A DNA stretch of 64,000 bases. Source: Lebetimonas natsushimae (GTDB lineage: Bacteria > Campylobacterota > Campylobacteria > Campylobacterales > Nautiliaceae). The notes below the pieces were generated by a model that saw only the letters and a program-made list of their open reading frames with translations, did no database searches and was not told the DNA's origin. Where the stretch lies: positions 558,001 to 622,000 of the forward strand of contig NZ_BDME01000001.1 in the NCBI RefSeq assembly GCF_002335445.1. Reading direction: 5' to 3'. Shown here one piece after another: positions 1-64,000 of the stretch (within the stretch, counting starts at the first letter, position 1; every line of letters starts with the position of its first letter). The translations under genes were made by a program, and so were the position numbers.

Positions 1-435
1 ATAGAATTTGCAGCAAAAGGCGGTGGTAGTGAAAATGTAAGCCGTGCAACAGTTCTTGCACCGGCTGCCGGAAAAGAAGGTATTAAAGAATTTGTAAAAA
101 AAGTGGTAAGTGATGCCGGTCCTAACCCTTGTCCTCCGTTAGTTGTTGGTGTAGGAATTGGAGGAAGTTTTGATATGTCCGCTGTTATGAGCAAACATGC
201 ACTATTTAGAAACATCGGAACTCCAAATCCGGATCCTGAACTTGATGCAATGGAAAAAGAATTAAAAGAAGAACTTAATAAGCTTGGAATTGGTGCGATG
301 GGTATGGGTGGAACTGAAACAGTATTAGCTGTTCATATTGAAACATATGAAAACAGAATGTGTCATATTGCATCACTTCCTGTGGCGGTAAATATTCAAT
401 GCCACAGCTCAAGACATGCTCATATAACTATTTAA
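1..435 (+). CDS. Fumarate hydratase class I, alpha subunit (3' part)
   Basis: The frame is open from base 1, so the gene starts upstream of the window; about 144 C-terminal residues are visible. The residues KGGGSEN near the start and NPCPP followed by VVGVGIGG are typical of the alpha subunit of the iron-sulfur (class I) fumarases and L-tartrate dehydratases. The Cys of NPCPP is the expected 4Fe-4S ligand. The next gene, 9 bp downstream, encodes the matching beta subunit and succinyl-CoA synthetase follows, so fumarate hydratase of the reductive TCA cycle (fumarate to malate and back) is preferred over tartrate dehydratase. It acts in the cytoplasm. Confidence 0.9.
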   Translation: MEFAAKGGGSENVSRATVLAPAAGKEGIKEFVKKVVSDAGPNPCPPLVVGVGIGGSFDMSAVMSKHALFRNIGTPNPDPELDAMEKELKEELNKLGIGAMGMGGTETVLAVHIETYENRMCHIASLPVAVNIQCHSSRHAHITI

Positions 436-444
436 GGAGAAATT

Positions 445-999
445 ATGGCTGAATATAAATTAACAACCCCATTAACAGATGAAGATGTAGAAAAACTTAA
501 AGCAGGCGATATTGTATATTTAAGCGGTGTAATGTATACAGCAAGAGATGCTGCTCATAAAAGAATAGTTGATTTAATTTTAAATGGTGAAGAACCTCCA
601 TTTGATTTGAAAGGTGCCGTAATTTATTATGTAGGGCCTACTCCTCCAAAACCCGGTGAGCCTATCGGTAGTGCCGGACCGACTACCAGTTACAGAATGG
701 ATCCTTATGCACCGATTTTAATCGAACACGGACTAAAGGGAATGATTGGTAAAGGAAAAAGAAATCAGGCCGTAAAAGAGTCTTGTAAAAAACATAAAGC
801 TGTATATTTTGGTGCAACCGGAGGAGCTGCTGCACTTATTGCAAAAGCAATTAAAAAAGCAGAAATAATTGCTTATCCAGAGCTTGGACCTGAGGCTGTT
901 AGAAGAATAGAAGTGGAAGATTTTCCGGTAGTTGTTATAAATGATGTTTATGGTAACGATTTATATGAAGAAGGTAGAAAACTTTGGGAACAAAAATAA
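445..999 (+). CDS. Fumarate hydratase class I, beta subunit
   Basis: This 184-residue protein matches the C-terminal (beta) domain of class I fumarases as a separate subunit. It has the early LTTPLT...LKAGDIVYLSG segment, the ARDAAHKR motif and the G-rich PTPPKPGEPIGSAGPTTS loop that helps bind the dicarboxylate. An AAGGAGA Shine-Dalgarno lies just before ATG 445. It should form the active enzyme with the alpha subunit encoded immediately upstream. It sits between the alpha gene and sucC, consistent with a reductive TCA operon. Tartrate dehydratase beta subunits look similar, so the assignment rests on context. Confidence 0.9.
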   Translation: MAEYKLTTPLTDEDVEKLKAGDIVYLSGVMYTARDAAHKRIVDLILNGEEPPFDLKGAVIYYVGPTPPKPGEPIGSAGPTTSYRMDPYAPILIEHGLKGMIGKGKRNQAVKESCKKHKAVYFGATGGAAALIAKAIKKAEIIAYPELGPEAVRRIEVEDFPVVVINDVYGNDLYEEGRKLWEQK

Positions 1000-1019
1000 A
1001 TTTATTGAAAGGAGAATAA

Positions 1020-2192
1020 ATGAATATTCACGAATATCAAGCAAAAGAGATATTTAGAAAATACGGCGTACCGACTCCAAGAGGGGGAGTCGCTTTTAGC
1101 GGGCCTGAAGCTAAAAAAGTGGCAGAAGAACTCGGTGGAAATTTATGGGTTGTAAAAGCTCAAATTCATGCAGGCGGTAGAGGAAAAGCTGGCGGTGTTA
1201 AACTTGCCAAAAGTCTTGATGAAGTTGAAAAACTTGCAGAAGAAATGATAGGGATGACTCTTGTAACTCACCAAACAGGGCCAGAAGGAAAAGTGGTAAA
1301 AAAAGTATATATTGAAGAGGGTGCCGATATCAAAGCAGAATATTACCTTGGAATGGTACTTGATAGGGCTCTTGAAATGCCTGTAATGATGGCTTCAACT
1401 GAAGGTGGAATGGAGATTGAAGAAGTAGCAGCTAAAACTCCTGAGAAGATTGTAAAAGTTGCAATAGATCCGACTATTGGATTTCAAGGATTTCATGCAA
1501 GAAAATTAGCTTTTGGTCTTGGACTTAGTAAAGATGAACAAAAAGAATTTATAAAATTTGCAAAAGCGCTTTATAATGTTTATATGGATAATGATGCGGA
1601 AATGATTGAAATTAACCCGCTTATTAAAACAGGGGAAGGTAAATTTTTAGCACTTGATGCAAAAATGGGATTTGATGATAACGCACTTTATAGACATCCT
1701 GATATTGCCCAAATGAGAGATTTGGACGAAGAAGAACCGACTGAAATCGAAGCTAAAAAATACGGTCTAAGTTATATTAAACTTGACGGAAACGTTGGAT
1801 GTATGGTAAACGGTGCGGGTCTTGCAATGGCAACAATGGATATTATTAAGCATGAAGGCGGTGAGCCTGCAAACTTCTTGGATGTTGGTGGTGGAGCAAA
1901 TCCTGACACTGTTGCAAAAGGGTTTGAAATTATTTTAAGCGATCCTAATGTAAAAAGTATATTTGTAAATATTTTCGGTGGAATAGTTAGATGTGACAGA
2001 ATTGCAAACGGTATCCTTCAGGCTACTGAAAAAGTGGAAGTAAATGTACCGGTGATTGTAAGACTTGACGGAACCAATGCTACTGAAGCTGCCCAAATTC
2101 TTAAAAACGCAAATATAAAAAACATTATTCCTGCGACTGATTTAAAAGACGGTGCACAAAAAGCTGTTAAAGCTGCGAAAGGAGAGTTATAA
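1020..2192 (+). CDS. sucC: Succinyl-CoA synthetase (ADP-forming) beta subunit
   Basis: The protein has 390 residues, the usual SucC length. It starts with [18 protein letters not shown], shows the ATP-grasp segment around [18 protein letters not shown], and ends with the ligase domain ([16 protein letters not shown]). It makes or cleaves succinyl-CoA with the SucD alpha subunit. In this organism it most likely runs in the reductive direction, producing the succinyl-CoA used by the oorDABC enzyme encoded nearby. Its stop codon overlaps the sucD start (TAATG), which implies translational coupling. A GAAAGGAGAA Shine-Dalgarno precedes ATG 1020. Confidence 0.96.
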
Positions 2193-3070
2193 TGAGTATT
2201 TTAGTAAACAAAGATACAAAAGTAATAGTTCAAGGTTTTACTGGAAAAGAGGGGACATTCCATTCAGAACAATGTATGGCATATGGAACTCAGATAGTAG
2301 GTGGTGTGACTCCTAATAAAGGTGGAATGACTCATCTTGGAAAACCTGTTTTTAATACAGTTGAAGATGCCATAAAAGCAACAGGGGCAACTGTTAGTAT
2401 GATTTTTGTACCTCCTGCATTTGTTGCAGACGCAGTTATGGAAGCTGCTGATGCAGGGATTGAACTTGCTGTAATCATTACAGAGGGTGCTCCTGTTAAA
2501 GATATGATGATGGCAAAACATTATGCAGTAAAAAAAGGCATGAAAACAATTGGACCAAACTGTCCTGGAATTATTACAGCTGAAGAGTGTAAAATAGGAA
2601 TAATGCCGGGCAATATTTTCAAAAAAGGAAATGTTGGCCTTATTTCAAAATCAGGAACTCTAACTTACGAAGCAAGTAACCAGGTAGTAAAAGCCGGATA
2701 TGGAATTACTACTGCTATTGGTATCGGTGGAGACCCGATTATCGGGCTAAGTTACAAAGAACTTTTACCAATGTTTGAAGCAGACCCGGAAACTGAAGCA
2801 ATCGTTATGATTGGTGAAATCGGGGGAGATTTGGAAATTCAGGCAGCAAAACTTATTAAAGAAAAAATTACAAAACCTGTAATCGCATTTATTGCTGGAC
2901 AAACTGCTCCTAAGGGTAAAAGAATGGGGCATGCCGGTGCAATTATCAGTGGAAGTAAAGGTACAGCGGCTGAAAAAATGGCGGCTTTAAGAGAAGCCGG
3001 AGCTTATGTAGTTGAATCTCCTGCAGATATCGGTGCTACTGTAGCTAAGGCTTTAAAAGAGAAAAAATAA
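2192..3070 (+). CDS. sucD: Succinyl-CoA synthetase (ADP-forming) alpha subunit
   Basis: The protein has 292 residues with the CoA-binding Rossmann N-terminus ([17 protein letters not shown]). [20 protein letters not shown] is present, and [10 protein letters not shown] carries the active-site histidine that is phosphorylated during catalysis. It overlaps sucC by one base and ends the + strand operon. A short hairpin with a T-run follows directly. The neighbouring fumarase and 2-oxoglutarate:ferredoxin oxidoreductase genes place it in the reductive TCA cycle. Confidence 0.96.
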
Positions 3071-3074
3071 TTTT

Positions 3075-3095
3075 TCCCTTTTTTGGGATTTTTTT
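3075..3095 (+). terminator. Weak rho-independent terminator after sucD
   Basis: TCCC-TTTTTT-GGGA (3075-3088) is followed by seven Ts. The stem is only 4 bp, but it sits five bases after the sucD stop and before a convergent operon. Confidence 0.5.
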
Positions 3096-3170
3096 ATTTT
3101 TTAATGAATAAGTATCTGACACTATTAAAATAAAAAAGAAAAAAATAAAAAATAAATTGGGATATGAATT

Positions 3171-3686
3171 TTATTTTTCTTTATTAATTTCTATTTTTTT
3201 TAAAAATTCAATTAATCCCTGCATTATATCCTTTGGAGTCGGAGGACATCCCGGGATATGGTAATCTACCGGTAAATCAACACCTTTTATGGCATATGTT
3301 TTTTCAAAAACTCCTAAATCTTTGGCACAATCGCCTAAAGTTATAACCCATTTTGGAGATGGCACCTGATTATATGCATCCCATACATGATGGTACATAT
3401 TTGCTGTCATTACGCCGCTTACAAGTAAAATATCAGCATGTCTCGGGCTTGCTACAAAATGGATTCCTAGTCTCTCTAAGTCATAATATGGGTTGCTTAG
3501 TGCATTACATTCTGCTTCACACGCATTGCAGCTTCCACTGTCAACCATTCTAATTGCAAGGCTGCCGGCAAAAAGTTTTTTTACTTTATCTTTTAAGTTT
3601 TTTTTAATTTCTTCTAACTCTTTATCAATTTCAGGATTTTCTGTAACAATTCCGGTTTTAAATCTCTCTTTCCAAAATCTAAGCAT
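3171..3686 (-). CDS. HyfI/NuoB-like iron-sulfur small subunit of a hydrogenase-related complex
   Basis: This 171-residue protein belongs to the NuoB/NiFe-hydrogenase small-subunit family. The cysteines expected to bind the proximal 4Fe-4S cluster are present: GSCNACEAEC (Cys53, Cys56, with Cys60 nearby), LGDC (Cys120) and IPGCPPTP (Cys147). The order of the operon (HyfB-, C-, E-, F-, G-, I-like) makes it the electron-transferring subunit. It is the last gene of the operon, 9 bp after the large-subunit gene. The cluster ligands are intact although the partner subunit has lost its NiFe site. No HyfA- or HyfH-type ferredoxin genes are found in the cluster. Confidence 0.85.
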   Translation of the reverse strand: MLRFWKERFKTGIVTENPEIDKELEEIKKNLKDKVKKLFAGSLAIRMVDSGSCNACEAECNALSNPYYDLERLGIHFVASPRHADILLVSGVMTANMYHHVWDAYNQVPSPKWVITLGDCAKDLGVFEKTYAIKGVDLPVDYHIPGCPPTPKDIMQGLIEFLKKIEINKEK

Positions 3687-3695
3687 TTCTTCTCC

Positions 3696-5060
3696 TTAAA
3701 GGTCATTTCCTGCATAACTTAAATCAAAACTTTTATTAATGAGTGGAAAATCTGCAATAATATCTTTATAAATTGCTGTGTGAAACGCTTGCCAGTTTAT
3801 ATGGCTCGGATCTCTTACATAAAATCTGTCAATTACACCGTCTTTTAATTTAATATACATAAATAGTTCACCTATACTGCTTTCAACAAATGAATGAAAT
3901 TCACCGTCATTAAATTCTTTAAATTCGATTTTTTCATTTGAATCCGTTTTACAGTTTCTGATTATTTGAATAGAATTTTTAATTTCCGCAATTCTTAAAA
4001 GAAATCTATCGCTCACTTCACCTTTTTGTCTTACTTGAATTTCGAAACCTCTATTTTTATACCACTGATTATTTCTTGTATCTATCGCTACGCCGCTGCT
4101 TCTTGCAGCAACTCCAACAACCCCATATCTTTGGGCTTTTTCATGGCTTAATCCTCCTGTGGTATCAAATCTGTCCCAAAGTGAAGGAATGTCAATTATC
4201 CAGTTTTCAAAAAAGTTGATTTTTTCCTCTAAATAATTTATAAATTTAAAAATTTCACTGAAATCATATTTCATCTCTTCATTTATAGCCCCAAATCCAA
4301 ATCTGTGTCCTGTGACTTTTGCTAAAGTTCTTCTTGCATCTTCACTGAGTCTGCTCATAAAAGCGAGAGCCGGAGCAAAACCGGCGTCATTTGGGATAAA
4401 ACCGAGATCTGTTAAATGGTGAATAATTCTTTCCATTTCAAGTAAAATTGCACTTTTGTTTTTAAATGATTCATTTAATTCTATCCCAGCTGATTTGGCT
4501 AAAATATTGAAAAACGCTATCTGGTATGCAATAGACTCATTACCGCTGATTCTCTCAATTATTTTTTTAATTTCCAATGGTTTTTTGTTTTCACACATTT
4601 TTTCTATGCTTCTATATTTGTAAAAATGTCTGACTTCCAAATGCAGCATATCTTCGCCGGCCTGTGAAAACTGAAAATGGCCGGGTTCTATAATTCCAGC
4701 GTGAATTGGACCGACAGGTACATAAAAAACACCTTCCCCTTTTACCTCTTCATATTCGTAAGGTTCAAATTCGCCGAACTCAATATCTATTTTTTGAAAA
4801 TTTTTTCTCATAGGGTAAATGTTTTTTGGAAATCTTTCGTGTTTAACCAAAGGTCTTGTATCCACACACCCTTCGAAATTTATCCCAAATTCATCCCTTA
4901 TTTTTCTCTCCATCCATATTGCAGCAGGATATTTGTTTGTAAGTGTCGAGGTGACAGGATTGTTTTTATCAATTTTTGTTTTTTTGATTTCTATGTCAAA
5001 TACATCAATTATCTCAAAATTATTTTCATTTTCTTGTGCGAATCTTGCTATAAGTCTCAT
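3696..5060 (-). CDS. HyfG/HycE-like large subunit lacking NiFe ligands
   Basis: This 454-residue protein is a fusion of a short NuoC-like domain (about residues 1-90) and a NuoD/hydrogenase large-subunit domain. In active group 4 hydrogenases the first NiFe motif is R-x-CGxC and the last is DPCxxC. Here the corresponding segments read RISGNESIAY (170-179) and RDPSHINWQ (416-424), so all four cysteines are replaced. It therefore should not bind NiFe and resembles complex I NuoD or the Ehr complexes. The flanking residues (GPIHAGIIEPGHFQF, TGHRFGFGAI) remain well conserved, which suggests an intact protein under selection. It overlaps the upstream gene by 4 bp. Confidence 0.85.
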   Translation of the reverse strand: MRLIARFAQENENNFEIIDVFDIEIKKTKIDKNNPVTSTLTNKYPAAIWMERKIRDEFGINFEGCVDTRPLVKHERFPKNIYPMRKNFQKIDIEFGEFEPYEYEEVKGEGVFYVPVGPIHAGIIEPGHFQFSQAGEDMLHLEVRHFYKYRSIEKMCENKKPLEIKKIIERISGNESIAYQIAFFNILAKSAGIELNESFKNKSAILLEMERIIHHLTDLGFIPNDAGFAPALAFMSRLSEDARRTLAKVTGHRFGFGAINEEMKYDFSEIFKFINYLEEKINFFENWIIDIPSLWDRFDTTGGLSHEKAQRYGVVGVAARSSGVAIDTRNNQWYKNRGFEIQVRQKGEVSDRFLLRIAEIKNSIQIIRNCKTDSNEKIEFKEFNDGEFHSFVESSIGELFMYIKLKDGVIDRFYVRDPSHINWQAFHTAIYKDIIADFPLINKSFDLSYAGNDL

Positions 5061-6430
5061 TTTACAATCCCTCCGATATAATTAAATGATGCAGGAGTTA
5101 ATAATATAATTAATGCCAAAGTAAACCAGAAAAGCATTATATATTCGCTTTTTTCAACACTCCCTTTTTTATCTTCCAAATATAAACCTTCCTGATAGAT
5201 ATTTACAAATTTATAAAAAATAACACTTAAAAATACCAGCATTAAAAGAATTGTAATTCCCATCAATTCAAAATATGCAGAATTTGTAGCTAAATCAATC
5301 ATAGATTTAAAACCGAATATTTCACTGAAAAACATTGGACTTGGAGGAAGTGATATTACGCCTAAAAGAAGTGCTGAAATTAAAACTTTTCCCATTGTAG
5401 GTAAATTTAAAGAACCTTTAAATTTAAATTTGCTGTTTTGTTCAAGTATTGCACCGCTTAAAAACAGAGCCGGTTTGAATAATGCGTGAGCCGCAAAATG
5501 CAAAAGAGCTGCAAAATAACCGCCGCTTATCCAGAAAATTGCAATTAAGCTCATATGTTCAATTCCTGAAAGAGAAAAAAGTCTGATATAATCTTTGCTT
5601 CTATAGATTAGAAAACTTACAATAAAAAGCGTAAAAAAAGCATAAATATACACAAATCCTATTAAATGGGAATAATTTACAGCCATTGCTATTTTTGAAA
5701 ACCTGAAAAATCCGAGAATTATTGCACTCTCTAAAATACCGCTAAAAAGAGCCCCCACAGGATAAATAGAATATCTTTCAATATCCGCTAGCCATAAATT
5801 CATGGGGAAAAATCCCATTTTAATAAACATTCCAACCGCTACTATCGCAAATCCCAATTCAAAAAGAAACGGTTTTAGTTTATTGGCATTTGCGTTTAAA
5901 TAATAAAAGTTCATTGCCTCTTCACCCAAAACAGGTTTACCAGAAGCGTATATTAAAATAATTCCAAATAGAATCAAAGCAATTGCAATAGCTCCGACAA
6001 TAAGATATTTCCATGCCTGTGTATGTGCTTCTTTTGTAGGAAGAATTTTAATCATATAAACAGTAGAAAGGGTTGCAAATTCAAGTCCTATCCAAAAAAC
6101 ACCCATGTTGTTTGCCAAAGTTGAAATAATTACCCCTAGCCAGAAAATTCCATAAAATCTGTAAAATTTTTTATAATGTTCCTCTTTTAAATTCATTCTT
6201 TTTTTAAGGCTTATTGCACCTATACTGATACCGATTGAAACAATTGATGATATTAATAAAACAAATGCGTTTAAATTGTCTACATAAAAAAGTGAATTAG
6301 TAAAATGATGTGTAAAAATATAAATTGCCGGAATAATAATTGTAAGAGCCACTAAACTCATTAAAATTCTGTTTATTTTAAAAAAGCTTAAAATAAAAAT
6401 TGCTATTGGAGGTATAAAAATAAGTTCCAT
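5057..6430 (-). CDS. HyfF-like antiporter-type membrane subunit
   Basis: This 457-residue protein is almost entirely hydrophobic, with about 14 membrane segments, and belongs to the NuoL/M/N-Mrp antiporter family. The glutamate in a membrane helix (WIGLEFATLSTVY) and a lysine in the helix before GFFPMNLWLAD match the charged residues of the ion-translocating half-channels. Together with the HyfB-like subunit it would give the complex two antiporter-type modules. It overlaps the large-subunit gene by 4 bp and is separated from the HyfE-like gene by no gap. Which ion (H+ or Na+) is pumped cannot be told from sequence. Confidence 0.85.
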   Translation of the reverse strand: MELIFIPPIAIFILSFFKINRILMSLVALTIIIPAIYIFTHHFTNSLFYVDNLNAFVLLISSIVSIGISIGAISLKKRMNLKEEHYKKFYRFYGIFWLGVIISTLANNMGVFWIGLEFATLSTVYMIKILPTKEAHTQAWKYLIVGAIAIALILFGIILIYASGKPVLGEEAMNFYYLNANANKLKPFLFELGFAIVAVGMFIKMGFFPMNLWLADIERYSIYPVGALFSGILESAIILGFFRFSKIAMAVNYSHLIGFVYIYAFFTLFIVSFLIYRSKDYIRLFSLSGIEHMSLIAIFWISGGYFAALLHFAAHALFKPALFLSGAILEQNSKFKFKGSLNLPTMGKVLISALLLGVISLPPSPMFFSEIFGFKSMIDLATNSAYFELMGITILLMLVFLSVIFYKFVNIYQEGLYLEDKKGSVEKSEYIMLFWFTLALIILLTPASFNYIGGIVK

Positions 6431-7018
6431 TTATTCTCCTTGATATCTGAAAAGTAGGTTTATGATAATAATTAACATTAATAAATCAACAAAAATACCA
6501 AGTTCTACAAGCATTGGCATTCCCTCGGTTGCTGAAATTCCAAGTAAAAACAGTGAATTTTCTATATTTAAAAAACCGATTATCTGAGCAGCTATGTTTT
6601 TATGTTCTATTGTTATAAGCATTGAAATAAATAAAGCCGCAATTGAAATAGCTATATAATTTTTGTGAATTTCAAAATTATTTATTATCGGTGTGATTAA
6701 ATAATATGTAAAAACTAATATTATTGGAATAATAATGACTTGATAATAAATGGGAATTTTGGGAATTATTTTTCTGGGAATATCGAATTTTTGTGTTAAA
6801 TATTTCATTATAACCGGTATTAACAAAGCTTTTATAATAATTGTCAAACTTCCTGAAATAAGCAGAGCTTTATCATTTATTTCAAGTCCAATAAGTAGTG
6901 CAATTAATCCCAAAAAAAGAGAATTTATCCCATACCAAAAATATAAGGCGTATAATCTTGTGGTAATTGCTTCAATTATCAAAAAGGCAATAAAGAATCC
7001 TATTAAAATATTTACCAT
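6431..7018 (-). CDS. HyfE-like membrane subunit
   Basis: This 195-residue protein has about six predicted membrane helices and no soluble domain. Its place between the HyfC-like and HyfF-like genes, its size and its fold pattern fit HyfE, the NuoK-like small membrane subunit of group 4 hydrogenase complexes. The sequence itself is weakly conserved, as is usual for HyfE, so the call leans on gene order. Start ATG 7018 follows the HyfC stop after one base, and the gene ends directly at the HyfF start. Confidence 0.75.
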   Translation of the reverse strand: MVNILIGFFIAFLIIEAITTRLYALYFWYGINSLFLGLIALLIGLEINDKALLISGSLTIIIKALLIPVIMKYLTQKFDIPRKIIPKIPIYYQVIIIPIILVFTYYLITPIINNFEIHKNYIAISIAALFISMLITIEHKNIAAQIIGFLNIENSLFLLGISATEGMPMLVELGIFVDLLMLIIIINLLFRYQGE

Positions 7019-7019
7019 T

Positions 7020-7943
7020 TTATGCTCCTAAAATATAATAAGTTGTAAGTGAAAGAAATCCGAATACAAATGATACAGCAAGTAAGTTTGGAACTTTAAA
7101 AAGTCTAAGCTTTGCTGTGTTTAGTTCCACTAAAGCAACTGCCAAACATATAAAAAGAAGTTTTATTATAAAAACTATAAATGCCAAACACCAGCATAAA
7201 TTTTCTCCAAAAGGTAAAAATAAAGTTGCAAACAAAGTTGCAAAAATCGCAAATTTTAAACTTGAGGCAAGTTCAATTAAAGCAAGATTGGCGCCGCTCA
7301 CATCCAAAACCATTGCTTCGTGAACCATTGTAAGTTCCAGGTGGGTTTCGGGGTTATCAACAGGAATACGACCGTTTTCCGCTATTAAAAGTATAAAAAA
7401 GCTTATAGCCGCTAAAATAAAACTTGCACTGTAAATTACTGGAAAATGTGTTGATAAAGATACTGCTGCTTTTGAAATGGAAATATTTCCGGCCATAAGT
7501 GAAATTGCAAAAATGGTTAATACCATTGCAGGTTCAACAAGTGCTGAAATAAATGCCTCCCTGCTTGAACCTATACCTCCAAAACTACTGGCACTGTCAA
7601 GTCCTAAAAGCATTAAAAAAAATGTTGATAAACTCATAAGCCCTGTAATTGTAAATGCGTCCATAAAAGAAACATAAAAACTTTTAGAGTAAATTGGTGG
7701 TAATAGGAACAATACTATTACAAGAGGTGAAATTACCAAAAAAGGTGATATTCTCGAGATAATGCTTGTTTCTTTTGAATAAATTACCTCTTTTTTGAAT
7801 AATTTTGCAATATCAATATACGGTTGGAAAGGTGAAAGAGGTTTTTTAAATAATAAATACATTTTTATTGATTTAATAAGACCTGTTAAAAAAGGTGAAA
7901 TTAAAGCTATAAAAATTATGGTTAAAAAATAATTGATAATCAT
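7020..7943 (-). CDS. HyfC/NuoH-like membrane subunit
   Basis: This 307-residue membrane protein is of the NuoH/HycD/HyfC family, which anchors the soluble arm to the membrane arm. Recognisable are the amphipathic N-terminal region PLSPFQPYIDIAKLFKKE and the segment RIPVDNPETHLELTMVHEAM, the acidic quinone-chamber loop of NuoH and its relatives. About eight membrane segments are seen. It overlaps the HyfB-like gene by 4 bp (ATGA type), indicating tight translational coupling within the operon. Confidence 0.88.
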   Translation of the reverse strand: MIINYFLTIIFIALISPFLTGLIKSIKMYLLFKKPLSPFQPYIDIAKLFKKEVIYSKETSIISRISPFLVISPLVIVLFLLPPIYSKSFYVSFMDAFTITGLMSLSTFFLMLLGLDSASSFGGIGSSREAFISALVEPAMVLTIFAISLMAGNISISKAAVSLSTHFPVIYSASFILAAISFFILLIAENGRIPVDNPETHLELTMVHEAMVLDVSGANLALIELASSLKFAIFATLFATLFLPFGENLCWCLAFIVFIIKLLFICLAVALVELNTAKLRLFKVPNLLAVSFVFGFLSLTTYYILGA

Positions 7944-9805
7944 TTTTTGTCTCCTAAAAGAAGGATTTTAGTGAAAATTGCTATTATAGTTATTTCAAGT
8001 ACTATATTCCCCCAGCTTATTTCGTGATAAAACACCCTGTAAGAGAATAATACTAAAATAATGAGATTGAAAATAAGTGCCACATATTTTGTTTTTTCAA
8101 AGTGTGAAATTTTATATACATAATAACTTATAATATTTGCTAGTTTTACAGTGCCACTATATAAACTTTCTTCAAATAACGGTTTTACATGAACTTCGTA
8201 AAAAGAATAACTGAATTTGGTTTTATGCCCTGAAAGTGTTTCTGTGATTTTATGTTCTTTAGGTCTGTAAAGCCAAGTAAAGAATTTTCTAATAGGTCCT
8301 GCGAAACCTGTTGCAGAGTATTGGTTTGTAGCTCCGACTTCATATCCGCAGGCCCATGTGTGATAAACTCTTTCTTTTATATTCAGTGATTTATAAATAA
8401 AGTAAATAACCGATGTTACAACAATCAAGGCAATTACTAAAATAAGAGGAGAAATGCTTCCTCCATTTCCGTTTACACTTTTCATAATCCAGATATTAGG
8501 AAAAATTTTATCATAAATGTTTAAAATAGGTGTTGAAAGATTTATAAATTTAATAATAAACGGTACAAACAACATTAAAGAAATTATAACTACCGCCATT
8601 AAAATCTGTCCGATTTGCATTAATGTGTTTACCTCTTTTGCATGTTTTGCATTTTCACTTCTGTGAAGTCCTAAAAATGAAATACCGAATGCTTTTACAA
8701 AACATGCGATTGCAAGTCCGCCAGTTAAGGCGAGTGCAAAAATTGAAAACGGAAAAGCAAGTTTTAGGGCAATATTGTTTATTCCGCCTGAGCTTAACAT
8801 ACTTTGAAATATCATCCATTCACTTAAAAATCCGTTTGTAGGTGGCAGGGCTGAAATTGAAATGGCCGCAATTAAAAAACTGAATGCGGTTATTGGCATA
8901 TTTTTGATGAGTCCTCCGTATTTTTCAATATTTTTTGTATGGGTTTCGTAAAGTACGCTTCCTGCACTCATAAATAAAAGGGATTTAAAACTCATATGGT
9001 TAAATGTGTGATAAATTGCCGCAATAAATGCAAAAGCACTGATAATCGGTAAATTCAGGGTGTTAAATATCATCCCAACACCTATACCTATTAATATAAT
9101 ACCTATATTTTCAACCGAATGGTTTGCAAGAAGCGCTTTTATATCGTGTTCACTGAGGGCATATAATACACCGATAAGAGCACTTAAAGCGCCTATTATT
9201 AAAATTATTATTCCCCATTCAATCGGCCAGTAGTTAAACATAAAAAGAAATTTTAAAAATGCAAAAATAGCAACTTTTAGCATTACTCCGCTCATTAATG
9301 CAGATACCGGAGACGGGGCTGCCGGGTGAGCATATGGAAGCCAGACGTGTAATGGAACGGCTCCCGCTTTACTTAAAAATCCAAGTGACATTAATAAAAA
9401 TAATAATGTAGGATATTTAAAATTTTGGATATTTAATTTCAAATAATCAAAAGACATTGTTAAATTGTCCGGTGACACCAACAAGAAAAAGAAGAGAATA
9501 AATACAAAACCAAAATGTGTCATAAAAAAGTAAAATCTTGCCGCTTTTAAATTTTTAGGAGTCGGTTCGGTTAAAATAAGCTGCCATGAACTGAGGCTCA
9601 TGAGTTCCCAAAAAAATAAAAATACAAGAATATTGTTACTGAGTACCACACCAAACATTGAAATAATGAAAGTAAAATAGTGTAATAAAAAATGAAATTT
9701 TCTTTCTATATGGTTTAGATATCCTGCCATATAAAATAGATTTGGAATTACACCTAGTAATATTAAAAAACCAAACAACATTGAAAAAGGGTTAAAATCA
9801 AACAT
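7940..9805 (-). CDS. HyfB/HycC-like antiporter-type membrane subunit
   Basis: This 621-residue protein is the first gene of the operon. It has the NuoL-type core with the helix glutamate (LFFWELMSLSSWQL) and the conserved lysine helix GFLSKAGAVPLHVWLPYAHPA. The C-terminal extension contains YHTWACGYEVGATNQYSATG, a signature of HyfB/HycC/EchA subunits, followed by an additional membrane helix. It likely translocates ions driven by redox chemistry in the soluble arm. The operon is transcribed leftward and divergently from oorDABC, with a shared 215-bp upstream region. Confidence 0.88.
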   Translation of the reverse strand: MFDFNPFSMLFGFLILLGVIPNLFYMAGYLNHIERKFHFLLHYFTFIISMFGVVLSNNILVFLFFWELMSLSSWQLILTEPTPKNLKAARFYFFMTHFGFVFILFFFLLVSPDNLTMSFDYLKLNIQNFKYPTLLFLLMSLGFLSKAGAVPLHVWLPYAHPAAPSPVSALMSGVMLKVAIFAFLKFLFMFNYWPIEWGIIILIIGALSALIGVLYALSEHDIKALLANHSVENIGIILIGIGVGMIFNTLNLPIISAFAFIAAIYHTFNHMSFKSLLFMSAGSVLYETHTKNIEKYGGLIKNMPITAFSFLIAAISISALPPTNGFLSEWMIFQSMLSSGGINNIALKLAFPFSIFALALTGGLAIACFVKAFGISFLGLHRSENAKHAKEVNTLMQIGQILMAVVIISLMLFVPFIIKFINLSTPILNIYDKIFPNIWIMKSVNGNGGSISPLILVIALIVVTSVIYFIYKSLNIKERVYHTWACGYEVGATNQYSATGFAGPIRKFFTWLYRPKEHKITETLSGHKTKFSYSFYEVHVKPLFEESLYSGTVKLANIISYYVYKISHFEKTKYVALIFNLIILVLFSYRVFYHEISWGNIVLEITIIAIFTKILLLGDKK

Positions 9806-10020
9806 TTACTTCCTTTAGAGTAAATTGAAATAGGAAAGTTTACGCGAAATTATAGCACTTATTCTTAAAAAAGATATTTAAAATATCATTAAATTTTAAA
9901 AATTTGATTAGTTTCAAAAAGTAACATATAAAAAATAAATTTTTAACTTTAAAAAACAGATTAAAACAAATTATCCTTAATTTGGTATTATATATACACA
10001 AATAGATAAAAGGAGAATAA
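9806..10020. promoter_or_regulatory. Divergent promoter region between the hyf-like operon and oorDABC
   Basis: This 215-bp AT-rich gap has no open reading frame. On the + strand TGGTATTAT (9983-9991) resembles an extended -10 element about 30 bp before the oorD ATG, and AAAAGGAGAA is a good ribosome site at 10009-10018. I see no clear -35 hexamer or operator. Confidence 0.45.
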
Positions 10021-10320
10021 ATGGCTTTAAATGTTGATTTTAAATTAAAAGCTCCAGCGAATACACCTGTATGGGTAGATGAAGCAAAATGTAAAAGTTG
10101 TGAATTATGTGTTGATTTTTGTCCAACCGGTGTTTTGGAAATGGTACCGGATCCTCATAATATTTTAGGTCAGATGGTTAAAGTATCTCATCCTGAATAT
10201 TGTATCGGATGCAGGGAATGTGAACTTGAATGTCCTGATTTCTGTATTTTTGTAGCTGAAAGAGATGAATATAAATTTAAAAAGCTTAATGAAGTTAAGA
10301 AGTTAAAAGGAGAAAAATAA
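10021..10320 (+). CDS. oorD: 2-oxoglutarate:ferredoxin oxidoreductase, delta (ferredoxin) subunit
   Basis: This 99-residue protein has two 4Fe-4S motifs, CKSCELCVDFCP and CIGCRECELECP, typical of the small ferredoxin subunit of the four-subunit 2-oxoacid oxidoreductases. The gene order oorDABC is the one known from Campylobacter and Helicobacter. In a reductive TCA cycle the complex reductively carboxylates succinyl-CoA to 2-oxoglutarate with reduced ferredoxin. Its TAA overlaps the oorA start (TAATG). Confidence 0.94.
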   Translation: MALNVDFKLKAPANTPVWVDEAKCKSCELCVDFCPTGVLEMVPDPHNILGQMVKVSHPEYCIGCRECELECPDFCIFVAERDEYKFKKLNEVKKLKGEK

Positions 10321-11456
10321 TGAGAGAAGTAGTTAGTACTGGAAATAAACTTGCAGCCTTGGCGGCAATAGATGCAGGGTGCAGATTTTTTGGCGGATAT
10401 CCTATTACCCCTTCAAGTGAAATTGCACATGAAATGAGTAGATTACTTCCAAAAGTAGGAGGAGTGTTTATTCAGATGGAAGATGAAATCGCAGGTATTT
10501 CAGTGGCACTTGGTGCCAGTATGAGTGGTACTAAAGCGATGACAAACACATCAGGTCCAGGTATTTCACTTAAAGCAGAACAAATAGGGCTTGCATTTAT
10601 GGCTGAGGTGCCTCTTGTAATTACAAACGTTATGAGAGGAGGTCCATCAACAGGACTTCCAACAAGACCTGCCCAGCAGGATATTCTTCAGGCACTTGCT
10701 CCGACTCATGGTGATTATCAGTCAATTGCGTTATGTCCTGGAAGTTTAGATGAGTGTTATACCGAAACAGTCAGAGCATTTAATCTGGCTGAGAGATTTA
10801 TGACACCAGTGTTTGTGTTACTTGATGAAACACTTGGACATATGGTAGGAAAAGCTGTTTTACCTCCAAAAGATGAAGTTGAAAAAAATATAGTAAACAG
10901 AAGGGTATATGAAGGAGATCCTGCTGAATATGAACCTTACAATGTACCTGCGGATGAGCCTGCAATTTTAAATCCGTTCTTTAAAGGATACAGATATCAC
11001 ATTACCGGACTTCATCACGGACCTACGGGATTCCCGACTGAAGATGCTAAACTTTCACAAGAACTAATTGACAGATTGTTTAATAAAATCTTGGCTCATA
11101 AAGACGAAATAGAAAGTTATGAAGAATATATGATGGATGATGCAGATATTTTAGTAATTGCTTATGGAAGTGTATCTCTTGCAGCAAAAGAAGCTATTAG
11201 ACAATTAAGAGAAGAAGGTATTAAAGTAGGACTCTTTAGACCAATTACATTATGGCCAAGCCCTGAAGAAAAAATAGATGAAGTATGTAATAAATTTGAT
11301 AAAGTATTGGTGGCTGAAATGAATAAAGGTCAGTATTTTAAAGAAATTCAAAGAGCAAGCGGAAGAAAAGCGGAAACTTTTGAAACATTATTTAAAGCAA
11401 ACGGAAGACCTATAAGTCCTGCAGAATTTAAAGCAAAAATAAAAGAAATGGTATAA
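10320..11456 (+). CDS. oorA: 2-oxoglutarate:ferredoxin oxidoreductase, alpha subunit
   Basis: This 378-residue protein begins with the pyrimidine-binding domain signature (GNKLAALAAIDAGCRFFGGYPITPSSE: shown here only as residues 5-31 of that type). TNTSGPGISLKAEQIGLA and RGGPSTGLPTRPAQQD are hallmarks of KorA/OorA. The C-terminal transketolase-like domain includes YGSVSLAAKEAI. It contributes to the thiamine diphosphate active site with OorB. It lies between oorD and oorB in a compact operon, overlapping oorD by one base. Confidence 0.95.
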   Translation: MREVVSTGNKLAALAAIDAGCRFFGGYPITPSSEIAHEMSRLLPKVGGVFIQMEDEIAGISVALGASMSGTKAMTNTSGPGISLKAEQIGLAFMAEVPLVITNVMRGGPSTGLPTRPAQQDILQALAPTHGDYQSIALCPGSLDECYTETVRAFNLAERFMTPVFVLLDETLGHMVGKAVLPPKDEVEKNIVNRRVYEGDPAEYEPYNVPADEPAILNPFFKGYRYHITGLHHGPTGFPTEDAKLSQELIDRLFNKILAHKDEIESYEEYMMDDADILVIAYGSVSLAAKEAIRQLREEGIKVGLFRPITLWPSPEEKIDEVCNKFDKVLVAEMNKGQYFKEIQRASGRKAETFETLFKANGRPISPAEFKAKIKEMV

Positions 11457-11465
11457 GGAGAAAAA

Positions 11466-12296
11466 ATGGCATTTAATTACGATTATTATTTAAGAACAGA
11501 TAAAATGCCGACACTTTGGTGTTGGGGATGTGGTGATGGTATTATTATGAAAGCCGTTATCAGAGCTATGGCAAAACTTGGTTGGGATAAAAATGATGTA
11601 TGCGTAGTTAGCGGAATCGGATGTAGTGGAAGATTTTCTAGTTATATTGATGCAAACACTGTGCATACTACTCACGGTAGAACACTTGCATACGCAACAG
11701 GTGTAAAACTTGCAAATCCTGATAAACATGTAATCGTAGTTGCAGGTGATGGTGACGGGCTTGCAATCGGTGGTAATCATACTATTCATGCATGTAGAAG
11801 AAATATTGATTTAAATTTTATTTTGGTGGATAATTTTATTTACGGACTTACAAATTCACAGGTTTCACCTACAACTCCAAAAGGTGCATGGTCTGTAACA
11901 ACTCAGTACGGGAATATAGATCCTACTTTTGATGCCTGTGAATTGGCCAAAGGTGCTGGAGCTACTTTTGTAGCAAGAGAGAGCGTGGCTGAAGCTCAAA
12001 AATTGGAAAGAATATTTGTTAAAGCATTTGAGCATAAAGGGTTCAGTTTTGTAGATGTTCATTCAAACTGCCATGTAAACTTCGGTAGAAAAAATAAATT
12101 AGGACAGGCTAAGAAAAATATGGATTGGATTGAAAGTAATTTAATTCCAAAAGCGAAATGGGATAAATTGAGTGATGAAGAAAAATATGAATTAAAACAA
12201 CAGGGTAAAAAACCAAGGGGAATTTTATATCAAAAACAAGAACCTGAATATTGCGAAGAATATTATAAATTAATTGAAAGAGTAAGGGGCAAATAA
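11466..12296 (+). CDS. oorB: 2-oxoglutarate:ferredoxin oxidoreductase, beta subunit
   Basis: This 276-residue thiamine-diphosphate-binding subunit shows the early LWCWGCGDG cysteine motif, GIGCSGRFSSYID, and the Mg-ThDP motif GDGDGLAIGGNHTIHA with downstream NFIYGLTNSQVSPTTP. These are diagnostic of KorB/OorB. It is followed with a one-base overlap by oorC. It combines with OorA, OorC and OorD for CO2 fixation onto succinyl-CoA. Confidence 0.96.
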   Translation: MAFNYDYYLRTDKMPTLWCWGCGDGIIMKAVIRAMAKLGWDKNDVCVVSGIGCSGRFSSYIDANTVHTTHGRTLAYATGVKLANPDKHVIVVAGDGDGLAIGGNHTIHACRRNIDLNFILVDNFIYGLTNSQVSPTTPKGAWSVTTQYGNIDPTFDACELAKGAGATFVARESVAEAQKLERIFVKAFEHKGFSFVDVHSNCHVNFGRKNKLGQAKKNMDWIESNLIPKAKWDKLSDEEKYELKQQGKKPRGILYQKQEPEYCEEYYKLIERVRGK

Positions 12297-12856
12297 TGAG
12301 AAAACAATTAAGATTTACAGGAGTTGGAGGACAGGGTGTCCTTCTTGCCGGTGAAATTTTGGCAAGATCATACGTGAGAGCTGGAAAATACGGAGTGCAG
12401 GTCGGTACTTATACTTCTCAGGTTAGGGGTGGTCCTACTAAAGTTGATATTATTTTAGATGACGAGCCTATTCTTTATCCTTATGCGGTTGACGGTGAAA
12501 TTGATTTTATGTTAAGTGTTGCTGATAAATCTTATCAATTATTTAAAGACGGTGTAAAAGAGGGCGGAATTATTGTATATGAACCAAACTTGGTTTATCC
12601 AAGTGATGATGACAAAGCAAGATGGAAAATGTTTCCTATTGAAGTAATTACTATTGCAAAAGAGCAGGTAGGAAACGTTATTACCCAATCAGTTGTAGCG
12701 CTTGCAATTGCAACAAGAATGAATAATCTTGATAAAGAAATGGTATATGAAACAATGATTCAAACCGTACCTCCAAAAGCAGTGGAAATTAATAAAAAAG
12801 CATTCGAACTTGGTTATCAAGAAGCTGAAGAAGTTTTAGCTAAATATTCTTCTTAA
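12296..12856 (+). CDS. oorC: 2-oxoglutarate:ferredoxin oxidoreductase, gamma subunit
   Basis: This 186-residue protein has the gamma-domain signature FTGVGGQGVLLAGEILA near the N-terminus, followed by YTSQVRGGPTKVDI, which helps bind CoA in this family. It completes the four-subunit OOR. It overlaps oorB by one base and ends the operon. The 63-bp gap after it is T-rich but holds no convincing hairpin terminator. Confidence 0.95.
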   Translation: MRKQLRFTGVGGQGVLLAGEILARSYVRAGKYGVQVGTYTSQVRGGPTKVDIILDDEPILYPYAVDGEIDFMLSVADKSYQLFKDGVKEGGIIVYEPNLVYPSDDDKARWKMFPIEVITIAKEQVGNVITQSVVALAIATRMNNLDKEMVYETMIQTVPPKAVEINKKAFELGYQEAEEVLAKYSS

Positions 12857-12919
12857 TCTCTCCTTTTTTTCTTTTTAATATATAATTGTATAAATTTTTT
12901 GTTGTTTTAAGGATTTATT

Positions 12920-13189
12920 ATGAAAGAAAACAGATTCAAAAAAATGGAAATGAAAGAAGAAAAATATCAATTAAAAAGTCAGATCAAAGACCAATTGAAA
13001 AATAAACATAAAAGGGGAATTGCCGCTTTAGTAGCTGCTCTTGGAGTTGTTGCGTTTTGGAGGGGAAGCTGGATGTTAATGGATATTTTTTTATTTCCAG
13101 ATAATCAAATTTTAAGTGCCATTGCAAGTTTAATGGGAGGAATTATTATTATTCTTATACTTAATTATAATTTTGAGGATTTGTTTTAA
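12920..13189 (+). CDS. Small membrane protein of unknown function
   Basis: This 89-residue protein has a highly charged N-terminal 30 residues rich in Lys and Glu, then two predicted membrane helices (about residues 35-55 and 62-84). An AAGGA ribosome site lies about 10 bases before ATG 12920. I do not recognise the family. It lies between oorDABC and a convergent ferritin-like gene, which it nearly touches (8-bp gap). It might be co-transcribed with oor because no terminator is visible, but no functional link can be shown. Confidence 0.6.
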   Translation: MKENRFKKMEMKEEKYQLKSQIKDQLKNKHKRGIAALVAALGVVAFWRGSWMLMDIFLFPDNQILSAIASLMGGIIIILILNYNFEDLF

Positions 13190-13197
13190 AAAAGAGC

Positions 13198-14031
13198 TTA
13201 AGAGATAGAATCTAAAGCTTTTTTTAGTAATTCTGCATGATATAATTCCTGGCGTGAAATAAATAATAAAAAGTTTTTAAGTTCTTCATTTCCTATTTTT
13301 TCAGCTAAGATTAAACATTGTTTTTCAGCGTCCATTTCTTCTTCAATGTTTTCTTTTAAAAATTCTATGATACCGATATTTTCATATTTATCGTGAGGTA
13401 TCGGTCTTGGAAGAGTTAGTACTCCCATTTGAGAAGCAAGTTCTGCAAATCTTCTTAAATGGTATATTGAATCATATGCCAAATCTGTGAAAGCGGAATT
13501 TGCTGTTTCGTTGGTTGAGTGAACTTTTAAATATGAATAGATTGTAATAAGTTCATATTCTTTGAATGTTTCTTCCATTAAGAAAAATACAAGAGCCGCT
13601 TTTGCGTTTTCATCAAGAGTAACTCCCGGTAGTTCTTTGTTTTCATTAAATGAGGTTATTTTACAATCCAGGTCAAGTTTTTTAATCTGATTTAAAAAGT
13701 ATTCATCGTCATTTTTAAGTCTTTCGATTGTAGGAGTCTTATATTCCCTGTAAAATCTTAAATTTTCTTCTAGATCATTAATAAGCTCTTCCAGTAAATC
13801 TACCGCATTTTCTTTTTTTATTTTTCTTATTTCATCTGTGCTGAAATCCATATTGAATTTTGCATTCTCATTTTTTGCATCGCTCATAGCCCATACCATA
13901 TGTCTGTATTTAAACATTGCAATATCTTCAAATAGCTTTCTAGCCCCCATTTCTTTTACCATAACGCTTGCGTAAATAAATTTTATAAAACTTTCATGTG
14001 TAAATCTTATCAGTTTTTGGTAATCAATCAT
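13198..14031 (-). CDS. Ferritin-like di-iron domain protein
   Basis: This 277-residue, mainly helical protein has metal-ligand patterns of the ferritin/rubrerythrin fold. In the C-terminal half these are MEETFKEYE, DSIYHLRRF, EEEMDAEK and RQELYHAELL (E..E..H type). The N-terminal half has a possible second, weaker copy (HESF, FEDIAMFKYRH). The family could cover iron storage, peroxide reduction or oxygen protection, which would suit an oxygen-sensitive OOR next door, but that is inference. AAGGAG precedes ATG 14031. No rubredoxin-type CxxC is present, so it is not a classical rubrerythrin. Confidence 0.6.
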   Translation of the reverse strand: MIDYQKLIRFTHESFIKFIYASVMVKEMGARKLFEDIAMFKYRHMVWAMSDAKNENAKFNMDFSTDEIRKIKKENAVDLLEELINDLEENLRFYREYKTPTIERLKNDDEYFLNQIKKLDLDCKITSFNENKELPGVTLDENAKAALVFFLMEETFKEYELITIYSYLKVHSTNETANSAFTDLAYDSIYHLRRFAELASQMGVLTLPRPIPHDKYENIGIIEFLKENIEEEMDAEKQCLILAEKIGNEELKNFLLFISRQELYHAELLKKALDSIS

Positions 14032-14142
14032 TAATTACTCCTTTTTTTATAAATTATATCAGAAGAGAAAATTTTTTTATTGATATAAATCAATTTTTAT
14101 GATTGTATTGACTAAATGTATATAATTTTAAAAATTTTAAAG

Positions 14143-14292
14143 ATAAAAATATTACAGCTAAGTAGCTCATTTTGCTACGCATTACTCAAATTTTTCTAAA
14201 AATCGCAAACAGCTACGTAGCCCTAACGGGTTAAATGCAATTTTTTTTAACGCAAAATTTTTTTTAAATTCCAGAGCGTGTAATATTTTTAT
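14143..14292. repeat. Inverted-repeat-bounded non-coding element (150 bp)
   Basis: A perfect 14-bp inverted repeat, ATAAAAATATTACA (14143-14156) and its complement (14279-14292), bounds a non-coding stretch inside the 272-bp gap 14032-14303. Inside lie the 10-bp palindrome GCTACGTAGC (14212-14221), a CCC-TAAC-GGG mini-hairpin, and two tandem GCAA plus T8 segments (about 14237-14265). No ORF is present. It could be a small mobile element (MITE-like) remnant or a structured RNA; the sequence alone does not decide. Confidence 0.4.
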
Positions 14293-14303
14293 TTTTGGGT
14301 TAT

Positions 14304-15209
14304 TTATTTAATATCTTTATGTTTAATAATGTATTTAATAGCGTTTTCATAACTTTTTGTATCAGCTATTCTTTTATAGGCAATATCAAATGCCGTTCCG
14401 TGGTCTACTGATGTTCTTAAAATCGGAAGATTTAGTGAAACATTTATGCTTTCGTCAAAATATAGCGCTTTAAGAGGCGCAAGTCCCTGATCGTGATACA
14501 TTGCTATAAATCTGCCTTTTTTTTCTTTAAATGCAATATCGGGTACCAGAGGGCCGTAAAAAATATTTTGATTTAATATTTCATTGGTTTCAATAATTGC
14601 GGGCATTATCTCTTTTATCTCTTCATCTCCTAAAACACCTCCGTCTCCCGCATGAGGATTAAGTCCAAGAACTCCCACTTTTTCAAAATGCGTCGATTTA
14701 TAAAAATCTATAAAAAACTGAATCAGTTTTTCTTTTTTAATTTTTTTTGGCACTTCTTTTAGTGGAATATGCTCTGTAAAAAGTGCAACATAAAGTTTTT
14801 CACATCCAAGCATCATAATTGCGTCTTTTTTGAAAATATCCCTTAAAACTTCCGTATGACCTTTGTATTTAATTCCGGCTTTAGCCCAGGCTTCTTTGTT
14901 AATAGGAAGTGTACATATTGCATCGGCTTTTTTCTTTTGTGCCAAATCTATTGCTTTTAAAAAACTGTTATATGAATAAAGACCGCTTTTTTCATCAATC
15001 TTACCCGGATTTATCTCAAATTCCCCTTCAATTTCTACTATTTCAAAATCATCCGGGATTTTATAATTTAATAATTTTGCGCCTTTTTCAAGCATTTTTT
15101 TATTTATGCAGTAAACCGGCTCAACCCATTCTTTTATTTTGTTGTGGCTTTTTAATGCAATTTCAAGCCCAATGCCATTTAAATCCCCGATACTTACCGC
15201 CACTTTCAT
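14304..15209 (-). CDS. pdxA: 4-hydroxythreonine-4-phosphate dehydrogenase
   Basis: This 301-residue protein matches PdxA, which oxidises 4-phosphohydroxythreonine in the DXP-dependent pyridoxal phosphate pathway. Seen are the start VAVSIGDLNGIGLEI, the substrate and metal segment KGHTEVLRD, GLNPHAGDGGVLG, and AMYHDQGLAPLKAL with the metal-binding histidine, then RTSVDHGTAFDIA. It overlaps kdsB by 4 bp (ATGA), so the two are co-transcribed leftward. The length is slightly short for the family but all motifs are present. Confidence 0.94.
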   Translation of the reverse strand: MKVAVSIGDLNGIGLEIALKSHNKIKEWVEPVYCINKKMLEKGAKLLNYKIPDDFEIVEIEGEFEINPGKIDEKSGLYSYNSFLKAIDLAQKKKADAICTLPINKEAWAKAGIKYKGHTEVLRDIFKKDAIMMLGCEKLYVALFTEHIPLKEVPKKIKKEKLIQFFIDFYKSTHFEKVGVLGLNPHAGDGGVLGDEEIKEIMPAIIETNEILNQNIFYGPLVPDIAFKEKKGRFIAMYHDQGLAPLKALYFDESINVSLNLPILRTSVDHGTAFDIAYKRIADTKSYENAIKYIIKHKDIK

Positions 15210-15910
15210 ACCATCTGCCTCGCTCTTTCTAAATCTTCTTTTGTATCTATTCCAAAGCTTTTACTTTTAACTTCAATCATTGCTATTTTTTCACCGTTTT
15301 CCAAAACCCTTAACTGTTCAAGTTTTTCAATGTGTTCAAGTTTCCCTTTCATTTTGGTGAATATGTCAAGACTTTTTTTATCAAATCCGTAAATTCCGAG
15401 ATGTCCTTTATACTGATGAGGATTATTATCCCTGTTGTAAGGGATTTTTGAGCGTGAAAAATAAAGGGCGTCTGAATTTTTATCTATTACAACTTTTACC
15501 AAATTTGGGTCTTCCGCTTCAAGTTCACTAATGATTTTGTAACAGCTTACCATTTTAAAATCTCTCTCAAGGCCGTTTAATTTATTTTTTACTTTTTCTA
15601 AAATTTCAGGCTCTAAAAAAGGCTCGTCTCCTTGCATATTTATAACAATTTCGTCATCTTTTAAGCCCAATTTGTCTGCCGCCTCTTTTATTCTGTCACT
15701 TCCGCTTTTGTGGTTTTTATTAGTCATTACTGCATCAAATCCGTATTTTTTACAAATATCAATAACTTCTTTTGAGTCTGTTGCAATTACCACATCGTCA
15801 ACCTGTTTTGCGGCTTCGGCACACCAGATTATGATTGGTTTGTTTTTAATTTCCAATATTACTTTATTCGGAAGACGGCTTGAGGAAAGTCTTGCGGGAA
15901 TTATAATCAT
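15206..15910 (-). CDS. kdsB: 3-deoxy-manno-octulosonate cytidylyltransferase (CMP-KDO synthetase)
   Basis: From ATG 15910 the protein is 234 residues and starts MIIIPARLSSSRLPNK, the nucleotide-binding signature of KdsB. GDEPFLEPEIL (metal and nucleotide site), YFSRSKIPY and KGHLGIYGFDKKSL follow, all usual for the enzyme that activates KDO for lipopolysaccharide. The open frame extends 48 codons further upstream, but that part is antisense to a divergent gene and has no family match, so the inner start is chosen. AAAAAGGAAATCA precedes it. Confidence 0.93.
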   Translation of the reverse strand: MIIIPARLSSSRLPNKVILEIKNKPIIIWCAEAAKQVDDVVIATDSKEVIDICKKYGFDAVMTNKNHKSGSDRIKEAADKLGLKDDEIVINMQGDEPFLEPEILEKVKNKLNGLERDFKMVSCYKIISELEAEDPNLVKVVIDKNSDALYFSRSKIPYNRDNNPHQYKGHLGIYGFDKKSLDIFTKMKGKLEHIEKLEQLRVLENGEKIAMIEVKSKSFGIDTKEDLERARQMV

Positions 15911-15953
15911 TGATTTCCTTTTTAGGTATAATTTTACAAAAAAAAGGTCGGTT
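15911..15953. promoter_or_regulatory. Compact divergent promoter (kdsB / 63-aa gene)
   Basis: In 43 bp, TATAAT (15928-15933, + strand) lies between two Shine-Dalgarno-like blocks, CCTTTTT on the left (for kdsB) and AAAAAAAAGG on the right. No -35 hexamer is seen. The same layout occurs before motA and gatC. Confidence 0.5.
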
Positions 15954-16145
15954 ATGGTTGAAAAAATTAAAGAAAAAGTAAAAAATGCAAAACATATTGA
16001 TGAAAAGAAAAAAAGTGTAATTTTGGAAAAAATAGAAGAATGGAAACACGACAAGGAAGCTATGAGCTTGATTCCCAGTTTACTAATGAAATATTACGAA
16101 GAAGATATAAAACCTATTTTAGACGAATTAGGGCTTACAGATTGA
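15954..16145 (+). CDS. Conserved-looking small protein (63 aa), unknown
   Basis: ATG 15954 follows AAAAGGTCGGTT and opens a 63-residue protein rich in Lys and Glu, ending DELGLTD. It appears to be all helical. I do not recognise it with certainty. Its stop codon overlaps the next gene (TTGA), so it is probably translationally coupled to the tRNA methyltransferase. A longer frame can be read upstream, but it is antisense to kdsB and is not credible. Confidence 0.65.
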   Translation: MVEKIKEKVKNAKHIDEKKKSVILEKIEEWKHDKEAMSLIPSLLMKYYEEDIKPILDELGLTD

Positions 16146-16825
16146 TATTATATCAGCCCCAAAACGGATATTGTTATAATTCTGACACTATGTTTTTGTA
16201 TGATTTCGCAACAAAATTCAATATTAAAGGCGATGTTTTAGAAGTTGGCGGAGGGTGTGGAGTTTTAGGGCTTTTAATTAAAAGGGATTTTCCTAAAATA
16301 AATTTAACCATTGTTGAAAAACAAAAAATAATGAGCGAATTTATTTTAAAAAATTTAAAAGAAAACAATTTGGAAGCTGAGGTTATAAATGCGGATTTTT
16401 TAGAATATAAATTTAATAAAAAATATGACTATATAATCTCAAATCCCCCTTTTTATAAAGGAACGTTAAAAAGTGAAAATGAGATTATAAAAACGGCAAG
16501 ATATGAGGAATTTTTACCAATGAATAAATTTTTTAAAAAAGTGAATAATCTGCTTAAAGAGAGAGGAGAATTTATTTTCTGCTATGATGCAAAAAGGATT
16601 GATGAAATTGTTTTAAATTTGCCCAAGCCTTTAAAAATAACGGATATAAGATTTATGCATCCGAGAATTAATAAAAATGCCACACTGGTATTGATAAGGG
16701 CTAAAAGGCATGCCAGGTCAATGGTTAGCGTTTGTTCTCCGTTAATTGGCTTTGAAGGCGAGAATTATTCAGCTGAAGCTTCTGAAATTTATAAAAAAGC
16801 AGATACAAAAAGCATGAAAATATAA
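16142..16825 (+). CDS. tRNA1(Val) (adenine-37-N6)-methyltransferase-like protein
   Basis: From the proposed TTG 16142 the product is 227 residues, starting (M)ILYQPQNGYCYNSDT, which matches the N-terminus of TrmN6/YfiC proteins. The class I SAM-binding loop VLEVGGGCGVLGLL and the N6-adenine motif NPPF (in IISNPPFYKG) follow. Frame-compatible codons further upstream fall inside the preceding gene and do not resemble the family, so the TTG start overlapping the upstream TGA is favoured. The likely substrate is tRNA adenosine 37. Confidence 0.8.
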   Translation: MILYQPQNGYCYNSDTMFLYDFATKFNIKGDVLEVGGGCGVLGLLIKRDFPKINLTIVEKQKIMSEFILKNLKENNLEAEVINADFLEYKFNKKYDYIISNPPFYKGTLKSENEIIKTARYEEFLPMNKFFKKVNNLLKERGEFIFCYDAKRIDEIVLNLPKPLKITDIRFMHPRINKNATLVLIRAKRHARSMVSVCSPLIGFEGENYSAEASEIYKKADTKSMKI

Positions 16826-16861
16826 ATGGAAAATTGAAAATGGATAATGGAAAATTGATAA
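16824..16861. repeat. Degenerate heptamer repeat tract
   Basis: A run of 7-bp units of type ATGGAAA/ATTGAAA/ATGGATA fills the gap before the next gene and continues into its first codons. Confidence 0.6.
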
Positions 16862-17238
16862 ATAAAGACGGATTTGATTTTAAATTTAATCCTGATGCAT
16901 GTAAAGAATGTGAGGGTAACTGCTGTATTGGCGAGAGTGGTTATATATGGGTAAATCCGAAAGAGATTGAAGAAATTGCTAAATTTTTGGGAATTGATAA
17001 AAATATTTTTATCGACAGATTTTTAATAAAAATAGATTATAAATTTTCAATTAAAGAAAAACCTTACAAAAACGGGTTTGCATGCATATTTTTTAACGAA
17101 GAAAAAAAAGGGTGCGATATTTATCCTGTAAGACCGAAACAGTGCAGAACATATCCTTTTTGGGACAGATACAGAGATAAAAAATATTTGAATGAATTAA
17201 AAAAAGAATGTCCGGGAGTTGTTTTTAATGAAAAATGA
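16840..17238 (+). CDS. YkgJ-type zinc/iron-cysteine cluster protein
   Basis: This is a protein of about 132 residues of the YkgJ (formerly UPF0153) family. Cysteines occur as CKECEGNCC near the N-terminus and then GFACIFF, KGCDIYP and KQCRTYPFW, the standard CxxCxxxCC...C...C...C pattern thought to bind a metal cluster. The function of the family is not established. The first codons (MDNGKLI) come from a heptamer repeat tract, so the exact start is uncertain: ATG 16840 is chosen, with TTG 16834 possible. Confidence 0.8.
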   Translation: MDNGKLINKDGFDFKFNPDACKECEGNCCIGESGYIWVNPKEIEEIAKFLGIDKNIFIDRFLIKIDYKFSIKEKPYKNGFACIFFNEEKKGCDIYPVRPKQCRTYPFWDRYRDKKYLNELKKECPGVVFNEK

Positions 17239-17260
17239 AAAATGGAAAATGGATAATTAA
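17226..17260. repeat. Degenerate heptamer repeat tract
   Basis: Units ATGAAAA, ATGGAAA and ATGGATA in tandem lie across the stop codon of the preceding gene and up to the next ribosome site. Confidence 0.6.
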
Positions 17261-17262
17261 AG

Positions 17263-18534
17263 ATGAAATATATAAAATTTATATTGGTAATATTACTGAT
17301 TTTTGTCGGATGTAGTGTTAAATCTCCTCAAATTGGTAAAAAAGTTTTTGAAGATGAAGATAAATATATTATAAAAGCGTTGGTTTTGGAAAATGATAAT
17401 AATTTAACCGCAGCAGCAGATATTTATGATTTTTTATATAAAAAAACAGATAAACCGTGGTATTATGATAAAAAAATTGAAGATCTGTTTTTTGCCAAAA
17501 AATATAAAAAGGTTTTGGAATTAACAAAAGATATTAAAAATCTGGATGAGGATTCTTTTAAATACAGAATTTTTACATTACTTGAACTTAAACAAAATGA
17601 AGAAGCTAAAAAAGAGCTTTTAAGGTATTTAAATAAGAAAGAGCCACTGTTTTATGAATTGATGTCTTATATTTTGGTAAAAGAAAATAAGTTAAATGAA
17701 GCGGTTAATTATTTAAAATCGCTTTATGCTTTAAATCATAATAAAAATACCCTTTTAGCTTTAAGTGATTTATTAATTAAATTAAAAAAATATAATGAAG
17801 CACTGGCTTATCTCAGGACTCATTTGAAAATATACGGATGCGAAATAGATATCTGCAAGAGACTTGTTGAAATATATAAAGAAACTCAGGATTTTGAAAA
17901 TTTAGCTTACATATATTCTTTAATGGGAGAAAAAGACAGAAAGTATATTTTATTTGCTTTGAAGCTTTATATTGATATGGGGGAGGAGAAAAAGGCTGTT
18001 AAATTAATTAATAAATATAATCTGGGTGATGAATATAAACTGATAGTTTATGAAACATTTAAAGAATATAAAAAAGCGGCAAATCTGTTATTGAAATTAT
18101 ATGAAAGAAGCAATAATCCGAATTATCTTTTAAAATACTGTATTTATGAGTTTGAAGCATACAAAAATAAAGAGGCTGCACGTGAGGTTATTCCAAAGCT
18201 TAGATTTTTAGCAAAGCTCTATCCTGATAATGATTTTATAAATAATTTTTTGGGATTCCTTTTAATTGATTTTGATATAAATCCGAAAAAAGGTATAGAG
18301 TATGTAAAAAAAGCACTTATTGTAAAACCTGATGACCCTGCTTATATAGATTCACTGGCATGGGGGTATTATAAACTCCATAAATGTAAGATTGCATGGG
18401 ATATAATAAAAAATATAGAAACTGATGATGAGGAAATAAACAGACACAAAAAACTTATCAAAAGGTGTTTAAATGATACTTCAAAAAATCATAAACAAAA
18501 CTCAACAAAATTTAAAAAAAGAAAAAAGCATTGA
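17263..18534 (+). CDS. TPR-repeat lipoprotein
   Basis: This 423-residue protein has a lipoprotein signal (residues 1-17, lipobox FVGC, Cys17). The rest is helical with repeated A/L-rich pairs that look like tetratricopeptide repeats, clearest near the C-terminus (NNFLGFLLID, KKALIVKPDDPAYIDSLAWGYYKL). It is expected to be anchored in a membrane facing the periplasm and to act as a scaffold; the partner is unknown. The last 62 bp overlap trpC in another frame. Confidence 0.82.
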   Translation: MKYIKFILVILLIFVGCSVKSPQIGKKVFEDEDKYIIKALVLENDNNLTAAADIYDFLYKKTDKPWYYDKKIEDLFFAKKYKKVLELTKDIKNLDEDSFKYRIFTLLELKQNEEAKKELLRYLNKKEPLFYELMSYILVKENKLNEAVNYLKSLYALNHNKNTLLALSDLLIKLKKYNEALAYLRTHLKIYGCEIDICKRLVEIYKETQDFENLAYIYSLMGEKDRKYILFALKLYIDMGEEKKAVKLINKYNLGDEYKLIVYETFKEYKKAANLLLKLYERSNNPNYLLKYCIYEFEAYKNKEAAREVIPKLRFLAKLYPDNDFINNFLGFLLIDFDINPKKGIEYVKKALIVKPDDPAYIDSLAWGYYKLHKCKIAWDIIKNIETDDEEINRHKKLIKRCLNDTSKNHKQNSTKFKKRKKH

Positions 18535-19237
18535 TCAACTGCTGAATATTAAAAGGGAATTTAAAGATGTAAAAAAGGCTTTAAAATCCACACCGGATAA
18601 TCCATATAGAATTATTGCCGAAGTTAAAAAAGCCTCTCCCAGTAAAGGAATTATAAGAGAGGATTTTAATCCGATAGAAATAGCAAAAATTTATAATGAA
18701 ACAGCCGATGCCATGAGTATTCTGACTGAGCCTTTCTTTTTTCAGGGGAGTCTGGATTATCTTAGGGAAATAAGCAAATTTGCAAAAATTCCACTTCTTA
18801 GAAAAGATTTTATAATCGATGTTTATCAGATTGCCGAGGCTTACAATGCGGGGGCAGATTTTATTTTATTAATAGCAAAAGCGCTTGATACTCAAAAATT
18901 AAAAGAACTATTTGATTTTGCGAAAAGTATTAATTTAGAAGTTTTGTTTGAAATTCATGATGAGGCGGATTTAAAAAAGGCTCTTGAAGTGGGGGCGGAT
19001 ATAATCGGATTTAATCACAGGGATTTAAAAACGTTTGAAATGCATATGGATTTGAGTGAAAAATTAATTCCAATGTTGCCAAAAGATGCGATAGTAGTGG
19101 CTGAAAGCGGGATTAACAGTTTTGAAACGGTAAAAAAACTTCACAACAACGGTATTGATGCATTTTTGGTAGGTGAACATTTTATGAGGCAAAAAGATAT
19201 TAAAAAAGAAGTACTGAAATTAAAAGGAGTGGAATAA
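18473..19237 (+). CDS. trpC: Indole-3-glycerol phosphate synthase
   Basis: This 254-residue TIM-barrel enzyme of tryptophan synthesis shows IIAEVKKASPSKGII, LTEPFFFQGS, LLRKDFIID, ALEVGADIIGFNHRDLKTF and VAESGINS, in the standard order with the catalytic Lys and Glu residues. ATG 18473 lies 62 bp inside the TPR gene. The N-terminal helix (MILQKIINKTQQNL) fits the family, so the long overlap appears genuine. Other trp genes are not in this window. Confidence 0.94.
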   Translation: MILQKIINKTQQNLKKEKSIDQLLNIKREFKDVKKALKSTPDNPYRIIAEVKKASPSKGIIREDFNPIEIAKIYNETADAMSILTEPFFFQGSLDYLREISKFAKIPLLRKDFIIDVYQIAEAYNAGADFILLIAKALDTQKLKELFDFAKSINLEVLFEIHDEADLKKALEVGADIIGFNHRDLKTFEMHMDLSEKLIPMLPKDAIVVAESGINSFETVKKLHNNGIDAFLVGEHFMRQKDIKKEVLKLKGVE

Positions 19238-19270
19238 TTTTTGCTTTTTATTAAAAAAGGCAATAATTAC

Positions 19271-19310
19271 ATGAATGTAAAATGGATAATGAATAATGGA
19301 AAATTAATTA
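19271..19310. repeat. Degenerate heptamer repeat tract within the flgH start
   Basis: Units ATGTAAA, ATGGATA, ATGAATA and ATGGAAA encode the first residues of the FlgH signal peptide. Confidence 0.55.
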
Positions 19311-20002
19311 TAACTTTAATAGTATTAAGTTTTTTTGTAGGGTGTGCAACCCATCCGATGGACCCTACTATTAATATGAAACCCCCAAAATATGTAGAAG
19401 AAATGCCTAGCAAAGATGTTAATTATCCTAAAAATCCGGGTTCATTATTTACCAATGGTGACAATCTTTTTTCTGATACAAAAGCTATGAAAGTCAATGA
19501 TATTGTAACTGTGTTGATTACAGAAACAGTAAAACAATCATCTCAGGCCAGCAAAAAACTTTCAGAATCCAACAGCGATAGCGGCGGACTTTTTGATGCC
19601 GGAATCAGCGGAGATGTTAATGTTAATGGTCATTCTACCCATATTGGGAAAACTGGGATTTCATTGAGTCTACCGGGTATGAATTCTTCCAGAACTTTTA
19701 ACGGAAGCGGAACTCAACAGAGAAACGAACTTTTTCAGACAACAATCAGTGCAAGAATTATTAAAGTATTAAAAAACGGAAATTATTATATTTACGGAAC
19801 CAGGGAAGTTTATTTAGACGGGCAAAAGCAGGTAATTGCTTTATGCGGTGTAATCAGGCCGCAGGATATCAGTGCCGATAATACCATAGATTCAAAATAT
19901 ATTGCCGATGCGAAAATTAAATATTTCACAGAAGGCGATATAAAAAGAAATATAGAAAAAAATTGGTTTGCTAAAATTTGGGAAGCTATTGCTCCTTGGT
20001 AA
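19271..20002 (+). CDS. flgH: Flagellar L-ring lipoprotein FlgH
   Basis: From ATG 19271 this is a protein of about 243 residues with lipobox FFVGC followed by AT. The family regions GSLF, LFSDTKAMKVNDIVTVLI and GNYYIYGTREVYLDGQKQ...GVIRPQDI are clear. It forms the outer-membrane L ring of the flagellum. The start is uncertain because a heptamer repeat supplies the first residues (MNVKWIMNNGKL): ATG 19271, ATG 19289 or TTG 19241 are all in frame. The second ATG would give a typical lipoprotein signal length. Confidence 0.9.
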   Translation: MNVKWIMNNGKLIITLIVLSFFVGCATHPMDPTINMKPPKYVEEMPSKDVNYPKNPGSLFTNGDNLFSDTKAMKVNDIVTVLITETVKQSSQASKKLSESNSDSGGLFDAGISGDVNVNGHSTHIGKTGISLSLPGMNSSRTFNGSGTQQRNELFQTTISARIIKVLKNGNYYIYGTREVYLDGQKQVIALCGVIRPQDISADNTIDSKYIADAKIKYFTEGDIKRNIEKNWFAKIWEAIAPW

Positions 20003-20007
20003 TATTT

Positions 20008-20037
20008 AATGGATAATGGAAAATGTAAAATTAAGAA
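20008..20037. repeat. Degenerate heptamer repeat tract
   Basis: ATGGATA-ATGGAAA-ATGTAAA-type units fill the gap between the flgH stop and the convergent hemW stop. Confidence 0.55.
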
Positions 20038-21113
20038 ATAATAAATTTAGTTAGGGCATCTGCAAGTAAAAAATCATTAGAATAAATTTTATTTTCTTTT
20101 TTATAAAGCTTTTTTTCATTAATTAAGGTTTCGGTTCTTTCTTTTTCTTTAATATTTAATATTTTTTCGTCAAATCCTACAATGGAGCGAAGTCCCAAAA
20201 ATATTTTTTCTTTTTTTATATCCTCATCACTTAAATATTCATAATTATATTTTGTTGGGTTTTTTAAATATTCATAGACACTGTTTTGAGTGTAATATCT
20301 GAAAATTTTCCATTTTCCATTTTTAATTTTTAATTTTTTAAATCCCACCGCTCCGGCACCGAGTCCCGTATATTCTTTGCCTTCCCAGTATCCTAAATTA
20401 TGAAGACAAATTTTTCCAAAGTTTGATATTTCATAGTGGAAAAATCTTTCTTTTATTTTGTCAATAAACCAAATTTCAAGTATTTCATCCTCTTTTCTTT
20501 TTGAATAATCCCCCTCCCATTTTGTTCCTTCTTCAATAGTTAGGGAATAAGCACTTATATGAGTAATTGGCAGATTAAAAGCTATTTTTAAATCATTTTC
20601 AAGCAGTTTTTTATTATCGAGGGCCGTTGCATAGATTAAATCCAGATTTATATTTTCAAACCCCGTTTTTTTGGCGTTTTCTATTGATTTTATAGCTTGA
20701 GTAGGGGAGTGGTTTCTGTTTAAGAATTTTAGTTTTTTTTCATTAAAGCTTTGGACTCCAAAACTGATTCTGTTAATTCCTAAATTTTTGATTTCTTTTA
20801 ACCATTCATAAGTCACATTCGGATTTGCTTCTATTGTGATTTCTTTTGCATTTTTTATATTTTCCTCTATTAATGTAAATAAATTTTCATAAAAATTTAC
20901 AGGCATGGTAGACGGAGTGCCGCCACCTATAAACACTGTTTCAAATTGTATATTTGAATCTGTATCATGTAAATATTGTTTTTTTATGGCATTAAAATAC
21001 TCTTTTTTTAAATGATTAATATTTGTATAAGAATTAAATGCACAGTAATTGCATTTGCTATCACAAAAAGGTATGTGAATATAGAGTAATTTATTTGTAT
21101 TTTTACTTTTCAT
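20031..21113 (-). CDS. hemW: Radical SAM heme chaperone HemW (HemN-like)
   Basis: This 360-residue radical SAM protein has the cluster motif CDSKCNYC after YIHIPF. GGGTPSTMP, ITIEANP, RISFGVQSF, LNRNHS and LDLIYATALD are all characteristic of HemW/HemN-like proteins. The motif spacing and length favour HemW (heme chaperone) over coproporphyrinogen dehydrogenase HemN. A lysine-rich insertion (KLKIKNGKWKIF) in the variable loop after TGLGAGAVG is encoded by heptamer repeat sequence (20301-20340). Confidence 0.88.
   Translation of the reverse strand: MKSKNTNKLLYIHIPFCDSKCNYCAFNSYTNINHLKKEYFNAIKKQYLHDTDSNIQFETVFIGGGTPSTMPVNFYENLFTLIEENIKNAKEITIEANPNVTYEWLKEIKNLGINRISFGVQSFNEKKLKFLNRNHSPTQAIKSIENAKKTGFENINLDLIYATALDNKKLLENDLKIAFNLPITHISAYSLTIEEGTKWEGDYSKRKEDEILEIWFIDKIKERFFHYEISNFGKICLHNLGYWEGKEYTGLGAGAVGFKKLKIKNGKWKIFRYYTQNSVYEYLKNPTKYNYEYLSDEDIKKEKIFLGLRSIVGFDEKILNIKEKERTETLINEKKLYKKENKIYSNDFLLADALTKFIIS
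20301..20340. repeat. Heptamer repeat tract inside hemW
   Basis: Tandem TTTTCCA/TTTTTAA units (complement of the ATGGAAA type) lie in frame in hemW and encode KIKNGKWKIF, a segment not expected from the family core. Confidence 0.55.
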
Positions 21114-21167
21114 TTTTCACTTTTCACTTTTAATTTTAGATATAATTTTACTAAAAAAGGCTGTGAA

Positions 21168-21626
21168 TTGAAAAAGTATCGTCCTAATGTAGCTGCTGTT
21201 GTGCTTTCTCCAAATTATCCGGAAAAAGTGGAAATATTGGTTGCTAAAAGAAATGATGTGGATGCATGGCAGTTTCCACAAGGCGGAATAGATGAGGGAG
21301 AAAGTGAAGAAGAAGCATTGCTTAGGGAATTAAAAGAGGAAATAGGTACAGATGAAGTTGAAATAATTGCAAAAATGCCTGAATGGCAAAAATATGATTT
21401 TCCAAAAATTATTGCGAAAAAAATGTATCCGTATGACGGGCAAAAACAGAAATATTTTTTAGTCAAATTAAAAAAAGGTGCAAAAATTAACTTAAACACC
21501 GAAAATCCTGAATTTGAAGATTATAAATTTGTACCTGTTGACAAAATATTTGATTATGTGAAATCATTTAAAAGACCTGTTTATAAAACAGTGTTGGAAT
21601 ATTTTAAAAAAAACGGATATTTATAA
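21168..21626 (+). CDS. rppH: RNA pyrophosphohydrolase (Nudix)
   Basis: This 152-residue protein has the complete Nudix box GGIDEGESEEEALLRELKEE plus IG (residues 39-60). The N-terminus (KKYRPNVAAVVL) and the C-terminal FKRPVYKTVLEYF match RppH, which removes pyrophosphate from mRNA 5' ends. The start is TTG 21168, just after AAAAAAGGCTGTGAA. The gene is divergent from hemW and precedes lysC by 20 bp; that order is common in Campylobacterota as far as I recall. Confidence 0.92.
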   Translation: MKKYRPNVAAVVLSPNYPEKVEILVAKRNDVDAWQFPQGGIDEGESEEEALLRELKEEIGTDEVEIIAKMPEWQKYDFPKIIAKKMYPYDGQKQKYFLVKLKKGAKINLNTENPEFEDYKFVPVDKIFDYVKSFKRPVYKTVLEYFKKNGYL

Positions 21627-21646
21627 GTGTAATATAAAGGAGTTTA

Positions 21647-22855
21647 ATGTTAGTTGTTCAAAAATTTGGCGGTACAAGTGTAGGTGATTTAGACAGAATT
21701 AAAAATGTTGCAAATATAGTAAAAAAAACAAAAGAGAGAGGAAACGATGTTGTTGTTGTCGTTTCTGCTATGGCCGGTGAGACTAATAAACTTATTGATT
21801 TTGCTAATTATTTTTCCAAAACTCCGCCCCAAAGAGAAATGGATTTATTAGTCAGTTCAGGTGAGAGGGTAACGAGTGCACTTTTATCAATTGCTCTTCA
21901 GTCAATGGGTATAGAAGCAATTGCGCTAACCGGAAGACAGGCGGGAATAAAAACTACTAAAGACCATACAAAAGCCAGAATTATGGATATTAATCCTGCG
22001 AAAATGCAAAAACATTTAAATGAAGGAAAAGTAGTAATTGTTGCAGGGTTTCAAGGTATAAGTGAAGAAGGTGATGTGACAACTCTTGGAAGAGGCGGAA
22101 GTGATTTGACCGCCGTTGCAATTGCCGGAGCACTCGGCGCTGATAAATGTGAAATTTATACAGATGTTGACGGAATTTATACGACAGACCCGAGAATTGA
22201 GCCAAAAGCTAGAAAAATAAATGTAATAAGTTATGATGAAATGCTTGAACTAGCGAGTCTTGGGGCAAAAGTAATGCAGTCTCGTTCAGTGGAACTTGCT
22301 AAAAAACTCGGAGTTGATATTGAGGTAAAATCAAGTTTTAAACCGGAAATAAAAGGTACATTAATCACAAAGGAGACACCTGATATGGAAAAAGTTTTAG
22401 TTAGTGGAATAGCTTTGGATAAAAACCAGGCAAGAGTCAGTATTTTTGGAGTGGAAGACAGGCCTGGAATCAGTGCGGAAATTTTTAGCAAACTTGCTGA
22501 TAAAAATATAAATGTTGATATGATAGTTCAAAATGTGGGAAAAGACAATAAAGCAAATCTTACTTTTACAGTACCTGAAACCGAACTAGAACTTACAAAA
22601 GAAGTTTTAAAAGAATATGAAAACAAGGCAGAAGCAATAGAATACGACAGAGACATAGCAAAGGTGAGTGTCGTAGGTGTTGGTATGAAATCTCACAGTG
22701 GAGTGGCGGCAACAGCATTTAATACTCTGGCCAAAGAAAATATAAATATCTTAATGATTTCTACAAGTGAAATTAAAATATCAATGGTTATTGATGAAAA
22801 ATACGGGGAACTTGCCGTTAGAGCGTTGCATAAAGCATATAATCTGGATAAATGA
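21647..22855 (+). CDS. lysC: Aspartate kinase
   Basis: This 402-residue protein begins with [16 protein letters not shown] and has [19 protein letters not shown] and the substrate motif [13 protein letters not shown]. It ends with two ACT domains (about 265-335 and 345-402). It phosphorylates aspartate for lysine, threonine and methionine synthesis, and the ACT pair implies feedback control by end products. Its stop overlaps hobA, and the order lysC-hobA-holB-folP matches Helicobacter. Confidence 0.95.
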
Positions 22856-23388
22856 TGGATTTAAACGAATTTACATTAAAATATATTCGTGAGAAAAATT
22901 TAAAATGGATGGAGGAAAAAAGGCTTGAGTGGGTGCCTTTACTCAGTGAATTTTTATCTCAGGTAATTGAGGGGAGAAGTGTTTTTATTATTACAGATTA
23001 CAAAAGAAAGTGGTTGAGTCAATATATTTTAAATAAAATAAACAATTTTCAGGATTTCAAACCTTCTTTTGTTCCTTTTTTTGATTTAATTTCTTTAGTT
23101 CCTCAAATAGAAAATGCCAAAACTACCGAACATTTTGATTTAATTGAAGATATGTTAAACATTACTTTTAATGAAAATTATATTTTCTGGTATATCGGTG
23201 TTGAAACACCAATGCTTAAGTTTGCAAGAAGAAAAGAGAATTCATTTTTCTGGATTATGGATATGGATTTGCATAAAAACTTCTTTTTAAAATCAATTGA
23301 TGAAAATTTGGATTTAAAACTTATACATTTAGTTAATTTATTGAATGAAACATTAAAAGGTGTGATTTTTGGTGAGGTAGAAATTTGA
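22852..23388 (+). CDS. hobA: HobA, DnaA-binding initiation factor
   Basis: This 178-residue protein starts [27 protein letters not shown] and has [15 protein letters not shown] (SIS-like fold, no catalytic motif). It matches HobA, the Campylobacterota structural counterpart of DiaA, which bridges DnaA molecules at oriC. Identification is supported by gene order: in H. pylori hobA lies between lysC and holB, exactly as here, with 4-bp overlaps at both ends. Confidence 0.85.
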
Positions 23389-23936
23389 GTAAAATTATAG
23401 TCACCAATGATTTTGAAAAGTTGATTGAAGAAACAAAAGCAGATGAAAAAATAGTTGTTGATGAATTTAAGGTAGAGCATGTAGGTATGTTAAAAGATGT
23501 TTCATATTTAACAAGTAAAAATAAAAAAACAATCTTAATTGCTGCCAAAAAGTATAATTTAATTTCCCAAAACGCACTTTTAAAAATTTTAGAGGAACCT
23601 CCTGCCAATACAGATTTTATTTTGGTCACTACTTCAAAATATGCATTAATTGATACTATTAAATCAAGATTGTCTATAGAATATAAAAAATATGAAAACA
23701 AACAAGAACTAGATATTAATTTGGACAAAATTAATAACGAATTGATATTGGATTTATTAAAAAAAGATTTGGACAAAGAAGAAATAAAGCTTATAATATA
23801 CAACTTGATAAATAAAAAAAATTTGAAAAATGAAGAATTAAAAGTTTTAAGTAATGCTGTTAAAATGCTGGAATTAAATATAGAAAAAAAAGCTGTTTTA
23901 GCTTATATAATGCTTTATTTTAAAGGAAAAGAATGA
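23385..23936 (+). CDS. holB: DNA polymerase III subunit delta' (short form)
   Basis: This 183-residue protein starts at TTG 23385 and overlaps hobA. KYNLISQNALLKILEEPPANTDFILVTTSK is the conserved clamp-loader core (residues given for position only, about 54-83). The protein is much shorter than the E. coli subunit and lacks a zinc module and Walker A, as is typical for the epsilonproteobacterial version. Context (hobA upstream, folP downstream) supports the call. Confidence 0.82.
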   Translation: MSKIIVTNDFEKLIEETKADEKIVVDEFKVEHVGMLKDVSYLTSKNKKTILIAAKKYNLISQNALLKILEEPPANTDFILVTTSKYALIDTIKSRLSIEYKKYENKQELDINLDKINNELILDLLKKDLDKEEIKLIIYNLINKKNLKNEELKVLSNAVKMLELNIEKKAVLAYIMLYFKGKE

Positions 23937-25093
23937 AAATATATAAGTTAAATCCTAATATTGATCTAAAAAGATTAATGCAGAAAATGGGTGTTGATAA
24001 AGCCGGAATAGAAATAATGAAACAAAAACATTCATTATTTATTTTTTATATTAAAAATATAACTTGCGGAGCTGCTAATATTTTAAAGCAGGATGCTTTA
24101 AGTATAGGGGCTGAACTTGCAGTGCCTATCGGAGTGCCTAATTGTAAAAACAAAATTTTTGATGCCCTGCTTTTTTGTAATGAAAAGCAATTGAGAATTC
24201 TTGTAAAAAAAGAACTATCTCAGCCTTTTGGGCTTAAAGATTTGGCAAAAAAATTAAAAGAATTTATAAATATGCCCAGTTTTCCTTTAAAAATTATGGG
24301 GGTTATTAACGCAAATGACGATTCTTTTTTTGAAGGCAGCAGATTCAAAGGGGTTGAAGCGGTTAGCGTGATTGAAAAAATGATAGAAGAGGGGGCAGAT
24401 ATTATTGACATTGGAGGAGTTTCAAGCAGACCCGGAAGCGTTTATCCGGGAGTTGAAGAAGAATTAAATAGGGTAAAACCGATAATTGATGAAATTTATA
24501 AAAACAGACTGTATGAAAAAGCAGTTTTTAGCATAGATACCTTTAAAGCAAAAGTTTTAGAGTATGCACTTGATAGAGGATTTAAAATTGCAAATGATAT
24601 TACGGGGCTTGAAAGTGATGAGTATGCAAAAGTCGCAGCAAAATTTAATGCAAGTGTTGTAATTATGCATAAAAAAGGAACTCCAAAAGATATGCAAAAA
24701 AATCCTTTTTATGAAAATGTAATTTTGGAAGTGGATGAATTTTTTGAAGAAAGAATTGAAAAAGCAAATTCTTTTGGAATAAAAGATATTATTTTGGATG
24801 TTGGAATCGGTTTTGGAAAAAGGCTTGAGGATAATCTAGCTTTAATCAAACATATGGAACATTTCTTACATTTTGGTTATGAATTATTAATAGGTGCTAG
24901 CAGAAAATCAATGATAGATATGATTATGAAAAAATATAACCGCTCGACAACCCCAGCCGAGCGGCTTCCTGGAACTCTTGCCATTCATCAAGAAGCCGTA
25001 AGAAACGGGGCAAGTATTGTAAGATGCCATGATGTAGCCGAGCATTTTCAGGCTTTAAAAGTATTTGAAGAAATTGGGAAATTTGATGTTTAG
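23933..25093 (+). CDS. folP: Dihydropteroate synthase with N-terminal extension
   Basis: This 386-residue protein has a C-terminal dihydropteroate synthase barrel (from about residue 118). It shows KIMGVINANDDSFFEGS, EEGADIIDIGGVSSRPGS, ANDITG, IMHKKGTPKDMQ, DVGIGFGKRLEDN and GASRKSM. The usual MHxxG motif reads MHKKG. The first 115 residues form an extension that I also associate with the Helicobacter and Campylobacter enzymes. It makes dihydropteroate from pABA in folate synthesis. It overlaps holB by 4 bp and the next gene by 8 bp. Confidence 0.92.
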   Translation: MKIYKLNPNIDLKRLMQKMGVDKAGIEIMKQKHSLFIFYIKNITCGAANILKQDALSIGAELAVPIGVPNCKNKIFDALLFCNEKQLRILVKKELSQPFGLKDLAKKLKEFINMPSFPLKIMGVINANDDSFFEGSRFKGVEAVSVIEKMIEEGADIIDIGGVSSRPGSVYPGVEEELNRVKPIIDEIYKNRLYEKAVFSIDTFKAKVLEYALDRGFKIANDITGLESDEYAKVAAKFNASVVIMHKKGTPKDMQKNPFYENVILEVDEFFEERIEKANSFGIKDIILDVGIGFGKRLEDNLALIKHMEHFLHFGYELLIGASRKSMIDMIMKKYNRSTTPAERLPGTLAIHQEAVRNGASIVRCHDVAEHFQALKVFEEIGKFDV

Positions 25094-25712
25094 AAGACAA
25101 ATTGAACTTCTTGGAGATAAGCAGAAACTTCTTGAAGATAAAAAAGTTTTAATAGTTGGGGCGGGAGGACTTGGAAATTCCCTGGCAACTTTTATAAGTT
25201 GCATTGGACTTAAAAAAATAACAATTATTGATTTTGATAAAATCGAAATACATAATATTCACAGACAAATACAATTTTATAAAAAAGATATAGGAGAGAG
25301 TAAGGTTAAAATTTTAGGCGATAGAATTAAAAGATGTAACACTCAAATTGAAATAGTTGAAGGTAAATTTAATTCAAATATGGATTTTGATGTGGATTTG
25401 ATTTTTGATGCCACCGATAATTTTGAAACAAGGAAAGAAATAGATAAATTTGCTAAAAATAGCAGATTACCCTGGGTTTATGCAAGTGTGGATGAATATT
25501 ACGGACAGGTGGGATTTTTTGAAGATGCCGATTTTTCTATTTTTGCTACTAAAAATTTATCTCCAAAAGGGCAAATTCCCCCAATGGTAAGTCTTATTGC
25601 AAGTATTGAGGCAATGCTCGGTATAAAATATTTAATAGGGGAATTAAAAGAAGAAATTTTATATTATGTTGATTTTAAAGATGATTTAAAAATAAAAAAA
25701 TTTAAAATTTAA
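25086..25712 (+). CDS. ThiF/MoeB-type E1-like adenylyltransferase
   Basis: From ATG 25086 this is a protein of about 208 residues with FRRQIELLG, the ATP-binding VLIVGAGGLGNSLA, a DFDKIEIHNIHRQ segment and FDATDNFETR. These are the motifs of the E1-like family that adenylates ThiS/MoaD-type sulfur carriers. The C-terminal CxxC zinc pairs of ThiF and MoeB are absent and it is short, so its partner is uncertain. It overlaps folP by 8 bp. It is the last chromosomal gene before the tRNAs and the prophage. Confidence 0.8.
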   Translation: MFRRQIELLGDKQKLLEDKKVLIVGAGGLGNSLATFISCIGLKKITIIDFDKIEIHNIHRQIQFYKKDIGESKVKILGDRIKRCNTQIEIVEGKFNSNMDFDVDLIFDATDNFETRKEIDKFAKNSRLPWVYASVDEYYGQVGFFEDADFSIFATKNLSPKGQIPPMVSLIASIEAMLGIKYLIGELKEEILYYVDFKDDLKIKKFKI

Positions 25713-25724
25713 TCCCTGTTGCTC

Positions 25725-25753
25725 TTGATTTTTAAAAAGTTTTTATATATAAT
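25725..25753 (+). promoter_or_regulatory. Promoter of the tRNA-Gln/tRNA-fMet unit
   Basis: TTGATT (25725-25730), a 17-bp spacer and TATAAT (25748-25753) lie about 19 bp before tRNA-Gln. Confidence 0.75.
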
Positions 25754-25757
25754 TTCA

Positions 25758-27185
<1,428 letters not shown>

Positions 27186-27249
27186 TTTAACCCCCCTAAA
27201 AATTTAAAAAAATATATTGACGAAAATACTTTATAAATGGTCAAGAGGC

Positions 27250-28458
27250 TCATTTGCTTCCTCCTGCGGGCGGGCGCAAGCGTCCGTCCTCGGTTGTCGC
27301 AAATTCGCTTCTTATATTTTCAAAAAAATTTGTACTGATATAAAATGAAAAACTTAAATCTTCAATATTTTTATTTTTAGTTTTAAATAACCAACCAAAA
27401 ACCGGAATTTTTGATAAACCAGGAACATTAGATTTATTATCAATTGTAGTAACAGACCTTAAACCTGCTATTAAATAATGTGACTTATTTTTAGTTAACT
27501 GAATATGAGTATTAAAATGTTTCGTATCAATAAGAGGAATATTATTTGTCATTGATAATAAATTATCAATAAATATATCAAGATCAAAATCAATAGATCT
27601 TTTTGTAATAGAAACATTTTTTACATAAACTTTCAAACCTACATCTTTATACTGCAAATTTGTCCTAGTAACAGGATTCCCATCTTTATCAACACTTACA
27701 GTTTTTGTAACATAAGGAATATTATGAACACTCTCAAGAGTATAATTAAAACTGTCAATTAAATTTATAGTCGGTTTACTTATTGTCTGAGCAATATTTT
27801 TTTTATTTAAAAATCTTATAAATGATTTAAAATCAATACCACTTGGTAAAGAAGTAGTTACAGAAGCAGTATCAGTAATAAGATCAAATAAAATTCTTTT
27901 ATGAAAAGGAGATTTTATATTAAGATTAGCACCTAACTGTTTAGCTTTTTTATTATTAATAACAACAATTAGAAAATTAACTTTTGATTGTTTATAAGAA
28001 GATTGAAGAGAAGTAATAAAATGTTTTATATAAACATAATTATCATAAGTAGTATGAATGAATAAACGGTTTTGAAAAACCTGAAATTTTAAGCCTGGAT
28101 AAAACTTATTAATATAATTAATTATTACACTTTTTGGTATAAAATTAAACCTTATTAAAAAATCTGATTGAACAGGGGGATTTGGAATATAAATATAATA
28201 TGTATTTCCATAAGTTTTTAATTTTAAATGATTAGCCCTTAATATATAAATAAGGGATTTTTTAATTTCAGTTTTACTCATAATATTTTCAGGCATAAAA
28301 ACACTAAAATTTTTAGGAACATCATCAGCAACAACTATATTTTTATTTAAATGATAAGATACATAATTTAAAAAAGTAGTAAAATCAACTTTTTTTAAAT
28401 CATAAGCAAAAACAATATTAGAATACAGAATTACTAAAAGTAGTAGAATTTTCTTCAT
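27250..28458 (-). CDS. Inovirus secretin (pIV-like outer membrane channel)
   Basis: From ATG 28458 (AAGGGGG upstream) this is a protein of about 402 residues with a signal peptide (MKKILLLLVILYSNIVFA). It has small N-domains (FLNYVSYHLNKNIVVADDVP) and a C-terminal secretin domain with VPGLSKIPVFGWLF, a strong secretin signature. It would form the outer-membrane channel for virion export with the Zot protein encoded upstream, whose gene it overlaps by 41 bp. The upstream 20 codons in frame lack signal-peptide character and are excluded. The final residues TTEDGRLRPPAGGSK are unusual because they carry the GC-rich hairpin. Confidence 0.9.
   Translation of the reverse strand: MKKILLLLVILYSNIVFAYDLKKVDFTTFLNYVSYHLNKNIVVADDVPKNFSVFMPENIMSKTEIKKSLIYILRANHLKLKTYGNTYYIYIPNPPVQSDFLIRFNFIPKSVIINYINKFYPGLKFQVFQNRLFIHTTYDNYVYIKHFITSLQSSYKQSKVNFLIVVINNKKAKQLGANLNIKSPFHKRILFDLITDTASVTTSLPSGIDFKSFIRFLNKKNIAQTISKPTINLIDSFNYTLESVHNIPYVTKTVSVDKDGNPVTRTNLQYKDVGLKVYVKNVSITKRSIDFDLDIFIDNLLSMTNNIPLIDTKHFNTHIQLTKNKSHYLIAGLRSVTTIDNKSNVPGLSKIPVFGWLFKTKNKNIEDLSFSFYISTNFFENIRSEFATTEDGRLRPPAGGSK
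27268..27289. promoter_or_regulatory. GC-rich hairpin at the end of the secretin gene, packaging-signal candidate
   Basis: GGGCGGGCG and CGTCCGTCC pair over 9 bp (two G-T) around a CAAG loop, in a region that is otherwise strongly AT-rich. It lies inside the last secretin codons and before rep. In Ff phages the packaging hairpin lies just after gene IV, before the origin and gene II, which is the same relative place. Confidence 0.4.
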
Positions 28459-29542
28459 TATTACCCCCTTGAAAAAATTGTGCAATATCAACATTGGATT
28501 TAAAATAAATAGAATCATTTGTTATATAATGAATTTTTGAAAAAACATAAGATTTTGAAAGAATAAAATCTAAAACTGGACGAGGTAAAATATATTGATT
28601 ATTAATAATACATTTAACCTTAAAACAATTAGCATTATAAGAATATTTATAATCAGTAAGATCATTAATTACATCATTATTTTTATAATTATTTTTTTTA
28701 TTTTTATTATTTAAAGAATAATTTTTTTTAATTTTTTTATGACCAGGTTTTGTAACCTGGTTAGATTTATTTTCTATCGGACAACTAAAAAAATGTTTGC
28801 ATTTAACATAATTTTGAAATAAATGAAATACAAAAAAAACAACTAAAATGCCAATAAGAGCAGGAATAATTAATTTAGATGATAAAGATTTATATTTTCT
28901 TGTAGAACCTGAATTATAACAATCAGCAACCTTTTTTGAAAATGTTATTTTTTCTTTTCCAGCATAATTATTTTTAGTAGTTTGATAAGAACTGTAAATT
29001 TTATAAACAAAAACATTTCCTATTAATCTTTTAGATGAAGCCTGGGCAAAATAAGTAAGTTCAACAAATGCCAAATATTTACGATTAATTAAAGATTTAT
29101 TTTGAGTAATAATAAACATATCAATATCATAATGTCCATGATAAGAAAGAAAACGAAGTAAATGTGGTTCAGTTTTATCGGTAAAATACAAATGTGCTTC
29201 ATCAATTATAATTAAAGAATTTTTATATTTTTTAAAAATACCTAATTTCTTCATATAAGAATCAAAATCTTTTATAAGTTCGCCGGTTTCTTCATCATAC
29301 AATTTATTATCTTTATATAAATGAGAATATTCATACTCTTTATGAACTTCCATTAAAAATTCATCTAAAATAAGAGGTTTAACAAAATCTTTTTTATATT
29401 TTTCACATTTCTCATAATTTAAATTAAGATTTGTATAAATATATTTATATTTAGATTTCTCTTTTTTAATTTCCTCATAAATAAAATTTACAGCAAAATA
29501 AGATTTACCAGAGCGAGGAACTCCAAGAATTAAAGTTATCAT
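28418..29542 (-). CDS. Zot-domain assembly ATPase (pI-like)
   Basis: This 374-residue protein opens with Walker A GVPRSGKS (7-14) and has Walker B SLIIIDEAH (109-117), the Zot/pI P-loop domain of filamentous phages. A single membrane helix (IIPALIGILVVFFVFHLF) follows at about 225, and then a Lys/Asn-rich linker and a periplasmic tail with paired cysteines. In inoviruses this inner-membrane protein works with the secretin to extrude the virion. Its gene lies between the pVI-like and secretin genes, as in Ff and CTXphi. Confidence 0.93.
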   Translation of the reverse strand: MITLILGVPRSGKSYFAVNFIYEEIKKEKSKYKYIYTNLNLNYEKCEKYKKDFVKPLILDEFLMEVHKEYEYSHLYKDNKLYDEETGELIKDFDSYMKKLGIFKKYKNSLIIIDEAHLYFTDKTEPHLLRFLSYHGHYDIDMFIITQNKSLINRKYLAFVELTYFAQASSKRLIGNVFVYKIYSSYQTTKNNYAGKEKITFSKKVADCYNSGSTRKYKSLSSKLIIPALIGILVVFFVFHLFQNYVKCKHFFSCPIENKSNQVTKPGHKKIKKNYSLNNKNKKNNYKNNDVINDLTDYKYSYNANCFKVKCIINNQYILPRPVLDFILSKSYVFSKIHYITNDSIYFKSNVDIAQFFQGGNNEENSTTFSNSVF

Positions 29543-29551
29543 AATTTAACC

Positions 29552-29989
29552 TTAATCAAACATTTGTAAAGAATTATTTATCATATCAACAACATTTCGA
29601 TAAACATGCGCAACAGTCTTAGCAATAATAACAGCATAATATGAAAAATATAAAACTAAAAAAAGATTAAAAGCATTAGTAAATGCAGGACCAACTCCAG
29701 AAGCATTCAAAAAACCTAAAAAAGCATTCCATATACTAGACAAAGTAATACCATAAACATTTCCAGAACCAACACTTAAATTATTAATAGAATCAAGCAA
29801 ATCATAAAACTTTGTAATAATATTAAAAATAAAATCAGCAAAAAGAATATAAGAACCGATATAAAGAGTAATAGCAACTGCAGTAAAAGTGACAGCAGCA
29901 AATTTTACAGGTAACATAGCAAATTTTTGGATACCAAATTTAACAATAAATCCAACAATAAAACCAACCGCAGTAATTACATATTGCAT
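29552..29989 (-). CDS. pVI-like minor coat / multi-pass membrane protein
   Basis: This 145-residue protein has three to four hydrophobic helices and no cysteine. Its size, topology and position between the pIII-like and Zot genes match the pVI-type minor coat proteins (DUF2523-like) that cap the virion end together with pIII. Direct sequence similarity cannot be assessed here. The ATG overlaps the pIII-like stop (TAATG), so translation is coupled. Confidence 0.7.
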   Translation of the reverse strand: MQYVITAVGFIVGFIVKFGIQKFAMLPVKFAAVTFTAVAITLYIGSYILFADFIFNIITKFYDLLDSINNLSVGSGNVYGITLSSIWNAFLGFLNASGVGPAFTNAFNLFLVLYFSYYAVIIAKTVAHVYRNVVDMINNSLQMFD

Positions 29990-31653
29990 TAGTCATCCCC
30001 TTTATTTATAAAAGTTTTCAAAAAAAACATAAAAACAGACAAACTAAAAAAGGCAGTAAAAAATAATAAAAGAATAGGTCTATAAGGAGAAACAAATTTA
30101 CAAATATCAATAGTAATAACCTTATTATAAATATTAGCAACTAAAGGACAAGAATAAGAATCAGAAGTAAAAAGAGTAATTTTTTTAGGAGATGAAATTA
30201 AATCTTTTACTTTATTAAAGCTATTAACTAAATCTTTAATAGAATTTTTAGCTTTATCTAAAAATGAAGACATATCATCAGAATAATCAGTTTTCATATC
30301 TTTTAAATTACCAGGATCAAAAGAATCATCAGGTTTCATATTTTCAATATTATTTAAAATATTATTAATATTATTCAATTTACTATTAACAGTATCTAAC
30401 CTGGAAGTAACAGGAGTCAAATCAATATTATTAGAACCAGAATTTGAATTAGAAGAACCAGAAACAGAACATTGACCATCGTTTATACAAACTTTATTAG
30501 GACAACCAGAAGGAGCATTAGTCCAAATCCAACAATTACCAGATTGTGACCAATTATCACCAACTTGTTGATGATTATATCTATAACATAAATCAGTAGG
30601 ACAATTAGAATTATTATCAGAACTTCCACTAGTATTACTTGATCCTGAAGAACTAGAAGTGCCTCCAGTATCTCCAGATCCACCAGAACTTGAACTTCCT
30701 CCAGTATTACTTGAACCGGAAGAATCTGAACTACCTCCAGTATCTCCAAAACCTGAATTACTTCCAGTATTACCAGAATCACCAGTATTATTAGTATCAT
30801 CTGAATTATTATCAGTTCCTGCAGTATTATTATCAGCAGGTTTACAATTAGAAGTAGAAATATTTTCAAAAGCAGGACTTAAAGTTAAAGCTCCATCTGT
30901 TTCAGAACAAGACAAATTTTCAACAACCTCTAAATTATTTTGAGCGCACAAATCATACTGTGCTTGCATAATTTCAGCACAACTCATACATTGTATATTC
31001 ACTTCACCAGTATCAATATTACAAGATATATTTTTTGCAAAACTTAAAGAGCCACATTTTTGAAGAGCTTCTTTTTCCAACTGAGGTTTAGAAGGACAAT
31101 CAGGCATACATTTTTCCTGGACACTATTAAAATGAGTACCATCTGGACAAACACATTGACCAGAACTTTCATCAAAAGTCATGCCAGATGGACAATCAGG
31201 TTTATCAATACATTTTGATTGATTACTATCATAATATTGATTAGAGGGACATATTGGGTTATCACCATCTTTCGAATACCAAGCATTTGCACCACTATCA
31301 TAATAATAACTATCTTTATTTTGACAAAAACCAATATAATCAGTTGGAAGATAATAAGCTCCTGTGGAATATCCACCATGATTGGAACCACTTTCTGAAT
31401 AAATATAAACATAAGTATGCTTTGAATTTTTTTTAACACAATAAAAATTATAATCTGAAGCGTCCTTTGCAATATAAAGAGTATCACTATCTTCAAATTT
31501 ATATATAGGAGTATGATAAACAGAATATACAGAATGAAAATCAGTCCCCTGTACAGATTGCAAATAATGCATACGGTCATCTTCTAAAAGTATTACATCA
31601 CTTGCAAAAATAAAATTAAAAAAAATTAAAAATAAAAATATAATTTTTTTCAT
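29989..31653 (-). CDS. pIII/TspB-like receptor-binding minor coat protein
   Basis: This 554-residue protein has a signal peptide (MKKIIFLFLIFFNFIFA) and a Tyr/Asp-rich N-terminal domain. Cys-rich segments follow (CPSNQYYDSNQSKCID, CPSGMTFDESSGQCVCPDG). A long low-complexity Gly/Ser/Asn/Thr/Asp linker spans about residues 272-350, then a second Cys domain. The C-terminal membrane anchor (YRPILLLFFTAFFSLSVFMFFL) is preceded by the CPLVANIYNKV...ICKF pattern of the TspB/pIII family. Flexible Gly-rich linkers between adsorption and anchor domains are typical of pIII. It should bind the host receptor, possibly a pilus. It is coupled to a 32-residue ORF just upstream. Confidence 0.83.
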   Translation of the reverse strand: MKKIIFLFLIFFNFIFASDVILLEDDRMHYLQSVQGTDFHSVYSVYHTPIYKFEDSDTLYIAKDASDYNFYCVKKNSKHTYVYIYSESGSNHGGYSTGAYYLPTDYIGFCQNKDSYYYDSGANAWYSKDGDNPICPSNQYYDSNQSKCIDKPDCPSGMTFDESSGQCVCPDGTHFNSVQEKCMPDCPSKPQLEKEALQKCGSLSFAKNISCNIDTGEVNIQCMSCAEIMQAQYDLCAQNNLEVVENLSCSETDGALTLSPAFENISTSNCKPADNNTAGTDNNSDDTNNTGDSGNTGSNSGFGDTGGSSDSSGSSNTGGSSSSGGSGDTGGTSSSSGSSNTSGSSDNNSNCPTDLCYRYNHQQVGDNWSQSGNCWIWTNAPSGCPNKVCINDGQCSVSGSSNSNSGSNNIDLTPVTSRLDTVNSKLNNINNILNNIENMKPDDSFDPGNLKDMKTDYSDDMSSFLDKAKNSIKDLVNSFNKVKDLISSPKKITLFTSDSYSCPLVANIYNKVITIDICKFVSPYRPILLLFFTAFFSLSVFMFFLKTFINKGDD

Positions 31654-31658
31654 TTAAA

Positions 31659-31757
31659 TTACCTAAAAAGTGATATTAATGCTAAAGAAATTACAATTAC
31701 AGCACTTGGTATTAAAAAAATATAAAAAAAATAATTAAATGCTTCAACTGAATACAT
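31659..31757 (-). CDS. 32-aa membrane protein, pVII/pIX-like candidate
   Basis: ATG 31757 follows AAAGGGGTTTAAA, and the frame encodes a 32-residue protein, MYSVEAFNYFFYIF followed by a hydrophobic stretch, ending ISLFR. It is one membrane helix with a short basic C-terminus. The tiny coat proteins pVII and pIX of Ff are of this size. It sits between the coat gene region and the pIII-like gene, and its stop is 5 bp before the pIII-like ATG. The function is inferred from size, topology and place only. Confidence 0.6.
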   Translation of the reverse strand: MYSVEAFNYFFYIFLIPSAVIVISLALISLFR

Positions 31758-31812
31758 TTTAAACCCCTTTATTCGGTTATCGTTTCTCTTTCGTGCCTTA
31801 CTCAGGCGGAGG

Positions 31813-31932
31813 GCATAAAGTTTCCTTGCCTCGATTTTAAGGCGTTTTTTCGTGCGAACATTTCGGGCTTACCTTAACTACTTGACCTCGCACTGCAAAA
31901 CGCACTAAAATCGGGCAAGTTTGCCTTTATGC
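31813..31932. repeat. Long imperfect inverted repeat (120 bp) in the phage non-coding gap
   Basis: The arms 31813-31857 and 31888-31932 pair in blocks: GCATAAAG, CTTGCC, CGATTTTA, GCGTTTT and GTGCGA, with small internal loops and a 30-nt terminal loop. It lies in the 176-bp gap 31758-31933, immediately 3' of the 111-residue ORF, the place of the central terminator of Ff. It may be a terminator, a complementary-strand origin, or both. Confidence 0.6.
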
Positions 31933-31933
31933 A

Positions 31934-32269
31934 TTAACTCAAAATTGCCAAAATAAAACCTATTAATACAGAAAAACCTATCAATAAACCTGAAAGCCCC
32001 CACAAAAAATAATAATCAAAATATCTAATATGAAGTTCTTTTAAAGTTTGATTATATTCACAAGTATTGTTATCATCATCATAATAATAACCATATTCAA
32101 GATTATTATTTCTTGTAGAGGTTGAATACCACCTATTATTTTTAGATCTTAAATAATAAAATCTTCCATTTTTATAATAAAAATCTTCTATACAATAATT
32201 CTTATTTTTGTATAGAATAGAAGCATTTGAAAAAACTAAAAAAAAGAAAAGAGGGAAAATCTTTTTCAT
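31934..32269 (-). CDS. Small secreted/membrane phage protein, unknown
   Basis: This 111-residue protein has a signal peptide (MKKIFPLFFFLVFSNA), a Tyr/Asn-rich polar domain with two cysteines, and a C-terminal membrane helix (WGLSGLLIGFSVLIGFILAIL). It follows the major coat gene by 10 bp with its own GAGGG ribosome site. The layout is that of an inner-membrane-anchored minor virion protein, but I do not recognise the family. It ends directly at the large inverted repeat. Confidence 0.7.
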   Translation of the reverse strand: MKKIFPLFFFLVFSNASILYKNKNYCIEDFYYKNGRFYYLRSKNNRWYSTSTRNNNLEYGYYYDDDNNTCEYNQTLKELHIRYFDYYFLWGLSGLLIGFSVLIGFILAILS

Positions 32270-32279
32270 TTAAACCCTC

Positions 32280-32462
32280 TTATCTGAAGAAATGCTTAAT
32301 TCTTTTAGCAAGCATAACAACTAAAGAAACACCGAGAACAACACCAACACCTGCATAAAAATCAGTGTAATCAGGAGTTGGCATTGTAATATTTGGATCA
32401 GCAAATGCAGAAGTACCTAAAACAGCTAAACCAAGTGGTAAAAGTTTTGCTAATTTTTTCAT
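32280..32462 (-). CDS. Major coat protein (pVIII-like)
   Basis: This 60-residue precursor has a signal peptide cleaved after AFA (residue 21). The predicted mature protein of 39 residues has an acidic N-terminus (DPNITMPTPDYTDFYAG), one membrane helix (VGVVLGVSLVVMLA) and a basic C-terminus (KRIKHFFR) to contact DNA. This is the classic architecture of filamentous phage major coat proteins. The strong ribosome site AAGGAGAGG is the best in the prophage, as expected for the most abundant product. Confidence 0.9.
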   Translation of the reverse strand: MKKLAKLLPLGLAVLGTSAFADPNITMPTPDYTDFYAGVGVVLGVSLVVMLAKRIKHFFR

Positions 32463-32477
32463 GACCTCTCCTTAAAA

Positions 32478-32510
32478 GTTTTTTTGAGCTTAAAGCTCAA
32501 ATAAAAAAAC
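32478..32510. promoter_or_regulatory. Hairpin in the leader of the major coat gene
   Basis: GAGCT-TAA-AGCTC is extended by flanking T and A runs (GTTTTTTT to AAATAAAAAAAC) into a stem of about 15 bp, just upstream of the coat gene ribosome site. No U-tail follows in the coat-gene direction, so an mRNA-stabilising or processing element is likelier than a terminator. Confidence 0.4.
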
Positions 32511-32530
32511 AAAATTTTCTTATTTGAACT

Positions 32531-32752
32531 TTACTCGCCCAAAAATTTAAAAGTCGGTAAAATATAATTATTAAAAACAAAATCTCTTTCATCTTTAGTA
32601 TCATAAAACCAAAAAAAATTTTTATTAGCTTCAGTATAAAAAAGAATATAATATCTTCCTTCTTTAGAAGGAATATCGGGAGCTAAAATCCCGATAACTT
32701 TTTCTAAATTTACAGGATTATTAAAATTTAACTTATCAAAAACAAACATCAT
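32531..32752 (-). CDS. Small phage protein, unknown (73 aa)
   Basis: This 73-residue protein, rich in aromatic residues (RYYILFYTEANKNFFWFYD), overlaps the upstream 105-residue ORF by 4 bp and lies before the major coat gene. It is soluble in appearance. Inoviruses often have one or two small ORFs here. I do not recognise it. Confidence 0.6.
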   Translation of the reverse strand: MMFVFDKLNFNNPVNLEKVIGILAPDIPSKEGRYYILFYTEANKNFFWFYDTKDERDFVFNNYILPTFKFLGE

Positions 32753-33066
32753 TTTTTAATTTCTCCAGAAAAAGGATGTTTATCAAAAAATTTAAGTTGC
32801 ATATTACTATCAGGAAATATATAAGTTCCATTTTTAGTATTTAAAGTTAGATATGGAATAGCAACAAACTTATTCAAATTCATTTGTAAACTTGGTAACA
32901 TTTCAATTGGAAATTGAACATTTTCAGAAACAATTACCAAATGACCATCTTTATCTTGCAATTCATCATATACTAAAGCAGTACAAAATATTTGAACTGA
33001 ACCATCACCTTTTTTTCTTTGAACTTGTCTTACATCTCTAATTTTTCCTACTAAATTAGTAATCAT
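32749..33066 (-). CDS. Possible ssDNA-binding protein (pV-like)
   Basis: This 105-residue protein looks all-beta with short strands and basic/aromatic residues (KIRDVRQVQRKKGDGSVQIF, KFVAIPYLTLN), compatible with an OB-fold. Its size and its position as first gene of the leftward phage operon, before the coat genes, are those of the ssDNA-binding proteins that coat inovirus progeny strands. A GAAAGGGG ribosome site precedes ATG 33066. The function is inferred from position and size; family similarity is not obvious by eye. Confidence 0.5.
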   Translation of the reverse strand: MITNLVGKIRDVRQVQRKKGDGSVQIFCTALVYDELQDKDGHLVIVSENVQFPIEMLPSLQMNLNKFVAIPYLTLNTKNGTYIFPDSNMQLKFFDKHPFSGEIKK

Positions 33067-33093
33067 TTTAAACCCCTTTCAATATTATTTTTA

Positions 33094-33139
33094 CCCCCGA
33101 TTTACAGAAGGCAAGGAATCGGGGGCAACTCCTTGCCTT
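33094..33139. promoter_or_regulatory. Two overlapping, mutually exclusive hairpins between int and the phage operon
   Basis: Hairpin A is CCCCCGATT (33094-33102) with AATCGGGGG (33117-33125). Hairpin B is AAGGCAAGGA (33108-33117) with TCCTTGCCTT (33130-33139). They share bases, so only one can form. Next to them the - strand carries GGGTGGTGGGGTGGG (33146-33160). The 103-bp gap has no ORF. It is a candidate origin or operator region. Confidence 0.55.
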
Positions 33140-33169
33140 TAAATTCCCACCCCACCACCCATAAAAAAA

Positions 33170-34048
33170 TTAACTCATAATAGAGTCAATAATTGTATTA
33201 ATTACCCGTGCCGATATTTCAGCTCTTGGATTAATATATCTTTGAGTTATTTCAATACTAGTATGACCAAGTGTATAAGAAACTTCTTCTACACTTAAAC
33301 CTAAAGTATTAATGCTATAACTTGCAACCAGATGCCTAATATCATGTATTCTCATTTTTTTTGTAATTCCCGCATATTTAAGAAGTTTTTTAAATTGTTT
33401 TCGAATATCTTGTAATTTTTTACAAGTTCTTGGAGATGGAAATACATATTTTGAAGTAAAACAATATAAAGTTTTCATTCTAAATTGATTTTCTAAAGTT
33501 TCTTTTAAAATATCAGTCATTTGATAAGCCATCAATCTACGAGCTTTATTGATCTTTGGAGGAATATAATAAACCTTATTTTCAAAATCTACATTATTCC
33601 AAGTAAGTGATAATACTTCATTTAATCTTCTTCCATGAAGAAGAAAAATAAAAATATGTCTATAAAGTGATTCAGGATAATTCAAAACAGCACTTATAAA
33701 TCTTTTTATTTCTTCATCAGTAAAATTAAAATAGATTCTACTATCAAATTGAGGAAGCAAAACATATTGAAAAGGATTTTTTTCACAATATTCATTCATA
33801 ATTGCATATTTATAAAGAACCTTAAATATATCAACAATATTTTTTACTGATTTAGGCTTAAGACCTTTATCAAGAAGTTCATTAACAAATTTTTGAGCGT
33901 CTTTAAATTTAAAATCTGTTATAATATTATTGCCGTATTGTAATCTAAAATGTTTATTGTAGTAACTTATTTTTGTAAGGAGTGTATGATGTGTCATTGT
34001 ATTTTTCATAATTTCACAATATTCATCAAAAAGTTCGTTAATAGTCAT
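33170..34048 (-). CDS. int: Phage tyrosine integrase
   Basis: From ATG 34048 (AGGGGG site) this is a protein of about 292 residues. It has a SAM-like N-terminal core-binding domain and a C-terminal catalytic domain with GRRLNEVL (Arg141), HDIRH (His235, Arg238), LGHTS (His262) and RYIN (Tyr271 nucleophile); all active-site residues are present. It would recombine the 49-bp core in tRNA-fMet. It is not adjacent to either att, being separated from attR by the regulatory genes. Its promoter lies divergently against an HTH regulator gene. Inoviruses that encode their own tyrosine integrase are a minority; many use XerCD. Confidence 0.93.
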   Translation of the reverse strand: MTINELFDEYCEIMKNTMTHHTLLTKISYYNKHFRLQYGNNIITDFKFKDAQKFVNELLDKGLKPKSVKNIVDIFKVLYKYAIMNEYCEKNPFQYVLLPQFDSRIYFNFTDEEIKRFISAVLNYPESLYRHIFIFLLHGRRLNEVLSLTWNNVDFENKVYYIPPKINKARRLMAYQMTDILKETLENQFRMKTLYCFTSKYVFPSPRTCKKLQDIRKQFKKLLKYAGITKKMRIHDIRHLVASYSINTLGLSVEEVSYTLGHTSIEITQRYINPRAEISARVINTIIDSIMS

Positions 34049-34062
34049 AATTGCCCCCTGCA

Positions 34063-34109
34063 ATTGATTATATATCAATAATTATAATTGATTATTAATC
34101 AAATGTCAA
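34063..34109 (-). promoter_or_regulatory. Integrase promoter with two palindromic operators
   Basis: On the - strand TTGACA (34104-34109), exactly 17 bp, and TATAAT (34081-34086) form a perfect sigma-70 promoter. The spacer contains TTGATT-N3-AATCAA (34088-34102). A second palindrome, ATTGAT-N5-ATCAAT (34063-34079), covers the likely start site. The two centres are 24 bp apart. Confidence 0.8.
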
Positions 34110-34136
34110 GAAAAAAAATAATAAATAGTCAAAAAA

Positions 34137-34448
34137 ATGAAAATTAGTCAAAAAAAATTAGCAGAATATATAAATATAGCACCAGAAACATTATCAAGAT
34201 GGAAAAAAGATCCTAAAAAAAAGCACCATCTTGAATTATTAGAATTAGGATATTTAAGAAAATTTGGGGGCATTACTATTAATGGAAATAACAATATAAT
34301 TGGTCATCACAATAAAATATTAATCAATAACAAAGATATATGTGTAGAAATATGTAAAACTTTAGAAAAATTACCAGAAAATAAACAAAGAAAATTTTAT
34401 TTCAAAATAATGGCAGAATTATTAGAAGAATTAGAAAAAGAGGAATAA
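34137..34448 (+). CDS. HTH regulator, probable repressor of the integrase promoter
   Basis: This 103-residue protein begins directly with a helix-turn-helix (KISQKKLAEYINIAPETLSRWKK). A short NGNNNIIG segment follows, then a charged helical tail. It is divergent from int across the two operators, so it most likely binds them. The HTH aligns well with that of the 121-residue protein near attR (pattern IxxxKxAxxxxxxxxxTLxxWKK). No strong ribosome site is visible. Confidence 0.7.
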   Translation: MKISQKKLAEYINIAPETLSRWKKDPKKKHHLELLELGYLRKFGGITINGNNNIIGHHNKILINNKDICVEICKTLEKLPENKQRKFYFKIMAELLEELEKEE

Positions 34449-34449
34449 A

Positions 34450-34713
34450 ATGATTAAAAAAATTACATTTATTTCTTTAACATCATCATTTATCTTTGCA
34501 CATAAATGTTTAGTTACGTATATAATCAAACAAGCAAAACCATATATTCCGCAAATTTTTTATCAAGAATGGATACCTTGTAAATCATTACAAAAAGCAA
34601 GAAAATTTGAATTTAATTTAGGTTGTAAAACTCAACATATTACTATTAGACATAAAAAATATTTAGCAAGAATTTGCCCTTTTTCAATAAATAGTATTAA
34701 ATATACAAAATAA
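34450..34713 (+). CDS. Small protein, unknown (87 aa)
   Basis: This 87-residue basic protein has a hydrophobic start (MIKKITFISLTSSFIFA) that could be a signal peptide or anchor, and four cysteines. It begins one base after the HTH gene stop, with AGAGGAA as ribosome site, so the two are co-transcribed. An immunity or superinfection-exclusion role would suit the location, but nothing in the sequence shows it. I do not recognise the family. Confidence 0.55.
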   Translation: MIKKITFISLTSSFIFAHKCLVTYIIKQAKPYIPQIFYQEWIPCKSLQKARKFEFNLGCKTQHITIRHKKYLARICPFSINSIKYTK

Positions 34714-34758
34714 AAAACAATATTTTGAAACCTCTCCTAAAAAAGCTTCAAAAAAAAG

Positions 34759-35181
34759 TTATTCTTTAATGAATGCGTCTAAATCTAAACTACCTCTTGC
34801 TTCTTCTAAATTGTCAAAATACATTAAAGGCGCATTATCCATATCTACTTCATACCAGCCAAATTCGGGAATGTAATTAATTTTCACAATCGCGAATTGG
34901 CTGTCATCATATTTTTCTAAAAGATGTTTTTTAGGTGTTTGAACTTCTTTTATTTCTATAATATTTTCATCACTTGTTAAATTGTTACAATCTATATCTT
35001 CAACATTAAATTCAACATAAACTTCATCATCTGTATTTTCTTTTTCATTATAAATTTCATATTTAACACTTCCTATCATTAGGTCAGTATCAATAATATT
35101 ATTACAAACATCTTCTTCAAAAAAATCTCTTCCGAATGCTTTTCTTATTTCTTCGCTTAGTTTTAAAAGTATTATTTTCAT
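34759..35181 (-). CDS. Acidic protein under a repressed promoter, unknown (140 aa)
   Basis: From ATG 35181 (AAAGGAGTTGAAA) this is a protein of 140 residues, strongly acidic: roughly 35 Asp/Glu against 14 Lys/Arg. It has no membrane segment and no motif I recognise. It is transcribed from a consensus promoter whose spacer holds an operator, divergent from the 121-residue HTH gene. It may be cargo, an anti-repressor, or a DNA-mimic protein; these are guesses from charge and context. The frame extends 20 codons further upstream into the promoter and is not used. Confidence 0.65.
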   Translation of the reverse strand: MKIILLKLSEEIRKAFGRDFFEEDVCNNIIDTDLMIGSVKYEIYNEKENTDDEVYVEFNVEDIDCNNLTSDENIIEIKEVQTPKKHLLEKYDDSQFAIVKINYIPEFGWYEVDMDNAPLMYFDNLEEARGSLDLDAFIKE

Positions 35182-35212
35182 TTTCAACTCCTTTTTGTTT
35201 TTTCTTAATGTA

Positions 35213-35241
35213 ATTATACGAAATATTTTCGTGTTTGTCAA
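35213..35241 (-). promoter_or_regulatory. Consensus promoter of the 140-aa gene with operator in the spacer
   Basis: On the - strand TTGACA (35236-35241), 17 bp, TATAAT (35213-35218). The palindrome ACGAAA-TAT-TTTCGT (35218-35232) fills most of the spacer. Confidence 0.8.
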
Positions 35242-35260
35242 GGAATTTTATATAAAAATA

Positions 35261-35315
35261 AGAAATATTTTCTAAATTTTTAAAATAATGCTATAATTAT
35301 AAGAAAAATATTCGT
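35261..35315 (+). promoter_or_regulatory. Promoter and operator-like sites of the 121-aa regulator
   Basis: The extended -10 TGCTATAAT (35289-35297) lies 30 bp before ATG 35328. Two further sites resemble the operator at 35218: AGAAATATTTTCT (35261-35273) and AAGAAAAATATTCGT (35301-35315, at the likely start of transcription). Autoregulation is implied. Confidence 0.6.
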
Positions 35316-35327
35316 AAGGAGGTTAAA

Positions 35328-35693
35328 ATGCAATTAAAAGAAATAACAGATACTAAAATAGCTAATTTTGTAGACGTAACAACAAGAACTCTACAAAATT
35401 GGAAAAAACCGCAAGAAGTAAGCAGGGTAAAATTTTATCCTCCTACAGGCAAGCATAATTTATATATAGGAGCAAAACTTACTACCTATTTATTAGCGTA
35501 TAAAGAAAACGAAGAAACAGAAGAACTAAACAATAATTTAGAAGATATGCTACTGTCTATAGAAAAAGCAGAAAAACTTGTGGAAATTATTAAGGCAGAG
35601 TGTAAAAGTAAATATTTAGATGATTTAACAAATGAAATTAAATTTTTAAAAGAAAAAGTCGAAGATTTAGACAAAATCTCAAAATTAAATTAA
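35328..35693 (+). CDS. HTH regulator with coiled-coil tail, probable repressor
   Basis: This 121-residue protein has an N-terminal HTH (EITDTKIANFVDVTTRTLQNWKK) related to that of the 103-residue regulator. A basic linker (KFYPPTGKHNLYIGAK) and a Glu/Lys/Leu-rich helix from about residue 60 follow, likely a dimerising coiled coil. AAGGAGG precedes ATG 35328. It is the last gene before attR and is divergent from the acidic 140-residue gene, whose promoter it probably represses through the three operator-like sites. Confidence 0.7.
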   Translation: MQLKEITDTKIANFVDVTTRTLQNWKKPQEVSRVKFYPPTGKHNLYIGAKLTTYLLAYKENEETEELNNNLEDMLLSIEKAEKLVEIIKAECKSKYLDDLTNEIKFLKEKVEDLDKISKLN

Positions 35694-35724
35694 TTTCTAA
35701 AAAAATAAATAATTAATAATATTC

Positions 35725-35773
35725 CTCATAACCCGAAGGTCGGAGGTTCAAATCCTCCCCCCGCAACCAAAAA
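35725..35773 (+). repeat. attR core, residual 3' fragment of tRNA-fMet
   Basis: This is an identical copy of 25884-25932, starting at the anticodon loop and including the T arm and CCA. It lacks the 5' half of the tRNA. The 128-bp stretch 35774-35901 after it is AT-rich with no gene that I can see. Confidence 0.95.
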
Positions 35774-35901
35774 ATTTTATTTATAAGGTGTCTGGCACAT
35801 TATTTGACGATATGTTTATATTGTATTTATACAGATGATATATGAAATTTTACATTTTAAAAAAATTTTTAATTTTATTTATTTTACGTTTTTAATTAAT
35901 A

Positions 35902-36621
35902 TCAGTACCAAATTCTTTCTAAATATAATCCGTTAGGCGCTGCCAAATGTTTTGATATTAGTTTTTCTTTGTTTAATTGTTTTTTTAAATCATTAATTGT
36001 TAATTTGTTTTCATTAATTTGTAATAGAAAATTAATAATTATTCTTATCTGTCCTCTCAAAAAACCGTTTCCTTCAATTTTAATTACATAAACATTTTTA
36101 TATTCAAATGCATATGCTTTATATATTTCTCTGATGTAATTGTTTACATCACTTCCTGTTTTTGCAAAATATTCAAAATCATGTTTTCCTATTAAATTTC
36201 CCAAGGCATTGTTAATTTTTTTAATGTCTATTTTTTTTGAATAATAATGGGTGTATTTTGCGTTAAACGGAGTAAAATATTTTGAAATAAGATATCTGTA
36301 ACTTCTTTTTTTTGCTGAAAATCTTGGATGGAAGTCGAAGGGGGCTATTGTGATTTTTTTAAAATAAATTGAAGGATACAAAATTTTATTTAATATATTT
36401 TTTAATTTTTCTAAATTCCAAAAATTTGGTATTTCAAACGAAATAACCTGATTAAGGGCATGAACCCCTCTGTCAGTTCTACCTGAATGGGTTATTTTAG
36501 TTTTTATGTTTAATTTTTTTAAAGCATTTGATATTGTACCTTCAACCGTTATTTTGTCTGGCTGTATCTGCATGCCGTAAAATTCGCTTCCGTCATAAGA
36601 AATAACAGCTTTTACTAAAAT
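35902..36621 (-). CDS. truA: tRNA pseudouridine synthase A, apparent ATT start
   Basis: The catalytic motif GRTDRGVHA and downstream FHPRFSAKKRSYRY, GNGFLRGQIR match TruA, which modifies U38-40 in the anticodon arm. The first ATG in frame (36573) would delete the N-terminal strand. Reading upstream in frame gives ILVKAVISYDGSEFYGMQ, the normal TruA N-terminus, back to a TAA. No ATG, GTG or TTG is available there. ATT at 36621 lies 6 bases after AAAGGA, so a non-canonical ATT start (239 residues) is proposed. It overlaps the upstream permease stop by 7 bp. Confidence 0.85.
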   Translation of the reverse strand: MLVKAVISYDGSEFYGMQIQPDKITVEGTISNALKKLNIKTKITHSGRTDRGVHALNQVISFEIPNFWNLEKLKNILNKILYPSIYFKKITIAPFDFHPRFSAKKRSYRYLISKYFTPFNAKYTHYYSKKIDIKKINNALGNLIGKHDFEYFAKTGSDVNNYIREIYKAYAFEYKNVYVIKIEGNGFLRGQIRIIINFLLQINENKLTINDLKKQLNKEKLISKHLAAPNGLYLERIWY

Positions 36622-37586
36622 TTTTTATCCTTTAAATACAGTATTAAACCGAAAATAAAAAATGTTATCATAATAATGAATTCTGCACAGAATGATTTTG
36701 CAAGTTTTGTAAAAATCAAATAGATTGTTAACAATGAAACGGAATAAATCAAAGAATGATTTTTATGTAATCTCGGATGAAAAAAACTGAATAACGGTAT
36801 ATAAAAAAATAATATTACCGATATTAAGGCAAAAGGTAAATAAAATAAAAATAATTTTTTATTTTCTTTTAAATATTTAGTATATTCCAAAATAGAAAAT
36901 GATTTATATGAAATATATTGATTAATATTCATTACATTGAATTTAACCGTTAAATTTTTATCAAGTTGATATATATATCCATTGTTTAATTGAAAAATCA
37001 GATAATTGTTGTATTTAATAGTTTTGGCATTTTGAGCTGTTATAAATTTTTTTTCATATGGATTATACAGATATACTTTTTTATAGATATTTTTATCTTT
37101 TTTTTCGATAAAAGCATTCCATTTTCCGAATTGCTGGGAAATTTGTGAAGTTTCTATATTAAATTGAGATTCCTGTTTTTTTTCTATTTTAAAATTATGG
37201 TAAACAAGATCTGAATAAGGAATAGATACAAATAAAATAAAAAAATTAATAAATGTTAAGATAATTGCAATAACAAACATGGGAAACAGTATTTTTTTAG
37301 GTTTGATACCTGTTGAAAATATTGCTATTAATTCCTGGGTGTCACTTAAATTAGAATATGTCTGAACTGCAGATATAAAAAAGGAAATTGATAAAGTAAC
37401 TATTAAAATTTTTGTTAAAGAGAGAAAATACATTTTAAGCAATTCTAAAAAAGTAATATGAATCGATGATGTAACATTAGAAATTGAAATTATTATAATT
37501 ATAGAGGTTATTAAAAAAAGTATCAAAAAAATATTAATAAAGATATTTAAAAAATTTTTTAATATATATTTTTGAAGTTTATCCAT
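36615..37586 (-). CDS. LptF/LptG-family permease
   Basis: This 323-residue protein has three N-terminal membrane helices, a periplasmic beta-rich domain (about 125-225) and three C-terminal helices, the YjgP/YjgQ layout. The N-terminal KLQKYILKNFLNIF and ELIAIFSTGIKPKKIL fit LptF/G permeases, which extract lipopolysaccharide with LptB. Whether it is F or G cannot be decided. It overlaps the prepilin peptidase gene by 8 bp. Gene order (truA neighbour) is as in Campylobacter jejuni, to my recollection. Confidence 0.82.
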   Translation of the reverse strand: MDKLQKYILKNFLNIFINIFLILFLITSIIIIISISNVTSSIHITFLELLKMYFLSLTKILIVTLSISFFISAVQTYSNLSDTQELIAIFSTGIKPKKILFPMFVIAIILTFINFFILFVSIPYSDLVYHNFKIEKKQESQFNIETSQISQQFGKWNAFIEKKDKNIYKKVYLYNPYEKKFITAQNAKTIKYNNYLIFQLNNGYIYQLDKNLTVKFNVMNINQYISYKSFSILEYTKYLKENKKLFLFYLPFALISVILFFYIPLFSFFHPRLHKNHSLIYSVSLLTIYLIFTKLAKSFCAEFIIMITFFIFGLILYLKDKKF

Positions 37587-38331
37587 AGAGTTTGCTCCAT
37601 AAATTTAAAAAATAATCATTAAAATACCATACAATAAATGTGCCTAATGTTAAGAAAGGAATGAAAGGAAGTTCAAAATCTTTTTTAAATATTCTATTGT
37701 ATAATGAAGGAAAAATTGCAATTAAAGAGGCTATAAAAATGGCAAATAAAGATAATTTAATTCCGAGCAGTGCTCCAATACTTCCGGCAAGAATTATGTC
37801 TCCTTCGCCCATAGCCTCCCTTTTGATAAAATATGATACATAATATCTAATTAAACTCATACCGCCCATTAAGATTAAAGCGTTTTTAAAATTTTCTAAA
37901 ATTTCAGGAGTTGTAAAAAATGAAAGTGTAAGAGCGAGTAGATTTAAACTATCAGGCACCGCTTTATAATCAAAATCTATCATACTTAAAGCTAAAAACA
38001 GTGCAAAAACTATAAAAGTAATGGTTGAATATATATCTACTCCGCATTTTTTATAAATCAATACCGCAAGTATACCTGTTGACAATTCAATTACAGGATA
38101 TCGGATAGGAATTTTCTCCCTGCAGAATGCACATTTCCCTTTTAATAAAACATAACTAATTATTGGAATATTATGCCAAGGTTTTAATTTTTTGCCACAT
38201 TTAGGACAGTGACTCGGAGGATATGCAATATTTTCGCTTTTTGGTACTCTGTAAATTACAACGTTTAAAAAACTTCCTATACATATTCCTATTATAAAAA
38301 TTATTAATTCAATTATCCATTCATTTTCCAT
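37579..38331 (-). CDS. Prepilin peptidase / N-methyltransferase (A24)
   Basis: This 250-residue membrane protein has FIIGICIGSFLNVVIYRVP, the zinc module CPKCGKKLKPWHNIPIISY...CAFC, and two active-site aspartates in MIDFDYKAVPD and MGEGD. It cleaves and methylates type IV prepilins and pseudopilins, in line with the GspE/GspF and PilT genes further on. The first residues MENEWII are encoded by a heptamer repeat tract, so the start could have moved. It overlaps the permease gene. Confidence 0.93.
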   Translation of the reverse strand: MENEWIIELIIFIIGICIGSFLNVVIYRVPKSENIAYPPSHCPKCGKKLKPWHNIPIISYVLLKGKCAFCREKIPIRYPVIELSTGILAVLIYKKCGVDIYSTITFIVFALFLALSMIDFDYKAVPDSLNLLALTLSFFTTPEILENFKNALILMGGMSLIRYYVSYFIKREAMGEGDIILAGSIGALLGIKLSLFAIFIASLIAIFPSLYNRIFKKDFELPFIPFLTLGTFIVWYFNDYFLNLWSKLYG

Positions 38332-38350
38332 TTTTCATTCTCCATTTGAT
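38318..38350. repeat. Heptamer repeat tract at the prepilin peptidase start
   Basis: On the - strand ATGGAGA, ATGAAAA, ATGGAAA and ATGAATGGATA units run from the uppS stop into the first codons of the peptidase gene. Confidence 0.55.
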
Positions 38351-39012
38351 TAGATTCCACCAAATCTTCTCTCTCTTTTTTTAAATTCATTTAAAATCTG
38401 TTCCAACTCTTTACTGGTAAAATCAGGCCAAAGAGTTTTTGTAAAAAACATTTCCGCATAGGCTATTTGCCACAAAAGGAAATTACTTACCCTTATTTCC
38501 CCGCTTGTTCTTATCAATAAGTCAACATCCCTGCTGATATCAAGATTTTTTTGAATATTTTCAGGTGTTATTTCTTCATTTTTTTCTGTTAATTTTTTTA
38601 CAGCTCTAGTTATTTCATCCCTGCTTCCATAATTTAAGGCTAAAATTTGAGTTAATTTTTTATTATTTTTTGTGACCTTTTTTGTATATTCTATTCTCTC
38701 TCTAAGTTTAGTAGAAAATTTTGAAATATCTCCAATGACATCAAATTTTATATCATTTTCTATATAAGTGGTAAGTTCTTTTTTTAACCAGTTATCAAGA
38801 AGTTTCATTAGAAAATCTATTTCCATTTTCGGTCTTTTCCAATTTTCTGTTGAAAAGGCGTATAATGTCAATATCTCAATATCAGGATTGTTTGCACAGT
38901 ATGCGGTAATATCCCTTACAACCTCAGCCCCTTTTTTATGACCTTCGACTCTTTTTAAACCTCTTTTTTTCGCCCATCTCCCGTTCCCATCCATAATTAT
39001 TGCTAAATGCAT
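38350..39012 (-). CDS. uppS: Isoprenyl transferase (undecaprenyl diphosphate synthase)
   Basis: This 220-residue protein shows IIMDGNGRWAKKRGL with the catalytic Asp, GHKKGAE, LYAFSTENWKRP, LNYGSRDEI and DLLIRTSGEIRVSNFLLWQ, the full cis-prenyltransferase set. It makes the C55 lipid carrier for cell wall and surface glycans. It is 3 bp from the upstream gene in a continuous leftward operon from glmU to truA. Confidence 0.95.
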   Translation of the reverse strand: MHLAIIMDGNGRWAKKRGLKRVEGHKKGAEVVRDITAYCANNPDIEILTLYAFSTENWKRPKMEIDFLMKLLDNWLKKELTTYIENDIKFDVIGDISKFSTKLRERIEYTKKVTKNNKKLTQILALNYGSRDEITRAVKKLTEKNEEITPENIQKNLDISRDVDLLIRTSGEIRVSNFLLWQIAYAEMFFTKTLWPDFTSKELEQILNEFKKRERRFGGI

Positions 39013-39015
39013 ATA

Positions 39016-39693
39016 TTAAACCTTTAAATTTATCAGATTTTCACTAAATTGGTAAATTTCTGTTATTTCTTTTTTGTTTACTTCTACAATAAAGGGCAGT
39101 TCATTTTTATAAAAATTAATCAAATTAATTGTAGAAGCAAATTCACAAAAAAGTTTTAAATTTTTATGAAACAGTATTCCTTCAATTTCTCCCAAATGTT
39201 CAAAAACTGCATAAAATTTTATCGAGTTTTTTTTATATTTAAGCTGCATTAAAGCTTTTTTTTTCTCATTTATTATTAAATGATAAATATTTTGGTTAAA
39301 GGCCATTAACACATTCATCCAAAAAATAAATTCAGTTTTACTGTTTGCATTTGTCAGATGTGTCATTATTTCTTTTTTATCGGGGGTTAGTATTTCTTTT
39401 GTAAAATCGATTTTTTTTAAAATTTCAAGAATTTTCGGGTACTCTTTAAGATTTGATATTTTAATGGAATATTTTCCTTCTTTAATTTGTGCAAAATATT
39501 TTTTTCCCACTTTTAATGGAATATAACTTTTTGTTTCAATTTCTCTGTTTCCGAGATTAATTAAAAATTTTATGGGATTGATTTCTTTTTTTACCTCTAT
39601 TTTAACAGGCAGACTTGCATTAAATTCTTTAATTCCTTCAAATCTGTTTAAAGTTTTTAAAACTTTTCCGATTTTAGAGAGATTTAATGGCAT
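39016..39693 (-). CDS. Hypothetical protein in the coaBC-uppS cluster (225 aa)
   Basis: This 225-residue soluble protein is Lys- and Ile-rich with alternating beta and alpha pattern. It overlaps the coaBC 3' end by 20 bp and precedes uppS by 3 bp, so it is translated with them. Campylobacter genomes carry a poorly characterised gene in the same position (my recollection of Cj0823). I do not recognise a domain. Confidence 0.75.
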   Translation of the reverse strand: MPLNLSKIGKVLKTLNRFEGIKEFNASLPVKIEVKKEINPIKFLINLGNREIETKSYIPLKVGKKYFAQIKEGKYSIKISNLKEYPKILEILKKIDFTKEILTPDKKEIMTHLTNANSKTEFIFWMNVLMAFNQNIYHLIINEKKKALMQLKYKKNSIKFYAVFEHLGEIEGILFHKNLKLFCEFASTINLINFYKNELPFIVEVNKKEITEIYQFSENLINLKV

Positions 39694-40816
39694 CTACTAA
39701 CTTTAAGGCAATATTTTCTTTTGTATTTTGGGATAAGAGAATTTTTTTATCTTTTGTAATAAAAATTATTTCATTTTCATCACTTCCAAAATTGTTTTTT
39801 GAAAGTAAATTAAGACAAATTGCATCAAGTCCCTTTTTATTCAAAGCGTTTTTAGCAAAATTCACGGCATTTTTTTCGTCGAATTCGGCTTTAAAGCCGA
39901 TTTTTTTAAATTTTTTATCTTTTATTGATTCTAATATATCAATATTTTTAGCAAGTTTTAATATGAATTCATCTCCGATATTTTCTTTTTTTAATTTTCC
40001 AATCTTATATTCAGGGATATAATCCACAATTGCTGCTGCCATTATTAAATAATCGGGATTTTCATTTAAGATTTCTTCCAAATAGTTTTTTGCATTTTCT
40101 ACTTTAATCTGTTTAATCTCTTTTGTTAAATTATGGATTTTACTTGAGATTAATGTAACTTCGGCACCCTTTATATAAAAAGCTTTCGCAACGGCTTCCC
40201 CCATTTTTCCGCTTGAAAAATTGCTGATAAAGCGAACATCGTCAATTTTTTCAATACTTCCTCCCGCAGTTACTACTATTTTTTTATTTTTCCAAAACTC
40301 CTCTTTATTAATTTCCCTTAAGGCCCTTAAAAATATCTCTTCAGGCTCGGCCATTTTTCCAATTCCCTCATCTCCGCAGGCAAGAAGTCCGGAATTTGCC
40401 TCAATACAATTTAAGTTTTTGATAGCTTTTTGGGTTGTTGGATGCTTATACATATTTGTATTTGCACTCGGAGCGAAAAGAGTAGGGGCTTTTGTCGCAA
40501 GATAAGTCTGTAAAAGAAGGTTGTCGGCTATTCCCATGTATGCTTTATTTAGTGTATTCGCAGTTGCCGGGGCAATAATATAAATATCAGCCCATTTTGC
40601 AAAATCAATATGGTTCATATCGCTTGACCAGTTTTCGCTCTCTTCTGTTAAAACTCTATTTCTTGTAAGTGTTTCAAAGGTAAGAGGAGTTATAAATTTT
40701 GTGGCAGCCTTTGTCATAACAACTTTTACATTGTCTCCTCTTTTGATAAATAGCCGGATAAGTTCACAAGTTTTATAAATTGCTATACTTCCAGTGACAC
40801 CGATTAATATGTTCAT
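39674..40816 (-). CDS. coaBC: Bifunctional phosphopantothenoylcysteine decarboxylase / phosphopantothenate-cysteine ligase
   Basis: This 380-residue protein has an N-terminal flavin-binding CoaC domain ([47 protein letters not shown]). The C-terminal CoaB domain has [26 protein letters not shown] and [11 protein letters not shown]. It performs two steps of coenzyme A synthesis. It overlaps glmU by 4 bp. Confidence 0.95.
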
Positions 40817-42114
40817 ATATTTTTCCCAAAAAATTTATAGTAAAAATTTTCAACAATTTTTAATGGTGCCCTGCTTATTGCAAGAGAACCTTTTTTTATG
40901 TTTTTATTTACAGTACTGCCAGCTGCAATTATTACATCATCTTCAATAACAACCGGTGCAATGAGTTGAGAATCACTTCCTATAAAAACATTTTTGCCGA
41001 TTTTTGTTTTGTATTTATTTTTTCCGTCATAATTGCACGTAATAGTCCCTGCTCCTACATTTGTTCCTTCATCAATTTCACTGTCCCCGAGATAACTTAA
41101 ATGTCCGGCTTTTATTTTATTAAGTTTTGAGGCTTTAACCTCAACAAAATTTCCGATATGTGTATCAGTTAATACACTTTTTGGTCTTATTCTCGCCATA
41201 GGGCCGATGCCGGAATTTTTGATTATTGATTCTTCAATTACACTGCCGGAACGAATTTCACTTTCAATTATCACACTTTCTTTTATTACACAATTAGGCC
41301 AAATTTCACATTCACCTTCGAATGAAGTGTATGCATCAATATAAATGGTTTCAGGCAGATGCATAACAACGCCTTCTTTCATCCAAAAATCTTTTATTTT
41401 ATTACAAATTATCCTTTCAGCTTCAGCTAAATCTTTTTTATTGTTAATGCCTTTAAAATTTTCTTCGTTTACTTCGACGGCTTTTACTGTTAATTTATCA
41501 TTTACTGCCATTTCAACAATATCAGTTAGATAATATTCTTTTTGAGCGTTATTGTTATTTAGTTTAGGCAAATATTTTTCTAATACTTCTGTTTTTATAA
41601 GATAAACGCCTGCATTTACATAAGAAATTTTAAGTTCTTCTTCACTAGCATCTTTTTCTTCTATAATTTTTTTGACATTTCCGTTTTCAATCAATACTCT
41701 TCCGTATCCGCTCGGGTTGTCAAGTTTCATTACACTCATTACAATGTCGGCATCAATACTAGTGAATTTTTTAAGTTCATCCGCTTGAACCAAAGGCATA
41801 TCCCCGTTAAGTATCAGTAATTTATCATTGTTAATTTTCAATTTCCCATCTTCTATCAAAGATAATAATGCCCCTCCAGTACCGGGATAATTTAAATGGT
41901 CTTGTTTTATAATTTTAACAGGATAGTTTTTTATTATTTTTTTTATATTTTCAAACTGATGATAAAGTATCACATTTATATCATTTGAAATTTTGAGAGA
42001 TTCTTCTATAATATATTCTATCATCGGCTTGTTACATAATTTGTGGAGAACTTTCGGTGTGGAACTTTTCATGCGGGTACCTTTTCCCGCAGCCAAAATT
42101 ATAATACTTGACAT
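40813..42114 (-). CDS. glmU: Bifunctional UDP-GlcNAc pyrophosphorylase / glucosamine-1-phosphate acetyltransferase
   Basis: This 433-residue protein has the N-terminal pyrophosphorylase loop [21 protein letters not shown] and NGDMPLV. The C-terminal left-handed beta helix includes [46 protein letters not shown] (position about 345-380) and [10 protein letters not shown]. It provides UDP-GlcNAc for peptidoglycan and LPS. It heads the leftward operon and is divergent from motA across 47 bp. Confidence 0.96.
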
Positions 42115-42161
42115 CCGATTGCCTTTTTTTTGTTATAATTATAGCAAAAAAGGCTATTTTA
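42115..42161. promoter_or_regulatory. Compact palindromic divergent promoter (glmU / motA)
   Basis: GCCTTTTTTTTG - TTATAATTATAG - CAAAAAAGGC (42121-42154) is an inverted repeat centred on TATAATTATA. It offers a -10 TATAAT to both strands and a purine-rich ribosome site to each flanking gene. Confidence 0.55.
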
Positions 42162-42929
42162 ATGGATTTAGCTACTGTCATTGGGTTAGTTGGTGCACTA
42201 GGTCTTCTTATTGCTGCTATGGCTCTTGGTGTGGGTGTTGGAGCTTATATTGATCCCCAGTCTATATTGATTGTTATTTTAGGTTCAATTATGGCGCTTT
42301 TAATCAGTTATAAAATGGAAATGATGACAAAATTTGTCAAAGTTTTTATGATTGCTATCAAACCGAGTTATCAGCCAAATTATGAAGAATTAATTAAAAA
42401 ATTGGTTGATTATGCCACTCAGGCCAGACGTGACGGTATTTTGTCACTTGAAAGCGTGGCAGCCAACGAAGAAGATGAGTTTTTAAAAAAAGGTTTATCA
42501 ATGGCAGTAGACGGAAATGAACCCGATACTATCAGGGAACTTCTTGAAATTGAAATGGAACAGATGGAAGACAGGCATAAAAAAATGGCTTCAATTTTTT
42601 CCACATGGGCCGGGCTTGCCGGTGGTTTCGGTATGCTTGGAACATTGGTGGGTCTTGTTGCGATGCTTTTAAACATGTCAGATCCTTCTTCAATCGGTCC
42701 TGCTATGGCGGTTGCATTGCTTACAACACTTTACGGTGCTATGATTGGTAATATTTTAGGAAATCCGATAGCGAGTAAATTATCATTGAGAAATGATGAT
42801 GAGGTACTTGCAAAGACAATGATACTTGAGGGTATTATGTCAATTCAGGCAGGAGACAACCCAAGAACGTTGGAGGCCAAACTTTTGAGTTTTCTGCCAC
42901 CATCTCAGAGAAAGTCACAGTTTGAATAG
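42162..42929 (+). CDS. motA: Flagellar stator protein MotA
   Basis: From ATG 42162 this is a protein of 255 residues with four membrane helices: MDLATVIGLVGALGLL at the start, and LAGGFGMLGTLVGLVAML with PAMAVALLTTLYGAMIGN near the end. Cytoplasmic charged residues lie in LLEIEMEQMEDRHKK. It forms the ion channel of the flagellar motor with MotB, encoded 8 bp downstream. The frame extends 18 codons upstream into the glmU promoter; AAAAAAGGC supports the inner start. Confidence 0.95.
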   Translation: MDLATVIGLVGALGLLIAAMALGVGVGAYIDPQSILIVILGSIMALLISYKMEMMTKFVKVFMIAIKPSYQPNYEELIKKLVDYATQARRDGILSLESVAANEEDEFLKKGLSMAVDGNEPDTIRELLEIEMEQMEDRHKKMASIFSTWAGLAGGFGMLGTLVGLVAMLLNMSDPSSIGPAMAVALLTTLYGAMIGNILGNPIASKLSLRNDDEVLAKTMILEGIMSIQAGDNPRTLEAKLLSFLPPSQRKSQFE

Positions 42930-42937
42930 GATAATAA

Positions 42938-43714
42938 ATGGCTAAAAAAAAATGTAAATGCGAATGTCCAGAAGGATTACCAGAATGGCTTGCAACATTC
43001 GGGGATTTAATGAGCCTTCTTTTATGTTTTTTCGTTTTATTACTTTCTATGTCCACAATGAATGCTAAAAAAGTACAAGAGGCAATAGGTTCGCTTGCCG
43101 GGGCTTTAAGTGTCCTTGAAGGCGGTGCCCAGACAGAGATTAGCAAGAATAGAAATCAAATAGCCACTCCAATTGAAAAAACACAGGAAACTGCACAAAC
43201 TGTGAATAAATTGTCCAAAGCAATACAGGAATTCAGACAGTTTACTGCAGGGGGAAAAGGTCCTGCGATTACCTTGGAAGAAGGAGAAGAGGGATTTTTT
43301 ATAAGGCTTCCTGCAGATATTACCTTTAAACCGGGCAGTGCCGAAATTAATAATGAAGACAGCCTTTTGTTTTTAAAAAGAATTTCGCTAATAATAAAGG
43401 AATATTTACCAAAAAATATTGAAATTCAAATCAAAGGTTTTACCGACAACACACTTCCACCTCAAACATCACCTTATAGCGATAATTGGGAATTAAGCGC
43501 TGCCAGGGCTTTAAGTGTATTAAAAATTTTATTAAAAAACGGAGTCAATCCGAAACAGCTCAGTGCCGCAGCGTATGGGGAATATCATCCAATTGCAAGT
43601 AATGACACACCTGAAGGGAGGGCTAAAAACAGAAGGGTTGAAATATGGTTTTTTGCAAAGAAAAAAGAGTTACAACAAAATGTAAAAAAATCAGTATTAG
43701 ACAAAGTTAAATGA
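42938..43714 (+). CDS. motB: Flagellar stator protein MotB
   Basis: This 258-residue protein has a short Lys/Cys-rich N-terminus (MAKKKCKCECPEGLPEW). The membrane helix carries the essential Asp (TFGDLMSLLLCFFVLLLS), followed by an OmpA-like peptidoglycan-binding domain (GFTDNTLPP, NWELSAARALSVL, RAKNRRVEIW). It anchors the stator to the wall. It overlaps fliP by 4 bp. Confidence 0.96.
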   Translation: MAKKKCKCECPEGLPEWLATFGDLMSLLLCFFVLLLSMSTMNAKKVQEAIGSLAGALSVLEGGAQTEISKNRNQIATPIEKTQETAQTVNKLSKAIQEFRQFTAGGKGPAITLEEGEEGFFIRLPADITFKPGSAEINNEDSLLFLKRISLIIKEYLPKNIEIQIKGFTDNTLPPQTSPYSDNWELSAARALSVLKILLKNGVNPKQLSAAAYGEYHPIASNDTPEGRAKNRRVEIWFFAKKKELQQNVKKSVLDKVK

Positions 43715-44436
43715 AAAAAATTCTGATATTTATTTTACCTATAATTGTTTTTGCGGCACCTCAAATTCCTACAGTCAATCTCTCTTTATCCGCGCCTCAT
43801 AATCCAAAACAGTTAGTGGATACTTTAAATATTGTGATTTTAATGACAATTTTGGTGCTGGCACCAAGTATTGTATTAGTTACAACATCTTTTGTCAGAA
43901 TTCTTGTGGTTCTTGGATTTTTGCGACAGGCTTTGGGTACTCCACAGTCTCCTCCGACTACATTACTGGTTTCTTTTGCGCTTATTCTTACTTTTTTTAT
44001 AATGGAGCCTTATGCTAAAAATGCCTATAGTAACGGAATTAAACCTTACATGGAGAAAAAAATAGGATATGAAGAAGCTTTTGAGAAATCGGTAAAACCA
44101 TTTAAACTTTTTATGATTAAAAACACACGTGAAAAAGATTTGGCCCTTTTTTATAGAATAAGGCATTTGCCTAATCCTAAAACAATAGATGATGTACCTT
44201 TGAGTATATTAGTTCCTGCATTCATGTTAAGCGAACTTAAAACGGCATTTGAAATCGGATTTTTGATATTTTTGCCTTTTTTAATAATTGATATGGTGGT
44301 CAGCAGTGTTTTAATGAGTTTAGGTATGATGATGCTGCCTCCTGTCATGATAAGTTTGCCTTTTAAAATTTTAGTTTTTATTCTGGTAGATGGTTGGGAT
44401 TTGGTGGTAATGGGACTGGTGCAGAGTTTTAAATGA
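43711..44436 (+). CDS. fliP: Flagellar export apparatus protein FliP
   Basis: This 241-residue protein has a signal peptide (MKKILIFILPIIVFA), as FliP does. TSFVRILVVLGFLRQALGTPQSPP, a periplasmic domain, and IPAFMLSELKTAFEIGFLIFLPFLIIDMVVSSVLMSLGMMM-type membrane helices (about residues 165-205) follow. It is part of the inner-membrane gate of the flagellar type III export machine. It lies at the end of the motAB operon. Confidence 0.96.
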   Translation: MKKILIFILPIIVFAAPQIPTVNLSLSAPHNPKQLVDTLNIVILMTILVLAPSIVLVTTSFVRILVVLGFLRQALGTPQSPPTTLLVSFALILTFFIMEPYAKNAYSNGIKPYMEKKIGYEEAFEKSVKPFKLFMIKNTREKDLALFYRIRHLPNPKTIDDVPLSILVPAFMLSELKTAFEIGFLIFLPFLIIDMVVSSVLMSLGMMMLPPVMISLPFKILVFILVDGWDLVVMGLVQSFK

Positions 44437-44500
44437 TATTAATTGAGAATTATTGTGCAAAATTAATAATTTAAAATGAATGTAAATAAAAAGGAAGTAA

Positions 44501-45598
44501 ATGACTTGCAGTAGTTTTGGAAAATGTGGAAGCTGTGTTTTGTATGAAATTCCATATATTAAGCAGCTTGAGATGAAAAAAGAAAAACTTAAAGAGATGT
44601 TTAAAGATTTTAATATACCAGAAATTGAAGTGATTTATGATAAAGATGAACATTTCAGGGCAAGAGCCGAATTTAGAATATGGAGAGAAGGAGATAAGCT
44701 TTTTTATGCAATGAGAAAAAGAAAAGAAGAGGGCAGGGGAGTTATACCTATTCAAGAGTGTAAAATTGTAGATAAGGCTATTTATAATTTAATGCCTGAT
44801 TTGCTAAGTGAAATAGAAAAAAATGAAAATCTAAAAAACAGACTTTATGAAATTGATTTTTTAAGCTCTTCATTAGGTGAACTTATTGTAACTTTAATTT
44901 ATCACAGAAAAGTGGATGAGAGTATTGCAGAAGATATTAAAAAATTAAAAGAAAAATTTACTAAAGTTGATTTTATTGTAAGAAAAAAAGGTAGAAAATA
45001 TATTTTTGATAAAAATTATCTGATTGAAGAACTTGAAATTAACGGAAAAATTTACAAATACAAAATTATTGAAAACACTTTTTCCCAGCCAAACAGAAAT
45101 ATAAACAAAAAAATGATTGAATGGGTTTTAAAAAACGCCGATTTAAAAGGCGATTTGGTTGAGCTTTACTGTGGAAACGGAAATTTTACAATCCCAATGA
45201 GTGAAAAATTTAATAAAGTAATAGCAACAGAAATTAATCCTGAATCAATCCAGGCCGCCACTTTTAATGCCGAGCTTAATAATCGAAAAAATATAACGTT
45301 TTTAGCAATGAGTGCGGCTGAATTCAGCTCTTTAAAAAAAGAAAATTCACCGCTTCTTGCCGGATATGATTTAAAAAATGTTTTTATCGACCCCCCAAGG
45401 GCCGGGCTTGATGATAAAAGCCGCAGATTTGTAAACAGTTTTGAAAATATAATATATATTTCATGCAATCCCGAAACCTTAAAAAGAGATTTAGAAACTT
45501 TGGCTAAAAAAAGGAAAATAAAAGCTTTTGCATTTTTTGACCAGTTCCCTTATACAAACCATATGGAATGTGGGGTAATACTTGAGAGTGAAAAATGA
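44501..45598 (+). CDS. trmA: tRNA (uracil-5-)-methyltransferase
   Basis: This 365-residue protein matches TrmA (m5U54 in tRNA). It shows SQPNRNINKKMIEWV, LVELYCGNGNFTIPM (SAM loop), FIDPPRAGLD, and YISCNPETLKRDL with the catalytic cysteine. The N-terminal CxxCGxC (SSFGKCGSC) is shorter than in RumA, and no TRAM domain is seen, which favours TrmA over RlmD/RlmC. Confidence 0.9.
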   Translation: MTCSSFGKCGSCVLYEIPYIKQLEMKKEKLKEMFKDFNIPEIEVIYDKDEHFRARAEFRIWREGDKLFYAMRKRKEEGRGVIPIQECKIVDKAIYNLMPDLLSEIEKNENLKNRLYEIDFLSSSLGELIVTLIYHRKVDESIAEDIKKLKEKFTKVDFIVRKKGRKYIFDKNYLIEELEINGKIYKYKIIENTFSQPNRNINKKMIEWVLKNADLKGDLVELYCGNGNFTIPMSEKFNKVIATEINPESIQAATFNAELNNRKNITFLAMSAAEFSSLKKENSPLLAGYDLKNVFIDPPRAGLDDKSRRFVNSFENIIYISCNPETLKRDLETLAKKRKIKAFAFFDQFPYTNHMECGVILESEK

Positions 45599-45608
45599 AA
45601 AGTAAAAA

Positions 45609-45710
45609 ATGAATTTAAGTGATTTAACAGGTGAAATTTTTTTAATATTGTTATTTTTAGGAATGGCAATTGGGGCAATAATTGTGGATAAAATAAGGAG
45701 AAAAAAATGA
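45609..45710 (+). CDS. 33-aa small membrane protein (candidate)
   Basis: ATG 45609 opens a 33-residue frame, MNLSDLTGEIFLIL, then a hydrophobic stretch, ending IIVDKIRRKK. It is a single membrane helix with a basic cytoplasmic tail. Its TGA overlaps the next ATG (ATGA), which suggests translational coupling. The ribosome site is poor because the preceding bases are heptamer repeat-like. Coding status is plausible but unproven. Confidence 0.45.
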   Translation: MNLSDLTGEIFLILLFLGMAIGAIIVDKIRRKK

Positions 45711-46504
45711 AAATTTTAGTAATAGGTCCAGGAGGGGTAGGGGGATATTTTGCTTATAAACTTAAAAAGTGTGGGCATTATGTTAGTGTAATTGGCAGTA
45801 AGGGAACAGTTAAAAAATTAAAAATTAAAGATGTAGATAAAGAAGAAGAAATTGAATTTGATGATTTAATAGATAAATATGATGTGGTGTTTATAACAAC
45901 AAAAAGTTATCATTTAGATAATGTGATAAAAAAATATAAAGATTTTTTGGAAAATTCTATAGTCGTACCTATTCTAAACGGAATAGGACATTTTAAAAAA
46001 TTTAAAGATTTCAATTATAAAAAAGCCTGTATTTATATACTTTCTAACAAGGAAAACGGAATAATTCATAAAAAAACACCTCTTTTTTATTTATGTCTTG
46101 AAGATGATGAAACTTTAAGAGAAGTTTTTAAAAAGTGTGATGATTTGAAAATAAAATTTTCGGAAAATATTGATAAAGATATATGGAAAAAGTATCTTTT
46201 TATTTCCACATTTGCAACACTTCAGAGTTTTTATCAGAAACCGACAGGCTGGATAATGGAAAATAAAAAAGATGAGGTTGAAAAATTTTTAGGTGAAGTT
46301 ATAAGAATAGCAAAAAATGAGGGGATTGATTTAAGCGATGAAAAGATAAAGGTAATAAAACAGGCTTTAAATATTCCTTATAATTCTAAAATGAGTATGC
46401 AGATTGACTTTGAAAAGGGAAATAAAACGGAAGTTGATAATTTAACGGGATTTCTTGCTGAAAAAAGTGATTTTATAAATAAATTTTATAAAGAACTTAA
46501 ATAA
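45707..46504 (+). CDS. panE: 2-dehydropantoate 2-reductase family protein
   Basis: This 265-residue protein has the NADP-binding ILVIGPGGVGGYFAYKL, VFITTKSYHLDNV, and the family Lys region DIWKKYLFIS followed by a helical C-terminal domain. It reduces ketopantoate for pantothenate and CoA synthesis if the substrate is conventional. It is slightly short, and substrate specificity in this family is variable. The 3' end overlaps the convergent ruvX by 19 bp. Confidence 0.8.
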   Translation: MKILVIGPGGVGGYFAYKLKKCGHYVSVIGSKGTVKKLKIKDVDKEEEIEFDDLIDKYDVVFITTKSYHLDNVIKKYKDFLENSIVVPILNGIGHFKKFKDFNYKKACIYILSNKENGIIHKKTPLFYLCLEDDETLREVFKKCDDLKIKFSENIDKDIWKKYLFISTFATLQSFYQKPTGWIMENKKDEVEKFLGEVIRIAKNEGIDLSDEKIKVIKQALNIPYNSKMSMQIDFEKGNKTEVDNLTGFLAEKSDFINKFYKELK

Positions 46505-46869
46505 CTCTCAAGTATTTTTTTAGCAGCTAAGCTGTCAATGCGGCCATCTCTTTTATATTTAATTTTTCCTTTTATTTCTTCTTCTACCAAATTACTTGTA
46601 AAACTTTCATCCACAAACTCTATTTTCCCTTCAAATTCAATTAAAGATACAAAATGTTTGATTCTTCTTTGCATTTCTTCATTTGTTTTTGGAAGTCCCA
46701 CTACTAAAATATCAGATTTGTACTCTTTTAGCAAATTGCTAATGTCCTTTGCCGCCTGGTTTCTGTTTTTCCTGAGTATAGCATTTAATGGTACCACTAC
46801 AGATTTATTTGGAGTGAAAGCAACTCCTATTCTTTTAAGTCCTACGTCTATTGCAATAATTTTTTCCAT
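46486..46869 (-). CDS. ruvX: Holliday junction resolvase-like / pre-16S rRNA nuclease (YqgF)
   Basis: This 127-residue RNase H-fold protein has IAIDVGLKRIGVAF (first catalytic Asp), VVGLPKT, FVDESFTS (Glu) and DSLAAKKILESYL (third Asp). These are the YqgF/RuvX signatures. Known roles include 16S rRNA 5' maturation. It overlaps the upstream glycosylase gene by 22 bp. Confidence 0.92.
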   Translation of the reverse strand: MEKIIAIDVGLKRIGVAFTPNKSVVVPLNAILRKNRNQAAKDISNLLKEYKSDILVVGLPKTNEEMQRRIKHFVSLIEFEGKIEFVDESFTSNLVEEEIKGKIKYKRDGRIDSLAAKKILESYLSSL

Positions 46870-47360
46870 ATTTTTGCCTTTTCATTTAATTTGAGTCTTG
46901 CATTAAGAGGACTTGGACTTGGCAGGTATATTGGAGAATGCAGAATGGAATAGGGGGAATTTTTAAAATGTTTTTTTATTATTTTTTCAGCAACTCTTGA
47001 AGTAACGGCTACTTTTTTTATATTTGGATAAATTTTGAGCAAACTTTCTATATCGCAAGGTTTTAAAATTTCTAAATTATCGTCTCTGCTATTTCCATTT
47101 TTTCTTTTACATTCACATATTGAATCCCACAGGGCAATTTTGTGTTTTTTTAAAAATTCTATTTTTTCTTCAATTGTGGCTGGTTTTTTATCATTAAAAA
47201 CAATGCCTAAAATATCCCAAAAATGGTTTTTTGGATGAGAATAATAAAAATTGTTTTCAAACGATTTAATGGAAGGGAATGTTCCAAGAATTAAAATTTC
47301 GCTTGTTTTAAAAATTATAGGTTTAAAAGGGTGTTTTAATTTTCCGTTTTTCATTTTCAT
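46848..47360 (-). CDS. DNA-deoxyinosine glycosylase (UDG superfamily)
   Basis: This 170-residue protein has ILILGTFPSIKSF, PKNHFWDILG, IALWDSI and the C-terminal LPSPSPLNAR motif. This is the pattern of the hypoxanthine-DNA glycosylase branch of the uracil-DNA glycosylase superfamily. It would remove deaminated bases, useful for a thermophile, though the growth temperature is inferred. The N-terminal MKMKNGKL is encoded by a repeat tract. It overlaps dprA by one base. Confidence 0.8.
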   Translation of the reverse strand: MKMKNGKLKHPFKPIIFKTSEILILGTFPSIKSFENNFYYSHPKNHFWDILGIVFNDKKPATIEEKIEFLKKHKIALWDSICECKRKNGNSRDDNLEILKPCDIESLLKIYPNIKKVAVTSRVAEKIIKKHFKNSPYSILHSPIYLPSPSPLNARLKLNEKAKIWKKLLQ

Positions 47361-48073
47361 TATCCGTTAAAATAAACTTTTCCGTTTTTTATTTCAATTT
47401 CTCCGTTTAGTTCCATTTCATAAAGTCTGTTTCCATACAGTTTTAATGCTTCATTTAACGTTAAAATTTTTTCTTTGGAAGTGATTCCCAAATTTAGGCA
47501 AAATTCATCAATGTCCCATATTACTTCCGCCTGATTAGTATAGGCTAAATAATTGGTCCCGCTGCTTTCATTAATTCTGTGTGGAATTACGAATATTTTT
47601 TTATTGTATTCTTTTGCCCATTCAAAACTTCTCATACTGCCGCTTTTAAGAGAGGCTTCTGTAATTATTACAAATTTTGCAAGTTTAATGATAATTCTGT
47701 TTCTTTGTAAAAAAGTAAATTTAAAAGGGCGATAGTTTTTTTCATATTCACTTATTGCTAATCCCTCCTTATAAATTGATTGTATTAAATTCTCATTTTG
47801 TTTTGGATAGATTATATCAAGAGAAGATGGGGATACAAATATAGTGTTTGGAAAAGAGCCTTTGTGTGCTTCTGTGTCTACTCCCAAAGCACCACCGCTT
47901 ATAATTACATATTTTTTAGAAAGTTTTTTAGCCAAAAGATAAGTTATATCTTTTGTATATTTGCTGGCTTTTCTGCTTCCGACAATTGCAATTTTCTCTT
48001 TTTGTAAAAGTTCAATATTCCCTTTATAATAGAGTTGAAATTCGTCAAATGAAATTTTTTTTTCATTTTTCAT
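47360..48073 (-). CDS. dprA: DNA processing protein DprA
   Basis: This 237-residue protein has a Rossmann-like fold with IAIVGSRKASKYT, ISGGALGVDTEAHKG, FLQRNRIIIKLAKFVIITEAS and SGTNYL, the DprA/Smf core that loads RecA on incoming single strands in transformation. It is shorter than most DprA proteins, with a minimal C-terminal extension. It overlaps the upstream gene by 11 bp; both the end of that gene and the dprA start (MKNEKK) come from ATGAAAA repeats. Confidence 0.92.
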   Translation of the reverse strand: MKNEKKISFDEFQLYYKGNIELLQKEKIAIVGSRKASKYTKDITYLLAKKLSKKYVIISGGALGVDTEAHKGSFPNTIFVSPSSLDIIYPKQNENLIQSIYKEGLAISEYEKNYRPFKFTFLQRNRIIIKLAKFVIITEASLKSGSMRSFEWAKEYNKKIFVIPHRINESSGTNYLAYTNQAEVIWDIDEFCLNLGITSKEKILTLNEALKLYGNRLYEMELNGEIEIKNGKVYFNG

Positions 48074-49061
48074 TTTTCATTTTTAACTGGTAAAGTTGAT
48101 TTATAGATATTACATCTATATTTTTTAGAATGTTTTTTGAATTTTTCAAAGCTTCGATTGTAGCGGGATGTGGATGGCCTATAGCTATAGCATAACCTCT
48201 TTTTTGAGCAAGTTTTACAGCTTTTTTCAGCTGATTTTGAATATATGTTACGTTTTGTTTATTGTCTAAAAATATATTTCTTTCAAAATAAGGTATGTTA
48301 TAAATTTTTTCAACAATTCTAGCTTTGCTATAAGGAGTGGTTCTTGAATCCACAAATCCTAAATTATCTTCTTTTAAAACTTTAAATAAATATTTCATTG
48401 ATTGTAAATTTGCGGTAAATGTACTTCCTGTGTGATTATTTATAAATTTTGCATTTGGAAACCATTTTTTGATTCCGTCAATTCTGGTTTTAATTTGATT
48501 ATATGACCAGTCAATATTCATTGTATCCGGTTCTGGATGTGGAAAATGAATGGCCTGCATAGGAACATGTACCATATAATCTTTAAATTCTTTTGCATAA
48601 ATAGGTGTGTTCGGATGTATTTTCGTAGGAGGAAAAAATGACGGAGTTGCTTTAAAGGGTAGAGTTTTAATGGCTTTTACCTGATATCTGAATGAAACAT
48701 CATCTAAAATGATAACAAGTTTAGGTTTGTTTGTTTTGATTATAGGTGGATTAGAAGCAACAGTTTTTTTAGGATGATTTTTGTTGGCTATATTATAATC
48801 TTCAATTTCGGATGGCAAGTTATAAGAATAATTTGCTGTTTCTTTTTTATTTAACTCGTTTGATAATTTATTTATTTTTTTTTCTAAAGTAGAAATAATA
48901 TTTTCTTTTTTTTCAATAGTTTGTTTTACGCTGTTTTTGCCTATTAATACACCAGCTATAAAAAATGAAAGAGAAAAAATGATTAGAATAAGTATAAATA
49001 TTAAATATTTTAATTTACTGTTTTTTTTTGTTTTGGAAGAAGTTTTTTTTCTTTTTTTCAT
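48063..49061 (-). CDS. Divergent polysaccharide deacetylase family protein (YibQ-like)
   Basis: This 332-residue protein has an N-terminal basic region, one membrane helix and a coiled coil (residues 42-75). A periplasmic deacetylase-like domain follows with LVIILDDVS, FINNHTGSTFTA, FVDSRTTP and AIAIGHPHPATIEAL. This matches the divergent polysaccharide deacetylase family. The substrate is unknown. The C-terminal KMKNEK is read from an ATGAAAA repeat tract. It overlaps minE by 4 bp. Confidence 0.82.
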   Translation of the reverse strand: MKKRKKTSSKTKKNSKLKYLIFILILIIFSLSFFIAGVLIGKNSVKQTIEKKENIISTLEKKINKLSNELNKKETANYSYNLPSEIEDYNIANKNHPKKTVASNPPIIKTNKPKLVIILDDVSFRYQVKAIKTLPFKATPSFFPPTKIHPNTPIYAKEFKDYMVHVPMQAIHFPHPEPDTMNIDWSYNQIKTRIDGIKKWFPNAKFINNHTGSTFTANLQSMKYLFKVLKEDNLGFVDSRTTPYSKARIVEKIYNIPYFERNIFLDNKQNVTYIQNQLKKAVKLAQKRGYAIAIGHPHPATIEALKNSKNILKNIDVISINQLYQLKMKNEK

Positions 49062-49291
49062 TTGTCTAAAATAATTTCAACTTCTAATGTTTCAATATTT
49101 TGATTTGAATTTGTTTTAATTGCAATATCTTTAATATTTACATATTTTTTAACTACGGCAATCAATTCTTTTTTCATTTCTTCAAGATTTTCGAGTTTTG
49201 TATTAGCCCTCTCGTATGCGAGCATCATCATTAACCTGTCTTTTGCCACATCTTTAGATTTTTTCTTTTTAAATAAATTAAAAAAACTCAT
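49058..49291 (-). CDS. minE: Cell division topological specificity factor MinE
   Basis: This 77-residue protein has the membrane-binding N-terminus [12 protein letters not shown], the [17 protein letters not shown] helix that contacts MinD, and a C-terminal topological domain. It drives MinD oscillation so that the division site is placed mid-cell. It overlaps minD by 4 bp. No minC is seen in the window. Confidence 0.92.
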
Positions 49292-50103
49292 TTGAATAAT
49301 CCTTTAAGTTTTGAAAAAATACCCTTTTTGCTTTTTAAATCTAAAAATTCTATATCTTCACCTTCGATTCTTCTAGCAATTCTTCTAAAAGCTTCTCCGA
49401 CCAATGATTTGTCACTAAGTACAATTGGCTCTCCAATGTTTGTTGAACGCACAATCTCTTCATCGTCAGGCACTATTCCTATAAGCTCAAGGGCTAAAAT
49501 ATGAAGGACATCTTCGGTTGAGAGCATTTCACCTTTTTCAACAAGTTCAGGTTTAATTCTGTTAATAATTATTTTTTTTTCTACCTCTTCTCCGTTTTGG
49601 GCTTTTTTACTTTTGGCATCAATTATTCCTATCACCCTGTCCGCATCCCTAACAGCACTGATTTCCGGAGTTGTGACAACCAGTGCCATATCTGCCAGGT
49701 ATATTGAATGTTCAAAACCGCTTTCAATTCCGGCTGGGGAATCTATAATAATATAATCAAAATCTTTTTTTAATTCATTTATAAGTTTTTCTACTTTTTC
49801 TTTGTCTAAAACCGTTTTATCTTTTGTCTGACTTGCCGGTATAAAATGCAGGTTGTTTGTTCTTTTGTCTTTTATAATGGCCTGGGCCAAATTACATCTA
49901 CCCTCCATTACATCAACAACATCATAAACAATTCTGTTTTCAAGTCCAAGTATCATATCAAGGTTTCTTAGACCTATGTCAAAATCGACCGCAATTACTT
50001 TTTTGCCTCTAAGTGCTAGGGCAGTTGATACATTTGCCGTTGTAGTGGATTTACCAACGCCGCCTTTTCCACTTGTTACAGTTATTACTTTTGCCATCAT
50101 CAC
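49288..50103 (-). CDS. minD: Septum site-determining ATPase MinD
   Basis: This 271-residue protein has the deviant Walker [38 protein letters not shown] and the C-terminal amphipathic helix ([11 protein letters not shown]) that binds membranes. It works with MinE, encoded downstream. The leader between ilvC and minD holds two long overlapping hairpins (50111-50175). Confidence 0.95.
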
Positions 50104-50110
50104 TCCTACA

Positions 50111-51217
<1,107 letters not shown>

Positions 51218-51264
51218 TCAAATAATTTGTTATAATTTAGCAATTTAACGCAAGGAGCTTTTTT

Positions 51265-51801
51265 TTGAAAAAAATAATTATATTTTTATTTGTGTTTATT
51301 GTATTTGTCTTTTCTAAAGAAGTGCCGCCATTAAGTTCAGCTTTTCAAAAAGGCTTTTATTCCAGAATTTGTATGAACAGATGGTTTTATATCAATAAAT
51401 ATGTTAATAAAAGAGAAGATTTGCTTTCAATAGTGGCGTATGCCTGTTTAAAAAAAAGATATTTAACTCCGGCGCTTGATTTGGCTAAAGTGTTAAAAAA
51501 AACTGCACTGGGTAGAAAAAACGCCACATATATAACTACACTGTTTTTAATGAAAAAATTAATATTACAATATATTTTTGACGATATACATATCAGAAAT
51601 ATAAAATTACCTATTATAAAAGATGATTTGTTAGGTAAAATTTTTAGTAATATTCAAGAAGGTAATTTCTTGAAAGAAAAAAATTCAATAGTTATAAAAG
51701 AAAATAATAAAAAATTTATAGTATATCCTAATAAAAATTACAATATTGTTATAAAGGTTTTTGTAAATAATAAATTAACTAAAAAGGTGATTTATTGGTA
51801 A
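51265..51801 (+). CDS. Secreted protein of unknown function upstream of gspE
   Basis: This 178-residue protein starts with TTG 51265 after AAGGAG and has a signal peptide (KKIIIFLFVFIVFVFS). The remainder is helical then beta, with Lys and Asn richness and two cysteines. It overlaps the ATPase gene by 7 bp, so it probably belongs to the same pilus or secretion system, perhaps as a periplasmic accessory. I do not recognise it. Confidence 0.65.
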   Translation: MKKIIIFLFVFIVFVFSKEVPPLSSAFQKGFYSRICMNRWFYINKYVNKREDLLSIVAYACLKKRYLTPALDLAKVLKKTALGRKNATYITTLFLMKKLILQYIFDDIHIRNIKLPIIKDDLLGKIFSNIQEGNFLKEKNSIVIKENNKKFIVYPNKNYNIVIKVFVNNKLTKKVIYW

Positions 51802-53444
51802 CAGATAAAAATATACTGAATGAATTGTTAAAAAACAATAAGATAACAGAGGAGCAATATAAAAAAATTGTGACAACAATTCAAAACAATCCAAAAGAGG
51901 ATGTTTTAAGCATACTTTTTAAAAACGGTTACATAACAAAAGAAGAATATTTAAAATATTTATCTTTAAAATTTTCAATAAACTATGTTACAGATTTAAG
52001 TTCTATCCGCTTTAAAAATATAAATATTCCAGTAAATATTTTAAAACAGACTTTAGCTGTTCCTATTGAAGAAAAATACAATAAAGTTAAAATAGCAATT
52101 GCAGATCCTCTTGATTGGAACGCTCAAGCTATATTAAAACGATTTTATCCTCAAAAAGAGATAGAATTTGTCTTGGGTTTGAAAGAGGATATTTTAAAAG
52201 TTTTAAAATTACTTGAAAGTAAAGAAAAAATTAAAGAAATTATCAATGATATAAAAAAAGAACTAAAAGGTGCTGAAGTTACGGGTGATGAAACTGCCGT
52301 AATGAGATTAATCAAATATTTAATCAGTGCTTCTATTGAAAAAAAAGCAAGTGATATACATATTGAAGCAGATGAAGATGGCGGAGTGGTCAGAATCAGG
52401 GTCCTTGGTGATTTATATGAAATGTTAGATTTTGATCATGATGTTTTTAATGCACTTGATTCTAGAATAAAAATTTTAGCTAACATGGACGTAAGTGAAA
52501 AGAGAATTCCACAGGACGGTTCTTTTTCTATGGTGCTTAATGGGAATCAGTTTGATTTTAGGGTTTCGACATTGCCTACAATATGGGGTGAGAGTATTGT
52601 TATAAGAATACTTGATAAGAGAAGTATTTTGAAAAAAATTGATGAAATAGGTATTACTCCTAAAAATTTAGAGCTTTTAAAAAAAGCGCTTTCTATGCCG
52701 AACGGTATTTTTCTTGTTACAGGTCCTACCGGAAGCGGTAAATCTACAACTCTTTATGCGGCTTTACATGAAATTGCAAAAGTAAATAAAAAAGTAATTA
52801 CTGTTGAAGATCCGGTTGAATACAAATTGCATGGCATTCAGCAGGTGCAGGTAAATCCAAAAATTGATATGACTTTTGCAAATGCTTTAAGAAGTATACT
52901 AAGACAAGACCCGGATATAATTATGATAGGTGAGATTAGGGATTTAGAAACACTTGAAATTGCAATAAAAGCTGCTCTTACAGGACATTTGGTGCTTTCA
53001 ACTTTACATACCAATGATGCGGTAAGTTCGATTCAGAGAATGATTGATATGGGTGCAGATGCCTTTATGGTTGCTACAGCTTTAATCGGGGCTGAGGCTC
53101 AAAGACTTGTTAAAACAATTTGTCCTTACTGTAAAACAAAACACAAACCCGAAGATATATACTTAGATCCGATAAAAAATCTGATTCCAAAAGATGCGGT
53201 TTTTTATAAGGGCAGGGGTTGTGAACATTGCAATTTTACCGGTTACGGGGGCAGAACATTAATCAGTGAAATATTTTTAAATGATGAAAAATTAGAAAGT
53301 ATGATTAGTAAAGAAAAAGAAAAAATTGAAATTTTACATTATTTAAGAAATAAAGGTTATCAAACTATGTTTTATGACGGTCTTATTAAAGCACTAAAAG
53401 GTATTACTACATTAGAAGATATTTATAAGGTGGCAAAATTATGA
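51795..53444 (+). CDS. Type II secretion / type IV pilus assembly ATPase (GspE/PilB)
   Basis: This 549-residue protein has an N-terminal MshEN-type domain (about 1-120), then Walker A TGPTGSGKSTTLYAAL, the Asp box ITVEDPVEY, Walker B MIGEIRDLET and HLVLSTLHTNDA. The zinc site CPYCK...CEHCNFTGY is also present. It powers extension or secretion with the GspF-like protein encoded next, overlapping by 4 bp. Start TTG 51795 follows AAGGTGA. Confidence 0.92.
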   Translation: MVTDKNILNELLKNNKITEEQYKKIVTTIQNNPKEDVLSILFKNGYITKEEYLKYLSLKFSINYVTDLSSIRFKNINIPVNILKQTLAVPIEEKYNKVKIAIADPLDWNAQAILKRFYPQKEIEFVLGLKEDILKVLKLLESKEKIKEIINDIKKELKGAEVTGDETAVMRLIKYLISASIEKKASDIHIEADEDGGVVRIRVLGDLYEMLDFDHDVFNALDSRIKILANMDVSEKRIPQDGSFSMVLNGNQFDFRVSTLPTIWGESIVIRILDKRSILKKIDEIGITPKNLELLKKALSMPNGIFLVTGPTGSGKSTTLYAALHEIAKVNKKVITVEDPVEYKLHGIQQVQVNPKIDMTFANALRSILRQDPDIIMIGEIRDLETLEIAIKAALTGHLVLSTLHTNDAVSSIQRMIDMGADAFMVATALIGAEAQRLVKTICPYCKTKHKPEDIYLDPIKNLIPKDAVFYKGRGCEHCNFTGYGGRTLISEIFLNDEKLESMISKEKEKIEILHYLRNKGYQTMFYDGLIKALKGITTLEDIYKVAKL

Positions 53445-54688
53445 AATATTATAAAGCAACATTTATATATAAAGGTAAAAAAGAAGATTTGATATTAAAG
53501 GCACAGAATAGATCTGAGGCAATTATTAAAGCAAAAAAGCTGAAAAAAGGATTGTTGGTTGAAATTAATGAAATACCAATACCTTTTGAAGAAAAATTAA
53601 AAATATTTAAAGATATTGTTTCAAATAAAATTTTAAGAAAAAGATTAAATTATCCCGCTTATATATCGTCATTAAAACAGCTTGCTGTACTCTTAAAAGC
53701 CGGAATTTCTCTTAAAGATGCTTTAGAAGATATTGCGAATCATACTAAGGATTCTTTGATTTCAGAACTTTTCGCTAAAGCTGCAGAAGCTATAGACAGT
53801 GGTAAAGCTCTTTCGGATGTATTTGAAGAGTATGAAAATTATATAGGCGGAATTTCTGTTGCAATGGTAAAACTTGGTGAACAGACAGGTGATTTGGTCG
53901 CAGCTTTGGAAGGATTGGCACAAATATTTGAAAATATGTATGAAAACAGAAGGAAAATGATAAAAGCTCTTCGTTATCCTGTTATTACACTTTTTGCAAT
54001 AGCGGGTGCGTTTGTATTTTTAGTATTGGTTGTTGTACCTAAATTTAAAGCTGTTTTTGCTTCTTTGCATGCAAAATTGCCTCTGCCTACAAGAATGTTG
54101 TTATGGACAGAACATGCTTTAAGTAATTACGGTGGATATATTTTATTTGCTTTAATAATAATTACCATTTTGCTTATTTTCTTTTATAAAACATCATATA
54201 AATTTAAGTATTTTATAGATAAAAATTTATTAAAAATGTATTTGATAGGTAGTATTATCGAATATTCAACATTGTCAAGAGTTTTGAATACTCTTGGCAC
54301 TTTAATTAAAAGTGGTATTCCTTTGCTGGATGCTTTGCAAAATGTGGAAGGTATAGTTGAAAATGAAATATTAAGAGAAAAACTGAAAGAGATAATAAAA
54401 GGAATTAATCAGGGTAGAAGTTTTGCCGAAATGGTAAATGAGACAAATTTCGTAAATTATGTAGCCATCAGAATGATAAATGCTGGTGAACAATCAGGTG
54501 AACTTGATTCTATGCTTGAAAGTGCTGCTAATTATTATAATGATAAATTCCAGGATATTATTGATAATATGCAGGCTGCAATAGAACCAATTATGCTTAG
54601 TGTAATAGGTGTTTTAGTTTTATGGCTGGCTCTTGGAATTTTCTTACCAATGTGGGATTTGGCAAGTGCCGCAAAAAATGCAATGTAA
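53441..54688 (+). CDS. GspF/PilC-type inner membrane platform protein
   Basis: This 415-residue protein has duplicated GspF domains: SSLKQLAVLLKAGISLKDAL...VAMVKLGEQTGDLVAALEGLA and LNTLGTLIKSGIPLLDAL...RMINAGEQSGELDSMLE. It has three membrane helices, the last near the C-terminus (LSVIGVLVLWLALGIFLPMW). It forms the inner-membrane base that couples the ATPase to pilin assembly. Confidence 0.93.
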   Translation: MKYYKATFIYKGKKEDLILKAQNRSEAIIKAKKLKKGLLVEINEIPIPFEEKLKIFKDIVSNKILRKRLNYPAYISSLKQLAVLLKAGISLKDALEDIANHTKDSLISELFAKAAEAIDSGKALSDVFEEYENYIGGISVAMVKLGEQTGDLVAALEGLAQIFENMYENRRKMIKALRYPVITLFAIAGAFVFLVLVVVPKFKAVFASLHAKLPLPTRMLLWTEHALSNYGGYILFALIIITILLIFFYKTSYKFKYFIDKNLLKMYLIGSIIEYSTLSRVLNTLGTLIKSGIPLLDALQNVEGIVENEILREKLKEIIKGINQGRSFAEMVNETNFVNYVAIRMINAGEQSGELDSMLESAANYYNDKFQDIIDNMQAAIEPIMLSVIGVLVLWLALGIFLPMWDLASAAKNAM

Positions 54689-55000
54689 TTATTTTTCGAA
54701 TTCTTCTAAATCATCATCCTCTTCTTTTGTTTTTTTATTCATTTGATAGTTTTTAAATTCCGGATTGTCTTTTAAAGAATCTAAATCTTTTTTCAATTTG
54801 TCATATTCTTTTTTTATATTAAGCAAAGCTGCCGCAACGCCCCAAAACACTCCAAGCCAAAGCAGCCAGTTTTGATGAAAAATGTTTTTAAGCCAAATGC
54901 CGATTCCTATTCCCATTAAGACCGCTACAACAATTGAAATACCTAAAGAGAGCTTTTCAGCCCCCTCTACGGTTTTTCTCATTTTTCCTTTTTTTTGCAT
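54689..55000 (-). CDS. AtpI/AtpZ-family small membrane protein
   Basis: This 103-residue protein has two membrane helices (SLGISIVVAVLMGIGIGIWL and WLLWLGVFWGVAAALLNI) and a long acidic C-terminal tail ending DDDLEEFEK. It fits the AtpI/AtpZ family linked to F1Fo ATP synthase assembly or ion uptake, although no atp genes are in the window. It is directly adjacent to hemL (ATG overlaps the hemL stop by one base) and convergent with the GspF-like gene. Confidence 0.7.
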   Translation of the reverse strand: MQKKGKMRKTVEGAEKLSLGISIVVAVLMGIGIGIWLKNIFHQNWLLWLGVFWGVAAALLNIKKEYDKLKKDLDSLKDNPEFKNYQMNKKTKEEDDDLEEFEK

Positions 55001-56262
55001 TATATTTCTTTTGCTATCTGTTTATAGGTATTGATTGTAGCTTCAATATCGTTTTCATTCATAGGAGTGCATATAAATCCTGTTTCATAAGCACTTGGAG
55101 CAAAATAAAATCCGTTATTTAACATTTTATTATGGAAAGCGGCATATCTTTTTGTATCAGATTTATTTACATCATCAAAATTTTTAGGAAGTTTTGAATT
55201 AAAGAAAAATCCAAACATACTTCCTACTACATTGTAATTAAAATCAATTCCGTTCTCTTTTGAAATATGTTCGAATCCCTGCATAAGTTTTTTGGCTTTA
55301 TTTTCCAAATCTTTATAAATTTCAGGATTTGCTTTTAATTTTTTGATTTGGGCAAGTCCTGCACTCATGGCAACCGGATTACCTGAGAGGGTTCCTGCCT
55401 GATATACAGGTCCGACAGGGGATAATTTTTCCATAATTTCTTTTTTACCCGCAAATGCACCAACAGGCATTCCGCCTCCGATAACTTTACCGAAAGTTAC
55501 AATATCAGCCTCAATTCCATAAATATCATAACTTCCTCTAAGGCTTGCCCTAAATCCGCTCATAACTTCATCAAATATTAAAATTGCACCATAATGGTTG
55601 CAGATTTCTCTAAGTTCTCCTAAAAATTCAGCATTTCCCGGAACCAAACTCATATTTCCGGCAATCGGTTCAATTATTACGCAACCGACATCACCTTTTT
55701 CAAAACATTTTTTTACACTTTCTATATCATTATATTTTGCAAGTAAAGTGTGTTTGGTAAAATCTTTAGGAACTCCGGGACTGCTTGGTACTCCAAATGT
55801 GGCGGCGCCGCTTCCCGCACTGACTAAAAGTGAATCACTGTGTCCGTGGTAACAGCCTTCAAATTTTATAATATCATCTTTATTTGTTACACCTCTTGCA
55901 AGTCTGATTGCACTCATTGTGGCTTCGGTTCCGCTGCTTACAAATCTGATTAATTCCAAATGGGGAAAGAGTTCAAGTACTTCTTTTGCCAAATCTATTT
56001 CCACTTTTGTAGGGGCTCCGAAACTAGTGCCTTTTTTTACGGCTTCAATAATAGCCTCTTCTATTTCACTGTCACAATGTCCAAAAATAAGTGGTCCCCA
56101 GCTTTGAATAAAATCTAAATATTTGTTTCCTTCAGTATCATAAATATAGGCACCTTTGCCTCTTTCAATAAACGGTGGTTCCCCTCCAACACTTTTAAAT
56201 GCCCTGACAGGTGAATTGACGCCTCCGACTATATATTTTTGTGCTTCTTGAAATAAACTCAT
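55000..56262 (-). CDS. hemL: Glutamate-1-semialdehyde 2,1-aminomutase
   Basis: From ATG 56262 this is a protein of 420 residues starting [22 protein letters not shown]. Core motifs are [31 protein letters not shown] and [17 protein letters not shown] with the PLP lysine. It makes 5-aminolevulinate in the C5 heme pathway. The longer frame upstream is antisense to gatC and is rejected. Confidence 0.96.
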
Positions 56263-56306
56263 TTTTTTCCTTTTTTTTGATACAATTATACTAAAAAAGG
56301 TGGTAC
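56263..56306. promoter_or_regulatory. Compact divergent promoter (hemL / gatC)
   Basis: CCTTTTTTTTG - ATACAATTATAC - TAAAAAAGG within 44 bp; the same layout as before motA, with -10-like elements on both strands and no -35. Confidence 0.5.
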
Positions 56307-56588
56307 ATGAAAATTGATGCGAAACTTGTTGAGAAATTAGAAAATCTTTCAATGCTGGAAATTGATAATAAAGAAAAAATGGCTGAAGATTTGGCAGAAA
56401 TAGTTGAATTTGTTGAAATGCTAAATGTTATTGATACAAGTAATGTTGAAGCAACATTTTCAACTTTAAACAATCCAACTCCTTTAAGAGAAGATGAGGT
56501 TAAAAAAACGGAAATAATTAATGATGTTTTAGCACATGCTCCTAATGCAAAAGACGGTTATTTTATTGTGCCTAAAATAATAGAATAG
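56307..56588 (+). CDS. gatC: Asp-tRNA(Asn)/Glu-tRNA(Gln) amidotransferase subunit C
   Basis: This 93-residue protein matches Gat[16 protein letters not shown] near the start, [26 protein letters not shown] and YFIVPKIIE at the end. It stabilises GatAB, which makes Gln-tRNA(Gln) (and Asn-tRNA) by transamidation, the usual route in Campylobacterota. AAAAAAGGTGG precedes ATG 56307. It precedes pilT by 8 bp. Confidence 0.93.
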
Positions 56589-56596
56589 GACAAATC

Positions 56597-57664
56597 ATGG
56601 CTCTTAGTTTTACTTTAGAACAGTTATTAAAAAGTATAAAAGATTATAATGCAAGTGATCTGCATTTAAATGTAAATGCTGAACCTATGCTTAGAATTGA
56701 TGGAAAACTTACACCTTTAAATCTTCCCAAACTTACAAAAGAGGATGTAATAGAGCTTTGTTATTCTGTTTTGTCTGAAAAGCAAAAAGCAAAACTTGAA
56801 GATGAACTTGAACTTGATTTTTCTTTTGAAATTCCAAAAGTTGCAAGATTTAGGGCAAATTATTATTTTGAAAGAGAAAATTTAGCAGCCGCTTTTAGGA
56901 TTATTCCTGAAAGACCTTTTAGTCTTGATGAATTAAATGCACCTGCGGTATTTAAAAAACTTGTAAGACATGAAAAAGGTCTGATTTTAGTAACAGGTCC
57001 TACCGGAAGCGGTAAATCTACAACTCTTGCCGCTATGATTAAAGAAATTAACGATAATTTCAGGAAGCATGTTATTACAATAGAGGATCCGATTGAATTT
57101 GTTCATCAGCATAATAAATGTTTAATTTCCCAAAGAGAGGTAGAAAGGGATACAAAATCTTTTTTAAGTGCTCTTAGGGCATCACTCAGGGAAGATCCTG
57201 ATGTTATTTTAATTGGTGAGATGAGAGACAGGGAAACAATAGGTGCTGCTATTACAGCTGCTGAAACGGGACACTTGGTGTTTGCCACTTTGCATACTAA
57301 TTCTGCGATTCAGACGATAAACAGAATTGTAAACGTATTTCCTGCAGAAGAACAGGATCAAATCAGAACACAGCTTTCGATGGCTATTTTAGCAGTTATT
57401 TCCCAGGCATTGCTTCCAAAAGTTGGCGGTGGTAGAATTGCTGCGCATGAAATATTAATCAATAATCCCGCCGTTGCAAACTTGATCAGGGAAAATAAAA
57501 TTGCACAAATTTATTCACAAATGCAGCTTAACCAAGGTGCAACAGGAATGCAGACATTAAATCAGGTATTGACAGAATATGTATTAAAAGGAATTATTAC
57601 CAAAGATACTGCTATGGCGTATACTACCAAACCTGAAGAATTGAGAAAATTAATAGGTGTTTGA
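56597..57664 (+). CDS. pilT: Type IV pilus retraction ATPase PilT
   Basis: This 355-residue protein has Walker A TGPTGSGKSTTLAAM, ITIEDPIEFVH, IGEMRDRETIGAAITAAETGHLV and TLHTNSA. AHEILINNPAVANLIRENK is the C-terminal AIRNLIR-like region of PilT. It powers pilus retraction, hence twitching and DNA uptake, and in other hosts the entry of filamentous phages. It overlaps queA by one base. Confidence 0.94.
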   Translation: MALSFTLEQLLKSIKDYNASDLHLNVNAEPMLRIDGKLTPLNLPKLTKEDVIELCYSVLSEKQKAKLEDELELDFSFEIPKVARFRANYYFERENLAAAFRIIPERPFSLDELNAPAVFKKLVRHEKGLILVTGPTGSGKSTTLAAMIKEINDNFRKHVITIEDPIEFVHQHNKCLISQREVERDTKSFLSALRASLREDPDVILIGEMRDRETIGAAITAAETGHLVFATLHTNSAIQTINRIVNVFPAEEQDQIRTQLSMAILAVISQALLPKVGGGRIAAHEILINNPAVANLIRENKIAQIYSQMQLNQGATGMQTLNQVLTEYVLKGIITKDTAMAYTTKPEELRKLIGV

Positions 57665-58683
57665 TGAATGATTTTTTAGTGTCAGCATATGATTATAATT
57701 TGCCTGAGGGGTTGATAGCTAAATATCCAGCAAAACCCCGAGATTTGGCTAAGCTTTTAGTTTATGACAGAAAAAGTGATAAAATAATCCATACAGTTTT
57801 TAAAAATATTTTGGATTTTGTTCCTCACAGTGCATTTATTTTTAATAATACAAAAGTAATTAAAGCCAGAATTTTCGGAGTGAAAGAAACCGGTGGAAAA
57901 GTTGAGCTTTTATTAAACAGACCGTATAAAAACGCTTATTTAGTTTATATCAGGGGAAAAGTAAAAGTTGGCAGCAAACTTTTTTTTGATAAAGGGTTGG
58001 TTGCTGAAGTAAAAGAACTTTTAGAAGACGGAAGCAGGGTGGTTGATTTTAAATTGAAAATGGATAATGGGGAATGGAAAATTTTGGATTTTTTAGATCT
58101 TGTTAATATTCTAGAAAAAATAGGACATGTGCCATTGCCTCCTTATATTAAAAGAAATGATGAAAAGATTGATGAAACAGAATATCAAACGGTATTTGCA
58201 AAAAAAGAGGGTGCGGTTGCCGCACCAACAGCGAGTCTTCATTTTACAGATGAACTTTTAAATAAAATAAAAGAGAAATATTTTTTGACCTTGCATGTAG
58301 GAGCCGGAACTTTTAAACCTGTGGAAGTTGAGGATATTAGGGAACATAAAATGCACAGTGAATTTTATGAGATACCAGAAAATACTGCAAAAATACTTGA
58401 TAGTAAAAAGGAAATAGTAGCAGTTGGAACAACTGTAACAAGAACAATTGAATATTATGCGAGGACTAAAAAACTCAGTGGGGAGTGTGATTTGTTTTTA
58501 CACCCCAAAAATCCGCCAATTAGAGTAAATCATCTTTTAACAAATTTTCATTTGCCAAAATCTACTCTTATTATGCTGGTAGCTGCTTTTATAGGAAGAA
58601 AAAAAACTCTTGAGATTTATAAAGAGGCAATAGAGAAAAAATACAGATTTTACAGCTACGGGGATGCGATGCTCATAATATAA
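57664..58683 (+). CDS. queA: S-adenosylmethionine:tRNA ribosyltransferase-isomerase
   Basis: This 339-residue protein has SAYDYNLPEGLIAKYPAKPRDLAKLLVYDR (residues 6-35), FNNTKVIKARIFG, GHVPLPPYIKR, EGAVAAPTASLHFT, LHVGAGTF and TNFHLPKSTL, all QueA motifs. It makes epoxyqueuosine in tRNA. The surface loop LKMDNGEWKI is encoded by a heptamer repeat tract (58053-58086) inserted in frame. Confidence 0.95.
   Translation: MNDFLVSAYDYNLPEGLIAKYPAKPRDLAKLLVYDRKSDKIIHTVFKNILDFVPHSAFIFNNTKVIKARIFGVKETGGKVELLLNRPYKNAYLVYIRGKVKVGSKLFFDKGLVAEVKELLEDGSRVVDFKLKMDNGEWKILDFLDLVNILEKIGHVPLPPYIKRNDEKIDETEYQTVFAKKEGAVAAPTASLHFTDELLNKIKEKYFLTLHVGAGTFKPVEVEDIREHKMHSEFYEIPENTAKILDSKKEIVAVGTTVTRTIEYYARTKKLSGECDLFLHPKNPPIRVNHLLTNFHLPKSTLIMLVAAFIGRKKTLEIYKEAIEKKYRFYSYGDAMLII
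58053..58086. repeat. Heptamer repeat tract inside queA
   Basis: ATTGAAA-ATGGATA-ATGGGGA-ATGGAAA units encode LKMDNGEWKI in a variable loop of QueA. Confidence 0.55.
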
Positions 58684-58768
58684 TGGATAATGTAAAATAG
58701 AGAATGGATAATTTTTTTTTAAATTTTTATATTTTTAATTTACCATTTTCCATTATTAATTTTCAATT
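58681..58768. repeat. Heptamer repeat tracts after queA
   Basis: ATGGATA/ATGTAAA/ATGGATA units (58682-58711) are followed by the complementary type (TTTCCATTATTAATTTTCAAT, about 58745-58765), so the convergent gap between queA and the thioredoxin gene can form an imperfect stem around an AT-rich core. Confidence 0.5.
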
Positions 58769-59196
58769 ATTTTATCCGCCCACATAGCAAAGCTTGGCTC
58801 TGGCAATGCTCCCATTACTCTGTCTATTTCCTTACCGTCTTTTAATGCTACTATTGTAGGAATACTTCTTATACCAAACTGCATTGCAGCCTGCTGGTTT
58901 TTGTCTGTATCCACTTTTACAAACTGGGCTTTAAGCGGATAATTTTTTGCAGTGTTTGCAAAAATTGGCGCAAACATTTGACAAGGCCCGCACCACTCGG
59001 CCCAAAAATCTATAATTACCGGCACTGTTACAGATGATGTAATTTTTTGAAACTCATCATAATTATCAAGAGAAATTGGTTTGTTTTCAAGCAAATTACC
59101 TCCGCATTTTCCACAAACTGCTTTTTTATAACTATCTTTTTTAGGCAATTTATTTAATGCCCTGCAGTGAGGACAAGCATATACAATATAATCCAT
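58756..59196 (-). CDS. trxC: Thioredoxin with N-terminal zinc ribbon (TrxC-like)
   Basis: This 146-residue protein starts with a zinc ribbon (CPHC...CGKC) and continues as a thioredoxin fold with the active site WAEWCGPCQ and the cis-proline IRSIPTIV. The layout is that of thioredoxin 2. It reduces protein disulfides in the cytoplasm. AGGAGGGG lies just before ATG 59196. Confidence 0.92.
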   Translation of the reverse strand: MDYIVYACPHCRALNKLPKKDSYKKAVCGKCGGNLLENKPISLDNYDEFQKITSSVTVPVIIDFWAEWCGPCQMFAPIFANTAKNYPLKAQFVKVDTDKNQQAAMQFGIRSIPTIVALKDGKEIDRVMGALPEPSFAMWADKIIEN

Positions 59197-59265
59197 AACC
59201 CCTCCTTTTTTAATTAATTATATCAATTAATGATAATAAAATCAAGTAAATTGAGTCAAATAGAC

Positions 59266-61434
59266 TCATAATTTTACAATTTTAGCCCCGTATCCTCCCA
59301 TATGAGGAGGCGCATCAGAAAAACTTTTTACAAGAGGATGATTTTTAAGCAGTTCCGTAATCCCTTTTGCAAGTATTCCTTTTCCCATTCCGTGATATAT
59401 CCAAACTTCCTCAAGCCCGGCAAGTGCTGCGGCGTTTAGAAATTCTTCTGTTTTTTCAAGTGCCTCTTCAAGCCTTAATCCGTGTAAATCAAGTTTGATA
59501 TCTGCCTTTTTAACTGACGGTTTTGATATCTTGATTTTTTCTTTTTTAACAGGTGCCCTGTAGTGTTCAAGTTCACTTTTTGGAATTAACAGTTTTTTAC
59601 CGTCAATATTTACAAGAGCGTTTTTACCTTTAATATCTTCAATTTCCCCGACTGAGCTTTTAAATTTAACAATATCACCAACATTAAACTCTTTTTTAAT
59701 CTCTTCTTTTTTAACTTTTATGTTTTTATAAATTCTGTTTGCCGCATTTAGTTTTCTGTGAGCATCAGCGGTTGTTTTTGCTTTTATAGCTTCTTTTGCC
59801 GCTTTTATTGCAGCGTTGAATTCTTTAAGCAGTTTTTCTTTTTCTTTTTGTATTTTTTCGTTAAACTGCTCTTTTTGTGTAAGAAGTGAATTTTTAAGCA
59901 GCTTTACATTTTCAAGTTCTTCATTTAGCTCTTTGAGTTTTTTATTGTATTCATATTCGGCATTTGCAGCTTTTTCTATTAAAATATCCAGTTTTTCCAA
60001 ATCTTCTGAATATTCGTTTTTGGCTTTTTGAATAATATTTAATGGAATCCCGTATCTTTTTGCGGTTTCAAATGCATAACTTTTTCCGATAGTCCCTTTT
60101 ATAAATTCAAAAGTTGGTTTTTGCTGCTTTTCATCATAAACGGCTGCAAGAAGCTCAACTTCGTCGTGTTTTGCAAGAAGGGAAGCCAGTCTTTTATGGT
60201 GAGTTGTAATTACAATTCTGTTTTTTTTCATAATTTCTTCAATAATTATCTTAAATAGACTTGCGGCTTCGTTTGCATCGGTTCCAAGTTCTATTTCATC
60301 AACTCCTATTAAATAGTTTTCCCTGTTAAATACGTCTTTAAACTCTTTTATTCTTCCTGCAAATGTTGAAATGTCATTTTTTATATTTTGCGGGTCTTCA
60401 ATGATTGCTTTTATATCTTTAAATGCCGGAATAATCGAATTTTCCCTTACTTTCATAGGAAGCAGGTGTTTTGCCATAAAAGCCGAGCTTAGAATAGATT
60501 TAAGCAGCATTGTTTTTCCGCCGGCATTTACACCTGTAATTATTAAAACCTGTTTGTCCCATTCAATATTAATAGGTTTACAGTTATGAAGGGCCGGATG
60601 ACAAAAATCTCTTAAATAAAATTTTTTTGATTTACTAGGCAGTATAAATTCTAAATTTTCATTTTTTGCCAGAAAAATTCTTGCCTGAATTAAATCAAAT
60701 TTGTCAAATTCAGCATTTATGTAATCTAAAAATTTAAGCCATTTTCTTAAAACATTGCTGAATTCCTGAGCTTTTTTTTCTAAAAATTCTTCTTTGAGTG
60801 AAATTAAATCATCAATTCTTTTTTTGAGTTTTCCTATGCTTCTAGGAAAAATATAAAAATATCCGCTCTGACTTCTTCCAAGAATTTCCGCATCGACTAC
60901 TTTGTTAAATCCGCCCCTTACAAGCAGTGTTTCTTCATCGCTTTGAAGGTGTATTTGTTTATCAACCAGGAAAGGCTCTAATTTTTTGGAATTTATGTAT
61001 TTGTAAAGCTCCTGCCTGATTAATGTTTTAATTTCTTTTATTTTTTCATTTATTTCATCAAGTTCTATAAATCCGACAACTTCGCCTTTTTGATTGTAAT
61101 GATTTAAAATTTTTTTTATATCGTCCGGAATTTTAATTTTATCAAACCAATCACTCAAATCTTCCCAGTTTCGAGATTTAAGGTAAATAAAATAATTTAT
61201 TATTTTTACAAATTCAAAAATTTGATTATGGCTTAAAGTACCAAATTTTTTTAAATGCATTAATTCTTTATCAAGATTTTTAACCTCGGGGGGAGCTTTG
61301 AAATCTTTATTTTCAAGTTTTTTTAAATATTTATAAAATACATTTATATCACCCTGGAGTTTAAAATCTTTTTCTCTTGCAAAAAGTGAATTTAAACGGT
61401 TTATATAATCTGTCAAATCTAATTTTGTAATCAT
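59266..61434 (-). CDS. mutS2: MutS2 endonuclease / ribosome rescue factor
   Basis: From ATG 61434 (AAAGGATAAG upstream) this is a protein of about 722 residues. Walker A is VNAGGKTMLLKS, and GVDEIELGTDANEAASLF and VITTHHKRLASL follow. A long coiled coil comes next, then a KOW-like region and a C-terminal Smr domain (KLDLHGLRLEEAL, VWIYHGMGKGIL, GGYGAKIVKL). It may act on recombination intermediates or collided ribosomes. An in-frame ATG 11 codons upstream lies in a repeat tract and is not chosen. Confidence 0.92.
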   Translation of the reverse strand: MITKLDLTDYINRLNSLFAREKDFKLQGDINVFYKYLKKLENKDFKAPPEVKNLDKELMHLKKFGTLSHNQIFEFVKIINYFIYLKSRNWEDLSDWFDKIKIPDDIKKILNHYNQKGEVVGFIELDEINEKIKEIKTLIRQELYKYINSKKLEPFLVDKQIHLQSDEETLLVRGGFNKVVDAEILGRSQSGYFYIFPRSIGKLKKRIDDLISLKEEFLEKKAQEFSNVLRKWLKFLDYINAEFDKFDLIQARIFLAKNENLEFILPSKSKKFYLRDFCHPALHNCKPINIEWDKQVLIITGVNAGGKTMLLKSILSSAFMAKHLLPMKVRENSIIPAFKDIKAIIEDPQNIKNDISTFAGRIKEFKDVFNRENYLIGVDEIELGTDANEAASLFKIIIEEIMKKNRIVITTHHKRLASLLAKHDEVELLAAVYDEKQQKPTFEFIKGTIGKSYAFETAKRYGIPLNIIQKAKNEYSEDLEKLDILIEKAANAEYEYNKKLKELNEELENVKLLKNSLLTQKEQFNEKIQKEKEKLLKEFNAAIKAAKEAIKAKTTADAHRKLNAANRIYKNIKVKKEEIKKEFNVGDIVKFKSSVGEIEDIKGKNALVNIDGKKLLIPKSELEHYRAPVKKEKIKISKPSVKKADIKLDLHGLRLEEALEKTEEFLNAAALAGLEEVWIYHGMGKGILAKGITELLKNHPLVKSFSDAPPHMGGYGAKIVKL

Positions 61435-61453
61435 TAAATTCTTATCCTTTATA

Positions 61454-61482
61454 TTTTCCATTATCAATTATCCATTTTTATT
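61454..61482. repeat. Heptamer repeat tract between mutS2 and the carbonic anhydrase gene
   Basis: On the + strand TTTTCCATTATCAATTATCC, three units of the complementary type, fills the gap. Confidence 0.5.
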
Positions 61483-62017
61483 TAATAAAATTGATATATT
61501 CGTTTTTATAATTTACATAATTTTTTGCATTTTGATAAATTTTTTCAACTTCTTCATCTGTTAAACTTCTTACAACTTTTGCAGGAGAGCCTAAAATCAA
61601 GCTTCTCGGCGGAAATTTTTTTCCGCCTGTAACGAGTGCCCCGGCTCCAACAATTGACTCATCTCCAATTTCAGCCCCGTCAAGTATTGTAGCGCTCATT
61701 CCAATTAAACATGCTTTTCCGATTTTGCAGCCGTGAAGCATTACACGGTGGGCTATTGTTACATCATCACCTATAATGGTAGGAAATCCGTCTCCTATTT
61801 TTTTTTCTTTTTTGAAATGTGTCACATGTATCATTGAGAGATCTTGAATGGAAACCCTTTTTCCAATTTTTATAAAATGAACATCCCCTCTAATTACACA
61901 TCCAAACCAAACGCTTGAATCTTCTCCGATTTCCACATCCCCGATAATATCTGCACTTGGAGCTATCCATGCAGAATCAGCAATTTTTGGAAAATCATCT
62001 TTATATCTTAAAATCAT
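61478..62017 (-). CDS. Gamma carbonic anhydrase family protein
   Basis: This 179-residue left-handed beta-helix protein carries repeated hexapeptides (IGDVEIGEDSSVWFGCVIRGDVHFIKIG). The three metal-binding histidines are in MIHVTHF and IAHRVMLHGCKIG. It belongs to the YrdA/PaaY/gamma-CA family. CO2/bicarbonate conversion would suit an autotroph, but many family members have weak or unknown activity. Confidence 0.85.
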   Translation of the reverse strand: MILRYKDDFPKIADSAWIAPSADIIGDVEIGEDSSVWFGCVIRGDVHFIKIGKRVSIQDLSMIHVTHFKKEKKIGDGFPTIIGDDVTIAHRVMLHGCKIGKACLIGMSATILDGAEIGDESIVGAGALVTGGKKFPPRSLILGSPAKVVRSLTDEEVEKIYQNAKNYVNYKNEYINFIK

Positions 62018-62055
62018 AATTTCTCCTTTTCTTAATTTTCAATTCTCCATTAATT

Positions 62056-64000
62056 TCAGCTTTTTTTAATCTCTTCAATTTTATCCCTGATCATAGCCGC
62101 TTTTTCAAATTCCAGATTTTTGGCAGCTTCTAGCATCTCTTTTTTTAATTTGTTAATAATTGCTTTTTTCTCTTTTGGCGGAATTTTGTTTTTGTTTTTA
62201 AGCTCTTTTGCAATGGCTTCATAACCTTCTTCTTTTAAACTCACATCAAGTTTTCTGACTGTGCTTTTTGGTGTAATTCCGTGGATTTTATTATATTCTT
62301 TCTGTTTAATTCTTCTTATGAGTGTAGTTTTTATAGCGTTATACATTGATTTTGTAATTTTGTCTTTTATTTTTTCTAAGATTTCCAAATTATCATCAAG
62401 AATTACAGGTTCAGTTATTTTGCTTGCAAACATTATAACCCTTCCGTTTACATTTCTTGCAGCCCTTCCCATTGTCTGAATTAAGCTTGTTTCACTTCTT
62501 AAAAACCCTTCTTTATCTGCATCAAGTATTGCAACAAGACTGACTTCCGGTAAATCAAGACCTTCTCTTAGAAGGTTGATTCCGATTAACACGTCAAATT
62601 CTCCGCTTCTAAGTCCCCTTATTATTTCATTTCTCTCAACCACATCAATATCACTGTGCATATATTTGACTTTAAGTCCGAGTTCAAGATAATATTTTTG
62701 AAGTTCTTCTGCCATTTTTTTTGTAAGAGTTGTAACTAAAACCCTTTCGTTTTTGGCTGTAACTTCTTTTATTTTATCGTATAGGGTTGCAACCTGATTT
62801 TCACTTGGATATAGTTCAATAATCGGATCAAGTAGACCTGTAGGCCTTATAATCTGTTCAGCAACGCAAGATGAAATATTCAGCTCATATTCCCCTGGAG
62901 TTGCCGATACAAAAAGATAATGCGGCGCTTTATTTATAAATTCGTCAAATTTATAAGGTCTGTTATCAAGAGCGCTTGGAAGTCTGAATCCATGCTCTAC
63001 CAATACTTCTTTTCTGGCTCTATCTCCATTATACATTCCTCTAAACTGAGGCAAACTAACATGACTTTCATCCACAATTACAAGATAAGGCTTTCCTTTT
63101 ATTTCAAAATAATCAAGCAAAGAATATGGAGTTTCTCCCGGTTTTTTACCTGTTAAATGTCTTGCATAGTTTTCTATTCCTTTACATGTACCGGTGGTTT
63201 CAAGCATTTCCAAATCAAATTCTGTTCTTTGTTTAAGGCGTTGGTATTCTATGATTCTATCATTTTCTTCATAAAATTTAAGTCTTTCTTGAAGTTCTTT
63301 CTCAATTGAATTAATAGCCTGAGCAAGTCTGTCAGTCCCTACGATAAACTGATTTGCAGCATAAATTGTAATTTCTTTTAAATCCTCAAGTTTCTCATTT
63401 GTCAGATAATCAATTGTATAAATTCTGTCAATCTCATCGCCAAAAAATTCAATTCTTATAACATCATCTTCAAAATAAGTTGGAAAAATATCAATAACTT
63501 CCCCGTTTACCCTGAAATTTCCCCTTTCAAAATATTTGTCATTTCTTGTGTATCCCATTGAAAGAAGACGCAGCATAAATTCTCTTTGATTAATCTCATC
63601 CCCAACAGCAACCTTTGCCACCATCTTTTTATATTCAATCGGGTTACCCAAACCATAAAGGGCTGAAACGGAAGCCACCACGATTACATCGTCGTATTCA
63701 AGCAGACTGGCGGTGGCTGAGACTCTTAGTCTTTCCAGCTCTGCATTAATAGAGCTGTCTTTTTCTATATATAAATCCTGTCTTGGCAGATAGGCTTCTG
63801 GTTGATAATAGTCATAATAACTTATAAAATATTCTACATGATTTTTAGGGAAAAAATCTTTAAATTCACTGTATAATTGAGCAGCTAAAGTCTTATTATG
63901 TGTTAAAATAAGTGTCGGAATTTGAAGTTTTGCAATTATATTTGCCATAGAAAACGTTTTACCGCTTCCGGTAACGCCTATCAGTGTATTGTACCTGCTG
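62056..64000 (-). CDS. uvrB: Excinuclease ABC subunit B (5' end beyond window)
   Basis: The frame continues past the window end: before residue MANII the sequence reads [17 protein letters not shown], the Walker A of UvrB, so the N-terminus lies beyond 64000. About 648 residues are visible, including the beta-hairpin region [21 protein letters not shown] (about 60-80), [17 protein letters not shown], helicase motifs V/VI ([19 protein letters not shown]) and a C-terminal UVR motif. It performs damage verification in nucleotide excision repair. Confidence 0.96.

Follow-up and report, generated by a model that had tools for sequence, protein, structure and literature searches.

What does a hydrogenase-like complex do once the residues that hold its metal centre are gone? 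This question is raised by an operon at positions 3171–9805 (minus strand) of the window, a 64,000-nucleotide stretch of the Lebetimonas natsushimae genome. Ehr (Ech-hydrogenase-related or energy-converting hydrogenase-related) complexes, a class credited to Marreiros et al. 2013 in PMC6349859, are phylogenetic neighbours of hydrogenases and complex I that have been assigned no reaction.

A six-gene Ehr operon

Six open reading frames with family profile matches to HyfB, HyfC, HyfE, HyfF, HyfG and HyfI make up a complete Ehr complex (EhrA, EhrB, EhrC, EhrD, EhrL and EhrS; Table 1). EhrL consists of an N-terminal NuoC-like domain fused to a NuoD-like domain. Its best solved relative by sequence is Escherichia coli HycE (PDB entry 7z0s, chain E), which is also the best match by fold of a low-confidence AlphaFold model. 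The global fold of this model matches HycE; the mean pLDDT is 58 and the pocket loops fall below 50, too low for the pocket geometry to be read. The nearest PDB relatives of EhrS are MbhJ and HycG. A related-locus search of the genome contigs returned one ortholog and three complex I proteins, and a promoter scan was uninformative, with 49 hits against 38.5 expected.

Table 1. Positions in the window of the Ehr genes, their sequence motifs and the flanking genes.
Feature	Coordinates	Strand	Evidence
EhrA, HyfB/NuoL-like antiporter-type subunit, 621 aa, first gene of the operon	7940..9805	-	NCBIfam hydrogenase 4 subunit B, E 6e-160
EhrB, HyfC/NuoH-like membrane anchor with E-channel, 307 aa	7020..7943	-	PF00146, E 3e-32
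EhrC, HyfE-like membrane subunit, 195 aa	6431..7018	-	NCBIfam hydrogenase 4 membrane subunit, E 2e-14
EhrD, HyfF-like antiporter-type subunit, 457 aa	5057..6430	-	NCBIfam hydrogenase 4 subunit F, E 5e-51
EhrL, HyfG-like large subunit, 454 aa	3696..5060	-	PF00329 + PF00346
EhrL 116–129 VGPIHAGIIEPGHF, β1–β2 loop; Glu125 at the HycE Glu193 position	4674..4715	-	alignment
EhrL Arg170–Ser176 RISGNES, in place of HycE RVCGICG (C241 to S172, C244 to E175)	4533..4553	-	alignment
EhrL 393–398 ESSIGE, canopy arginine site (HycE Arg478), here Ile396	3867..3884	-	alignment
EhrL 416–422 RDPSHIN, ordinary superfamily motif, no ligand site	3795..3815	-	alignment
EhrL 444–454 SFDLSYAGNDL-COOH, in place of SLDPCYSCTD (C531 to S448, C534 to G451)	3699..3731	-	alignment
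EhrS, HyfI/NuoB-like small subunit, 171 aa, one predicted [4Fe-4S] cluster	3171..3686	-	PF01058, E 3e-26
EhrS Cys53-x2-Cys56 cluster motif and extra Cys60	3507..3530	-	alignment
EhrS Cys120, remaining cluster ligand	3327–3329	-	alignment
EhrS Cys147, remaining cluster ligand	3246–3248	-	alignment
sucC and sucD (succinyl-CoA synthetase), convergent neighbour, outside the complex	1020..3070	+	ORF list
oorDABC (2-oxoglutarate:ferredoxin oxidoreductase), divergent neighbour	10021..12856	+	ORF list

In the large-subunit tree, from which Geobacter Ehr was left out, all ligand-less large subunits form one clade (100/100), sister to FHL/Hyf, within which the Campylobacterota Ehr form a clade of their own (100/100). 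EhrL groups with these proteins, its NiFe cysteines are gone, and NuoH-like, NuoL/M/N-like and small subunits accompany it, so that the Ehr identity proposed in the initial annotation holds.

Geobacter sulfurreducens possesses the same kinds of subunit by name (EhrA–EhrD, EhrL and EhrS; GSU0739-45), with antiporter-type subunits, without NiFe ligands and likewise with no assigned function (PMC7894505). The name EhrA-1 implies more than one EhrA in that organism, whereas there is one EhrA gene here, the comparison being with the published description. Plasmid-borne Ehr of Burkholderia, Cupriavidus, Rhizobium, Azospirillum, Rhodococcus and Methylocalor (loci L072–L076, L094 and L101–L103) also have six subunits, in Rhodococcus with a rearranged gene order, and share a GPxHAGxIEPGHF loop and an SYAG-type C-terminus at 30–35% identity. 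They differ in keeping the canopy arginine and in mostly having Asn at position 446, Ser, Thr or Ala at 175 and Asn at 214.

Ligand loss and the remodelled pocket of EhrL

All four [NiFe] ligands are replaced, as had been claimed: Cys241, Cys244, Cys531 and Cys534 of HycE align with Ser172, Glu175, Ser448 and Gly451. The first motif was correctly placed at RISGNES. For the second, the initial annotation was right that DPCxxC is lost but took RDPSHIN for its replacement. Alignment of RDPSHIN with HycE RAATYAN and complex I RSPSFSN/RTPSFAH rules it out as a ligand site; the counterpart of DPCYSC is DLSYAG (residues 446–451), three residues short of the C-terminus. EhrL stops at NDL, without the C-terminal extension of HycE and HyfG.

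The same replaced motifs are present in 35/35 aligned Campylobacterota large subunits, none of which bears the cysteines, and this excludes chance or a sequencing error. Decay into a pseudogene is likewise excluded, since the motifs are common to relatives and dN/dS is 0.06–0.12, indicating purifying selection. The invariant residues of EhrL are enriched in the loops that once held NiFe (20/35 against 46/419, odds ratio 10.8, p = 7e-10), and no part of the protein is better conserved than the old NiFe pocket.

Within this pocket, Glu125 stands at the position of HycE Glu193, a proton donor (PMC9474812). The canopy site is Ile or Leu in 35/35 Campylobacterota Ehr, while it is Arg in the other Ehr (11/11) and in hydrogenases (13/13), and Arg or Lys in complex I. 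Two further residues have been gained in the clade: Glu175 (Glu in 34/35, Asp in 1/35) and His214 (33/35). Judged from the alignment, Campylobacterota Ehr thus carries a clade-specific remodelled active-site pocket. This variant appears to be previously undescribed, Ehr as a kind being already known; no account of Ehr in Campylobacterota was found in the literature searched. Among the sequences aligned, Glu175, His214, the Ile/Leu canopy and an extra Cys60 in EhrS mark the Campylobacterota clade.

Complex I differs in having NuoI, a tandem-Cys N2 cluster, a quinone site with His38 and Tyr87 (Thermus Nqo4 numbering) and a canopy Arg/Lys; the roles of these residues are taken from PMC7684303 and PMC9474812. 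In the alignment both headgroup residues are missing from EhrL: the His38 position falls in the EPGH loop and the Tyr87 position is Gly173. EhrL therefore lacks the quinone-site residues of respiratory complex I, which speaks against the quinone half of the proposed ferredoxin or quinone link. E. coli FHL and hydrogenase 4 (HycE, HyfG), the sister clade, share Glu193 and Asp529 with EhrL but have four NiFe cysteines and the subunits HycF/HyfH and HycB/HyfA.

Ion-pump arm, cluster and genomic setting

The two antiporter-type subunits, described earlier as intact, do keep HycC-type pump residues. In EhrA, His222, Lys239, His291, Glu294, His328, His332, Lys336 and Glu391 are kept relative to HycC, and Asp354 is replaced by Asn292. 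EhrB keeps Glu129, Glu137, Glu189, Glu199 and Glu209 of HycD, with His201 for Glu201. Conserved residues also include Lys63, Glu153, Glu172 and Asp178 of EhrC and Glu117, Lys204, His311, His315, Lys319 and Glu370 of EhrD. The Glu/Lys/His chain and E-channel typical of pumps of the complex I superfamily are therefore present, and the membrane part, a predicted ion pump, is intact.

EhrS retains its four cluster cysteines (Cys53, Cys56, Cys120 and Cys147), again as reported initially, and they are present in every Campylobacterota Ehr row. Cys60 is clade-wide and seen in these rows only. The CxxC loop VDSGSCNACEAE is of full-length hydrogenase type and aligns without gaps to MbhJ and HycG.

The six-gene cassette without HyfH is conserved in relatives. 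A docking ferredoxin-type subunit encoded elsewhere had been suggested as something to look for; no two-cluster subunit of the HyfH/HycF/EchF type occurs in the cassettes of relatives and no dedicated homologue was found outside them. In the complete genome G251 the single good HyfH-like match sits ∼10 kb from nuoD. HypD is missing from 8/33 Ehr-positive genomes, one of them the single-contig G251, where NuoD and EhrL are the only PF00346 proteins; Ehr is therefore not a hydrogenase in those genomes. The two CxxC motifs, Hyp dependence and two-cluster ferredoxin-type subunit of group 4 [NiFe] hydrogenases are not found.

Neighbour clustering gave just the synteny shared by close relatives, with no recurring partner gene beside Ehr. 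In one genome (G055) a 5.5 kb block of cytochrome-like genes and a two-component system lies between EhrL and EhrS, unrepeated at other loci. The proximity of oorDABC had been read as a sign of coupling. This adjacency is limited to one genus; in eight relatives sucCD directly adjoins oorDABC with no Ehr between them, and the cassette is located elsewhere in the other Ehr-carrying genomes examined. Gene order thus places the inverted cassette within an ancestral sucCD–oorDABC junction, and the adjacency therefore gives no support for functional coupling; conserved oor linkage is rejected. The suggested connection to CO2 fixation fares somewhat better: ATP-citrate lyase occurs in 28/29 Ehr-positive genomes versus 91/368 others, a count that ignores kinship among genomes and suggests a link to autotrophy. 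The comparison within one family (f9), where 1/99 genomes is Ehr-positive, has too few for any power.

Candidate reactions

Our best guess, tentative and at somewhat less than even confidence, is a redox module that translocates ions, supplied by soluble ferredoxin or flavodoxin via a single cluster and working with a putative acceptor. This relative of group 4 hydrogenases and complex I, from the Hyf/FHL branch, would descend from a single loss of the [NiFe] site and would still function in the membrane as an ion-translocating machine. Because the two-cluster docking subunit (HyfH/NuoI) is missing, the low-potential carrier would most likely exchange electrons with the one [4Fe-4S] cluster in EhrS without an intermediary. 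The partner at the other end would be a small acceptor in the remodelled chamber of EhrL, EhrS and EhrB, at the old NiFe place, which takes up these electrons or supplies them. Menaquinone is the single likeliest candidate, if a rather doubtful one. Protonation of Glu125 would be relayed via the E-channel of EhrB to EhrA, EhrC and EhrD, moving H+ or Na+. Run in reverse in rTCA autotrophs, the complex could spend the ion gradient to yield reduced ferredoxin. The Oor–flavodoxin–complex I route of Campylobacter jejuni is a precedent, and its Nuo, a complex I without the NADH module fed by flavodoxin, may be a physiological analogue in passing electrons from a low-potential carrier to a pump (PMC4257069).

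Several observations count against this redox module. The quinone-headgroup residues are missing and so, throughout the clade, is the canopy Arg/Lys, which matters for quinone reduction. Other Ehr are plasmid-borne in soil bacteria that live aerobically, and no ferredoxin metabolism is evident in their vicinity. Most ATP-citrate lyase-positive genomes (91/119) are without this Ehr, the correlation itself being uncorrected for phylogeny.

Redox activity may also be dispensable in the family, as two small subunits beside Ehr-type large subunits have lost all four cluster cysteines: the positions are Thr/Asp/Glu/Ser in Allomeiothermus (L095) and Asn/Asp/Asp/Ala in Mycobacterium branderi (L096). 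Large and membrane subunits remain at both loci, as would fit a redox-independent ion transporter or gate in which EhrL/EhrS is a ligand-binding or conformational module on the antiporter-type arm and the cluster is structural. The missing docking subunit agrees with such a gate, as do some Ehr-like operons that are surrounded by fluoride-riboswitch genes, a setting of stress and not of respiration; in the window no fluoride riboswitch controlling the cassette was found. We nevertheless consider it unlikely, as a purely structural role leaves the strict retention of a hydrogenase-type ligand set, together with the clade-wide Cys60, unexplained.

Many Nautiliales and Sulfurovum-like bacteria, relatives of the organism, live with sulfur. 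A reductase of sulfane sulfur (polysulfide) resembling Pyrococcus MBS (6u8y) would pass electrons from reduced ferredoxin to polysulfide with ion pumping; MBS is a complex I relative with a pump arm that has lost its NiFe ligands and has no quinone residues (PMC7684303). The chance of this reaction is small. The MBS cluster has three Cys ligands, with one Fe open, because its CxxC loop is shorter by three residues, whereas the EhrS loop is full-length; of the four cysteines, MbsL retains two close to the cluster, while EhrL has none; MBS has a two-cluster docking subunit (MbsN) and an Mrp module, unlike Ehr (PMC7684303); and the aerobic soil hosts of other Ehr fit poorly.

There is a small likelihood, too, that the family, once one of redox enzymes, is becoming one of transporters driven by a ligand or by ions, with the acidic Campylobacterota pocket (Glu125/Glu175/Asp446, canopy Arg lost) binding a new ligand that controls ion flow. 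Along such a path the NiFe site would have been lost once and docking clusters in several lineages; the ligands of the last [4Fe-4S] cluster would have gone at least twice, with pocket and pump remaining under selection meanwhile. A slimmer prospect is that Glu125, Glu175, Asp446, Ser172, Ser448, His120 and His214 form a hard-ligand site for a non-nickel ion or cationic substrate that drives or gates pumping. Gain of Glu175 and His214 and loss of the canopy arginine would make the pocket acidic, but it is in these very loops that the AlphaFold model cannot be relied on, and other Ehr lineages mostly have Asn, Thr or Ser there with the arginine kept. That Ehr remains a working hydrogenase, or is one in decay or misread by sequencing, is hardly credible despite the overall similarity to Hyf/FHL, given the clade-wide ligand loss, the missing C-terminal extension, the genomes without HypD and the purifying selection.

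Campylobacterota Ehr offers a clean case, with six genes and a single predicted cluster, a highly conserved pocket and no docking subunit. Some hosts are without any NiFe maturation, and any activity there must therefore be Ehr's own. The relatives without predicted small-subunit cluster ligands raise the question of whether such a pump needs electrons. Once known, the reaction would explain how a hydrogenase-type pump runs once its metal centre is gone, and might also show how ferredoxin is poised in rTCA autotrophs.

Identity and conservation of the cassette

The window cassette consists of six co-directional genes that overlap or almost do so and that encode, in order, HyfB-, HyfC-, HyfE-, HyfF-, HyfG- and HyfI-like proteins (NCBIfam and Pfam); the names EhrA, B, C, D, L and S are taken over from the Geobacter nomenclature (PMC7894505). 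EhrL fuses NuoC-like and NuoD-like domains in one protein, and its nearest solved relative is Escherichia coli HycE (7z0s_E), both by sequence and by Foldseek with a low-confidence model. The same cassette is present in every relative checked in full, and its identity as an Ehr complex, a kind that is already known, is virtually certain.

Of 397 Campylobacterota genomes with completeness ≥90%, 29 carry orthologs (54–80% identity). The initial annotation had named a cysteine-bearing large subunit in relatives as the sign of a sequence error; RISGNES-like and SYAG motifs are instead found in all 35 aligned Campylobacterota large subunits. The dN/dS ratio between the window and a congener is 0.06–0.12 across the six genes (rough values, dS > 1). 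The three loops that formerly held NiFe, picked on the grounds of ligand positions, are enriched in residues that are invariant among 16 divergent Ehr representatives: 20 of 35 positions, compared with 46 of 419 in the rest of the protein (odds ratio 10.8, p = 7e-10). The former NiFe pocket is remodelled and under constraint, and these common motifs, dN/dS values and invariant loops rule out sequencing error or decay.

Locations of features in the window and in the compared loci and genomes
Feature	Location	Remarks
Ehr cassette	window 9805-3171	minus strand
Small subunit beside Ehr-type large subunit	L095:10254-11126	all four cluster cysteines lost
Small subunit beside Ehr-type large subunit	L096:10303-11097	all four cluster cysteines lost
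Block parting EhrL from EhrS	L058:10604-16010	genome G055
NuoCD-like protein L064	G000:C2:115486-116610	source genome
Group 4 hydrogenase large subunit	G000:C6:151899-152942	Ech/Coo type, NiFe motifs intact
Group 4 hydrogenase large subunit	G000:C2:383213-384208	Ech/Coo type, NiFe motifs intact

Active-site pocket and membrane arm

EhrL S172, E175, S448 and G451 occupy the positions of HycE C241, C244, C531 and C534 in the alignment. This agrees with the first reading of RISGNES, and EhrS likewise retains its cluster cysteines (C53, C56, C120 and C147). RDPSHIN (416–422), however, had wrongly been taken for the DPCxxC replacement: it pairs with HycE RAATYAN and complex I RSPSFSN/RTPSFAH, and the true counterpart of the lost DPCYSC is DLSYAG (446–451). 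EhrL terminates at NDL and lacks the C-terminal extension found in HycE/HyfG, which is what an absence of NiFe-dependent processing would predict. HypD is absent from 8/33 Ehr-carrying genomes; in one Ehr carrier without HypD, G251 (a single contig, estimated to be 100% complete), NuoD and EhrL alone belong to PF00346. We have hardly any doubt that the complex is not a hydrogenase. The source genome encodes two more group 4 hydrogenase large subunits (see table).

HycC H222, K239, H291, E294, H328, H332, K336 and E391 have identical counterparts in the window complex, as do the HycD E-channel glutamates E130, E138, E189, E199 and E206 (alignment; roles in FHL from PMC9474812). Both antiporter-type subunits retain pump residues of the HycC type, in keeping with the initial description, with HycC D354 replaced by Asn. 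HycD E201 is His in the window complex, and HycD Y102 and R108 are not retained in the same alignment. EhrL E125 corresponds to HycE Glu193, the glutamate of the β1–β2 loop. Judged from sequence, the retained HycC and HycD counterparts together with E125 make ion translocation by the complex likely.

The complex I quinone headgroup residues H38 and Y87 (PMC7684303) are absent from EhrL. At the position of the canopy arginine (HycE R478) all 35 Campylobacterota Ehr have Ile or Leu, compared with Arg in all 11 other Ehr and all 13 hydrogenases and Arg or Lys in complex I. E175 and H214 were gained in the Campylobacterota clade, while D446 is retained. In Pyrococcus sulfane sulfur reductase (MBS) a shortened CxxC loop exposes the cluster to polysulfide (PMC7684303), whereas the EhrS loop is full-length and hydrogenase-type. 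With H38/Y87 absent, the canopy arginine lost and the loop full-length, the pocket matches neither the quinone site of complex I nor the site of MBS. Menaquinone as acceptor is possible but less likely than not. This Campylobacterota-specific pocket seems undescribed in the open-access literature searched. L064, a 552-residue NuoCD-like protein of the source genome, has RICFMDN in place of the Tyr87 motif and GPTHPA-SGP in place of the His38 motif in one alignment, so that the acceptor site of this complex I-like enzyme may be unusual too.

Phylogeny and fluoride-linked relatives

In the maximum-likelihood tree, where the placement of some long-branch rows should be taken with caution, all ligand-less large subunits form one clade (100/100), sister to FHL/Hyf, which fits a one-time NiFe loss in Ehr ancestry. 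It comprises the Campylobacterota Ehr (monophyletic at 100/100, with a long stem), plasmid Ehr (Burkholderia, Cupriavidus, Rhizobium, Azospirillum, Rhodococcus, Methylocalor and Allomeiothermus) and a fluoride-associated group. L126 (G358:C27) carries two Ehr cassettes in tandem: in the Campylobacterota-type one, EhrL and EhrS are separated by an amino-acid-permease-like gene and by the other cassette, which is more proteobacterial-like. In the 5.5 kb block that parts EhrL from EhrS in L058, c-type-cytochrome-like genes are accompanied by one gene each for a cytochrome b-like and a pyrophosphatase-like protein and by a response regulator/histidine kinase pair. L069 (G047:C63) is a six-gene Campylobacterota cluster with a further ligand-less large subunit type (TAGTT, LGLSVAEND), whose long branch joins the fluoride group with 90/61 support.

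Four Ehr-like operons (L096, L099, L100 and L104), from Mycobacterium branderi, Alicyclobacillus, Burkholderia cenocepacia and Caballeronia plasmids, sit among multiple fluoride riboswitches (RF01734), and their large subunits, which lack NiFe ligands, form a clade (100/90). Where annotated, nearby fluoride-type genes encode CrcB and DUF190 and, at some loci, enolase, pyrophosphatase or a MutS-domain protein. A riboswitch precedes the large subunit at L099, and no other Ehr subunit was detected in the 19 kb covered. In the small subunits encoded at L095 and L096 none of the four [4Fe-4S] cysteines remains (T/D/E/S and N/D/D/A, respectively), with the remainder of the complex still encoded. Given these riboswitch operons and small subunits without cluster cysteines, a redox-independent role is conceivable for parts of the family and forms the main rival reading. 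The window scan and the EhrS alignment reveal neither fluoride riboswitches nor cluster-cysteine loss in the window.

Possible electron entry and link to carbon fixation

It is an even prospect that the complex exchanges electrons with a soluble low-potential carrier. No HyfH/NuoI-type subunit was found in the Ehr cassette in the relatives checked in full. A search for a docking ferredoxin-type subunit encoded elsewhere had been suggested; when six genomes were searched with E. coli HyfH, the complete genome G251 gave one good match, at 99 kb, which is probably NuoI because it lies ∼10 kb from nuoD (89.7 kb). A ferredoxin-like domain is fused to the small subunit in more divergent Ehr (G258, G226 and B. 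cenocepacia), and electron entry therefore varies among lineages.

The window cassette is inverted between sucD and oorD, a position that had been read as a possible sign of coupling to oor. This is not borne out: in eight relatives (G002, G003, G005, G006, G007, G008, G014 and G032) sucD is directly followed by oorDABC, and the Ehr carriers among them have the cassette at another site. The adjacency is common only to the window and the single congener compared, G001, and most plausibly reflects insertion or relocation of the cassette within that genus.

ATP-citrate lyase is present in 28/29 Ehr-carrying genomes versus 91/368 others (Fisher p = 4e-15, phylogeny ignored). The carriers are spread over nine families, including one (f9) with Ehr in 1/99 genomes. 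In a paper on Nautilia (PMC2628731), group 4 complexes were proposed to reduce ferredoxin for CO2 fixation at the expense of the ion gradient, and Ehr may act in the same way.
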